37,516 nucleotides of DNA from positions 51,874 through 89,389 of the forward strand of contig DAIDHN010000006.1 in the NCBI GenBank assembly GCA_027459665.1, written 5' to 3'. The notes below the pieces were generated by a model. It worked only from the letters and a program-made list of their open reading frames with translations. It had not been told where the DNA came from and made no database searches. A program made the position numbers and the translations under genes. Below are positions 1 to 37,516 of the stretch, piece by piece. This DNA is from Chthonomonadaceae bacterium (lineage in GTDB: Bacteria > Armatimonadota > Chthonomonadetes > Chthonomonadales > Chthonomonadaceae). How positions within the stretch are numbered: the stretch's first letter is position 1; each line of letters starts with the position of its first letter.

Positions 1-334
1 AGAAAACGCTTTCTATCATGCCAGCAGGCTGCTTGGCCGCCATCTCAAACCCTGCGGCAGTTACCACCGAAAGCACTACAGGTCTCTGTGGCATTATGAA
101 ACGCAAAGCACGAATAACAGGGGCGGAAGCTACCACCTCACCGGCAGAAACCGCGTGCACCCACACTGGGTGAAGACCGGAACCAGAGTAGCAAAGCCGG
201 TCGGGGAGATGACCAAACCGCTCTTTCCAGCCCGGCCGCGACTTGCCGTCTATATACCGTTTTACCAGGTATGCCGAGAGCAAAGGGGAAGCCAGAGTCA
301 GCAGGGCATTGTATCGTAACCATCGTGAATCCAT
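1..334 (-). CDS. waaA: 3-deoxy-D-manno-octulosonic acid (Kdo) transferase, N-terminal part
   Basis: Transfers Kdo from CMP-Kdo onto lipid A precursor at the inner membrane, an essential step of LPS inner-core synthesis. Only the first 111 codons lie in the window; the gene runs off the left edge. The N-terminal glycosyltransferase domain is recognised from a membrane-anchor-like segment (LLTLASPLLSAYLV), the GWKERFG block and the family hallmark WVHAVSAGEV at about residues 60-70, where the Glu is the conserved catalytic base of the family. The start is ATG 334. It lies just after the TAG stop (338-340) of the DUF374 acyltransferase and in the same frame, so reinitiation or coupling is likely. 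A frame starting at 338 in another phase is a shadow. The pairing with a DUF374 acyltransferase supports an envelope lipid operon. Identification is firm; completeness cannot be judged. Confidence 0.88.
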   Translation of the reverse strand, partial: MDSRWLRYNALLTLASPLLSAYLVKRYIDGKSRPGWKERFGHLPDRLCYSGSGLHPVWVHAVSAGEVVASAPVIRALRFIMPQRPVVLSVVTAAGFEMAAKQPAGMIESVF

Positions 335-337
335 GCA

Positions 338-1048
338 CTATTTCTTCGTTGGCCAGGGGTACTCTTTGTGCCCCATGCTCATCTCAGCCGCCTCTTCCGT
401 CCTATTCAGCAAATATTCAAGCTCTTCAGCAATCAGGGTTCTTGCATCATCATCTGCTTCCTCTGGTACATACAGCGGTGTGCCAAAAACCACACGCACC
501 CTGGAAAAAGGAAGCGGTATCATGTAGCTGTCCCAGCTGCGCACATGGTATTTCCAGCGTGCGCTCACTCCCACTGTTATAATGGGCGCGCCTGATTTCT
601 GTGCCATCAGCAATACTCCAGGCTGCACCTTGTGAGTCGGCCCGCGTGGACCGTCGGGGGTGAACGCAAGCACACCGCCTTCTTTCACCTTGCGTGCCAT
701 CTGCAATGCACCTTTCACTCCGCCGCGGCCGGTAGAACCGCGTACAATGCTGAAGCCAAAATAGGTGAATACCCTAGACTGCAGCTCTCCATCTCTCGAA
801 AGAGATACCAGCGCCCAGTAGCCTCTATTCCTGAACAAGCCGGCAGGAATCATGGTTCTGCCGTGCCAGGTAACCAGTATGGCGCCTTTACCGGGAATGA
901 CTTTGCCTTCCAGGCTGTCGGCTTCAATACGCAGCGACCTGTATATTCCATCTGCCAGCCTGCAAACCCACCAGGCTAGACGGGCGCGTTTTTTTTCTCT
1001 GCGTGCTTCCTCGTGCTGTTCCACTACAGACAATGTTTCAGATTCCAT
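338..1048 (-). CDS. DUF374 lysophospholipid acyltransferase family protein
   Basis: Probable membrane-associated acyltransferase of the LPLAT/DUF374 group, expected to move an acyl chain onto a lipid A or phospholipid precursor. It has 236 residues, the usual size. Visible family blocks are LVTWHGRTMIPAG near residue 60 (the WHGR version of the catalytic His region), SLSRDGE about 20 residues later, GSTGRGG near residue 105 and FTPDGPRGP near residue 130. The first 25 residues are charged (EEARREKKRAR) and there is no cleavable signal. It is followed after 3 nt by waaA, so the two probably act in LPS assembly. The start ATG 1048 has only a weak upstream purine stretch, so a different start is possible. 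The exact acyl substrate is unknown. Confidence 0.85.
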   Translation of the reverse strand: MESETLSVVEQHEEARREKKRARLAWWVCRLADGIYRSLRIEADSLEGKVIPGKGAILVTWHGRTMIPAGLFRNRGYWALVSLSRDGELQSRVFTYFGFSIVRGSTGRGGVKGALQMARKVKEGGVLAFTPDGPRGPTHKVQPGVLLMAQKSGAPIITVGVSARWKYHVRSWDSYMIPLPFSRVRVVFGTPLYVPEEADDDARTLIAEELEYLLNRTEEAAEMSMGHKEYPWPTKK

Positions 1049-1148
1049 ATCTGCAGTGTACCCTACTCATTCCTTTCACTGAAAACTGCAGGCGTGCTTC
1101 CACTGCAAAACAGAGCGGTTGCAGCGCATTCACCCGCAGGTCTACAAG

Positions 1149-1868
1149 TTAGTGTGAAGAGGCTGAATTGATGCCATTGGTTTTTTCTTCGCCGCAAACT
1201 CCCAGAGCAGATTCTTTCCACTCGTTAGATACCAGCTTCTTCCTGTGTGCTTCGTCAAGTTCCTTCTGCTTTTGCACATCTTCTTCCTGGCTGGCTGCAT
1301 ACGGTTCATCTGTTTCATGAAATTTGTGCGCAAAAATTGCCCCCATCAATGCGATCAGGCCGGCAATAGCAAAAAAAACTGAACGAATGGAACCATATGA
1401 TGCAAACATCAGCAGCGCCTGCCATAGAAAGTACGCAGAAGCGGCGCCGAAGTAACAGCGCCTTGCGCCCAGAGAAAGAGGCGTCTGCAATTCAAGCAAC
1501 CCGGCGAGCAGTGACAGTAGAGAAATTCCAAGCAGTACAATTTCCCACACGGTGTGAGTCCAGCTGTAGGCAAGATACTGAGGCACAGGCATATACGGAA
1601 CAAGAAATGTATCTCTCAAAGTGAGCATAGACACGGTGAAACAGAGGGTGATAACCAGAAATCTGCGCAAAAGAGAGGCAATAAGAGCAGCCAGCAGCAC
1701 AACAAGGGCCGCAGGCAGCAGGGAGCTTCTCGTGCTAAGCCAGGCCAAAAGCGAATGTTCAATGTTCACTACTACAAACGCAGACAGAAAAGTGCCGATT
1801 CCCATCCAAAAGCGTCGATGCCTTATGATAAGTGCTCCTGAATTCAACACTTCTACCTCTTTTCCCAT
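1149..1868 (-). CDS. Polytopic membrane protein of unknown function
   Basis: I do not recognise the family. The 239-residue product has about six hydrophobic segments (around residues 21-41, 50-68, 70-88, 107-125, 138-157 and 162-182), followed by a hydrophilic, charged C-terminal tail rich in Glu, Lys and Asp (about residues 185-239), probably cytoplasmic. It is the first gene of a minus-strand run leading to the DUF374 acyltransferase (100 nt away) and waaA, so a role in envelope biology is plausible but unproven. The ATG at 1868 lacks a clear ribosome-binding site. The GAGG just inside the frame could serve a GTG or TTG start at codon 7 or 8, which would shorten the product slightly. A promoter candidate lies at 2058-2068 on the same strand. 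Confidence 0.7.
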   Translation of the reverse strand: MGKEVEVLNSGALIIRHRRFWMGIGTFLSAFVVVNIEHSLLAWLSTRSSLLPAALVVLLAALIASLLRRFLVITLCFTVSMLTLRDTFLVPYMPVPQYLAYSWTHTVWEIVLLGISLLSLLAGLLELQTPLSLGARRCYFGAASAYFLWQALLMFASYGSIRSVFFAIAGLIALMGAIFAHKFHETDEPYAASQEEDVQKQKELDEAHRKKLVSNEWKESALGVCGEEKTNGINSASSH

Positions 1869-2057
1869 CTGAACGCAGCACCTTGATTACAGAGATGACT
1901 GTGATTTGAACTGGAGAGTATCATTGTAGCAATTTGCTAAAGAGTTGTCAAATTCTTAAAAAAATAATTTTGTCTTATGGAACTATTTGCCGCATCACGC
2001 TATCAATGACTACCGTTTTATATCAGTTCAATTGCAAATTTGGTCGTCTCTCAACAC

Positions 2058-2068
2058 ATTGTATCACA
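2058..2068 (-). promoter_or_regulatory. Extended -10 promoter candidate for the membrane protein/DUF374/waaA run
   Basis: On the minus strand this reads TGTGATACAAT, a TGn-extended -10 (TG-A-TACAAT). The same 11-mer occurs in the stronger promoter at 4638-4666. No good -35 hexamer is placed at 17 nt (TTCAGG at 19 nt is the nearest). It would give a leader of about 180 nt before the ATG at 1868. This rests on motif reading only. Confidence 0.4.
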
Positions 2069-2135
2069 CTATTTCAATAACACCTGAAGGAAATAAGTCT
2101 ATTGCTGAAGAAAAATCTTTTTGGAGGTTTTAGCT

Positions 2136-2717
2136 ATGACATGGATCAAAACCATACCCGTACGGGAATGGGATGAGAAAATTCGTGAAGCTTTTCAGTG
2201 GAGAAAAAAAATGCCTCGGGAATATGGCACTACCGCAATTCCTTCTCTCACAGAACTGGCTTCACCCGAAAATGGCGGCGGCATAACAGATTCGCACACC
2301 CTGCTGCCCGAAACGCTTTATCATGCGTTCTCTACTCATGCCAGTCTCATGTCTCCCGAACTGCCGCTTCGGCGTGATCAGCATGAAATGATTGCCACTG
2401 TGGTCTCTACAGCTAACCACTGTTTTTATTGAACAGAATCTCACGCAGAGTTTCTGCGTGCTATCACACACGATGATGCCCTGGTGGAAGCATTGAAAAC
2501 AGACTACCGCACTGCACAGCTCTCCAGTGCAGACCGCGCCATGCTCGATTATGCGTACACTCTCACGGTTGAACCTGCATCATTGGCAAGAGCAGATGTT
2601 GAAAAACTGCGGGCACAGGGCTACAATGACACAGCGATACTGCAAATCAATCTCATTGCCTCCTGGTTCAACTACATCAACCGGGTGGCAGACGGCCTCG
2701 GTGTAGGCAGACCGTAA
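2136..2717 (+). CDS. AhpD-like peroxidase-related selenoprotein (UGA read as Sec99)
   Basis: Member of the carboxymuconolactone decarboxylase/AhpD superfamily, closest in layout to the 'peroxidase-related enzyme' group; expected to be a cytoplasmic thiol- or selenol-dependent peroxidase. Read through the single in-frame TGA (2430-2432), the frame gives about 193 residues, the usual length. It continues in the same phase without gap: residues 91-103 read TANHCFY-U-TESHA, matching the family active site CxxC-x3-H with U99 in place of the second Cys, then the family blocks LSSADRAMLDYA, LRAQGYNDTAI and WFNYINRVADGLG. The start is ATG 2136, chosen because GGAGG (2123-2127) sits 8 nt upstream; TTG 2121 overlaps that site. 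A SECIS-like hairpin follows the TGA. Alternatives are a point nonsense mutation or a sequencing error. It is single-gene, transcribed toward the convergent exporter gene. Confidence 0.82.
2430..2432 (+). other. Predicted selenocysteine codon (in-frame UGA)
   Basis: This TGA occupies the second position of the C-x-x-C active-site pair in an otherwise intact AhpD-like frame. The coding similarity continues directly on both sides in the same phase. In AhpD the second Cys is the one beside the conserved His relay and is taken as the peroxide-attacking residue, so Sec there makes chemical sense. Selenocysteine versions of AhpD-like proteins are known from marine metagenome surveys. No selA/selB/selC/selD lies in this window, so the machinery must be sought elsewhere in the genome. 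Confidence 0.78.
2442..2460 (+). promoter_or_regulatory. Bacterial SECIS-like stem-loop
   Basis: Arms CACGCAG (2442-2448) and CTGCGTG (2454-2460) pair perfectly over 7 bp and close the 5-nt loop AGTTT. Sixteen nucleotides separate the TGA from the first loop base. The bacterial SECIS rules ask for a loop about 16-37 nt after UGA, with G in one of the first two loop positions; here loop position 2 is G. The element lies inside the coding region, as bacterial SECIS elements do. It would bind SelB in the mRNA. Confidence 0.72.
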
Positions 2718-2738
2718 GAATACGACCTGCCTACACCG
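2699..2738. terminator. Hairpin over the two convergent stop codons
   Basis: Arms CGGTGTAGGCAG (2699-2710) and CTGCCTACACCG (2727-2738) pair over 12 bp. Inside, CGTA (2713-2716) and TACG (2721-2724) pair around the loop AGAA. The TAA of the selenoprotein gene lies in the hairpin, and the stop of the exporter gene (2731-2733) lies in the right arm. Neither side has a T-run, so it may act as a bidirectional pause, processing or Rho-aided end and not as a classical intrinsic terminator. Confidence 0.5.
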
Positions 2739-4563
2739 CCTCTTCCTGGGCAAGCTGCATTTCGGGGTCCTGAAACTGGGCAGCATAAAGGTTCGCGTAC
2801 ACCCCGCCCTGTGCAAGAAGCTCATCATGGGTTCCACGCTCTACTATGCACCCTTTCTCAAGCACTAATATCAAATCTGCTGCAAGTATGGTTGACAGTC
2901 TGTGCGCAATCGCAATGGTGGTGCGCCCTTCCATCAAAGGGGTGAGCGCAGCCTGTATCAGCCTCTCAGAGCGGGTATCAAGCGCTGAAGTGGCTTCGTC
3001 CAGTATAAGTATGCGCGGATTTTTCAGCAAAACACGCGCTATGGCAATGCGCTGCTTTTCTCCACCAGACAGCCGGTATCCGCGCTCACCTACCACGGTT
3101 TCATATCCTTCGGGCAGTGAAATAATGAAATCGTGTATGGCAGCCTGTTTGGCAGCATCCTCCAGTTCGGCCTGAGTGGCGGCGGGGTTGCCAAACCTGA
3201 GGTTGGCTGCTATGGTGTCGTGCACCAGATAGGTCTCCTGAGTCACCATCCCCGTGATATGAGCCAGGGAACTCAGCTTGATTTTACGCACATCCACACC
3301 GTCTATGGTTACACTGCCGCTGTTTACATCATACAGTCTCGGTATCAGATAGGTGAGCGTTGTTTTGCCCGCGCCGCTGTGCCCTACCAAAGCCACCAGA
3401 CGCCCAGGCGGCGTGGTGAAACTGATCTCCTGCAGGGCATTTTCTTCCTGGCTGCTCTCATACTTGAAGTACACGTTTTCAAAGCGAACCTCGCCACGCA
3501 GATTCTCTGGTGCAAGCGCAATGGCATCCGGGGCATCTGTTATCTCCTGAGGCTTATCCATATACTCAAAAATGCGGTCGAACAGAGCCATCGAACTGAT
3601 AATATCCACCTGCACATTCAAGAGGTTGGTAAGCGGAAAAAACAAACGCGCCTGCAGCGCTGTGAATGCTACAATGGTGCCGAGACTCAACCCTGTTTCA
3701 GAATGACTGATCATCAAATAGCCCGCCAGCCAGTACACCAGCGCAGGGGTAAGGCTGAAGGTAAGGCCAATCAGATTGAAAAAGGTTCTGAAAATCACTG
3801 CCAGCTTGATTTGCAGCGAGGTTAGATCGCGGTTTTCTTCTTCAAAACGAGTATAGGTATGCCCCTCCCTGCCGCTTACTTTGGTAAGAAGCACCCCTGA
3901 AACCGATAGCGACTCCTGCATGGTAGCGTTCAGGTCTGCCAGCCGCGCCTGGGTCTTGCCACGCAAAGTTCGGCCCATATCTCCTATTTTGCGAGCGGCA
4001 AGTGCGAAAAAAGGCAGAATGCCTACCGACAGCAGAGTGAGCCGCCAGTCCATATAGATCATGGCGACCAGCGATGAAAGCACGGTAGTGACATTGGAAA
4101 GCACGTTGGCGGCGGTATCGCTCACAACAGACTGTATTCCGCCCACATCATTGGTCAGCCTGCTCTGAATCTCGCCTGTGCGCGTAGCAGTAAAAAATCT
4201 GAGAGACATGCCCTGCAAATGTGAAAAAAGGGAATTGCGCAGATCGCGCATAATGTGCTGACCAACCACGTTGGAAAGATATGCATACCCCAGCCCGAAG
4301 CCGGTGCTGAACAGTGTAGCCAGTATTGTGAACAAGGTATACCTGGTTACCAGAGAAAGGTTTTTGCCAAGCAGACCGTGATTGATAATTATGCGCAGGT
4401 AAAATGGAGAAAGCAGCCCCAGACCAGCCGAAATGAGTACCGAGACTGCTATCAGCGCAACTTCCCGCTTGTACGGGCTAAACGTTCCTAGCACACGTCG
4501 GACAGTCTCTTTACTAATCGGACGCTGTGATCCCGGCGGCATTGGACGCATTGGCCCCATCAT
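2731..4563 (-). CDS. ABC exporter, fused membrane and ATPase domains (MsbA-like)
   Basis: Half-size ABC exporter that would work as a homodimer in the inner membrane, moving a lipid, peptide or drug outward using ATP. The 610-residue length is typical. Residues about 30-330 form the six-helix exporter domain (with the family block FFTATRTGEIQSRLTND). The ATPase domain has Walker A GHSGAGKT (394-401), a Q-loop in MVTQETYLV, the signature LSGGEKQRIAIARVL, Walker B ILILDEATSALD and H-loop AIAHRLST. The N-terminus is Met/Pro rich and cytoplasmic. ATG 4563 is supported by AAGGAG 9 nt upstream and by a near-consensus promoter at 4638-4666. With waaA nearby, lipid A flipping (MsbA) is possible, but sequence alone does not separate MsbA from multidrug exporters. 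Confidence 0.88.
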   Translation of the reverse strand: MMGPMRPMPPGSQRPISKETVRRVLGTFSPYKREVALIAVSVLISAGLGLLSPFYLRIIINHGLLGKNLSLVTRYTLFTILATLFSTGFGLGYAYLSNVVGQHIMRDLRNSLFSHLQGMSLRFFTATRTGEIQSRLTNDVGGIQSVVSDTAANVLSNVTTVLSSLVAMIYMDWRLTLLSVGILPFFALAARKIGDMGRTLRGKTQARLADLNATMQESLSVSGVLLTKVSGREGHTYTRFEEENRDLTSLQIKLAVIFRTFFNLIGLTFSLTPALVYWLAGYLMISHSETGLSLGTIVAFTALQARLFFPLTNLLNVQVDIISSMALFDRIFEYMDKPQEITDAPDAIALAPENLRGEVRFENVYFKYESSQEENALQEISFTTPPGRLVALVGHSGAGKTTLTYLIPRLYDVNSGSVTIDGVDVRKIKLSSLAHITGMVTQETYLVHDTIAANLRFGNPAATQAELEDAAKQAAIHDFIISLPEGYETVVGERGYRLSGGEKQRIAIARVLLKNPRILILDEATSALDTRSERLIQAALTPLMEGRTTIAIAHRLSTILAADLILVLEKGCIVERGTHDELLAQGGVYANLYAAQFQDPEMQLAQEEAV

Positions 4564-4637
4564 AGTCGTTTTCTCCTTGCTGTAACAGTATCGGTCATAT
4601 ACTCTTAAAATACTAATATTTACTACATCCTAAGTAT

Positions 4638-4666
4638 ATTGTATCACATAGCCCTATGCCTGTCAA
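4638..4666 (-). promoter_or_regulatory. Sigma70-type promoter of the ABC exporter gene
   Basis: On the minus strand TTGACA (4661-4666) is followed after exactly 17 nt by TACAAT (4638-4643), with the extended -10 context TGTGA before it. It would start transcription near 4631, about 68 nt before the ATG at 4563. It is the best promoter match in the window. Confidence 0.72.
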
Positions 4667-4803
4667 CAATACGGGCAAAACGCATACGCAAGCCCACTAT
4701 GCAGAGCCGCAGCACTAACCATCTCTGACAGGAAAAAAAAGAGGTCTGACGATATTGTATTTTGCTGTTGAAACAAACCTTCTCAAAGAAAAACCCCTCA
4801 AGG

Positions 4804-4809
4804 TATACT
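4804..4809 (+). promoter_or_regulatory. -10 candidate for the secreted-protein pair
   Basis: TATACT at 4804-4809 overlaps a second copy at 4809-4814, about 41-46 nt before the ATG at 4855. The -35 region is poor (TTCTCA at 4780-4785, 18 nt away). The position is right for the 4855-9989 operon; the motif alone is weak evidence. Confidence 0.33.
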
Positions 4810-4854
4810 ATACTCAAATCTTGCAGCACAATTACCCTTCCTACAGGACACTTC

Positions 4855-7734
4855 ATGAAGTCCACTGTTTTATACCTCCTGCAGTTAAGCATTATCATCC
4901 TGCCGTTTTCAGCCGCTGCCAGTTCCCCTGCCCCCCTGCAGTTTTCTCCTGGCACTTCGCAGGAGGCCGCCCTGCTGCTCAAAAACAATGGCTCAACGGT
5001 GATAAACAATAACCGCCAGGCGCCGGCAGGCTCGTTCTGGGTATACGCATTGCCGGTAGTACCAGGCGCAAAGTGCAGTCTCACAGTCAACACAGCCAGC
5101 CTGCCTGGTGCGGCAATGCCGCTCATCACCCCTCTGGACGCAACAAAACTGCCCTTGCCCTGCAGCACAACCGCCAGCGGCAGCCAGGAAACCATTACAT
5201 GGACAGTGCCAGACTACTGGCATTTCGGTTCTCCCGAAAGAGTTATGTTTTCCGCACACTCTGCAACAGCCTCGGTCTCCTCTTTCATTCTGACCGTGCA
5301 GGATATGCAAACGCAGGGCGTATCTCAGGCTCAGCTCAATTGGATGCAGCAGCATTCTCATGTCCACGCAACAGTTCTGGCCTCGCATCCCTCCCTCCCC
5401 GATCTGCAGTCACTGCCCCCCGGCATACAGCTGCTGCCTCGCAGCGGGGCAGTACTTCTTCCCCCTGCCGCCGCACCTGCCGCTGTGCCGCTCAAAACAC
5501 TGGGATGGAGCGTATTGCAGCAGCAGGTGGTCTCGCCCGCTGCCCAGCCGGCGCCTGCAAATGTAGACGGCGTGGTTCTTGTGCAGCAGGGTTATCCTGC
5601 CAGCGCAGGCAGGTCGCAGGCGTTTCAGCAGGCTTGGCAAACAAAGTACGGCCAGCCCTGGCAGCAGTCTTCTGTCTCTGCCCAAATGCGCGAACAAACT
5701 GGCAGGCTGATGGCGGCTCTTACCCTGCAAAGAACCGTAGATGCCCTGCTGAACCTGCAAAAAAACTCACCCAATGTGCAGCGCATTCTTCAGATGTCCG
5801 ATCCTCTCACTGCGATGCGCACTGGCAGCATTCTTCCTTTCTGGCATATTGCCTCCAGCCCGCTGGTTCAACAGATAATCGCAGGGCCATCTGCCTCACT
5901 TTCCCAGCTGAATGCTGCATACCGAGGCGGGCTTCAGCAAGAACCATTCTCACAGCTAATGCTTGCCTACACAGCAGCGGCAGGGGCTTTGCAGGGGCTG
6001 CCTGCAAAGCTTGTTTTGAAGGTACCAGCAGCAGCAAACCAGTTTATGTGGCAGAATGCAGTCACAGCGGCGCTGCTTGCGCCTCATAGTGACGACTATC
6101 TGCTCAACTCTCCCCCGCCCGGTTCAGGGCTGCACACCGTATGGCGAAACATCATGGCTGCCCTGCCCAAGATACCGGCAGGCTCGCCTGCCGCACGTAA
6201 TCTTGCCATTCACACTGCAGTACTGCTCAGCGATACAGCACAATGGCGCTCTGCAGGTTCTGTGCCGCCAGATGCCAATGCGTTGTATGCACTCACTCTG
6301 CCGCTGCTCAAAAGAGGCGTGCCCGTTCAACTCGCTTCACTTGAGCGCATGGTAGACCCTGCCGTGCTGAATGGCTACAACACCCTTCTGCTCAGTTTTG
6401 ACAACCAGCGCCCGCTGGCACTTCCCACCCTGCAGGCTCTGGCTGACTGGATGCGCAATGGCGGTTCGCTGCTTGTATTTGGCGGCCCAGGAGAAACCAA
6501 AGGATGGTGGAATAAACAAGGGGCGTCTACTCCACTTGCCGCTCTGCTGCAGCAGGCTGGCATCAGCTTCTCACCAGCAGACCCAGTGCAGCGCATGCTG
6601 CCAGACACGGCAGTATACCAAACCACACTGCAGGCGCCGGTCAATGGCGCGCTTCGCAACCTGACCAGCAGCCTCACTGCATTCAACAAACAGGGGGGCG
6701 TCTGCCTGCGTTTTTCCAGTTCTGCCCCGCAAAGCGGCCAGCAGGCTGTGCTTCATGAGCTGATTCTACGCATCAACGGAAACATTGCGGCGGCATTTGT
6801 GCCCGGTTCCAGAATAGAAAACCGCTTTGTCATCTACAATCAGCAAAGCGTGCTTGGCCCGGAGGGTAGATTTGTAACAGGCAATGGCAGCTGGGTGTAC
6901 CAATTCAATCATCTTCCGCTCAATGCATCGATTGCCCTGCAGGTCAACGCAGACGGCCCGCTGCTCATTCAGGCTGCCCCCGCACTCCAGAAATCAATAT
7001 ATGATCTGCACGCTGCATCCAGCCTGGCGAATCTGTCTCAAAGGTTCCCTGCCATTCACACAGGCATAGCATACAGAGTGTATCCTTCCCCGCAAAACTC
7101 GCTGCCGCAGGGTGCCCAAACACTGTTTCGCCTCAACAACGGAGCAGCAGCAGTATGGGAATTGAATGTTGGAAGAGGAATGTTCATCTATACGGGCATA
7201 TCTCCAGCATGGTTTGCTTCGGGGGCACGTTCTGGCAGTTTGCTGCGCGCACTCGCCAGGCTTGCAACCCAGCATGCGGGCGGCGTATGGCATGAACCAG
7301 GGTACATGCTTGCCAGCCGCGGCCCGCTCATTGCTATTCATACCTTTGGCGAGCCTGCTAACGTTTCAGAGCGTACTGCCGATCTCTTTTCCCCTACGCT
7401 TCAGGTAGCCCAAAACCGCGTCATACCGCCGCACACCAGCGCTCTGTTTCTGCGGGCAGGCCCGCCCGATGCGCCTCCACATCTTATTCTCACCAATGGC
7501 AGCCTTCTGGCCACACTGCAAACCAGCCGGCATACTGCATTTCTCGTGCAGTCGCAGCCAAATGCCCCCTGCCTTGCTCTGCTGCAAACTGGCGGCAAAA
7601 CGCTTACGGGCATTCGAGCCGTAAACCGTTACGGCATACAGGTGCCTCTGCAAACAACTCCAGAGGGCAGCGCTCTGCTGGTTCAATTCAATGGCGATAC
7701 CGACGGCATAGCCGTTCGCGCAGGATGGAAGTAA
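4855..7734 (+). CDS. Large secreted protein with a GATase-like central domain, unknown function
   Basis: I do not recognise the full-length family. The 960-residue product starts with a clear signal peptide (MKSTVLYLLQLSIIILPFSAAA). After it comes a Pro/Ala/Gln/Ser-rich N-terminal half. Residues about 445-640 look like the class I glutamine-amidotransferase-type flavodoxin fold seen in trimerisation domains of some glycosidases: NLAIHTAVLLSDTAQW, then YNTLLLSFDN, then a Rossmann-like GGSLLVFGG. No Cys-His-Glu triad is evident. The rest is beta-rich with no membrane anchor. ATG 4855 is chosen because AGGA lies 6 nt upstream and it begins the signal peptide; an in-frame extension to 4762 is not credible. 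Its stop lies 5 nt before the glycoside hydrolase start, so the two are almost surely co-translated and act on the same extracytoplasmic polysaccharide (inference). Confidence 0.82.
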   Translation: MKSTVLYLLQLSIIILPFSAAASSPAPLQFSPGTSQEAALLLKNNGSTVINNNRQAPAGSFWVYALPVVPGAKCSLTVNTASLPGAAMPLITPLDATKLPLPCSTTASGSQETITWTVPDYWHFGSPERVMFSAHSATASVSSFILTVQDMQTQGVSQAQLNWMQQHSHVHATVLASHPSLPDLQSLPPGIQLLPRSGAVLLPPAAAPAAVPLKTLGWSVLQQQVVSPAAQPAPANVDGVVLVQQGYPASAGRSQAFQQAWQTKYGQPWQQSSVSAQMREQTGRLMAALTLQRTVDALLNLQKNSPNVQRILQMSDPLTAMRTGSILPFWHIASSPLVQQIIAGPSASLSQLNAAYRGGLQQEPFSQLMLAYTAAAGALQGLPAKLVLKVPAAANQFMWQNAVTAALLAPHSDDYLLNSPPPGSGLHTVWRNIMAALPKIPAGSPAARNLAIHTAVLLSDTAQWRSAGSVPPDANALYALTLPLLKRGVPVQLASLERMVDPAVLNGYNTLLLSFDNQRPLALPTLQALADWMRNGGSLLVFGGPGETKGWWNKQGASTPLAALLQQAGISFSPADPVQRMLPDTAVYQTTLQAPVNGALRNLTSSLTAFNKQGGVCLRFSSSAPQSGQQAVLHELILRINGNIAAAFVPGSRIENRFVIYNQQSVLGPEGRFVTGNGSWVYQFNHLPLNASIALQVNADGPLLIQAAPALQKSIYDLHAASSLANLSQRFPAIHTGIAYRVYPSPQNSLPQGAQTLFRLNNGAAAVWELNVGRGMFIYTGISPAWFASGARSGSLLRALARLATQHAGGVWHEPGYMLASRGPLIAIHTFGEPANVSERTADLFSPTLQVAQNRVIPPHTSALFLRAGPPDAPPHLILTNGSLLATLQTSRHTAFLVQSQPNAPCLALLQTGGKTLTGIRAVNRYGIQVPLQTTPEGSALLVQFNGDTDGIAVRAGWK

Positions 7735-7739
7735 CTACT

Positions 7740-9989
7740 ATGAAATTGTATCTGAGTTTTCTCTGCCTGCTTTTTTCAGGCATGGCAGCAAATGCCGTGA
7801 CCTTAACAGGTGCTGTTCCCAACCGCACCCAAGTGCCGCAGTATGGGTTGTATCAGATCACTCTGCAGTTGCACACCAAAGCGCTCAATCCGTTCAACCC
7901 TCAGCAAATTGATGTTGAAGGCCGCTTTACCAGCCCAACCGGGCAGCATCGAACCATAGCTGGCTTTCTGTATCAGCCATTTCACAGCAGCGACAACACT
8001 GGTCTCTCCAACGATACACCCTCTGGGCCGCCGGTTTGGCTGATTCGCTTTTCGAGCGGCATCATCGGCAAATGGAAATGCATAGTCACCGCAAAAGACG
8101 CTGCAGGCTCTGCACGCCTCGCGCCGCTGCACTTTCAAATTGTTCACTCAAAACTCCACGGGCCTATAGAGCCTGACTCTGCCAACCCGCATTATTTCGC
8201 CTACAGACACGGCGGGGTATTCATCCCCGTAGGTGAAGATATGTGCTGGGCAGGCCAAAACGGACTTGCCGACTTCAATACCTGGATGCCCGCCCTGCAC
8301 AATGCGGGGGGCAACTGGATACGGCTCTGGGTAATCAACGGCAAGGGAGGGCTGGAATGGAGCGGTGCGCCCCCTGCTGCCGGCAGCTACAACGGTTACC
8401 ACGGCGCAGGCTACTACAACCTGCAGCAGGCATGGTACATGGGGCGCATTCTTGATATAGCACAGCGAAACCATATTCAGGTAATGCTCTGCCTAGATAC
8501 CTACGGCGAACTGACCACTGGCGGGTATTTTGGAGAAGGAGAATGGCCCTCCAACCCATACAACATCAAAAACGGTGGCCCCTGCTCAACGCCACAGCAG
8601 ATATGGACCAATCCAAAAGCAATGCATTTGTACCAGCGCAAACTGCGCTACCTTGCTGCACGCTTCGGATGGAGAAACAACCTGTTTGCGTGGGAATTCT
8701 GGAATGAAGCGCCAAACATACCTCTGCCCTGGATGCGCAGCATGACAGACTTTCTCGAAGGAACCGGCAGCTGGCAGGGCAGGCCGGCAGACCCTGCCAG
8801 GCACATGGTCAGCACTACCTACGGCTACCCTTCTCTCTGGCAGCTGCAAGGGGTGAATTTTAGCATGAGCCACAACTACGGTATGGGGGACATTCCAGAC
8901 TGGGCACCCGTAGTGCATCAGGATGCCAAAGATAACTACTCACTCAATAAACCCCACCTCATGGCAGAATTTGGCATAGACTGGCGCAAGCCAGACACTG
9001 CCTACGATAAAAATGGAAATGGAATTAACCTGCACAACGCAATCTGGTCGGCTGTGGCCTCCGGCGATGCAGGCACTGCCATGATCTGGTGGTGGGACAG
9101 CTATATCCAGCCGCTCAACCTCTACCACATCTGGCAGCCGGTAAGCAAATTTGTACACGCCATACCATGGAGCCAGGGCCGATGGCAGCCGGTGACCTGT
9201 ACGCCGGCGCAGTCAAGGCAAAAACTGACCACCTATTCCAGCATGACCCTCAACGCCACTGTAGGCTGGGCTAAAAACCCTCAGCCCGATGCAGTCATAC
9301 ATCAGAGTGGCAAAATATACGGTTCGGTGCCGGGCTACCTATTCAGTCCTGCCAAACCAGACCTGCATTCTCCCACTGTATTTGAACTCAACTGCCCGCG
9401 CAGCCTGAATTTCACCATCAACATCTCTCAGGTTTCCAACTTCGCGCACATCGTGGTATGGCTCGACAACCAGCAGGTGAAATCGGTCACGCTCAATGCA
9501 GCCCCTCCTGCACACGGAAAGCCCCTCTACGTCTCTACCAGCTACGAGTCGCAGTACCACATCTACCTGGCAGACTACAACTACACCATTACAGTGCATG
9601 TGCCAAAAGGCCGCCACACTCTGAAACTTGATTTGCCCGACGGCGACTGGGTAAAACTGGCATCTTTTGGCATCACCCATTACAGAAGCAGCAAATATCC
9701 CGATATGCACCTGTACGCAATGTCAAATGGTTTACAGGCATTTGCATGGGTGCAAAACAGCGCCTCCAACTGGAAGAACAGCTACTACGCAGCGAAGCTC
9801 ACCACCGCGCCGCCGGCATTCACCACACTGCACTGCCTGCCTGCAGGCAGATATAAACTGAAATGGTGGAACACCGAAACCGGAAACATCGCCTCTGTAA
9901 CCTATGCGCATGCAGGCAAAAACGGTCTCACTATTCCGCTTCCTGCCATTCTCACAGACCTGGCGGTGCAGATTGTGCCCAGGCGATAA
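7740..9989 (+). CDS. Secreted DUF5060-type glycoside hydrolase with collagen-binding-like C-terminus
   Basis: Probable retaining glycoside hydrolase with a TIM barrel. It has 749 residues: signal peptide 1-19 (ends AANA), a DUF5060 beta-sandwich at about 20-135, a barrel at about 150-480, then a beta-sandwich carbohydrate-binding-like region (about 540-655) and a terminal 'putative collagen-binding' type module (about 660-749). The barrel shows AWEFWNEA with acid/base candidate Glu323 and LMAEFGID with nucleophile candidate Glu410, plus aromatic residues (IWWWDSY) typical of sugar clefts. ATG 7740 is preferred over the in-frame ATG 7725 because it begins the signal peptide and has GGATGGAAG upstream. 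It follows the 960-residue protein by 5 nt. The substrate cannot be told from sequence. Confidence 0.85.
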   Translation: MKLYLSFLCLLFSGMAANAVTLTGAVPNRTQVPQYGLYQITLQLHTKALNPFNPQQIDVEGRFTSPTGQHRTIAGFLYQPFHSSDNTGLSNDTPSGPPVWLIRFSSGIIGKWKCIVTAKDAAGSARLAPLHFQIVHSKLHGPIEPDSANPHYFAYRHGGVFIPVGEDMCWAGQNGLADFNTWMPALHNAGGNWIRLWVINGKGGLEWSGAPPAAGSYNGYHGAGYYNLQQAWYMGRILDIAQRNHIQVMLCLDTYGELTTGGYFGEGEWPSNPYNIKNGGPCSTPQQIWTNPKAMHLYQRKLRYLAARFGWRNNLFAWEFWNEAPNIPLPWMRSMTDFLEGTGSWQGRPADPARHMVSTTYGYPSLWQLQGVNFSMSHNYGMGDIPDWAPVVHQDAKDNYSLNKPHLMAEFGIDWRKPDTAYDKNGNGINLHNAIWSAVASGDAGTAMIWWWDSYIQPLNLYHIWQPVSKFVHAIPWSQGRWQPVTCTPAQSRQKLTTYSSMTLNATVGWAKNPQPDAVIHQSGKIYGSVPGYLFSPAKPDLHSPTVFELNCPRSLNFTINISQVSNFAHIVVWLDNQQVKSVTLNAAPPAHGKPLYVSTSYESQYHIYLADYNYTITVHVPKGRHTLKLDLPDGDWVKLASFGITHYRSSKYPDMHLYAMSNGLQAFAWVQNSASNWKNSYYAAKLTTAPPAFTTLHCLPAGRYKLKWWNTETGNIASVTYAHAGKNGLTIPLPAILTDLAVQIVPRR

Positions 9990-10021
9990 TGCTGCAAAAA
10001 CTTACCTCACGGGCGTTGAGG

Positions 10022-10027
10022 TATAAT
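10022..10027 (+). promoter_or_regulatory. TATAAT -10 element before the small membrane protein
   Basis: A perfect TATAAT lies about 30 nt upstream of the GTG start at 10057. No convincing -35 is seen. It would give a 5' leader of about 23 nt and supports an independent transcript for the two small genes. Confidence 0.42.
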
Positions 10028-10056
10028 AATACAACACTGTGTAAAAGGAAACATTT

Positions 10057-10314
10057 GTGCAAAGATACCTCAACATGTTTATGATAATAGGCATTGGCCT
10101 GCTTTTGCTTGGCCTGCTGGGGGCTGCAACTGGCGGTAGGCTCATAGCTGAAACTGGCACAAAACCCAATGCACAAATCCCTCTGGTGTATCTTGGCACG
10201 GGAGTGCTGATGATTATCAACTCTTACATCTCAGTACACAACCAGAAATCCGTCTTATCGCAGTCAAAGCCAGAAGGGAAAAAAACTGTTACTGAAGATA
10301 CTTCGGCACAGTAA
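10057..10314 (+). CDS. Small two-helix membrane protein, unknown function
   Basis: An 85-residue protein with two hydrophobic helices (about residues 7-27, Gly/Leu rich, and 38-57) and a hydrophilic, Lys/Ser/Thr-rich C-terminal tail. It starts at GTG 10057 with AAGGAA 6 nt upstream and a TATAAT promoter just before, which supports it as a real gene despite its size. It is followed 12 nt later by the small acidic protein, so the two are probably co-transcribed. I do not recognise the family. Confidence 0.68.
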   Translation: MQRYLNMFMIIGIGLLLLGLLGAATGGRLIAETGTKPNAQIPLVYLGTGVLMIINSYISVHNQKSVLSQSKPEGKKTVTEDTSAQ

Positions 10315-10326
10315 GGAGAGTACAGA

Positions 10327-10590
10327 ATGCGTTTGGAAGATCAGGAAGTAAAAGAAGTCATCTGTTCTGAAACGGGCAAACCCATGCCTAAAATTCCTCT
10401 CTGGATGGCCAACGTACAGGTAAAATTTGTGAGCGAGGAAGCACAGAGACGCCACAACGTTGTAAACCCTGCCGACCTGGAGGCAGACCCTTCCGACATC
10501 ACAGAGGAAACTTCCACGGTAGATGGCATTGAAACCGTACCATATGATGCAATTGTGGAGGAAGAGGAAGAAGACCTCGACGAGGAATAG
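10327..10590 (+). CDS. Small acidic protein with Glu/Asp-rich tail, unknown function
   Basis: An 87-residue protein. The N-terminal half is compact, with the block CSETGKPMPKIPLWM and one Cys. The C-terminal half is strongly acidic and ends in a Glu/Asp run. This is the layout of small RNA-polymerase- or ribosome-associated or DNA-mimic proteins, but no family is recognised. ATG 10327 has AAGGAGAG 8-9 nt upstream, a strong site. It is convergent with the histidine kinase gene, whose stop lies 8 nt beyond. Confidence 0.7.
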   Translation: MRLEDQEVKEVICSETGKPMPKIPLWMANVQVKFVSEEAQRRHNVVNPADLEADPSDITEETSTVDGIETVPYDAIVEEEEEDLDEE

Positions 10591-10598
10591 CTTCAAAT

Positions 10599-11615
10599 TC
10601 AACAGGGCAGTGTAAACGTAAATACGCTGCCCTTTCCATACTCACTCTCAACCGAAACCGTGCCGCCGTGAATCTCTACAATGTGCTTCACAATAGCCAA
10701 ACCTAAACCAGTCCCCCCCGACTCGCGCGTTCTAGCCTTGTCTGCCCTGTAAAATCTTTCCCACAATCTGGGCAAATCCTGGTTCAACACACCTATCCCT
10801 GTATCTTTCACGTTCACCACAGCCTCATTCGAGGTTCTGTGGGCATGCACTTCTATCTTTCCGCCTGCCGGCGTATACTTCACTGCATTGTCAAGCAGGT
10901 TCACTATTACCTGATCAATCTGATCTTTGTTGGCCACAACATTCAGAGGCAGCAAAAATGGTTCAATACGCACCCCTGCACGTTCCGCCTGCTGCTGAAA
11001 GCGTTCAATGGCGCTCTCAATCAGTGTATTCAAAGAAAACGCCTGTTTATCAGGCAGACTCGATTCTGCCCTGGAAAGAATCAGCAAATCCTCAAGCAGT
11101 CTGGTAAGACGTTCCACTTCTCCCACAATGATTTCCATAAACCTTGAAGATACCGCCGCATCGTTCACTGCACCATCCTGCAGTGTTTCCGCCATGGCTC
11201 GTATAGAGGCCAAAGGCGTGCGCAGTTCATGTGAAACATTGGCAACAAAGTCCCTCCGAACGGTTTCCAGCCTCCTCAGCTCGGTAACATCTTCCATCAA
11301 TATCAGAAACCTGCAGGGCACTGTGCCATCTTCAGGTACAGACACTACATTCACGCGCAATGTTTTTCCTGTGGTTTCACTTTTGCGCAGTTCACGCTGA
11401 ACCGAGGATGCCCCGTTCTGTACTTCTGTAAGCAGGCTGAGCATTTCATAAGAAAGTGATGCCTCTATAAGAGCGCGGCCCGTAAGCTCACCATCTCGGC
11501 AGCCCAGCAAACGCGCGGCGGTGGGGTTCGCCAGGCGTATTCTTCTGTTTCTGTCTACCCCCAGCACTCCTATGGCAAGCTCGCGCATAAGGGTTTCAAT
11601 CAACACATCCATCAT
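10599..11615 (-). CDS. PhoR-like histidine kinase, soluble PAS-HisKA-HATPase
   Basis: Sensor kinase that autophosphorylates and donates to the response regulator encoded just upstream. It has 338 residues. A PAS domain at about 5-115 is followed by the H-box [12 protein letters not shown] with phospho-acceptor His129, the N-box VIVNLLDNAVKYTP, the G1 box KDTGIGV and the G2 box SGGTGLGLAIVKHI. The arrangement and H-box are typical of PhoR. Unlike classical PhoR there is no transmembrane segment, so input must be cytoplasmic or reach it through a partner. The start overlaps the regulator stop by 4 nt. No phosphate transport or phoU genes lie in the window, so the phosphate role is inferred from similarity only. 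Confidence 0.88.
   Translation of the reverse strand: MMDVLIETLMRELAIGVLGVDRNRRIRLANPTAARLLGCRDGELTGRALIEASLSYEMLSLLTEVQNGASSVQRELRKSETTGKTLRVNVVSVPEDGTVPCRFLILMEDVTELRRLETVRRDFVANVSHELRTPLASIRAMAETLQDGAVNDAAVSSRFMEIIVGEVERLTRLLEDLLILSRAESSLPDKQAFSLNTLIESAIERFQQQAERAGVRIEPFLLPLNVVANKDQIDQVIVNLLDNAVKYTPAGGKIEVHAHRTSNEAVVNVKDTGIGVLNQDLPRLWERFYRADKARTRESGGTGLGLAIVKHIVEIHGGTVSVESEYGKGSVFTFTLPC
10604..10633 (+). terminator. Hairpin after the small acidic protein gene
   Basis: Arms AGGGCAGTGTA (10604-10614) and TACGCTGCCCT (10623-10633) pair over 11 bp with one U-G pair around an 8-nt loop. Only a short T stretch follows. It lies 14 nt past the stop at 10590, inside the end of the convergent kinase gene. 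It could end the small-gene transcript. Confidence 0.42.
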
Positions 11616-12298
11616 AACATTGCACCCGGATGAAACTTGTATCCAACCCCCCGCACTGTGAGTAGACAGCCTGGCTGAGAGGGATCGATTTCTATTTTTT
11701 CACGAAGCCAGCGAATATGAACATCCACTGTACGCTCTTCTACAAATGCCTCGGTGCCCCACACGCGGTCGAGCAGCACCTGCCGGGAAAACACCTGCCC
11801 CGGATGTGATACCAAAAACCGAAGCAGATCAAATTCACGTGGTGAAAGCGGTATGGTTTCCCCTTTCAGCTTTACTTCATGTCTGGTCGCATCTATCACC
11901 AGGCTGCCCAGTTCAATAAACTCGGTTCCTGCTTCAACAGGCGCGCTGCGCCGCAAAACACTCTTCACCCTGGCGAGCAGCTCACGCATGCTAAAGGGCT
12001 TGGTCACATAATCATCCGCTCCCAGTTCCAGCCCAACCACACGGTCTGTTTCATCTGCACGCGCCGTCAGCATGATAATGGGAACGCTGCTCTGCTTGCG
12101 CAGCATACGGCACACATCAAAACCACTCATGGAGGGCAGCATCACATCCAGCACAATCAGGGCAGGCTGCTCTTTCGCAACTATTTCCAGCGACTGAAAT
12201 GGGTCTGTGGTGGTGAGAACAATATAGCCTTCTTTTTGCAGACTATAGGCAACCGCTTCAAGAATGGGAATCTCATCATCTACCAGTAGAATCTTCAT
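11612..12298 (-). CDS. OmpR/PhoB-family response regulator
   Basis: DNA-binding response regulator of 228 residues. The receiver domain (1-118) shows the acidic pocket Asp7-Asp8, phospho-acceptor Asp51 in VLDVMLP, Thr78 in MLTAR and Lys100 in VTKPF. The winged-helix domain (about 130-225) has the LSPREFDLLRFL, WGTEAFVEERTVDVHIRWLR and VRGVGYKF blocks of the OmpR/PhoB class. It overlaps the kinase gene by 4 nt and is the first gene of the pair. ATG 12298 has GGAG about 10 nt upstream. An extended -10 promoter and a 26-nt palindrome lie upstream. Confidence 0.92.
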   Translation of the reverse strand: MKILLVDDEIPILEAVAYSLQKEGYIVLTTTDPFQSLEIVAKEQPALIVLDVMLPSMSGFDVCRMLRKQSSVPIIMLTARADETDRVVGLELGADDYVTKPFSMRELLARVKSVLRRSAPVEAGTEFIELGSLVIDATRHEVKLKGETIPLSPREFDLLRFLVSHPGQVFSRQVLLDRVWGTEAFVEERTVDVHIRWLREKIEIDPSQPGCLLTVRGVGYKFHPGAML

Positions 12299-12359
12299 TG
12301 TGCGAAGCTCCTTTCGGTGCCAAATTGCAACAGGTAAATTACTGTAGCAAGTAAAACGA

Positions 12360-12368
12360 ATTATAGCA
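12360..12368 (-). promoter_or_regulatory. Extended -10 promoter of the two-component operon
   Basis: The minus strand reads TGCTATAAT, a consensus TGn-TATAAT extended -10, about 62 nt before the regulator ATG. The -35 is weak, as expected of extended -10 promoters. The -35 position overlaps one arm of the palindrome at 12384-12409. Confidence 0.52.
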
Positions 12369-12383
12369 TAGCAAGACAGGTTT

Positions 12384-12409
12384 TTTCAGGATACAAATGT
12401 ATCCTGAAA
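12384..12409. promoter_or_regulatory. Operator-like perfect palindrome upstream of the two-component promoter
   Basis: Arms TTTCAGGATAC (12384-12394) and GTATCCTGAAA (12399-12409) are perfectly complementary around AAAT. The element covers the -35 position of the minus-strand promoter and starts 2 nt after the end of the zinc-ribbon/TPR gene. In the sense direction of that gene the hairpin is followed by A and not U, so an operator fits better than a terminator. Confidence 0.5.
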
Positions 12410-12411
12410 CA

Positions 12412-13680
12412 TCAACTGCCTGCACCAGTGGCCACAGCATTTGCATTCGCGCTTGATGGTATTACCAGTTGAAACCCCTTGAAGGCATTCTGCAGCGCCG
12501 CTGCAGTATCGGTGTCGGGGTGAATGGTATGCGCGGTCTTGCGGCTCAATTCGCCCTGTGCAACAGATTCCTGACCAGAGGCCGTGTTTATTTCCACAAA
12601 AATCTGCGCTTGCGTGTACAAAGGGTTTGAACGCAGCACCCACACTGCAGAACGCGCCATATTGCGCACTACTCTCTCAAGCACAGTACTTTGCTGCCCC
12701 TGCAGTGCAGTAACGGGGGCATTCAGCAGCGCCACCGCTGTGCCATTGCCGGTGTAGATTGCCTGCTGCAGTTGCATGCCAGACGTAAGAGCGGAAGGCG
12801 CTGCCAGACTGGTATCGAGAGGGGGTTTAGAGGGGATGGGTGCGCTGAGGGCAGAGGAAGCTTCCCCACCGCTTTTCACGGGGGCAGGGCCAATACCGGG
12901 AAGAATGGAGGGACCGCCCGTCTGCGGAGCAGGCGTGACTACCGAAGGCATTGCCGGTTCAGTTTGGGCTGGGGCGGTGTTCCCCTTTGCAAACTGCCCT
13001 GAATCAGACGGAAAACCTTCCCCGGTCTGATTGCCGGCGGGGGCTGAGGGCAGTGGAAGAGTCGGCTGTGGCGTGAAAGGAGCAGGGGCGGCGGCTGTCT
13101 GCAGCCCGGCAGCATGATTCGCCACAGTCGGGCGGGCTGCAGGGTGGGTAAAAATCAGAATGAGCGCAGCCGCAAGAAACAGCACAGAAACAACTGTGAT
13201 AACCTGCAGCCAGCGGCGGGGAGAATATCCTGCCAATGATGCAGTGCCGGCGCGAAACTCAATGTCGGTATCAGAGCGTTCCTCGCCTTCTGGATGAGCT
13301 GCCAGAAGCCGGTTCATATCACGTTCAACTTCGGCCAGGCGAAGCCGGTCTGCAGCATTGTCAGAGATGTCTGCCGCCATTCGGTACCAGCGGGCGGCAT
13401 CTTCCAGTCTGCCCTGTTCCCGGTAAATATCCCCTAGCAGCGAATGGGCCGTTGCGTTCTCAGGCTCTGCTTTCAGCACGGCTATGCACAGTTCCAATGC
13501 ATGTGAAAAGTCTCCGCGCATTCTGCTCAGGTTTGCCTGTGCCAGCAGTTTGCGAGCCTGTTTCGTATCTGCCGCTGCCATCTCTCCCGTCAGAATCGGC
13601 TCCTCTGTGCGTTCTCTGCCGCATTGCGGGCACTCAATGCACTCCTCTGGGTATGGCTCTTTACAATACACACAGTTCAT
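12412..13680 (-). CDS. Zinc-ribbon, TPR and single-helix membrane protein with Pro-rich linker
   Basis: Function unknown. From ATG 13680 the 422-residue product has a short N-terminal Cys cluster (C3, C6, C14, C17, C20; zinc-ribbon like), TPR-type helices at about 30-130 (AHSLLGDIYREQGRLEDAARWY), one transmembrane helix at about 162-182 (VITVVSVLFLAAALILIF), a long Pro/Ala/Gly-rich linker to about 325, and a compact C-terminal domain. The layout suggests a cytoplasmic N-terminus and an exported C-terminal domain. ATG 13680 is preferred because AGGTG lies 6 nt upstream and it begins the Cys cluster; the in-frame extension to 13791 overlaps dut. It follows dut by 20 nt. Confidence 0.72.
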   Translation of the reverse strand: MNCVYCKEPYPEECIECPQCGRERTEEPILTGEMAAADTKQARKLLAQANLSRMRGDFSHALELCIAVLKAEPENATAHSLLGDIYREQGRLEDAARWYRMAADISDNAADRLRLAEVERDMNRLLAAHPEGEERSDTDIEFRAGTASLAGYSPRRWLQVITVVSVLFLAAALILIFTHPAARPTVANHAAGLQTAAAPAPFTPQPTLPLPSAPAGNQTGEGFPSDSGQFAKGNTAPAQTEPAMPSVVTPAPQTGGPSILPGIGPAPVKSGGEASSALSAPIPSKPPLDTSLAAPSALTSGMQLQQAIYTGNGTAVALLNAPVTALQGQQSTVLERVVRNMARSAVWVLRSNPLYTQAQIFVEINTASGQESVAQGELSRKTAHTIHPDTDTAAALQNAFKGFQLVIPSSANANAVATGAGS

Positions 13681-13700
13681 GGCATTCACCTGTTCACTCA

Positions 13701-14201
13701 CTATGGCAGGGGAGAACGCACGGCAACCCCGGTGCTGCCAAACCCTCCCGCATCGCGCTGAGTGGCAGGCAGGCTGATGCTCACCTGCCACGCCCCACGC
13801 ACAACAGGGGCTATCACCAGCTGAGCTATTCTATCTCCCCGCTGAAATGTTACCGGTTCGCTGCCAGCATTCAGCAGCAGCACCTGTATTGTGCCCCGGT
13901 AATCGCTGTCTATAGTGCCAGGGGCGTTTGGCAGCATGATTCCGTATCGTGCCGCCAAACCGCTGCGGGGGCGAATCTGCGCCTCAAAGCCTTCTGGCAG
14001 GCTAATGCGCAAACCGGTGCTTATCAGGGCACGCTGACCGGGAGCAATAAGCAGAGGGGAATTGGGCGGAAGCGCAGCCATCAGGTCCATGCCAGCTGAT
14101 CCGGCTGTTGCATAGGCAGGCAGAGGCAAACCTTCCGCCTCCTGCTCAATCACCACCTGCACAGCAATGCTGCCGCTACCATCTTCAACTGGCAGACACA
14201 T
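13701..14201 (-). CDS. dut: Deoxyuridine 5'-triphosphate nucleotidohydrolase (dUTPase)
   Basis: Hydrolyses dUTP to dUMP and pyrophosphate, keeping uracil out of DNA and supplying dTMP synthesis. It would be a homotrimeric cytoplasmic enzyme of 166 residues. All five motifs are visible: [32 protein letters not shown] (with the catalytic Asp), [10 protein letters not shown] and the C-terminal [10 protein letters not shown] arm. The N-terminus overlaps the end of the GAF-PAS kinase gene by 17 nt, so translation is probably coupled. An internal start is possible. Confidence 0.93.
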
Positions 14202-16026
14202 CTTTGTTCTCTGTATTCTCCTCCGCCTGCTTAGGCTGTTTTGCCGGCAGACGAAACCAGAAAGTGCTTCCCTTGCCCAGTTCGCTTTCCACCCACATCA
14301 CACCATGATGCGCGGCCACCAGACTTTTCACCAGAAACAAACCCAGCCCGGTTCCACCCACGGCGCGAGCCTGCTTATTGCTCGACCGAAAAAACTTCTC
14401 GCCTATCTTCTTCACATCGCCTTCAGAAAGGCCGATTCCATTGTCTTTTACCCCCATCAGCACAGAGCCATCGGGATATTCTTCGGCAGGTTCTTCCAGG
14501 CGGCCAATAATGCGCACCTCCCCTCCTTCAGAATACTTGATTGCATTTGAAACAAGATTGTGCAGAATATTCTGTATAATGTCGGGGTCAGACTCGGCTT
14601 CAAAAGTATCTGGCTCAAAATCAATCGTAAGGGTATGCTTGTCAGATCGGGCCTCCTGTGTTTCAATCACAGAGTTTGCTGCATTCCTTATGTTCACCTG
14701 CTGCCAGTTCATCTCTATGCCTGCACCGCGTTCTATGCGAGCCACGTTGAGCAGGTCTGAAATGAGTCGGTTGAGACGGTCTACCTGCTGCTCTATGATG
14801 ATGTAAAACTCCCGGCGGTCTTCCCGGGCATACCATTCCTCATTTTCATCATCAAGCAGAGTGCGCACAAACCCCTTGATCGGTGTAAGCGGCGTGCGAA
14901 GCTCATGCGAGACAATAGACACAAACTCGGTTTTCATTCGTTCTACATGCCGAATGGCGGTGATGTCGTTAAAAATGAAAACTGTACCAATCAGATTGCT
15001 GGCTGCATCGCGCACGCCGGCGCTCAGCACCTGGTAAATAAAAGCGTCCTCATCCTCATTTACAATAGTAATCTCTTCCACCGGTCTCTGCACGCCGTCA
15101 TGAAGTTCCTGCTCCAGTCTTTTGGCAGCTGCTTCCGGGTTCAGGCAGTCATCTATAGCCCGCCGCATAATTTGGGAACATGCTTCATGCTGCAAAATTT
15201 CTGCATAGGGCTTGTCTACCGGGTTTGCGCTGGCATCAAGGTGAAACATTTTGCGGGCGCTGGCATTTATCTGTGCAATGTTCCCCTTCTGGTTCACAAG
15301 AATCAGCCCTGAGGCAAGGCTCTCCAGAGTCTGCACCAGTTTCTGTTTCTCTTCCATCACCTCCTGATACATGATTGCATTAGAGATAACCGCTGCAGCA
15401 TTGCGCGCCAGGCGTTCCAGCAGGCGCACATCTTCATCTACAAATTCCCCGCCAAAACGCTTGTTAAAGCAGTGCAGCACGCCTATGGTGCTCTGTTCTA
15501 CCACGCGGTTGTTTTCATCATGCTTTTCTACCAACAGTGGCACAGTCACGCTGTTGCGCACCCCGTATGCCTGCAAATTCTCTTCTGCAGCCCTGCGGTC
15601 GTGAATGGCATTCACAAGTATCTGGCTTTGACTTGCCCGAAACACCTCACCCGAAAAACCGTTCTCTACAGGAATGCGGTATCCAAACACCTGTTCATCT
15701 GTCATTCCCCAGGCAGGAGAGCGGGCCTGCAAATCACCGGTCTCCTTGTCTCGCACCATAATCACGCACTTTTCCGCCTGCACAATCATGGCTGTGCGCT
15801 GTACAAGGCGCTTCAGAGCAATATCATACTCTGCAAAAGATCCGGGCAGATCGGCAGCCTCGGCAGAGGCTCCCCCGCTTCCATTTGAAGCGGGTTCTAC
15901 AGTGCGGCCGCGCGCCTCGCTCAATTCTGACCGCAAACGCTCTATTTCCTGTTTGAGATGCGATATCTCGTCTTCATAGCTCATAGACTGAAATCTTTCA
16001 TCCTTTTTCTGCCTGTCTTTATTCAT
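14185..16026 (-). CDS. GAF-PAS histidine kinase (orphan)
   Basis: Soluble sensor kinase of 613 residues from ATG 16026. An N-terminal coiled coil (about 14-45) is followed by a GAF domain (about 70-215), a PAS domain (about 235-360), HisKA with H-box [12 protein letters not shown] (His374) and an HATPase domain with N-box [15 protein letters not shown]1 KDNGIGL and G2 [14 protein letters not shown]. No transmembrane helix is seen and no response regulator adjoins, so its partner lies elsewhere. The start is uncertain: the promoter at 16051-16080 places transcription start near 16044, which rules out the longest frame (its TTG is the -35 box). Met at 15984 is an alternative. It overlaps dut by 17 nt. 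Confidence 0.87.
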
Positions 16027-16050
16027 GGGCAGACATACCAGCATTGGTGC

Positions 16051-16080
16051 ATTATAACAGAAGGCTTCTGCCTGCGTCAA
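16051..16080 (-). promoter_or_regulatory. Promoter of the GAF-PAS kinase gene
   Basis: On the minus strand TTGACG (16075-16080) and TATAAT (16051-16056) are separated by 18 nt, close to the sigma70 consensus. It is back-to-back with the ppdK promoter. Confidence 0.66.
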
Positions 16081-16101
16081 CCAGATGTTTTCTGGTACAA
16101 T
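16080..16101 (+). promoter_or_regulatory. ppdK promoter with operator-like inverted repeat
   Basis: TGGTACAAT (16093-16101) is a TGn-extended -10. An inverted repeat ACCAGA (16080-16085), 5 nt, TCTGGT (16091-16096) overlaps its upstream edge and abuts the -35 of the divergent kinase promoter. A repressor there could affect both genes. The 5' leader of ppdK would be about 100 nt. Confidence 0.42.
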
Positions 16102-16211
16102 GCATGTATATCATTGCAAACTTGCAACAAAGCCCAAACACCTGCCCCCGCCGGTGATCGGGCAGATAAATGCGCTCCCGCGCATGGTATCAGAAGGAGA
16201 CCTCAAAAAAA

Positions 16212-18902
16212 ATGACCGCAACAGCTGCCAGACGCGTATGGCTGTTTGAGGAAGGCAACGCGAAGATGCGCGACCTTCTCGGAGGCAAGGGCGCAAACCT
16301 TGCTGAAATGTCCAACATCGGCCTTCCCGTCCCCCCTGGTTTTACCATCACCACAGAAACCTGCAATGCCTACTACGAATCAGGCAGACGCCTGCCAGAA
16401 GGCCTCATGGAGGAAGTAAAAACCGCACTCCTGAAAGTGGAGGCCAAAATGGAGCGTACTTTCGGAGGCTCAAAACGCCCGCTGCTTGTGTCAGTTCGCT
16501 CCGGGGCAAAATTCTCCATGCCTGGAATGATGGACACAGTACTCAACCTTGGCCTCAATGCTACCACAATTCAGGCGCTTATAGAGGAAACCGCAGACCC
16601 CCGCTTTGTATATGACGCATACAGACGCTTCATTATGATGTTTTCAGATGTAGCCCTCGACATATCAAAGCATGAGTTTGACAATCACCTGCTGCAGGCG
16701 TACAAAAAGCAAAAAGGGTACTCTACCGACCTTGAGATGAGCGCTGAAGACTGGAAAGAAATTTGCAGCAAATTTCTGGCGCATGTGCGCGAAAAAGCTG
16801 GCCGCGAATTCCCGGCAGACCCCTACGAACAACTGGAACTTGCCATAGAAGCTGTGTTTAGATCATGGCAGAACGACCGGGCTATTGTTTACCGGCGCAC
16901 AGAAAAAATACCCGACAACATCGGTACGGCTGTCAATGTGCAAAGCATGGTGTACGGCAACGCAGGAGATGACTGCGGCACAGGCGTCGCCTTTACACGT
17001 GACCCCTCTACCGGTGAAAAACTTCTCTTTGGCGAGTACCTTATGAACGCACAGGGTGAAGACGTGGTTGCAGGCGTGCGAACCCCTGTGCCCATCTCTG
17101 AACTGGCCTCACAAAACCCCGCTGTGTACCGCGAGTTTGTTACAATTTGCGACCGGCTGGAAGCCCATTACAAAGACATGCAAGACCTGGAGTTCACTAT
17201 CGAACATGGCAAGCTCTTCATGCTGCAGTGCAGAGCTGGCAAACGCACAGGTCCTGCCGCAGTACACATTGCAGTCGATATGGTGCATGAGGGCCTCATT
17301 AAACAACAGGAAGCCATTACCCGCGTTACCGGGGCGCACATAGATCAGCTGCTTCACCCGCGCATAGACCCCGATGCACTCAAAAGCTCCAGCACACTGG
17401 CCTCCGGCCTGGCCGCTTCACCCGGTGCTGCAGTGGGCAAAGTGGTGTTTGATGCAGACACTGCCGCAGAACACGGTCTGCATGGCGGCATGGGAGAAAA
17501 AGTCATTCTGGTACGCGACGAAACCAACCCGGACGATGTACACGGCATGCTGGCCTCCCAGGGGGTTCTGACAGCGCGCGGCGGCAAGACATCGCACGCG
17601 GCTGTTGTAGCAAGAGGTTTCGGCATCCCCTGCGTGGCAGGGGCGGAAAGCCTGAGTGTAAATGCTGAGGCAAAAACCATCACCATTGGCGACCTGGTGG
17701 TGCATGCAGGAGAAATCATCACGCTCGACGGCTCCAGCGGCAAAGTGTACAAAGGCGCTCTTCCCCTCATCACCCCCGAGGTAAGCGGCGCTTTCAGAGA
17801 GCTGATGACCTGGGCAGACGAGGTGCGTACCATGAAGGTGCGCGCAAATGCCGACAACCCCAGAGATGCACAGCAGGCGCTTGATCTGGGTGCCGAGGGA
17901 ATTGGTCTCTGCAGAACAGAGCATATGTTCTTTGAACAGGACAGACTTCCTATTGTGCAGGAGATGATACTGGCCAAAACCGAGGAAATCAGACAGGATG
18001 CTCTCAACCGCCTCCTGCCCATTCAGCAGAAAGACTTTGAGGCCATCTTCACCGTAATGAACGGCAAGCCCGTTACCATTCGCCTCATCGATCCCCCGCT
18101 GCATGAATTCCTCCCTGCGCACGACCAGCTTCTGGAAGAAGTAACCGAACTGAAAGTGCGCGGCAGCAACCCTGCTGAACTGGAGAAAAAGGAAGCGCTG
18201 CTGCACGCGGTAGAAGGCATGAGAGAAGCCAACCCGATGATGGGCCTGCGCGGATGCCGGCTCTCTATTGTATTCCCAGGCATTGTGGCAATGCAAACCC
18301 GTGCTATTCTGCAGGCTGCAGTAGAAGTGCGCAAAAAAGGCGTAGAAGTGCATCCCGAAATCATGATACCGCTGGTCGGGCATGTAAACGAACTCAAAAC
18401 CGTGCGCACCAGCCTCGAACAGGTAGCAGCTAAAGTAGTGCAGGAAAGCGGAACAGACATCGACTACATGTTTGGCACCATGATTGAAATTCCACGGGCT
18501 ACCCTGATAGCAGATCAGCTGGCAGACCCGCAAAATGGTAACGCCGCCTTCTTCAGCTTCGGAACAAACGACCTGACCCAGATGACCTTCGGATTCAGCA
18601 GGGATGATGCCGGCAAATTTCTGGTGCCCTACGTAGAAAACAAGGTGCTGGCCTCCGACCCGTTTGAGACCATCGACCAGGAGGGCGTAGGCTCACTCAT
18701 GAAAATGGCTGTAGCCTCCTCCCGCAAGGTACGCCCTGAAATAAAGCTGGGCATTTGCGGCGAGCATGGCGGAGAACCTGAGAGTGTGAAATTCTGCCAC
18801 TACATCGGCCTCAACTACGTAAGCTGCTCGCCATTCCGCGTGCCAGTGGCTAGACTGGCAGCAGCTCAGGCTACCCTGCAGGCATCTGAACGCGACAAAT
18901 AG
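16212..18902 (+). CDS. ppdK: Pyruvate, phosphate dikinase
   Basis: Interconverts pyruvate + ATP + Pi with PEP + AMP + PPi; in anaerobes it often serves glycolysis or gluconeogenesis. It has 896 residues, the usual size. The N-terminal ATP-grasp region has GGKGANLAEM and SVRSGAKFSMPGMMDT. The swivelling domain carries phospho-acceptor His462 in GGKTSHAAVVARG. The C-terminal PEP barrel has GLCRTEHMFF, EIMIPLVGHV, FGTMIEIPRA, FFSFGTNDLTQ and the catalytic-Cys loop GICGEHGGEP. ATG 16212 is chosen because AAGGAGA lies 11-12 nt upstream and the mature N-terminus begins there. The gene is monocistronic, ending in a strong hairpin. Confidence 0.97.
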   Translation: MTATAARRVWLFEEGNAKMRDLLGGKGANLAEMSNIGLPVPPGFTITTETCNAYYESGRRLPEGLMEEVKTALLKVEAKMERTFGGSKRPLLVSVRSGAKFSMPGMMDTVLNLGLNATTIQALIEETADPRFVYDAYRRFIMMFSDVALDISKHEFDNHLLQAYKKQKGYSTDLEMSAEDWKEICSKFLAHVREKAGREFPADPYEQLELAIEAVFRSWQNDRAIVYRRTEKIPDNIGTAVNVQSMVYGNAGDDCGTGVAFTRDPSTGEKLLFGEYLMNAQGEDVVAGVRTPVPISELASQNPAVYREFVTICDRLEAHYKDMQDLEFTIEHGKLFMLQCRAGKRTGPAAVHIAVDMVHEGLIKQQEAITRVTGAHIDQLLHPRIDPDALKSSSTLASGLAASPGAAVGKVVFDADTAAEHGLHGGMGEKVILVRDETNPDDVHGMLASQGVLTARGGKTSHAAVVARGFGIPCVAGAESLSVNAEAKTITIGDLVVHAGEIITLDGSSGKVYKGALPLITPEVSGAFRELMTWADEVRTMKVRANADNPRDAQQALDLGAEGIGLCRTEHMFFEQDRLPIVQEMILAKTEEIRQDALNRLLPIQQKDFEAIFTVMNGKPVTIRLIDPPLHEFLPAHDQLLEEVTELKVRGSNPAELEKKEALLHAVEGMREANPMMGLRGCRLSIVFPGIVAMQTRAILQAAVEVRKKGVEVHPEIMIPLVGHVNELKTVRTSLEQVAAKVVQESGTDIDYMFGTMIEIPRATLIADQLADPQNGNAAFFSFGTNDLTQMTFGFSRDDAGKFLVPYVENKVLASDPFETIDQEGVGSLMKMAVASSRKVRPEIKLGICGEHGGEPESVKFCHYIGLNYVSCSPFRVPVARLAAAQATLQASERDK

Positions 18903-18923
18903 CGTTCTACCTGCAGCAGAAAA

Positions 18924-18956
18924 AAACATGACCGGCAGCTTCTGCCGGTCATGTTT
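18924..18956. terminator. Bidirectional intrinsic terminator between ppdK and the LTxxQ-like gene
   Basis: Arms at 18924-18938 and 18942-18956 pair perfectly over 15 bp around the loop CTT; the core is GACCGGCAG/CTGCCGGTC. Seven A residues (18920-18926) at the left side become a U-tract for minus-strand transcripts; the right side has TTT. It ends the minus-strand gene at 18973 and probably ppdK too. Confidence 0.85.
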
Positions 18957-18972
18957 CGTTGAGGGGCGGGGA

Positions 18973-19614
18973 TTACTGCCCTCCGCCCTGTCTGCGATGG
19001 CGTTTTCTCTGCCCTGCCTGCAGTTGCTCCGGGGTCAAAATCGTCTGCGCCTGGGTTTTGAAAGCAGCTATTGCAGACATAAGTTTTTCCCTGCGCCCTG
19101 CTCTGGGTGTGCCGCGAAGGCTTTCCATTTCGGTATGGGCAATATTTATCAGGCTTGCCCACTGCACTTTTGTAATGTTTGCATCAGCTACGCGCGGCAG
19201 GGGCAGCAGGTGAGAGCGGTTAAGCATCATCACCGCAGGAGTTGCGCGCTGCAGGTCTTTTTTCTGATCAGATGTAAGTACAGCCAGAGCCTGTTTGCCT
19301 GCGCTCTGTACTGCAGTACGCCGTGCAGACGGGTCTCCACGGTCTGCCCTGATGCTTACCATCAGCGCTTTGTGAATCTGTGCTAGCGAGGCTTCTTGTG
19401 CAGGCTGCAGGGGTGTAAGCGATGCAATTACCTTAGGCGGCCACAAAGCAGCCATTGCTCCCTGCACTCTATTCGCAATAGTCTTCCGCATAGCGGCTTT
19501 CTGCCCGCCGCGGGGGCCTGTTCCAAATATTCCTGCCTGTGCATGTGCATTCACCACGCTTCCAGCCAGAACTGCAGCAGCAAAAGAAACTAATGCCAGT
19601 CTCCACCATTTCAT
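18973..19614 (-). CDS. Secreted Spy/CpxP-like (LTxxQ-type) protein
   Basis: A 213-residue exported, helical, basic protein. Signal peptide MKWWRLALVSFAAAVLAGS is cut near VNAHAQA. Two LTxxQ-like repeats are visible (LTSDQKKDL and LTPEQLQAG), the hallmark of the Spy/CpxP group of periplasmic chaperone-like stress proteins, here embedded in an Ala/Gln/Arg-rich helical protein ending in a basic QRKRHRRQGGGQ tail. ATG 19614 is chosen because AAAGGAG lies 9 nt upstream and it begins the signal peptide. It ends at the strong terminator. The chaperone role is only a family analogy, and the similarity is short. Confidence 0.65.
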   Translation of the reverse strand: MKWWRLALVSFAAAVLAGSVVNAHAQAGIFGTGPRGGQKAAMRKTIANRVQGAMAALWPPKVIASLTPLQPAQEASLAQIHKALMVSIRADRGDPSARRTAVQSAGKQALAVLTSDQKKDLQRATPAVMMLNRSHLLPLPRVADANITKVQWASLINIAHTEMESLRGTPRAGRREKLMSAIAAFKTQAQTILTPEQLQAGQRKRHRRQGGGQ

Positions 19615-19769
19615 ATGCCGTATCTCCTTTGTCTTCCAACTGCCCTGCATGGCATGCAGTGGCAGAGTTTACAAGCCTTCAGACGCAAAAATACAGGCAT
19701 TGTTCGCAGCAGAACAGGGTAAGACCTGCCGCTTGCATGGCAGGCAGGGCTGCCTGCTGGCACAAACTG

Positions 19770-20519
19770 CTACCTGGCATTCAGGGCGGCCTGAAGCAGA
19801 GAGCAAAACTCGTCCAGACTGGCAGCCATTCTGCCTGGCGCTCTCGGCGGGGGTGTTTCGAGTGCAAGCAGTTCAATGCCCGGCACTGGCTCTGCCAAAT
19901 CGCTGGCGGCAATGCGCTGCAGAGGCTTGCTTCGTGCGCGCAGTATAGCAGGCAGCGCCACATAGCGAGGTTCATTCAGCCGAAGGTCTACTGTTACCAC
20001 AGCAGGCAGTGCAACCTGCAGAGTTTCGCGCCCATCCTCTACCTCGCGAGTAACCCGCAAGGCATGCGCCCCCTCGTCTGCCTCTATTTTCGAGGCAAAT
20101 GTAGCCTGCCCCCACTGCAAAAGGCCAGCCAGCCGCGGGCCAACCTGGCTGTTTTCTTCATCTGTGCTTTGCTTCCCCATCAGCACCAGGTCTGGTTTCT
20201 CCTGCCTGCACAGTTCTGCCAGCCAGATGCTTACCATCATTGCATCTGCCTCTGCCTCAGTTTCTATCAATATCGCTCTGTCTGCACCCATCGCAAGCGC
20301 CTGCCGAAGCTGATCCACACAGGTTTCATTCCCCACAGCAACCGCAGTAATATCCGTTTCCTCACCGGCTTCACGCAATCGCAGCGCCTCTTCCAAAGCA
20401 ATCTCGTCAAATGGATTTATGGTGTATTTCAGGTCTTCCGAATCCAGCCTGCCTTCTTCTGTTACACGCACCTTTGCGTAAGGGTCGGGCACACGCTTGA
20501 TGGGGGTGAATATTTTCAT
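19770..20519 (-). CDS. etfB: Electron transfer flavoprotein, beta subunit
   Basis: Soluble subunit that pairs with EtfA to carry electrons from acyl-CoA or other dehydrogenases; EtfB binds AMP or, in bifurcating forms, NADH/FAD. The 249-residue length is typical. N-terminal IKRVPDP, the nucleotide-binding block GKQSTDEENSQVGPRLA and the ETF-beta signature VDLRLNEPRYVALPAI are clear. It starts one base inside the trpF stop (TGATG) with AAGGAGAGG upstream. No etfA follows: after the stop there are about 150 nt without a gene and then the unrelated LTxxQ gene. The partner must be encoded elsewhere. Confidence 0.92.
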   Translation of the reverse strand: MKIFTPIKRVPDPYAKVRVTEEGRLDSEDLKYTINPFDEIALEEALRLREAGEETDITAVAVGNETCVDQLRQALAMGADRAILIETEAEADAMMVSIWLAELCRQEKPDLVLMGKQSTDEENSQVGPRLAGLLQWGQATFASKIEADEGAHALRVTREVEDGRETLQVALPAVVTVDLRLNEPRYVALPAILRARSKPLQRIAASDLAEPVPGIELLALETPPPRAPGRMAASLDEFCSLLQAALNAR

Positions 20520-21196
20520 CAGCCTCTCCTTTCTCTGCTCTCCAGGGCAGTACCGGCTGCTGCGGCATGCACAGCGCGAAGATACGACTTCAATTTTTCA
20601 GGGTCTTTTCTGCCTGGTTCGCTTTCTACGCCACTGCCAACATCTACTGCCCACGGCGCTACTGTCTGAATGGCAAGCCCTACATTTTCTGCAGTCAGAC
20701 CCCCGGCTAGTATCACGGGCAGCTGCAAACGTATTTTCGCTGCCGACGCTAGCGCCCAGTCAAACGCCTCTCCAGTGCCGCCCAACTTTTCTGCATGCCA
20801 TGCATCCAGCAAAATTGCGTCAGGCTGCACATCTGCTGCCTGCAGCTGATTTTCCAGGGCGTCCAGGCTTTCCGGCCCGTGCACTCTTGCTGCCAGTATC
20901 AGCTGCACACCGTCTGGCAGCGGCTCTTTAGGAAGGGCATAGGTTTGCACTGCGTGAAACAGATCGAGGCAGCATGCCTGCCCAGTATGAGCGCACACAG
21001 CGACCCGAAACACAAAAGGGGGCAGGCTACGCAAAATCTCCTCTGCCGCACTGCAGGTTACATACCTCGGCGTAGAGGGCACAAAAATAAACCCCAGGGC
21101 ATCTGCCCCCAGTCTGCAGGCCAGCAAGGCATCTTCAAGGCAGGTAATGCCGCATATTTTCGCACGCACTCTGTCAGGTTTCATCAAGTCGATCAT
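20519..21196 (-). CDS. trpF: Phosphoribosylanthranilate isomerase
   Basis: Third step of tryptophan synthesis: isomerises N-(5-phosphoribosyl)anthranilate to CdRP. A single TIM-barrel domain of 225 residues. Family blocks: AKICGITCLEDALLACRLGADALGFIF (shown in part: KICGIT with the catalytic Cys), LDAWH, GGTGEAFDW, ILAGGLTAENV and VDVGSGVESEPGRKD (catalytic Asp at its start). ATG 21196 is chosen because CAGGAG lies 6 nt upstream; the in-frame ATG 21229 has no such site. No other trp gene is adjacent; instead etfB follows with a 1-nt overlap, an odd pairing. Confidence 0.93.
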   Translation of the reverse strand: MIDLMKPDRVRAKICGITCLEDALLACRLGADALGFIFVPSTPRYVTCSAAEEILRSLPPFVFRVAVCAHTGQACCLDLFHAVQTYALPKEPLPDGVQLILAARVHGPESLDALENQLQAADVQPDAILLDAWHAEKLGGTGEAFDWALASAAKIRLQLPVILAGGLTAENVGLAIQTVAPWAVDVGSGVESEPGRKDPEKLKSYLRAVHAAAAGTALESRERRG

Positions 21197-21550
21197 GCCG
21201 TTCTCCTGCGGGCTGGTACTTCTCATCATTCAACTTTTCCCGCTATCTCTCCTTCTCACAACAGATTCTTGCAAAGTCTCGCGCCCTGCAAAACAAGACA
21301 TTTCGAATCGACAGCCTCAGGCTGCGCAACACTGTTCTGAAAGCAGACGGGGTTTGTCGCCTTCCCTTGTTTTTCATTGTACCTGTGTTTTCCCTGCCGC
21401 AGAAACAGCAGACAAACTCACAGCGGTACAATGAAATCATGAGGCTGTGCGCTGCCTCAATGCTGCAAAACAATCACCTGCCTCCTGCAAACTCGCAGTC
21501 AACATTACAATTTGTACGTATACCATAACAAATCATCTGTCGAGGAAACC
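21197..21550. other. Divergent intergenic region trpF / P460-like gene
   Basis: 354 nt without a supported gene. It holds an inverted repeat of 12 bp: TTTCATTGTACC (21372-21383) and GGTACAATGAAA (21425-21436), each carrying a TACAAT -10 pointing outward. Without good -35 boxes, they could be divergent promoters or one operator. No T-box, no Trp-rich leader peptide and no attenuator-like U-tract was seen on the trpF side. A short near-palindrome TACAATTTGTA lies at 21505-21515. Confidence 0.5.
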
Positions 21551-22000
21551 ATGATGAAAGCTCTCACTCGATTAGGCGCGGCCGCTGCACTTCTGCTTGC
21601 TCCCTCTGCACTGGCGCAGACTGCCGTTACACCCTCTGCCCTGTGGAGCAGAGTGCAGAAAATTATGCATCAGCACACCCTGCTGCCCGGCAGCAGAAGG
21701 TACCAGCCTGGTTCGCGCACCGCAGACTACTACACTATCGACGGTGTAAACTCTGCCGCACTGAACGCTGTTAGGAAAGCAGGCAGCGTAGAGAAAACAG
21801 TACGCTACCCCACAGGCAGCATACTCATCAAAGAAAACTTCGCAAAAAACAAAAAACTTATCAATGTTACAGTCATGATAAAGCTCGATAAATTCGACAA
21901 ATCAGACCGAAACTGGCTCATGGCCAACTATTCTCCCAACGGCGTACCGCTGGCTTTTGGCAAGGTAAAACCATGCATACAGTGCCATGAGGTAGTGTAA
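21551..22000 (+). CDS. Secreted cytochrome P460-like c-type heme protein
   Basis: A 149-residue exported protein. Signal peptide from ATG 21551 (RLGAAAALLLAPSALA, cut after ALAQ). The mature part matches the P460 layout: RTADYYTIDGVN near the start, YPTGSILIKENF, VTVMIKLDKFD, the aromatic NWLMANYSPNG and a C-terminal heme site CIQCH (CxxCH) a few residues from the end. Such proteins hold one c-type heme in the periplasm; characterised P460s oxidise hydroxylamine, and related forms have cytochrome c'-beta type NO binding. ATG 21551 and 21554 are both served by GAGGAAA. Placement of the family is by motif only; the enzymatic role is open. Confidence 0.72.
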   Translation: MMKALTRLGAAAALLLAPSALAQTAVTPSALWSRVQKIMHQHTLLPGSRRYQPGSRTADYYTIDGVNSAALNAVRKAGSVEKTVRYPTGSILIKENFAKNKKLINVTVMIKLDKFDKSDRNWLMANYSPNGVPLAFGKVKPCIQCHEVV

Positions 22001-22017
22001 AAACAGGACCTTGTTTT
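22000..22017 (+). terminator. Weak hairpin after the P460-like gene
   Basis: AAAACA (22000-22005) and TGTTTT (22012-22017) pair around GGACCT just after the TAA stop. It is short and AT-only, and a U-rich arm follows. Low stability, so only a candidate. Confidence 0.32.
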
Positions 22018-22175
22018 CGCACCCCCCCCGGCACAGCTGCTGTCGCCTGCTTTTTTCAAACCCTTCTTCCCAAAACAAACTGCCTCCCCGCGGTATGCGG
22101 CGCTTCTAAAAAAGTATCCGCACAACATCCTGCCCTGAATATCTGCCGACCTCTGCAGGAAACTTCTGGCTAAAT

Positions 22176-22193
22176 GCTGAACTATAATTCAGC
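22176..22193 (+). promoter_or_regulatory. Operator-like palindrome centred on a TATAAT, upstream of sulfatase operon
   Basis: GCTGAA (22176-22181) and TTCAGC (22188-22193) flank CTATAA, and TATAAT (22183-22188) lies inside. A second TATAAT occurs at 22229-22234. Either could drive the sulfatase operon; the first would be controlled if a repressor binds the palindrome. No good -35 is seen for either. Confidence 0.4.
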
Positions 22194-22256
22194 CAGGCGC
22201 ATTTCTGCACCTAGGCAGTTAGGCTGTTTATAATGCGACATCAAGAAAGGGCTGCC

Positions 22257-23669
22257 ATGTTACCCAACATCGTACTCATACTCATCGATGACATGGGCTG
22301 GCGGGACCTAAGCTGCTGCGGTTCCACTTTTTATAAAACTCCTGCCATCGATTCCCTGGCACAGCAGTCGGTGCGCTTCACACAGGCATATGCCGCCTGC
22401 CCCGTCTGTTCCCCTTCACGAGCCGCACTGCTTACAGGGCGCTCACCCGCGCGCCTGGGAATTACCAACTACATTCACACAGGCGAGGGTGCAAGGGGCA
22501 AACTGCTGGATGCCCCTTTTATACGGCAGCTGCCTCACAGCCAGACCACTCTTGCCGCGCTGCTTCGCCAGCACGGCTATGCCACGTGGCATGTGGGCAA
22601 ATGGCACCTGGGAGAACAAGAATACTGGCCCGAAACGCACGGCTTCGACGTGAACATTGCAGGCTGCTCAATGGGGCACCCACACCATGGCTACTACAGC
22701 CCGTACCATATCCCTACACTTAGCAATGGACCAGAGGGAGAGTACCTTACCGACCGCCTCACAACAGAAGCAGTCAGCCTGATAGAGCAGCATCAGCGCA
22801 ACTCGCCGCATACACCCTTCTTTCTCAACCTGTGGCACTATGCAGTGCATACCCCCATTCAGGCGCCTGCCGAACTTGCAGAAAAATGCCGCCTGCGGGC
22901 AGGTGAAATGGGGCTGGACGCAGTGCCCGCTTTTCAGGAAGGCGACTTCTTCCCGGTAGAGCACAAACGCACCCAGCGCATTCTCCGCCGCACCATTCAG
23001 TCTGACCCGCTTTACGCCGCCATGGTAGAAAACCTCGACTGCAATATAGAAAAGCTGCTCAACTGCCTCCAAGCCTGCGGACTGATGAACAATACGCTGA
23101 TTGTATTCACCTCAGACAACGGCGGTCTTTCTACCGCTGAAGGCTCGCCTACCTGCAACCTGCCGCTTGCAGAGGGAAAAGGATGGGCATACGAAGGCGG
23201 CCTCAGGGTGCCTCTGCTCATACGCGCCCCATTCGCTTCGGCGTCGGAATGCAGCGTCCCTGTGATCGGTACCGACATCTTTCCGACCCTGCTGAACCTG
23301 GCTTCCCTGCCTCTGCGCCCCGATCTGCACATCGATGGCGAAAGCCTCGCCCCGCTGCTCAGCGGCAGTGATGTGAGCAAAATTGCCAACAGACCGCTTT
23401 ACTGGCACTACCCTCATTATGGCAATCAGGGCGGCACCCCCTCCGCCGCCATGCGACTGAATGAATGGAAGCTGATTCGATTTTACGACGGTAAACCACC
23501 GGAACTTTATCAACTTGATACTGACCCCGGAGAACTGCAAAACAGAGCGGCACAGCACCCGCATGTCACAGACAATATGCTGCAAATGCTTGAGGCATGG
23601 CAGCAGCAAAACAACGCATGCATTCCGCTTCCCAACCCTAACCCCATACACGAAATGAGTAACTTATGA
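22257..23669 (+). CDS. Sulfatase (formylglycine-dependent), cytoplasmic
   Basis: Type I sulfatase of 470 residues that would remove sulfate esters from a glycan. The maturation motif is CSPSRAALLTGR, where Cys51 is the residue converted to formylglycine. Metal-ligand blocks LILIDDMGW (Asp11, Asp12) and VFTSDNGG are present, and HVGKWHLG is the second family signature. No signal peptide is present from either ATG, so the enzyme should be cytoplasmic. ATG 22257 is chosen over 22233 because AAAGGG lies 5 nt upstream and the TATAAT at 22229 overlaps the earlier ATG. It overlaps the second sulfatase gene by 4 nt. The downstream anSME is its likely activator. Confidence 0.92.
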   Translation: MLPNIVLILIDDMGWRDLSCCGSTFYKTPAIDSLAQQSVRFTQAYAACPVCSPSRAALLTGRSPARLGITNYIHTGEGARGKLLDAPFIRQLPHSQTTLAALLRQHGYATWHVGKWHLGEQEYWPETHGFDVNIAGCSMGHPHHGYYSPYHIPTLSNGPEGEYLTDRLTTEAVSLIEQHQRNSPHTPFFLNLWHYAVHTPIQAPAELAEKCRLRAGEMGLDAVPAFQEGDFFPVEHKRTQRILRRTIQSDPLYAAMVENLDCNIEKLLNCLQACGLMNNTLIVFTSDNGGLSTAEGSPTCNLPLAEGKGWAYEGGLRVPLLIRAPFASASECSVPVIGTDIFPTLLNLASLPLRPDLHIDGESLAPLLSGSDVSKIANRPLYWHYPHYGNQGGTPSAAMRLNEWKLIRFYDGKPPELYQLDTDPGELQNRAAQHPHVTDNMLQMLEAWQQQNNACIPLPNPNPIHEMSNL

Positions 23670-25192
23670 GAATACTCTATCTTGACATTGACTCGCTTAG
23701 ACCAGACCACCTGGGCTGCTATGGCTATCACCGAAACACCTCTCCCGCCATAGATTCAGTTGCACGCGAAGGCGTGAGGTTTCAACGCTGCTACACCCCG
23801 GATGCCCCCTGTCTGCCAAGCCGCACAGCCTTCTACTCAGGCAGATTCGGTTTTCAAACCGGCGTAACAGGGCATGGAGGCACAGCAGCACAGCCGCGCA
23901 TTCAAGGCGCTGGCAGAGGGTTTAGAGACTGGTACGACGAGCATGGCCTGGCGGCAAGGCTGCAGAGATGCGGCCTGCACACCGCCATGATCTCGCCCTT
24001 TGGCCAGCGGCATGCGGCGCACTGGTTTTACGCCGGTTTCAACGAAGTGCACAACACGGGCATGGGAGGCATGGAAAGCGCTGAACAGGTTTGGCCCGCC
24101 ATCGATCACTGGATGAATGCAAACCTTACCCGCGACAACTGGTACCTGCATGTAAACTTCTGGGACCCGCATACCCCCTACCGCGCCCCTGCAGAAGCCG
24201 GAGACCCCTTTGCCACAGACCCACTCCCTGTATGGCTGAACAACGAAGAAACCATTGCCCGGCATGCAGCAGAAACTGGCCCGCACACTGCCAGCGACCT
24301 ATGGATGTATGATGGCATGGAGAGGCCGGAATGGCCCAGGCAGCCAGGTTCTATCTACGATTCAGCCACCTTGCGAAAACAAATAGACGGCTACGACACC
24401 GGAATATACTGGGCCGATCGGTACATTGGGCGCATCATTGAGAGGCTTCAAAAGCAAGGGCTTTGGCAAGACACGGCAGTCATAGTTTCTGCAGATCACG
24501 GCGAAAACCAGGGAGAGCTGGGCATTTACGGCGAACATGCCACCGCAGACGAAGGCACATGCCACATACCCCTCATTATCAAATGGCCGGGTGCGCCGAC
24601 AGGCACAGTAGACCCGCACCTGCACTACAACCTCGACCTTGCCCCCACTCTCATGGAACTGCTCAATCGTCAATCGCCCGCTCTATGGGATGGTCAGAGC
24701 TTCGCCTATGCGCTCAGGGGGGAAAAGCCCTCTGCCCCGCGACAGTCTCTCACCATCAGTCAGTGTGCACATGTATGCCAGCGCAGCATTGTATGGGAAG
24801 AACAAAACCAGCTCTGGCTGTTTATGCGCACCTACCACGACGGATTTCACCTTTTCCCAGGGCAAATGCTGTTCAACCTTACAGAAGACCCGCACGAAGA
24901 GCACGACCTGGCGCAGACACTGCCCGACCTGGCGCAAAAGGGAACCTGCCTTTTGCAGCAGTGGCACGACGAGCAGATGATGGAACTGGTGCAAAACACG
25001 GGCGAAACCACAGACCCTCTCTGGACAGTAATACGCGAGGGCGGGCCGTTTCATGCCATGCATCAGCCTGGCAAAAGCCCGCTGCCAGCCTACCTGAAAA
25101 GACTGCGCGAATCGGGCAGAACAGAGGGGGCCATAGAGCTGGAACGCCGATACGCACGATGGCTGCCTAAAAGCGAAAGGAGTGTCTCATAA
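23666..25192 (+). CDS. Second sulfatase (formylglycine-dependent), cytoplasmic
   Basis: Sulfatase of 508 residues from another subfamily than its neighbour. Metal-ligand block LYLDIDSLRPDHLG (Asp7 and Asp9), formylglycine motif CLPSRTAFYSGR with Cys49, and VIVSADHGEN. Residues about 200-260 hold an insertion-like region with many Trp/Pro. No signal peptide. ATG 23666 overlaps the preceding stop by 4 nt (ATGA), so translation is coupled. The stop TAA (25190-25192) overlaps the probable ATA start of anSME. Two different sulfatases under one maturase suggest successive desulfation of one imported oligosaccharide (inference). Confidence 0.92.
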   Translation: MRILYLDIDSLRPDHLGCYGYHRNTSPAIDSVAREGVRFQRCYTPDAPCLPSRTAFYSGRFGFQTGVTGHGGTAAQPRIQGAGRGFRDWYDEHGLAARLQRCGLHTAMISPFGQRHAAHWFYAGFNEVHNTGMGGMESAEQVWPAIDHWMNANLTRDNWYLHVNFWDPHTPYRAPAEAGDPFATDPLPVWLNNEETIARHAAETGPHTASDLWMYDGMERPEWPRQPGSIYDSATLRKQIDGYDTGIYWADRYIGRIIERLQKQGLWQDTAVIVSADHGENQGELGIYGEHATADEGTCHIPLIIKWPGAPTGTVDPHLHYNLDLAPTLMELLNRQSPALWDGQSFAYALRGEKPSAPRQSLTISQCAHVCQRSIVWEEQNQLWLFMRTYHDGFHLFPGQMLFNLTEDPHEEHDLAQTLPDLAQKGTCLLQQWHDEQMMELVQNTGETTDPLWTVIREGGPFHAMHQPGKSPLPAYLKRLRESGRTEGAIELERRYARWLPKSERSVS

Positions 25193-25206
25193 CCGCCTTT
25201 CATGTA

Positions 25207-26523
25207 ATGACCAAACCCATTGGCCCAATTTGCAACCTCGACTGCCGATACTGTTTCTACCTCGAAAAAGAAGAGATGTTTCGTCAGGAAGGCAGATCGC
25301 CTCGCTCTTCCTGGCAAATGTCTCCTCAGCTGCTTGAACAGTACATTCAGCAGTACATAGAAGGTCAGAATGTGCCCGAAATTCACTTTGCCTGGCAGGG
25401 AGGCGAACCTACTCTGCTGGGCATATCTTTCTTTCAAAAGGCAGTAGAGCTACAGCACAAATACGCCAATGGCAAAATAATTCACAACGCGCTGCAAACC
25501 AATGGAACTCTGCTCACCCCCGAATGGTGTGATTTTCTGGCTCAAAACAGGTTTCTCATTGGCCTCTCACTCGATGGTCCTGAATACCTTCACAACATGT
25601 ACCGGGTAGACAAGGCGCAGCAGAATACTTTCGACAGGGTGATGACTGGGCTGCAGCTGATGAAAGAGTTTCAGGTTGAGTTCAACACCCTCACAGTAGT
25701 ACACAGGCACAACGCCCGGCACCCTGAAGAAATCTACTCTTTTCTCAAAGAGTGCGGCTCTCGCTTCCTGCAGTTCATACCTCTGGTGGAACGCCGCGCC
25801 CACAGCCCTCTGCCCAGCCCGGACGGCCCTCTGCAAATTCAGTTTGCTCCCCCGCCACACAAGGAGAGAAACCTGGAAGCCGTTACCGAATGGTCTGTGC
25901 TGCCCGAAGACTACGGCGACTTTCTCATAACTGTTTTCAACCGGTGGGTGCAAAGCGATGTGGGCGAAATCTATGTGCAGCTGTTCGAATCTGCGCTGGG
26001 TACATGGCTTGGTGAGGGCGCCTCGCTTTGTGTTTTTCGACCTGAATGCGGTACGGCGCTTGCCCTGGAACACAATGGAGACGTTTACTCATGCGATCAT
26101 TATGTCTACCCCAAATACAGACTGGGCAACCTGATGCACATTCCACTGGCGGAAATGGCGCACAGCCCGCAGCAGCGCAGTTTCGGCAGGGAAAAACAAA
26201 CCATGCTGCCGCGCTTCTGCCGTGAATGCCCCGTTCTGTTTGCCTGCCAGGGCGAATGCCCAAAACACCGATTTACTCAGACACCGCAGGGAGAATGGGG
26301 GCTGAACTATCTTTGTGCCGCCTACAAAAAATTCTTCACGCATATAGACCCCTTTATGAAGCGCATGGCAGCATTGCTTCGCTCCGGCCGCTCTCCTGCC
26401 GAAATCATGCATGAACACACACACATGAGGCCAGCCGCCTCAACTGGAAGAAACGACCCATGTCCCTGCGGCTCTGGCCAGAAGTACAAAAAGTGCTGTC
26501 TGTTGAATAGCCCAAAACAGTGA
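25207..26523 (+). CDS. Anaerobic sulfatase-maturating enzyme (radical SAM) with SEC-C tail
   Basis: Oxidises the sulfatase active-site Cys to formylglycine without oxygen. The radical-SAM cluster motif CNLDCRYC (C9, C13, C16 from ATG 25207) sits in the anSME-type IGPICNLDCRYCFYLEKE region; a QGGEPTL motif follows, and a Cys-rich SPASM-type C-terminal region (CGTALALE, CDHYVYP, CRECPVLFACQGEC, CAAYKKF) would hold two auxiliary clusters. The last residues form a SEC-C zinc motif (DPCPCGSGQKYKKCC). ATG 25207 has no ribosome site; AAGGAG (25177-25182) lies 6 nt before ATA 25189, which would add ITAFHV, a segment typical of anSME N-termini. It lies 14 nt after the second sulfatase gene. Confidence 0.93.
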   Translation: MTKPIGPICNLDCRYCFYLEKEEMFRQEGRSPRSSWQMSPQLLEQYIQQYIEGQNVPEIHFAWQGGEPTLLGISFFQKAVELQHKYANGKIIHNALQTNGTLLTPEWCDFLAQNRFLIGLSLDGPEYLHNMYRVDKAQQNTFDRVMTGLQLMKEFQVEFNTLTVVHRHNARHPEEIYSFLKECGSRFLQFIPLVERRAHSPLPSPDGPLQIQFAPPPHKERNLEAVTEWSVLPEDYGDFLITVFNRWVQSDVGEIYVQLFESALGTWLGEGASLCVFRPECGTALALEHNGDVYSCDHYVYPKYRLGNLMHIPLAEMAHSPQQRSFGREKQTMLPRFCRECPVLFACQGECPKHRFTQTPQGEWGLNYLCAAYKKFFTHIDPFMKRMAALLRSGRSPAEIMHEHTHMRPAASTGRNDPCPCGSGQKYKKCCLLNSPKQ

Positions 26524-26536
26524 AGGAGTATGCAAC

Positions 26537-27658
26537 ATGAAACTCATACCGCTGGCTGCCTTTTTTCTGACAGCGGCAGTTCTCACTGCCTCTGCAGCAG
26601 CGCAAAGCGCACTGCCTGCTTCACCACCGCATGCAGCACCGCTGCCTGTCAACATTTCGCCACTCTCTTTCTGGGTGCGCACCAGCGTGCGCTGGCATCT
26701 CAAACCCATCCCTGTATGCGAATGGCCAGCCAGCCGGGTTACTTTGCGCGTAGAGGCGAAAAAGGTAAACGTGCGCCTGATGGATACTGGCGACGGTGAC
26801 GCATTTGAAGTTGTTGTCGACGGTAAACCTTACGGCATACTCACCGCTACTGCCGGAACACACCTTTACCGCATATTTCAGGCAAACATGACCGGTATAC
26901 ACCTCATACAACTGGTCAAACGCACCGAGGCGTTTGTGGGAACTGCACAGCTGCAGGGATTTCAACTGTCGAAAGAAGGCAGAATACTGCCGCCCCCCGC
27001 CCCAAGCGGAAGACGCATAGAACTGGTGGGCGATTCGATCAGCTGCGGCTACGGTGATGAGGCTGCCAGCCAAACCCAGCACTTTACGCCTGCCACAGAA
27101 AACGCTTACCTAAGCTATGGTGCCATTGCGGCACGCGCCTTTGATGCACAGTTCGCCGACATTGCCTGGTCGGGCAAGCTCATGTGGCCCCACAACACGA
27201 TGAATGCACTGTATGGCTATATTCTGCCTGCCTCCAAATCGATGCCCTGGAACTTTGCCTCCTGGATGCCGCAGGCAGTCATAATCAACCTGAGTACAAA
27301 CGATTTCGCACAGGGCATTCCGAGCAGACGGGGGTGGATGAGAGGCTACAAGGCTTTTATCGCAAGGGTGCGCAAACACTATCCCAAAGCAGTAATACTC
27401 TGTGCCTCCAGCCCTATGCTCTGGGGCAGCAGAAACATTGCATCACGCACCTGGCTGCACAGCATTGTGGAACAGGAAAACGCAGAGGGAGACCACAATG
27501 TGCATTACCTGCGCATAGCTACTCAGTCTGCCGCTGATGGCTACGGCGCCGACTGGCATCCCAGCCTGAAAACTCATCGCATCATGGCAGGGGTGGTAAT
27601 TGCAGCGCTGCAAAAATACCTCGGCTGGAAACCGGTACAGCCTTCGCACACACCATAA
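26537..27658 (+). CDS. Secreted CE2-type SGNH carbohydrate esterase
   Basis: Probable deacetylase acting on acetylated polysaccharide outside the cytoplasm. It has 373 residues with signal peptide MKLIPLAAFFLTAAVLTASA (cut near AAAQS). An N-terminal beta domain (about 40-150) precedes the SGNH domain: GDSISCGYGDEA with nucleophile Ser167, INLSTNDF with Asn255 and GADWHPS with Asp339 and His341. The N-terminal beta domain plus this SGNH form is the CE2 acetyl-xylan-esterase layout. ATG 26537 has AAGGAG 8 nt upstream. It follows anSME by 13 nt and is the last gene of the sulfatase operon, so the target polymer may be both sulfated and acetylated. Confidence 0.83.
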   Translation: MKLIPLAAFFLTAAVLTASAAAQSALPASPPHAAPLPVNISPLSFWVRTSVRWHLKPIPVCEWPASRVTLRVEAKKVNVRLMDTGDGDAFEVVVDGKPYGILTATAGTHLYRIFQANMTGIHLIQLVKRTEAFVGTAQLQGFQLSKEGRILPPPAPSGRRIELVGDSISCGYGDEAASQTQHFTPATENAYLSYGAIAARAFDAQFADIAWSGKLMWPHNTMNALYGYILPASKSMPWNFASWMPQAVIINLSTNDFAQGIPSRRGWMRGYKAFIARVRKHYPKAVILCASSPMLWGSRNIASRTWLHSIVEQENAEGDHNVHYLRIATQSAADGYGADWHPSLKTHRIMAGVVIAALQKYLGWKPVQPSHTP

Positions 27659-27716
27659 AGATTTGCATGCAATTAATGGCATAACAAATCAGGACAATGT
27701 GACTGGTGCAGCTAAA

Positions 27717-27756
27717 AGTTTCTCATTGCGCCGGCAGCATGCACTGTCGAGAAACT
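27717..27756. repeat. Inverted repeat in the CE2-GNAT intergenic region
   Basis: AGTTTCTC (27717-27724) and GAGAAACT (27749-27756) pair over 8 bp with a 24-nt spacer. It lies between the CE2 stop and the GNAT promoter. It could be a terminator remnant or an operator; no U-tract follows. Confidence 0.35.
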
Positions 27757-27796
27757 GACATCGGTGAAAAAGAAAGAAAACGGTATGCAATTGGAG

Positions 27797-27829
27797 TATA
27801 ATTTGTTCTCTTCTCAAGTATATTGAGAA
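27797..27829 (+). promoter_or_regulatory. GNAT gene promoter with overlapping operator-like palindrome
   Basis: TATAAT (27797-27802) is followed by TTCTCAA (27811-27817), GTATA, TTGAGAA (27823-27829), a perfect 7-bp inverted repeat lying over the expected transcription start. A repressor bound there would block initiation or escape. No clear -35. Confidence 0.45.
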
Positions 27830-27856
27830 CAGCAATACGCGTGGGAAACGGTAGAC

Positions 27857-28408
27857 ATGAACGTGGAGGACATTTTGAGCGCCCTGCACAGCCGCAAGGG
27901 CGAACTAGATCAGTTTTGGCCGCTGCATAACCCGGAGGGCTGCGCTGAGTTGACAATTGCCGACCCTGCCGATATTAAAACTGTGCAGGAGATTATACAC
28001 GCCGCCTTTGCAGAATATTCTGGAAGGCTCAACCCACAGCCCTCTGCTGTAGACATCTCGCAGGAGGACCTTCGTTTGCAAATGGCGGATGGAGGTGCCG
28101 TAATTGCACGCATGGACGGATGCCCCGTCGGTGCTGCTCTCTTCAGACTGCGCTCCGATCACCTCTATATTGGCAGACTGTCTGTGCTGCCTCAGCACCG
28201 AAGCAGGGGAATAGCCTCAGCATTGCTGCAGCTGATTACACAGATCGCAGAGCTGGCCGGCCGCAAGGAACTCCGCCTCGGCACGCGGCTTTCGCTGGAA
28301 CGCAACATCGCCCTCTACCGAAAGCATGGTTATGAAATATCAGAATACCTTCACCCAGCCAGCCAGTTTGCAGACACAGTAGTGATTATGACGCGCAGAC
28401 TCGACTAG
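27857..28408 (+). CDS. GNAT-family N-acetyltransferase
   Basis: A 183-residue protein with an acetyl-CoA-binding GNAT fold at about 35-165. The A-motif LYIGRLSVLPQHRSRGIASALL shows the R-x-x-G-I/G-x-A acetyl-CoA loop, and RLGTRLSLERNIALYRKHGYEI is the usual C-terminal motif B (the Tyr-x-x-x-G-Tyr part). The substrate is unknown. ATG 27857 has GGTAG/AAACGG upstream but no strong ribosome site, so the start is a little uncertain. It ends 4 nt from the convergent E2 gene. The promoter carries a palindrome. Confidence 0.85.
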   Translation: MNVEDILSALHSRKGELDQFWPLHNPEGCAELTIADPADIKTVQEIIHAAFAEYSGRLNPQPSAVDISQEDLRLQMADGGAVIARMDGCPVGAALFRLRSDHLYIGRLSVLPQHRSRGIASALLQLITQIAELAGRKELRLGTRLSLERNIALYRKHGYEISEYLHPASQFADTVVIMTRRLD

Positions 28409-28412
28409 CATG

Positions 28413-29771
28413 CTACACCAGCAGGCTGTAAGGGCTTTGCAGCAGGGCTTTTACCCGCTGCAAAAAGCGGGCAGCCGGTGCGCCGTCCAGCATCCTGTGG
28501 TCAAAAGAAAGGCACAGCGGCATAAGCTGCCGAATGCATATCACTCCACCATACACCGCTGGCTTTTCCTGAATCGCCCCTACCCCCAGTATACCTGCCT
28601 GACCAGGTACTAAAATAGGGTTGAACTGCTCTATCTCAAAGCTCCCCAGGTTGGTAATGGTAAAAGTACCGCCGGTTAGATCGTCGGGCGTAAACTTGCC
28701 GGCACGGGTGTTTTCTATCAGTTTCTTCAGTTCTGCAGAAACAGCGCCCAGCGACTTCTTTTCGGCCTCGCGCAGTACTGGCACAACCAGACCCTCATCC
28801 AGGGCAACCGCGATTCCAATGTTTTTGTGCTGGTGCAGGCGAATCTCCTCGCCCTCCAGCGTTGCATTCATTCGCGGATGCTCTTCGAGGGCAAGCACAA
28901 CCGCGCGTACCAGCAAATCGTTGTAGGTAAGGCGCGTGAAGTGCCTTCGCTCCATCTCCTGCTGCAGTTTTCCGCGCAAAATACTGCACTCTGTCATGTC
29001 TGCCTCAAGGGTGAGCGTAACATGGGGGGCTGTGAAGGCAGAACGCGAAATGTTTTCGGCTATGCGTTTTCGCATGCCAGCAAACCGTGTAACAGTATAG
29101 GTTTGCTCTACCTCAGCAGCAGGCAGCTGGCGTGATGCACGCAGCACATCCTCGCTGCGCACCCTGCTGCCCGGCAAACCTGCCGCCAGAGAAGCTATGT
29201 CTATCTGCAAATCGCTGGCCATGCGCGCGGCAAGAGGAGTGGTGCGGTTTGATTTTTCCGCCGTAGAGTCTGCAGCAGGTGCGCTCACAAACGCCTTTAC
29301 ATCCCTTTCCAGCACTCTGCCGCCCGGGCCGGTTCCTATTCCGGCAAGCTGTCTCACCGGTATCGCAAGTTGTTCTATCAACCGCATCGCCCGCGGTGAA
29401 ACGGCAAATCCTGCCTCACGTCTGCCCAATGCGCCCGCGCTCTCTTTTCGGGTCAGCGCTTCTGTACTGCCTGCAGCCCCTTGCGAAAGCAGCTCTTTCT
29501 CTGGCTTGCTTATCTCCATCTCAACACTTTCCCCAGCGCTGCCAATAACGGCGATTGGCTGTCGTATGGGAACCAGCGCCCCTGCTTTTTCCAAAATGCG
29601 CAGCAGCACCCCAGAAGCGGGGCTTTCCACTTCCATGGTTGCTTTGTCGGTTTCCATCTCAACCAGCGGTTCCCCTGCCTCAACTGCATCCCCCTCCGCT
29701 TTCAGCCAGCGTACCAGCACCCCTTCTTCCATGGTAGAGCCTAGTTGGGGAAGTGTGAAAACATGTGCCAT
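28413..29771 (-). CDS. Dihydrolipoamide acyltransferase E2 with two subunit-binding domains
   Basis: Core subunit of a 2-oxoacid dehydrogenase complex, 452 residues. Lipoyl domain 1-79 with lipoyl-Lys43 in METDKATMEV. Two peripheral subunit-binding-type domains follow: about 123-161 (SPRAMRLIEQLAIPVRQLAG with GTGPGGRVLERDV) and about 178-212 (TPLAARMASDLQIDIASLA with SRVRSEDV). Catalytic domain 222-452 with the CoA-acyltransferase motif SFDHRMLDG (His425, Asp429). E1 or E3 genes are not adjacent. ATG 29771 has GGAG 7 nt upstream. An intrinsic terminator lies only about 17 nt before the start on the same strand. Pyruvate versus branched-chain substrate cannot be told. Confidence 0.9.
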   Translation of the reverse strand: MAHVFTLPQLGSTMEEGVLVRWLKAEGDAVEAGEPLVEMETDKATMEVESPASGVLLRILEKAGALVPIRQPIAVIGSAGESVEMEISKPEKELLSQGAAGSTEALTRKESAGALGRREAGFAVSPRAMRLIEQLAIPVRQLAGIGTGPGGRVLERDVKAFVSAPAADSTAEKSNRTTPLAARMASDLQIDIASLAAGLPGSRVRSEDVLRASRQLPAAEVEQTYTVTRFAGMRKRIAENISRSAFTAPHVTLTLEADMTECSILRGKLQQEMERRHFTRLTYNDLLVRAVVLALEEHPRMNATLEGEEIRLHQHKNIGIAVALDEGLVVPVLREAEKKSLGAVSAELKKLIENTRAGKFTPDDLTGGTFTITNLGSFEIEQFNPILVPGQAGILGVGAIQEKPAVYGGVICIRQLMPLCLSFDHRMLDGAPAARFLQRVKALLQSPYSLLV

Positions 29772-29787
29772 CTCTTATCTCCATCCG

Positions 29788-29825
29788 AAAAAAATGGGGA
29801 GGGAGCAGAATTTCTGCGCCTCCCC
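29788..29825 (-). terminator. Intrinsic terminator of the C11-type lipoprotein gene
   Basis: Arms GGGGAGG (29796-29802) and CCTCCCC (29819-29825) plus inner GCAGA/TCTGC (29805-29809, 29813-29817) form a strong hairpin. On the minus strand it is followed at once by U after one A (seven A at 29788-29794 on plus). It lies 14 nt past the stop at 29839. Confidence 0.86.
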
Positions 29826-29838
29826 GCTGCAAGTTATG

Positions 29839-31284
29839 CTACTGCTTTTCTGCCTGCAAAAACGCCGGCCACTGAGGTGCATCCTGGGCTAACCCCAGAC
29901 TACTGTACACAGGGTCATACCCAACAGAGGTATCTACGCTGCTCGGCTCAGATGGGCCGGGCAGGTAGATGCTCATGCCTGAAGAGAGCGTATCGCCGCC
30001 TGTGCCATGCACAAAAGCCATCACTGCCCCGTTTGTACCGGTCAGACTGTTCTCTACATTGTATGCCGCATTCTGCAGATCAGCCGGAACGCCTGAAGAG
30101 GTGCGAATAAGGTCGGCAAAATCATACAGGTCCTTGTACTCTGGAAACTCAAAGTACTGGGCATTGAACCTTGCATTGTAAATCAGGCTGGTCTGGTCGC
30201 TTACATGCGAAAGCAGTGAGGCGCCAAAGCTGTTTACTGCCTGGGCTACATTTCCCATCTGCGAAAGATCAATCATCGACTGTGTGATGTTTGCGTAGCC
30301 GGGATAGTTGTTTACTGTATCTGTCAGCAGGCTCTCGCCAGCGGCGCACGGGTTTGCCCCGCCGTTTTTCAGGTCGTTCAGCCAGGTATCGTACGGGTAG
30401 CCTGCACCGGGAGGGCTTTCCTCACTCGCCACCATAACACGAGCCGTGTTGCGCACCTGATAGGCGACTTCTGCGGTACACTGCAGCGAACAGTCTATTG
30501 CAAGCAGGTCAACCTTCTGAGGCGAGGCCGCCAAAGCCTGAGCCAGCTGCTGAGTGGTTATCTGGTTGCCTGTATTGGCATCCTGCGATACCGCGCGGGT
30601 AGCAGGCACGCGGCCGGCAGAACGGTTCAGCACAGGCAGCGCCCCGGAGCCATGATCCCATACCACCACTGCCAAATGATCGCAGGGATAGTGCTGCACC
30701 CCCCACTGAATAAAATTCGCCAGCGTATTCCAGTCACCCATGTCTGAGGTACCGTTTACATTGGTGCTGGGGTCTGGCAGGCGCTCTGCAGCGTCCTCCA
30801 GAGAAGAAGTGTTCCCGTTTTCAATGCTCGTTACATCCGCTGCGCTGTGCGGCAGCAGATAGTAGCGATGTGTTCCTACAAAAGATGGGTTTCCGCATGC
30901 ATTCACTGTACTGAAATATGGGCAGACATTCGCCTGCTTCCATTGAATCACTATATTGAGATTGGTGCCGTCTGAACCCACAGAGGCCATCTGGCCTACA
31001 TTCAGCAGGCTGTCGGGCTGAAGGTTATTGGCCGCATTGATATACACCAGTACTGTCCAGCGGGCGTGCCCCGCAACGTGCGGGTTTGCCTGGCAGGCTG
31101 CCCTGCTGCTTAGGCTCACATTGGTGAAAGGAGTTGTGCCAGGAGATACAAGCCGTCCTCCTGTGCCACCGCCTGCGCCGGTGCTGCTGGAAGAGCCGCC
31201 TCCACAACCTGAAAGCAGCAATCCTGCCATACCTGCGCCCAGAAGGAGTGTGACTAGGCGCGGATGCAATTTTTTTTCAAACAT
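29839..31284 (-). CDS. Clostripain-family (peptidase C11-like) lipoprotein
   Basis: Exported lipoprotein of 481 residues: signal segment 1-26 with lipobox LLSGC (Cys27 acylated), then a Gly/Ser-rich linker. The caspase-like clostripain fold follows: WTVLVYINAANNL, the catalytic His in VVVWDHGSG (His211), and the block DLLAIDCSLQCTAEVAYQV where clostripain relatives have D-x-C-L-M and a following E-V-A-Y. Here the aligned position holds Ser266, with Cys265 before and Cys269 after. It may be inactive, or use a neighbouring Cys. The later SEESPPGAGYPYDTW block also fits the family. The gene is alone and ends at a strong terminator. Confidence 0.8.
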   Translation of the reverse strand: MFEKKLHPRLVTLLLGAGMAGLLLSGCGGGSSSSTGAGGGTGGRLVSPGTTPFTNVSLSSRAACQANPHVAGHARWTVLVYINAANNLQPDSLLNVGQMASVGSDGTNLNIVIQWKQANVCPYFSTVNACGNPSFVGTHRYYLLPHSAADVTSIENGNTSSLEDAAERLPDPSTNVNGTSDMGDWNTLANFIQWGVQHYPCDHLAVVVWDHGSGALPVLNRSAGRVPATRAVSQDANTGNQITTQQLAQALAASPQKVDLLAIDCSLQCTAEVAYQVRNTARVMVASEESPPGAGYPYDTWLNDLKNGGANPCAAGESLLTDTVNNYPGYANITQSMIDLSQMGNVAQAVNSFGASLLSHVSDQTSLIYNARFNAQYFEFPEYKDLYDFADLIRTSSGVPADLQNAAYNVENSLTGTNGAVMAFVHGTGGDTLSSGMSIYLPGPSEPSSVDTSVGYDPVYSSLGLAQDAPQWPAFLQAEKQ

Positions 31285-31336
31285 GTACTATCCCTTCCTG
31301 ATGAATTGGCCAGTCGATTGCGGCCCGTGGGGGACA

Positions 31337-31351
31337 AGGTATTGTACCTTA
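31337..31351 (-). promoter_or_regulatory. Palindromic promoter element upstream of the C11-type gene
   Basis: AAGGTA (31337-31342), TTG, TACCTT (31346-31351) is a perfect inverted repeat about 53-67 nt before the ATG at 31284. Read on the minus strand it includes the -10-like GGTACAAT. The -35 is unclear. The GGTACAAT string recurs at 21378-21383/21425-21432 and 16095-16101. Confidence 0.35.
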
Positions 31352-31510
31352 TATACTGTATGCCTTATGTGTAGTGACAAGGTTTCTCATCTGTGCAGTT
31401 CACAAGACAGCTATCTGAATGTTTTCAATACTTTTCACTGCTTTTTGGGAAGGAATACTCCTCAGATGCAATGAACTTTATAGCAGAAATCAACCCGGCA
31501 AGATGAAACA

Positions 31511-32404
31511 TTGTCAGCTGTTTTACCCATAACTGCACTCACCCTCAAAGAGGCAGTGCGCAGGCGCGCACTTGCAGGCTTAGCCCTGCTTGGTTTTCTT
31601 ATTCTTTGCCTTTCAATGCTGCTTATGGTTATTAAAAGCCATATGGAGTACCTGGTTAGCACCGGCAGGCAGCCTGCAGATTGGATGGTTGTGCAGTACC
31701 CAATTGCAGCAAGCCTGGTGCTATGGCTGTGCATCAACGTCATCAAGGGCCTGGGGGCGGTAGTCGGCGTGCTGCTGGCAGGCGGAGCCGTCTCAAGCGA
31801 AATAGAACGCGGGCTGCTGGCGGCGATTCTCCCACACCCCTTTCCGCGCAGAAACCTCATTCTGGGCAAATGGATCGGTCTCTGTCTCATAGGGGGGGGC
31901 GCCTCTGTATTCTGGTCGTTTCTCGTGTATCTCTCTCTCAACTCACAAACGCATACGGTGCACCCTGCCATACTCAAAGCCTCTCCTGTACTGGCGCTCT
32001 ACCCAATAGTCACCACATCCGTTGCGCTCATGTTTTCCACAGTTGCTCCCCGCCTGCTGGGGGCAATTCTCACTCTGGCGCTTGGCATACTTGCCTGGAT
32101 TGATGGGTTTCTCAATTGGCTGGGAGGGTTTTATCACGTTCAGCTGCTTCACAAACTCTCGGTTGCTGCAAGCTTGCTGCTGCCGCAGAGTATTGCAGGA
32201 TACTGGCTTGATTCTGTGCTGCACAACGAATTATTTGTACCTGGCCCTGCTGGCAGAAGAGGCGTCTGGGTTTCTCCGAGGCCGCTTGTCCACCTGGGCA
32301 CGCAGTGGCATATCCCTCACCTGGATGCACTCTACTTCTTCTTGTATGTACTGGCTGCACTCACTGCAGGAATGATTATGTTTGAAAAAAGAGACATTGC
32401 CTGA
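31511..32404 (+). CDS. ABC-2 type transporter permease subunit
   Basis: Membrane component of an ABC-2 exporter. The 297 residues include about six hydrophobic segments. The N-terminal block ITALTLKEAVRRRALAGL, then GGAVSSEIERGLLAAILPHPFPRRNLILGKW (the conserved coupling-region pattern, quoted in two parts: SSEIERG and PFPRRNLILGKW) and a C-terminal helix ending in FEKRDIA are characteristic of this class. The start is TTG 31511: no ATG or GTG occurs in this frame after the stop at 31481, and the ribosome site is poor. No ATPase gene is adjacent. The FAD oxidoreductase follows after 13 nt. Confidence 0.78.
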   Translation: MSAVLPITALTLKEAVRRRALAGLALLGFLILCLSMLLMVIKSHMEYLVSTGRQPADWMVVQYPIAASLVLWLCINVIKGLGAVVGVLLAGGAVSSEIERGLLAAILPHPFPRRNLILGKWIGLCLIGGGASVFWSFLVYLSLNSQTHTVHPAILKASPVLALYPIVTTSVALMFSTVAPRLLGAILTLALGILAWIDGFLNWLGGFYHVQLLHKLSVAASLLLPQSIAGYWLDSVLHNELFVPGPAGRRGVWVSPRPLVHLGTQWHIPHLDALYFFLYVLAALTAGMIMFEKRDIA

Positions 32405-32417
32405 AAGGAACCGCACT

Positions 32418-33584
32418 ATGCCCCATGCAGATTTGGTTATACTGGGCGCTGGCGTAGCAGGATGCAGTCTGGCCTGGCATCTGGCACAGTCTGGTTCAAT
32501 GCAAATCACTGTGCTGGAACGCAATTCCGCCCCAGGCCAGGGTTCCACCCGATATGCCACCGGCGGATTTAGAGCACAGCACAGCACTGGTATCAATGTG
32601 CAGCTTTCGCTGCTCTCCAGAAAAAAACTGCTCGCTTTTCAAGATGAAACCGGCATGGATTGTGAATACCAGCCCTGCGGATACCTTATGTGCGCACGCA
32701 GTGAGGAGCAGATGAACCTGCTGCGCAGGGCGCTTGCAGTGCAGCGCAGCGCTGGGCTGGAGGCATCGAGGGAAGTAACTGTAGATGAAATGAGCCGCAT
32801 CAACCCGCATCTCTCTACCCAAGACCTGATTGGAGGCACTTTCTGCCCGCTGGACGGCTTTATTCGCCCCCTCAAAATTTTGGAAGGGTACCGAACCGCT
32901 GCCGAAAGAGCTGGAGTGCGCTTTCTGTACAATGAGGGCGAAGTGGAAGTGCTGGGAGAGGGCAGCGGGGAAAACTGCAAAGTGCGGGGGGTAAAAACAA
33001 AAACGGGTGAAATGTCAACCCGATGCGTGGTGAATGCCACCGGAGCATGGGCCGGTACCGTACAGTCACCTGTTTCACCGCTGCCGGTTTCGCCTGCCCG
33101 CCGTCAGGTGGCCATTACTCAACCATTCACCATGCTGCCGGCAGACATGCCCCTGACCATCGACCTTGAAAACGGCTTCCATCTCCGAATGAGAGACGAC
33201 AGGGCGCTGCTGCTCTGGCCGGAAGAAACAACAGGCGCCCATCCGTTCGACAACACGTTCGATGCCAGCTGGCTGCCAGGTCTGCTGCAGCGCGCGTACC
33301 ACCGCATTCCCTGTTTAAGGCAGGCAGACATTGCTCTGGATGAATGCTGGTGCGGGTTGTACGAAATGACCCCAGACCACCATGCACTGCTGGGAGCCGT
33401 GCCAGAAATGGAAGGTTATTTCGCTCTGTGCGGCAATTCAGGCCATGGAGTAATGCACTCGCCCGCTCAGGGACACCTGATGGCGCAGCTGCTCACAGGA
33501 GAAAAACCCGACATCGATATTTCTTCACTTAGGGTAAGCCGATTTGCAGAAAACCAGGCTATTGCAGATTTAGGCATTCTATAG
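32418..33584 (+). CDS. FAD-dependent oxidoreductase, DAO/sarcosine-oxidase type
   Basis: Flavoprotein that probably oxidises an amino or N-methyl amino acid. The 388-residue product has an N-terminal FAD Rossmann motif VILGAGVAGCSLAWHL, a conserved ERNSAPGQGSTRYATGGFR adenine/flavin block, VVNATGAWAG in the middle and a C-terminal CGNSGHGVMHSPAQG, where DAO proteins close the FAD site. No signal peptide, so cytoplasmic. ATG 32418 is chosen because AAAGGA lies 8 nt upstream and the FAD motif begins directly; the in-frame extension to 32382 overlaps the permease gene. It is convergent with the D-2-hydroxyacid dehydrogenase, 13 nt away. The substrate is unknown. Confidence 0.86.
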   Translation: MPHADLVILGAGVAGCSLAWHLAQSGSMQITVLERNSAPGQGSTRYATGGFRAQHSTGINVQLSLLSRKKLLAFQDETGMDCEYQPCGYLMCARSEEQMNLLRRALAVQRSAGLEASREVTVDEMSRINPHLSTQDLIGGTFCPLDGFIRPLKILEGYRTAAERAGVRFLYNEGEVEVLGEGSGENCKVRGVKTKTGEMSTRCVVNATGAWAGTVQSPVSPLPVSPARRQVAITQPFTMLPADMPLTIDLENGFHLRMRDDRALLLWPEETTGAHPFDNTFDASWLPGLLQRAYHRIPCLRQADIALDECWCGLYEMTPDHHALLGAVPEMEGYFALCGNSGHGVMHSPAQGHLMAQLLTGEKPDIDISSLRVSRFAENQAIADLGIL

Positions 33585-33597
33585 GTTTTTGAACGCT

Positions 33598-34599
33598 TTA
33601 GTACCCCAGAGACGGATTGTAGGTGTTTTCTGGGTCTGCACCCGCATGAAAACGATGCAGGTCTGCAATAAACAGATCGGCAAACCGCTTATAGTAATGC
33701 GGCGTCACCCCCGAAACATGGGGGGTAATCCATACATTGGGAAGTTTCCAAAGCGGGCTGTCGGCACTAAGAGGCTCCTGTTCAAATACATCCAGCCCAG
33801 CACCGCCTAAATGCCCATCTTGCAGCACCTGCACAATCGCCTGTTCGTCTATCGCACTGCCGCGCCCCACATTGTACAGGTATGCGCCCTGTTGCATCTT
33901 CTGCAGACGTGGCAGGTTCATCAGTCTGCTGGTTTCTGCTGTGGCGGGCAGTGCAAGGCATACATGGTTCGACTGTTCCAGCAGCATATCCAGCGCTTCC
34001 ATACCCCCCAGAAAATCGGGCATGGTATGCTGCACTCCTCTTGCAGGGTTCTTCTTAATGCCCAGCACTTTCATGCCTGCGGCCCTGGCTCGTGTGCAAA
34101 GCGCTTCGCCTATGTGCCCATATCCCACAATGCCCAGTGTTTGCCCTTCAAGTTCTGTTGGCATAGCTCCAGCGCCCCCACGCGCCCATTCTCCCCTCCA
34201 TTGAGCAGGCAGATAAAAATCCAGCCTGCGGGTAAACATAAGCATCCACATCATCACATGGTCAGCAATATTGGGGCCGTGCACGCCATTCGCCCCCGAT
34301 ATTCGCACCCCGCGCTCCAGCAGAGCGGGGTGTGCCTTGCCGTCAAGCCCGGCGCTCCAAAACGCCACCCATTCTACCTTTCCCAGTGCATCATACGCAT
34401 CATCCGGCAGCATGCCGCACACCACAATACTGGCTTCAGGCAGCAGAGGGCGCGCCTCCTGTCTGCTGGTAAACACCAGTTCATAATGCTCGCCAAGCAG
34501 TGGTTCAGAGGCAAGTCGCTGACGCAGAATATTTTCCAGTTCATGTTCCCCGGCAACATAGCTGCCAGCCTGCGGAAGCAGAACTATTACTTTTTTCAA
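33598..34599 (-). CDS. D-2-hydroxyacid dehydrogenase (NAD(P)-dependent)
   Basis: Reduces a 2-oxoacid to a D-2-hydroxyacid or the reverse. It has 333 residues. The NAD-binding domain has GIVGYGHIGEAL (Gly159-Gly164 region). The catalytic triad Arg246 (VGRGSAIDE), Glu275 (VFEQEPL) and His294 (ITPHVSG) is complete. The N-terminal domain is the substrate-binding half. Its start overlaps the stop of the PEP-utilising-enzyme-like gene by 4 nt, and it is the last gene of the minus-strand operon. Substrate specificity (glyoxylate, phosphoglycerate, hydroxyisocaproate and others) is not resolved. Confidence 0.9.
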   Translation of the reverse strand: MKKVIVLLPQAGSYVAGEHELENILRQRLASEPLLGEHYELVFTSRQEARPLLPEASIVVCGMLPDDAYDALGKVEWVAFWSAGLDGKAHPALLERGVRISGANGVHGPNIADHVMMWMLMFTRRLDFYLPAQWRGEWARGGAGAMPTELEGQTLGIVGYGHIGEALCTRARAAGMKVLGIKKNPARGVQHTMPDFLGGMEALDMLLEQSNHVCLALPATAETSRLMNLPRLQKMQQGAYLYNVGRGSAIDEQAIVQVLQDGHLGGAGLDVFEQEPLSADSPLWKLPNVWITPHVSGVTPHYYKRFADLFIADLHRFHAGADPENTYNPSLGY

Positions 34600-35780
34600 G
34601 AGTTTTCTTCCTGTTTCTGCAAAGTATCAAGAAGCTGTTCCCTGCTCTCAGAAAAACTGCAGGTTCTAATAAACTGCTTGCAATGCTGCACATGTGAAGC
34701 AGGCACTATCAGGCCGCCGGCTCCAGCGGCTATCAGCGTTTTCAGGTGTTCTTCGTCACAGTTGTTCACTTCAACGTACACAGGCATGCCCTGGCTTCGC
34801 GCACAGGCAGTCAGCATATCCAGCTGCTTCGCCTCCAGCTCCTGGGTAATCAGACGTGTAGCGCCGCGCATGGCCAGCTTCTCTACGAAAAAGGCCAGCA
34901 TTTCCTCCTCGGGCAAATCTTCTGCACGCACCGCCGCTGCGAGGCGCGGAGGCGCCGAAAGCGCTCCGCTGCTTACACAGTCGGCTTCCGCCTGCTGCAG
35001 CTCTTCCGCCAGTTCACCCAGACCATAGCCATCCAGATGCATTTGCAGGGGCAGCGCCAGGGTGATTTCGGCTTTCACTCCTGCCTCTAGCAAAACCATG
35101 GGGGGTATGCTGTAATCATCACCCAGCAAAATCGGTTTTCCTGCCGTGCTTTCTATCAGGTGCAGCAGGCTCTCTCTCTGTTCATCTGTTTCACCGTCAA
35201 ACACAATTGCACTGCATCCTGCCGGTACATACACCATATCTGCGCCCTGCTCAATTGCGATTTTCACTTCCTCCATTGTGTGCACGGTTCCCGGCGCCAG
35301 CACTGTTTTGCCATCCTGGGTTTCAGCGGGCAGATGCACCCCTTCCAGAAAAAAGCGGGTTCTGGGCGCTAAATGGTTCAGCTCAGCCTGATAAAACGCT
35401 ACTTCCATTCCTTCGGGGTCAGCTATCACCAGACCTCTGTTGGCATCAAGCACCATCAGCATAGGCTCATTCACCACTTCAAGCAGCGCAGGGATACCGG
35501 TGACTGCAGGCACATCTGTGATGACTATGCTGGCAGGGGTATCTGCCGAAGCTATTCCAACCACATTCCCCCAGGATATTGCTTCAGAAAGCGCAAGCGC
35601 TGCATTGTACTCTGCACACACCAGAACAATGTCGGGCTTTTCGCTTTCATTTTCCAGTGCATTCATAAAAGAAAGCTGCGAGGCGGCAGGGGCAAGTGCA
35701 ATTCCCCTGCGCATCTGTACGGGGCAGGCAATGCCCATCACCACGCCGGCCCCCAACCCGTCTCCCTGCAGTCTGGGCAT
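34596..35780 (-). CDS. Degenerate PEP-utilising-enzyme (PtsI-like) protein
   Basis: Of uncertain function, 394 residues. Residues about 50-125 resemble the swivelling phospho-histidine domain of PtsI/PPDK: DIVLVCAEYN, then VTGIPALLEV and MLMVLDANRGLVIADPEG, equal to the GIPAVVGV...VDG.RGIVIVNP pattern. The preceding T-S-H-A-A motif is absent: the aligned residue is Val and no His lies in the block. Residues about 150-394 alternate like a TIM barrel (PGTVHTMEEVKIAIEQGADMV, then MRGATRLITQELEA and GMPVYVEVNNCDEEHLK), reminiscent of the PEP barrel, but PEP-binding signatures are not evident. ATG 35780 lies 4 nt after the ABC ATPase stop. Alternatives are a TrpC-like barrel or a new family. Moderate confidence only. 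Confidence 0.55.
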   Translation of the reverse strand: MPRLQGDGLGAGVVMGIACPVQMRRGIALAPAASQLSFMNALENESEKPDIVLVCAEYNAALALSEAISWGNVVGIASADTPASIVITDVPAVTGIPALLEVVNEPMLMVLDANRGLVIADPEGMEVAFYQAELNHLAPRTRFFLEGVHLPAETQDGKTVLAPGTVHTMEEVKIAIEQGADMVYVPAGCSAIVFDGETDEQRESLLHLIESTAGKPILLGDDYSIPPMVLLEAGVKAEITLALPLQMHLDGYGLGELAEELQQAEADCVSSGALSAPPRLAAAVRAEDLPEEEMLAFFVEKLAMRGATRLITQELEAKQLDMLTACARSQGMPVYVEVNNCDEEHLKTLIAAGAGGLIVPASHVQHCKQFIRTCSFSESREQLLDTLQKQEENS

Positions 35781-35784
35781 AGTA

Positions 35785-36528
35785 TCAGGTCTCCAGCGCG
35801 CCTTCCACCTCGCCTACGCTCACTTTAATGTCGGCACGCTCTTCTATTTTGGCAATTTTCCCGTCACGAATCCACACTACTCTATCTGATACGTCTACCA
35901 TCTTGTAATCATGCGTCGCAGAGATAATGGTAACACCCTCTTTTTGATTCAATTCTCTCAGCAGCGCTATGATCTCTTCACCGGTTTTCAAGTCAAGGTT
36001 CCCTGTAGGTTCATCTGCCAGTACAATAGAGGGAGTGTTTGCCAGCGCTCTGGCAATGGCAACTCTCTGCTGCTGTCCGCCAGAAAGCTGCGTGGGGCGG
36101 TGGTGCAAACGGTGCCCAAGCCCTACCAGATTCAGCACCTCAATGCCTCTCTCTATCCCCTCATCGGTGGTCATTCCTGCAAAAACAGTGGGCAGTGTTA
36201 CATTTTCCAGTGCAGTCATAGATGGAAGCAGGTTAAAAGTCTGAAAAATATAGCCAATGGTATGGCAGCGCAGGTAGGCGAGTTCCTTGGCGTCCAGCTG
36301 TGCCATGTCAACATCATTGATGAATACAGACCCGCTGTCTGGCCGGTCCAGGCCGCCAATGGCATTGAACAAGGTAGACTTGCCCGACCCTGAAGGCCCC
36401 ATGATAGAGAGATATTCTCCCCGCTTAATATCCAGGTCTACGCCATTCAGCGCCCGCACTACCTCATCGCCCATATGGAACTCTTTCACAAGCCCCTTGG
36501 TTCGCACCACATATTCGTTGGCGCCCAT
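35785..36528 (-). CDS. ABC transporter ATPase, LolD/MacB family
   Basis: ATPase of 247 residues for an FtsX-type permease, of the LolD/MacB/FtsE group (lipoprotein release, peptide or drug export, or cell division). Walker A GPSGSGKS (44-51), Q-loop in YIFQTFNLLPSMTALENV, signature LSGGQQQRVAIARAL, Walker B IVLADEPTGNLD (Glu catalytic) and H-loop ISATHDYK. The FQxFNLLP segment is typical of the MacB/LolD group. It lies 50 nt after the miniature FtsX gene and before the PEP-like gene, in the same direction. Confidence 0.92.
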   Translation of the reverse strand: MGANEYVVRTKGLVKEFHMGDEVVRALNGVDLDIKRGEYLSIMGPSGSGKSTLFNAIGGLDRPDSGSVFINDVDMAQLDAKELAYLRCHTIGYIFQTFNLLPSMTALENVTLPTVFAGMTTDEGIERGIEVLNLVGLGHRLHHRPTQLSGGQQQRVAIARALANTPSIVLADEPTGNLDLKTGEEIIALLRELNQKEGVTIISATHDYKMVDVSDRVVWIRDGKIAKIEERADIKVSVGEVEGALET

Positions 36529-36578
36529 ATTTCCCCCTTACAAAAGAAGATAAGACTCATGAAGAGTCTGCACTATTT

Positions 36579-37205
36579 CTAAACCTCCGACCTCAGCGCG
36601 GCGGCAGGAGGCATTTTTGCAGCGCGTACTGCCGTTGGTATAGAGGCAACCAGCGTCATCACTATCCCGATTATCTCAGCCTGCACTCCCTGTATTGCAG
36701 CCCCCGAAAAAAACGCTCCATTTACATCATGTGCGCCTCCGCCTGCCAGATGTGCCAGCAGCATGATCAGCATTCCAAACAGCCAGCCGAAAGCAGACCC
36801 CAGCACCCCCATCAGGCCCGCTTCTATGATAAACAGAGTGACAATAAAACCATCGAGCGCGCCGAGGCACTTCATGGTTCCTATTTCACGAAACCGCTCG
36901 GTAACAGACATCAGCATGCTGTTCATAATTCCAACAAAACATACCAGCAAAGCCATGATTGCAAGAAAAGAATGCCTGCTTTGTTCGGCAATGGCAGCCG
37001 GACCTGCCGCCTTGATGGGAAACAGGGTAACAGTGCGCACGGAACTAAAGAAAGCGATTCCCAGCAGAATGCCGCTCGCAGTAATCAGCGACCGGCCCAG
37101 CCGAATGCGAATAGACTTCAGGCTTATCTCCCATGCCTTGCTCAACGGCAGCTGAATCTGCTGCTGTGGTGCGCCCGGCATATTTCCTGCGGTTTGCACG
37201 CTCAT
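36579..37205 (-). CDS. Miniature FtsX/MacB-type ABC permease
   Basis: Permease half of the LolD/MacB-type system, 208 residues against about 400 for usual MacB/LolE proteins. TM1 is near 39-55, TM2 near 80-100, TM3 near 121-150 and TM4 near 172-192. The conserved FtsX block VGIMNSMLMSVTERFREIGTMKCLGA (quoted in two parts: GIMNSMLMSVTERFREIG and TMKCLGA) is intact. The periplasmic domain between TM1 and TM2, over 200 residues in MacB, is only about 25 residues here. It overlaps the PqqD-like gene by 4 nt. No frameshift is seen; the shortening is clean, so it is not a broken gene. Confidence 0.82.
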   Translation of the reverse strand: MSVQTAGNMPGAPQQQIQLPLSKAWEISLKSIRIRLGRSLITASGILLGIAFFSSVRTVTLFPIKAAGPAAIAEQSRHSFLAIMALLVCFVGIMNSMLMSVTERFREIGTMKCLGALDGFIVTLFIIEAGLMGVLGSAFGWLFGMLIMLLAHLAGGGAHDVNGAFFSGAAIQGVQAEIIGIVMTLVASIPTAVRAAKMPPAAALRSEV

Positions 37206-37516
37206 TTTTTATTCTCCGCTCCCCCCGCCTGTCGGGTTTTTTTATAGAATGCAATAAATTTTCTGTCGTAAAGCATTTGTAAAAACATCGGTACCGACAC
37301 TTCTGCCTCCCTGCGATCCATTTTGAAATGCCTGCCAGTTTTCTGCACTATGCTTTCCACCGTATTGCTGCCATCGCACATTTCCCACACAAATGCACCT
37401 ACTTCATCCAGCTCCACATGCCTTTCATCCTGCAGCCTGTACCACTTCGACAGAGTGCGTATCACAATGTTGCCTTCCTTGTTGATAGGCACTGTCAGCA
37501 CCATCTCACCTGTGTC
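37202..37516 (-). CDS. PqqD-like small protein (probably partial at the window edge)
   Basis: PqqD-fold protein: small peptide-binding modules that in PQQ and RiPP pathways hold a precursor peptide for a radical SAM enzyme. The blocks VELDEVGAFVWEMCDGS, VESIVQKTGRHF and VSVPMFLQMLYDRKFI match the family (the VLDxxGxxVWxxxDG pattern). Met at 37504 could be the start, but the frame stays open to the window edge and reads on upstream as DTGE, and many homologues carry an extra N-terminal segment there, so it is probably 5'-partial. The stop overlaps the miniature FtsX start by 4 nt. No radical SAM peptide enzyme is visible in the window. Confidence 0.72.
   Translation of the reverse strand, partial: DTGEMVLTVPINKEGNIVIRTLSKWYRLQDERHVELDEVGAFVWEMCDGSNTVESIVQKTGRHFKMDRREAEVSVPMFLQMLYDRKFIAFYKKTRQAGGAENKK

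Follow-up and report, generated by a model that had tools for sequence, protein, structure and literature searches.

A putative pseudoenzyme family derived from PTS Enzyme I in the Armatimonadota

Described relatives and the pEI gene

PTS Enzyme I (EI; PtsI, TIGR01417, with the structures 2hro, 2wqd and 2hwg) starts the phosphotransferase chain that bacteria use for sugars and is usually regarded as tied to HPr and PEP. It is the best match, in both sequence and structure, of a protein encoded in the stretch of DNA analysed here (37,516 nucleotides, referred to at its full length as the window), and the two have the same domain order, with a swivelling domain and a barrel followed by a C-terminal helix. 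Unlike EI, however, this protein lacks the helical HPr-docking subdomain, the phospho-histidine and most of the PEP/Mg residues, and unlike the setting of EI its own genome shows no HPr; we refer to it as pEI, for pseudo-Enzyme I. PPDK and PEP synthase also have the pair of swivel and barrel in common with pEI (Z 14.6–16.5 among the structural matches listed), but pEI, with its 394 aa, has neither an ATP-grasp domain (no Pfam match at E ≤ 10) nor the histidine, and its profile lies nearer to EI than to these enzymes. As in pseudoenzymes in general, a fold is retained and catalytic residues are lost while the gene stays under selection. The available portion of a pseudoenzyme review (PMC10211241) treats kinases, phosphatases, transferases and other classes and describes no PTS Enzyme I pseudoenzyme, and a literature search that included the accessible parts of PMC4072686, PMC2405797 and PMC10211241 returned no description of a pEI-like protein.

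The pEI gene occupies positions 34596–35780 on the minus strand, as do all the window features given below, and is a real open reading frame with an ATG start. Its TGA stop carries the TTG start of the next gene in a 4-nt overlap, TTGA, at 34596–34599, confirming the overlap described in the original prediction. The second gene (33598–34599; Pfam 2-Hacid_dh_C, E 4e-51) encodes a 333-aa D-2-hydroxyacid dehydrogenase, GhrB-like by NCBIfam, which belongs to a protein family different from that of pEI and is a possible partner only. It carries the Arg, Glu and His catalytic motifs, and a KKN that follows strand 2 of the nucleotide-binding fold presumably points to NADP.

No Pfam family scores above its cut-off for the window pEI, and on TIGR01417 it scores 24.2 bits, below the curated cut-off of 341.7 bits. 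Residues 88–183 match NCBIfam PTS_I_fam (E 1e-5) at profile positions 196–291, which we take to be the stretch immediately past the phospho-His; this match and a visible remnant of the swivelling domain, GIPALLEV...LDANRGLVIADP, bear out the swivelling-domain pattern noticed earlier. A search with the window pEI gave matches in 37 of 61 related genomes, of which three (G032, G056 and G059) were removed as containing genuine EI with PF05524; 28 of the remaining 34 fall within the order (31 genomes). A profile made from the alignment of these 34 relatives (A1), whose identity to the window pEI is 19–43 percent, has its best match among solved EI structures in 2hro (E 1.1e-28), and is significant on EI structures in two stretches, profile positions 80–220 and 227–393, a third, N-terminal stretch being non-significant on its own. 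When the members were scanned singly, PTS_I_fam was matched at E ≤ 0.01 in 32 of the 34, PF00391 in eight and PF02896 in five. The likeness to EI is above chance because of these 32 PTS_I_fam matches together with the E value reached by A1 on EI structures. By these profile comparisons pEI is a descendant of PTS Enzyme I, in line with its proposed place among the relatives of PEP-utilising enzymes; the searches place it in no other family. Another barrel family was considered and rejected: the best sub-threshold Pfam match of pEI is to IGPS (E 0.0045), IGPS is matched in one of the 34 members, and the family profile leads to EI.

An AlphaFold2 model of the window pEI, built on the A1 alignment, has a mean pLDDT of 89.8 and a pTM of 0.65, and contains an N-terminal domain, a complete (βα)8 barrel at residues 159–373 and a C-terminal helix, so that what had been described as a diverged barrel is predicted to be whole. 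Model and structure alignment assign residues 1–120 (35421–35780) to the N-terminal EI strand and swivelling domain; alignment and model assign residues 158–373 (34662–35309) to the barrel, homologous to the PEP-binding domain of EI with its catalytic loops pruned; and the helix is modelled at residues 376–393 (34602–34655). The lowest pLDDT values are at residues 131–150 in the interdomain linker (block values 58 and 57), with low values also at 31–50; the low confidence of the linker may stem from a shallow alignment and not from a docking site.

A Foldseek search with the model returned at rank 1 a 570-residue entry named PT1-ODO2, which we take to be EI too, and at ranks 2–6 full-length EI entries. 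In VIA-align 2 the model and 2wqd align across both domains of EI, with Z 21.6 over 355 residues at an rmsd of 22.4 Å, and the full-length EI entries as a group give Z 20.4–21.6 and rmsd 19.5–22.4 Å, values that are large because the domains sit at other angles; the barrel alone aligns with the C-domain of E. coli EI (6vu0) with Z 21.2 at 2.6 Å over 232 residues. EI is followed in the structure ranking by PEP synthase, PPDK and pyruvate kinase, with Z 16.5 and below. The overall fold of EI, an N-terminal swivel domain and a C-terminal barrel, is thus found in both the profiles and the model.

Losses at the EI active site, conservation and descent

Losses were scored in an alignment of 73 pEIs with six genuine EIs of the same phylum, the fragment L043 (from G012) being left out. 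The column of the EI histidine is a gap in all 73 pEIs; the T-S-H loop is gone and the aligned residue is not His, as the original prediction held for the window protein, and not one of the relatives keeps the His. In the window pEI the site of this loop (residues 78–91, 35508–35549, from the alignment) is shortened and poorly conserved, with no counterpart of the His; across the family the loop segment has 13–18 residues versus 20 in EI, and six of the 73 pEIs contain a stray, unconserved His within it.

We also examined 14 active-site positions, namely those invariant in the six EIs: none is kept in 32 pEIs, one in 24, two in 15 and three in two. The PEP/Mg site of EI comprises, in the E. 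coli numbering that we assume here, R296, R332, R358, E431, N454, D455, R465 and C502. Retained most frequently, in 32 of 73 pEIs, is an Arg in a loosely aligned region (R309 of the window pEI, corresponding to R464 in the G040 EI and to E. coli R465); in the numbering of the G040 EI, D454 is kept in nine, E430 in six, R296 in four, R332 in three, C501 in one and R358 in none. On this alignment the loss of the active site is not total, some columns surviving in a minority of pEIs. The helical HPr-docking subdomain is replaced by a short linker, of 28 residues in the window pEI and 16 in the pEI of G040, versus 119–125 residues in the four EIs in which this length was measured (the other two of the six being trimmed to their last 575 aa). 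Because the docking subdomain, the His loop and nearly all of the checked residues are lost, uptake of phosphate from PEP or its passage to HPr is hardly possible.

Few columns have become or remained strongly conserved: besides the start Met, 17 are at least 80 percent conserved across the 73 pEIs. K368 and G179 are invariant in all 73 pEIs and also in the six EIs, and look structural. Three further residues, at positions not conserved in the six EIs, are conserved in pEI, namely Q131 (70 of 73), H149 (67 of 73) and R142 (59 of 73, with K in eight), and all three lie in the interdomain linker (residues 121–157, 35310–35420, delimited by alignment and pLDDT).

Thirteen close pairs of pEI genes were compared, of which one is saturated, and dN/dS in the 12 measurable pairs is 0.04–0.32, a rough estimate in the four of the twelve with dS above 1; two f29 pairs are less constrained, at 0.21 and 0.32 (families are denoted f1, f2 and so on, f1 being that of the window). 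Of 74 loci, 73 have open frames of at least 296 aa, and the remaining one, L043, is cut by the end of its contig; short pEIs, of 296 and 301 aa, are found in f36. Judged by these substitution ratios, pEI is kept under purifying selection and is not decaying. In a phylogenetic tree the 73 pEIs are separate from the six EIs, and nine of the ten groups listed (EI included) form single clades, with f3 the exception; the tree was built by a quick method with SH-aLRT support only, and the program warned of the long branches of f6 and f29, which meet. As read from this tree, pEI is vertically inherited, following the family groups. It is filed as a putative EI-derived pseudoenzyme family, by its lost residues, its kept (modelled) fold and its selection, and not as EI, because five features of EI fail: the score cut-off, the His, the PEP/Mg residues, the HPr-docking subdomain and an HPr in the genome.

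Distribution among genomes

The A1 profile has matches in 96 of the 291 genomes of the phylum. Nine of these were set aside as EI-only genomes, all with PF05524 (G032, G043, G055, G056, G059, G061, G216, G241 and G242), as were four whose matches are weak (E of 1e-4 or higher) and lie in frames of 414–796 aa (G045, G255, G256 and G260); pEI is present in 83 genomes, spread over 11 families. In G068–G071 the match is limited to the first 188–195 profile positions, and the loci of these four genomes and of G184, G197, G198, G199 and G203, nine of the 83 in all, are not in the locus set. PF05524, the N-domain of EI, is above its cut-off in 14 of the 291 genomes and HPr is found in 13; neither was found in 81 of the 83 pEI genomes, the two that have them being G040 and G246, and single absences are weak evidence because many genomes are incomplete. 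The genome of the window, which is 99.86 percent complete, has no HPr, no PF05524 and no PF00359 match, and its sole PF02896 match is a 910-aa ORF, the size of PPDK, inside the window. According to the available part of one report, Fimbriimonas ginsengisoli has no PTS (PMC4072686).

Outside the phylum, at least 78 of 106 genomes match the A1 profile in a scan that scored four candidates per genome. The matches listed are partial and lie nearly all in frames of about 550–800 aa, as expected of genuine EI; a 416-aa frame in G386 is matched over positions 31–195. No full-length pEI is among the matches listed for these 106 genomes, plasmids gave no pEI match, and no relative was found in the collection of named genomes; that pEI is confined to one phylum is not proven.

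The phylum offers a series of genomes with EI only, with both proteins (G040 and G246) and with pEI only, so that the order of the losses is open to study. In G040 the EI, accompanied by HPr, is on a contig other than that of the pEI. The latter (L059, 5626–6897, minus strand) is the deepest pEI branch and among the two pEIs keeping three active-site positions; it still has both Arg and Glu in the barrel motif of EI, as well as a Cys aligned to the active-site Cys of EI. We also note that G241 and G242 have only EI plus HPr and belong to f19, a family otherwise with pEI.

Gene neighbours and possible roles

Neighbours were counted in loci with enough flanking sequence, at least 300 bp on the downstream side (72 loci) and at least 400 bp on the upstream side (71 loci). 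In 26 of the 72 loci, from four of 11 families (f1, 12 of 14; f19, 9 of 11; f15, 4 of 7; f36, 1 of 2), pEI is immediately followed by a dehydrogenase gene in the same orientation, which is not directly downstream in any locus of f29 (0/12), f3 (0/11), f6 (0/6), f24 (0/5), f37 (0/2), f2 (0/1) or f13 (0/1). Because of these numbers the dehydrogenase is not part of the core, and the notion of a universal dehydrogenase partner is rejected; the coupling originally proposed stands as a real neighbourhood but not as a universal one. Within f1 the dehydrogenase does not adjoin pEI in G015 and G009, the contig ends with pEI in G003 and G012, and in G012 the end of a different contig holds a pEI fragment with a further dehydrogenase copy next to it. 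A dehydrogenase tree of 47 of 48 sequences (L162 was dropped, having no match to the dehydrogenase profile) groups the adjacent copies by family, with copies labelled non-adjacent, those of G015, G003 and G012 (f1) and of G042 (f15), inside the family groups.

Upstream of pEI in the window, at a distance of 4 bp, is a gene for an ABC transporter ATPase (35785–36528; Pfam and neighbourhood comparison), and such a gene immediately precedes pEI in 13 of 16 f1 loci. The same gene run includes a short, half-size FtsX-type permease of 208 aa (36579–37205) and a PqqD-domain protein (37202–37504). In 21 of the 71 loci pEI is immediately preceded by an LptA/LptC-like gene in the same orientation; these loci come from the seven families f6, f13, f15, f19, f24, f36 and f37.

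Because the His, most of the active site and the docking part are lost, and yet the gene is under selection, mostly without the PTS chain, pEI probably has a new, non-catalytic job. The reading that we prefer, and consider somewhat better than even, is that pEI is an EI-derived pseudoenzyme working by binding, with the dehydrogenase as its likeliest partner in four families. An ancestral PTS Enzyme I would have given rise to a vertically inherited pEI with the swivel fold and the full barrel, phosphotransfer having been lost, and pEI would act as a binding scaffold or regulator and not as a catalyst. It probably forms dimers by way of the EI barrel, and the newly conserved linker (Q131, R142 and H149) may hold a partner protein or a small ligand. 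In f1 and three other families the likeliest partner would be the downstream D-2-hydroxyacid dehydrogenase, which pEI might stabilise or tune; since this neighbour is absent in other families, another partner must be assumed there. A bolder version, which we advance tentatively, is that an EI lost all phosphotransfer and founded a one-phylum family of dimeric docking or regulatory subunits (in the family of the window, for the dehydrogenase) that has outlived the rest of the PTS, with G040, where an intact-looking EI occurs alongside the most EI-like pEI, a possible living intermediate. If true, this would clearly exemplify the change of a central metabolic phosphotransferase to a non-catalytic role, and its new role can be compared against neighbours that differ between families.

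The original prediction had suggested a regulator sensing PEP or pyruvate-type acids, and sensing of PEP is unlikely because the PEP site is mostly lost, with one Arg column kept in fewer than half of the pEIs. In a wider form, the pruned barrel would bind a small acid (pyruvate, or a 2-hydroxy- or 2-keto-acid) and signal through the swivel to the dehydrogenase or another protein. The barrel is complete and is nearest to the PEP/pyruvate-binding barrels of EI and then to those of PEP synthase, PPDK and pyruvate kinase, the neighbouring dehydrogenase uses 2-hydroxyacids, and the surviving Arg column belongs to the EI site; however, most pEIs have a replacement or a deletion at the other EI active-site columns that were examined, and none of the charged columns among the 17 conserved ones looks, from the secondary structure of the model, to be placed at the mouth of the barrel, so a metabolite sensor seems improbable to us.

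We are similarly doubtful that pEI is an envelope-assembly factor working with the upstream LptA/LptC-like genes (in f1, with the ABC/FtsX genes), for instance by regulating export from within the cytoplasm. The frequency of these upstream genes is consistent with such a role, as is the match to Pfam LptC above cut-off in L056 and L063; but the LptC/A-like gene was not found in f1, f2, f3 or f29, nor in 10 of 11 f19 loci, four of the LptC/A-like proteins are without a Pfam match at E ≤ 0.01 and were assigned through their similarity to L056, and a shared gene order may be passed on without reflecting function.

Catalysis of a new reaction on the EI fold, by means of Q131, R142, H149, K215 or K368, is quite unlikely. 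The conservation of Q131 and H149 in pEI but not in EI, and the invariance of K368, are what such an enzyme might show, but the stretch from Q131 to H149 appears to lie in the linker, K215 just ahead of a strand of the barrel and K368 in its final helix, none of them at the strand ends of the barrel mouth (all from the secondary structure of the model), and K368 and G179 have the look of structural residues. That pEI is a functionless EI gene on its way to becoming a pseudogene, as its lost active-site residues, its fast divergence and the shortness of some members might suggest, is very improbable in the face of its open frames, its dN/dS ratios and its inheritance along family groups. Binding, as in the reading that we prefer, is consistent with the conservation of the linker residues.

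Several other genes near pEI are recorded here. In f1 the run of PqqD-domain protein, half-size FtsX permease and ABC ATPase genes ahead of pEI is conserved, and a PqqD protein beside such an exporter strikes us as unusual. In f3, the loci L055, L061, L066 and L048 have genes for mutually similar proteins of about 150 aa that precede pEI in the same orientation, adjoining it in the first three; the two that were checked (L055 and L048) have only sub-threshold Pfam matches. In the f29 locus L134, genes for a MoxR-type AAA ATPase and a DUF58 protein precede pEI and a VanW/G5-domain gene follows it. Elsewhere in the window, positions 29839–31284 encode a clostripain-family (C11) peptidase whose N-terminal sequence resembles a lipoprotein signal.
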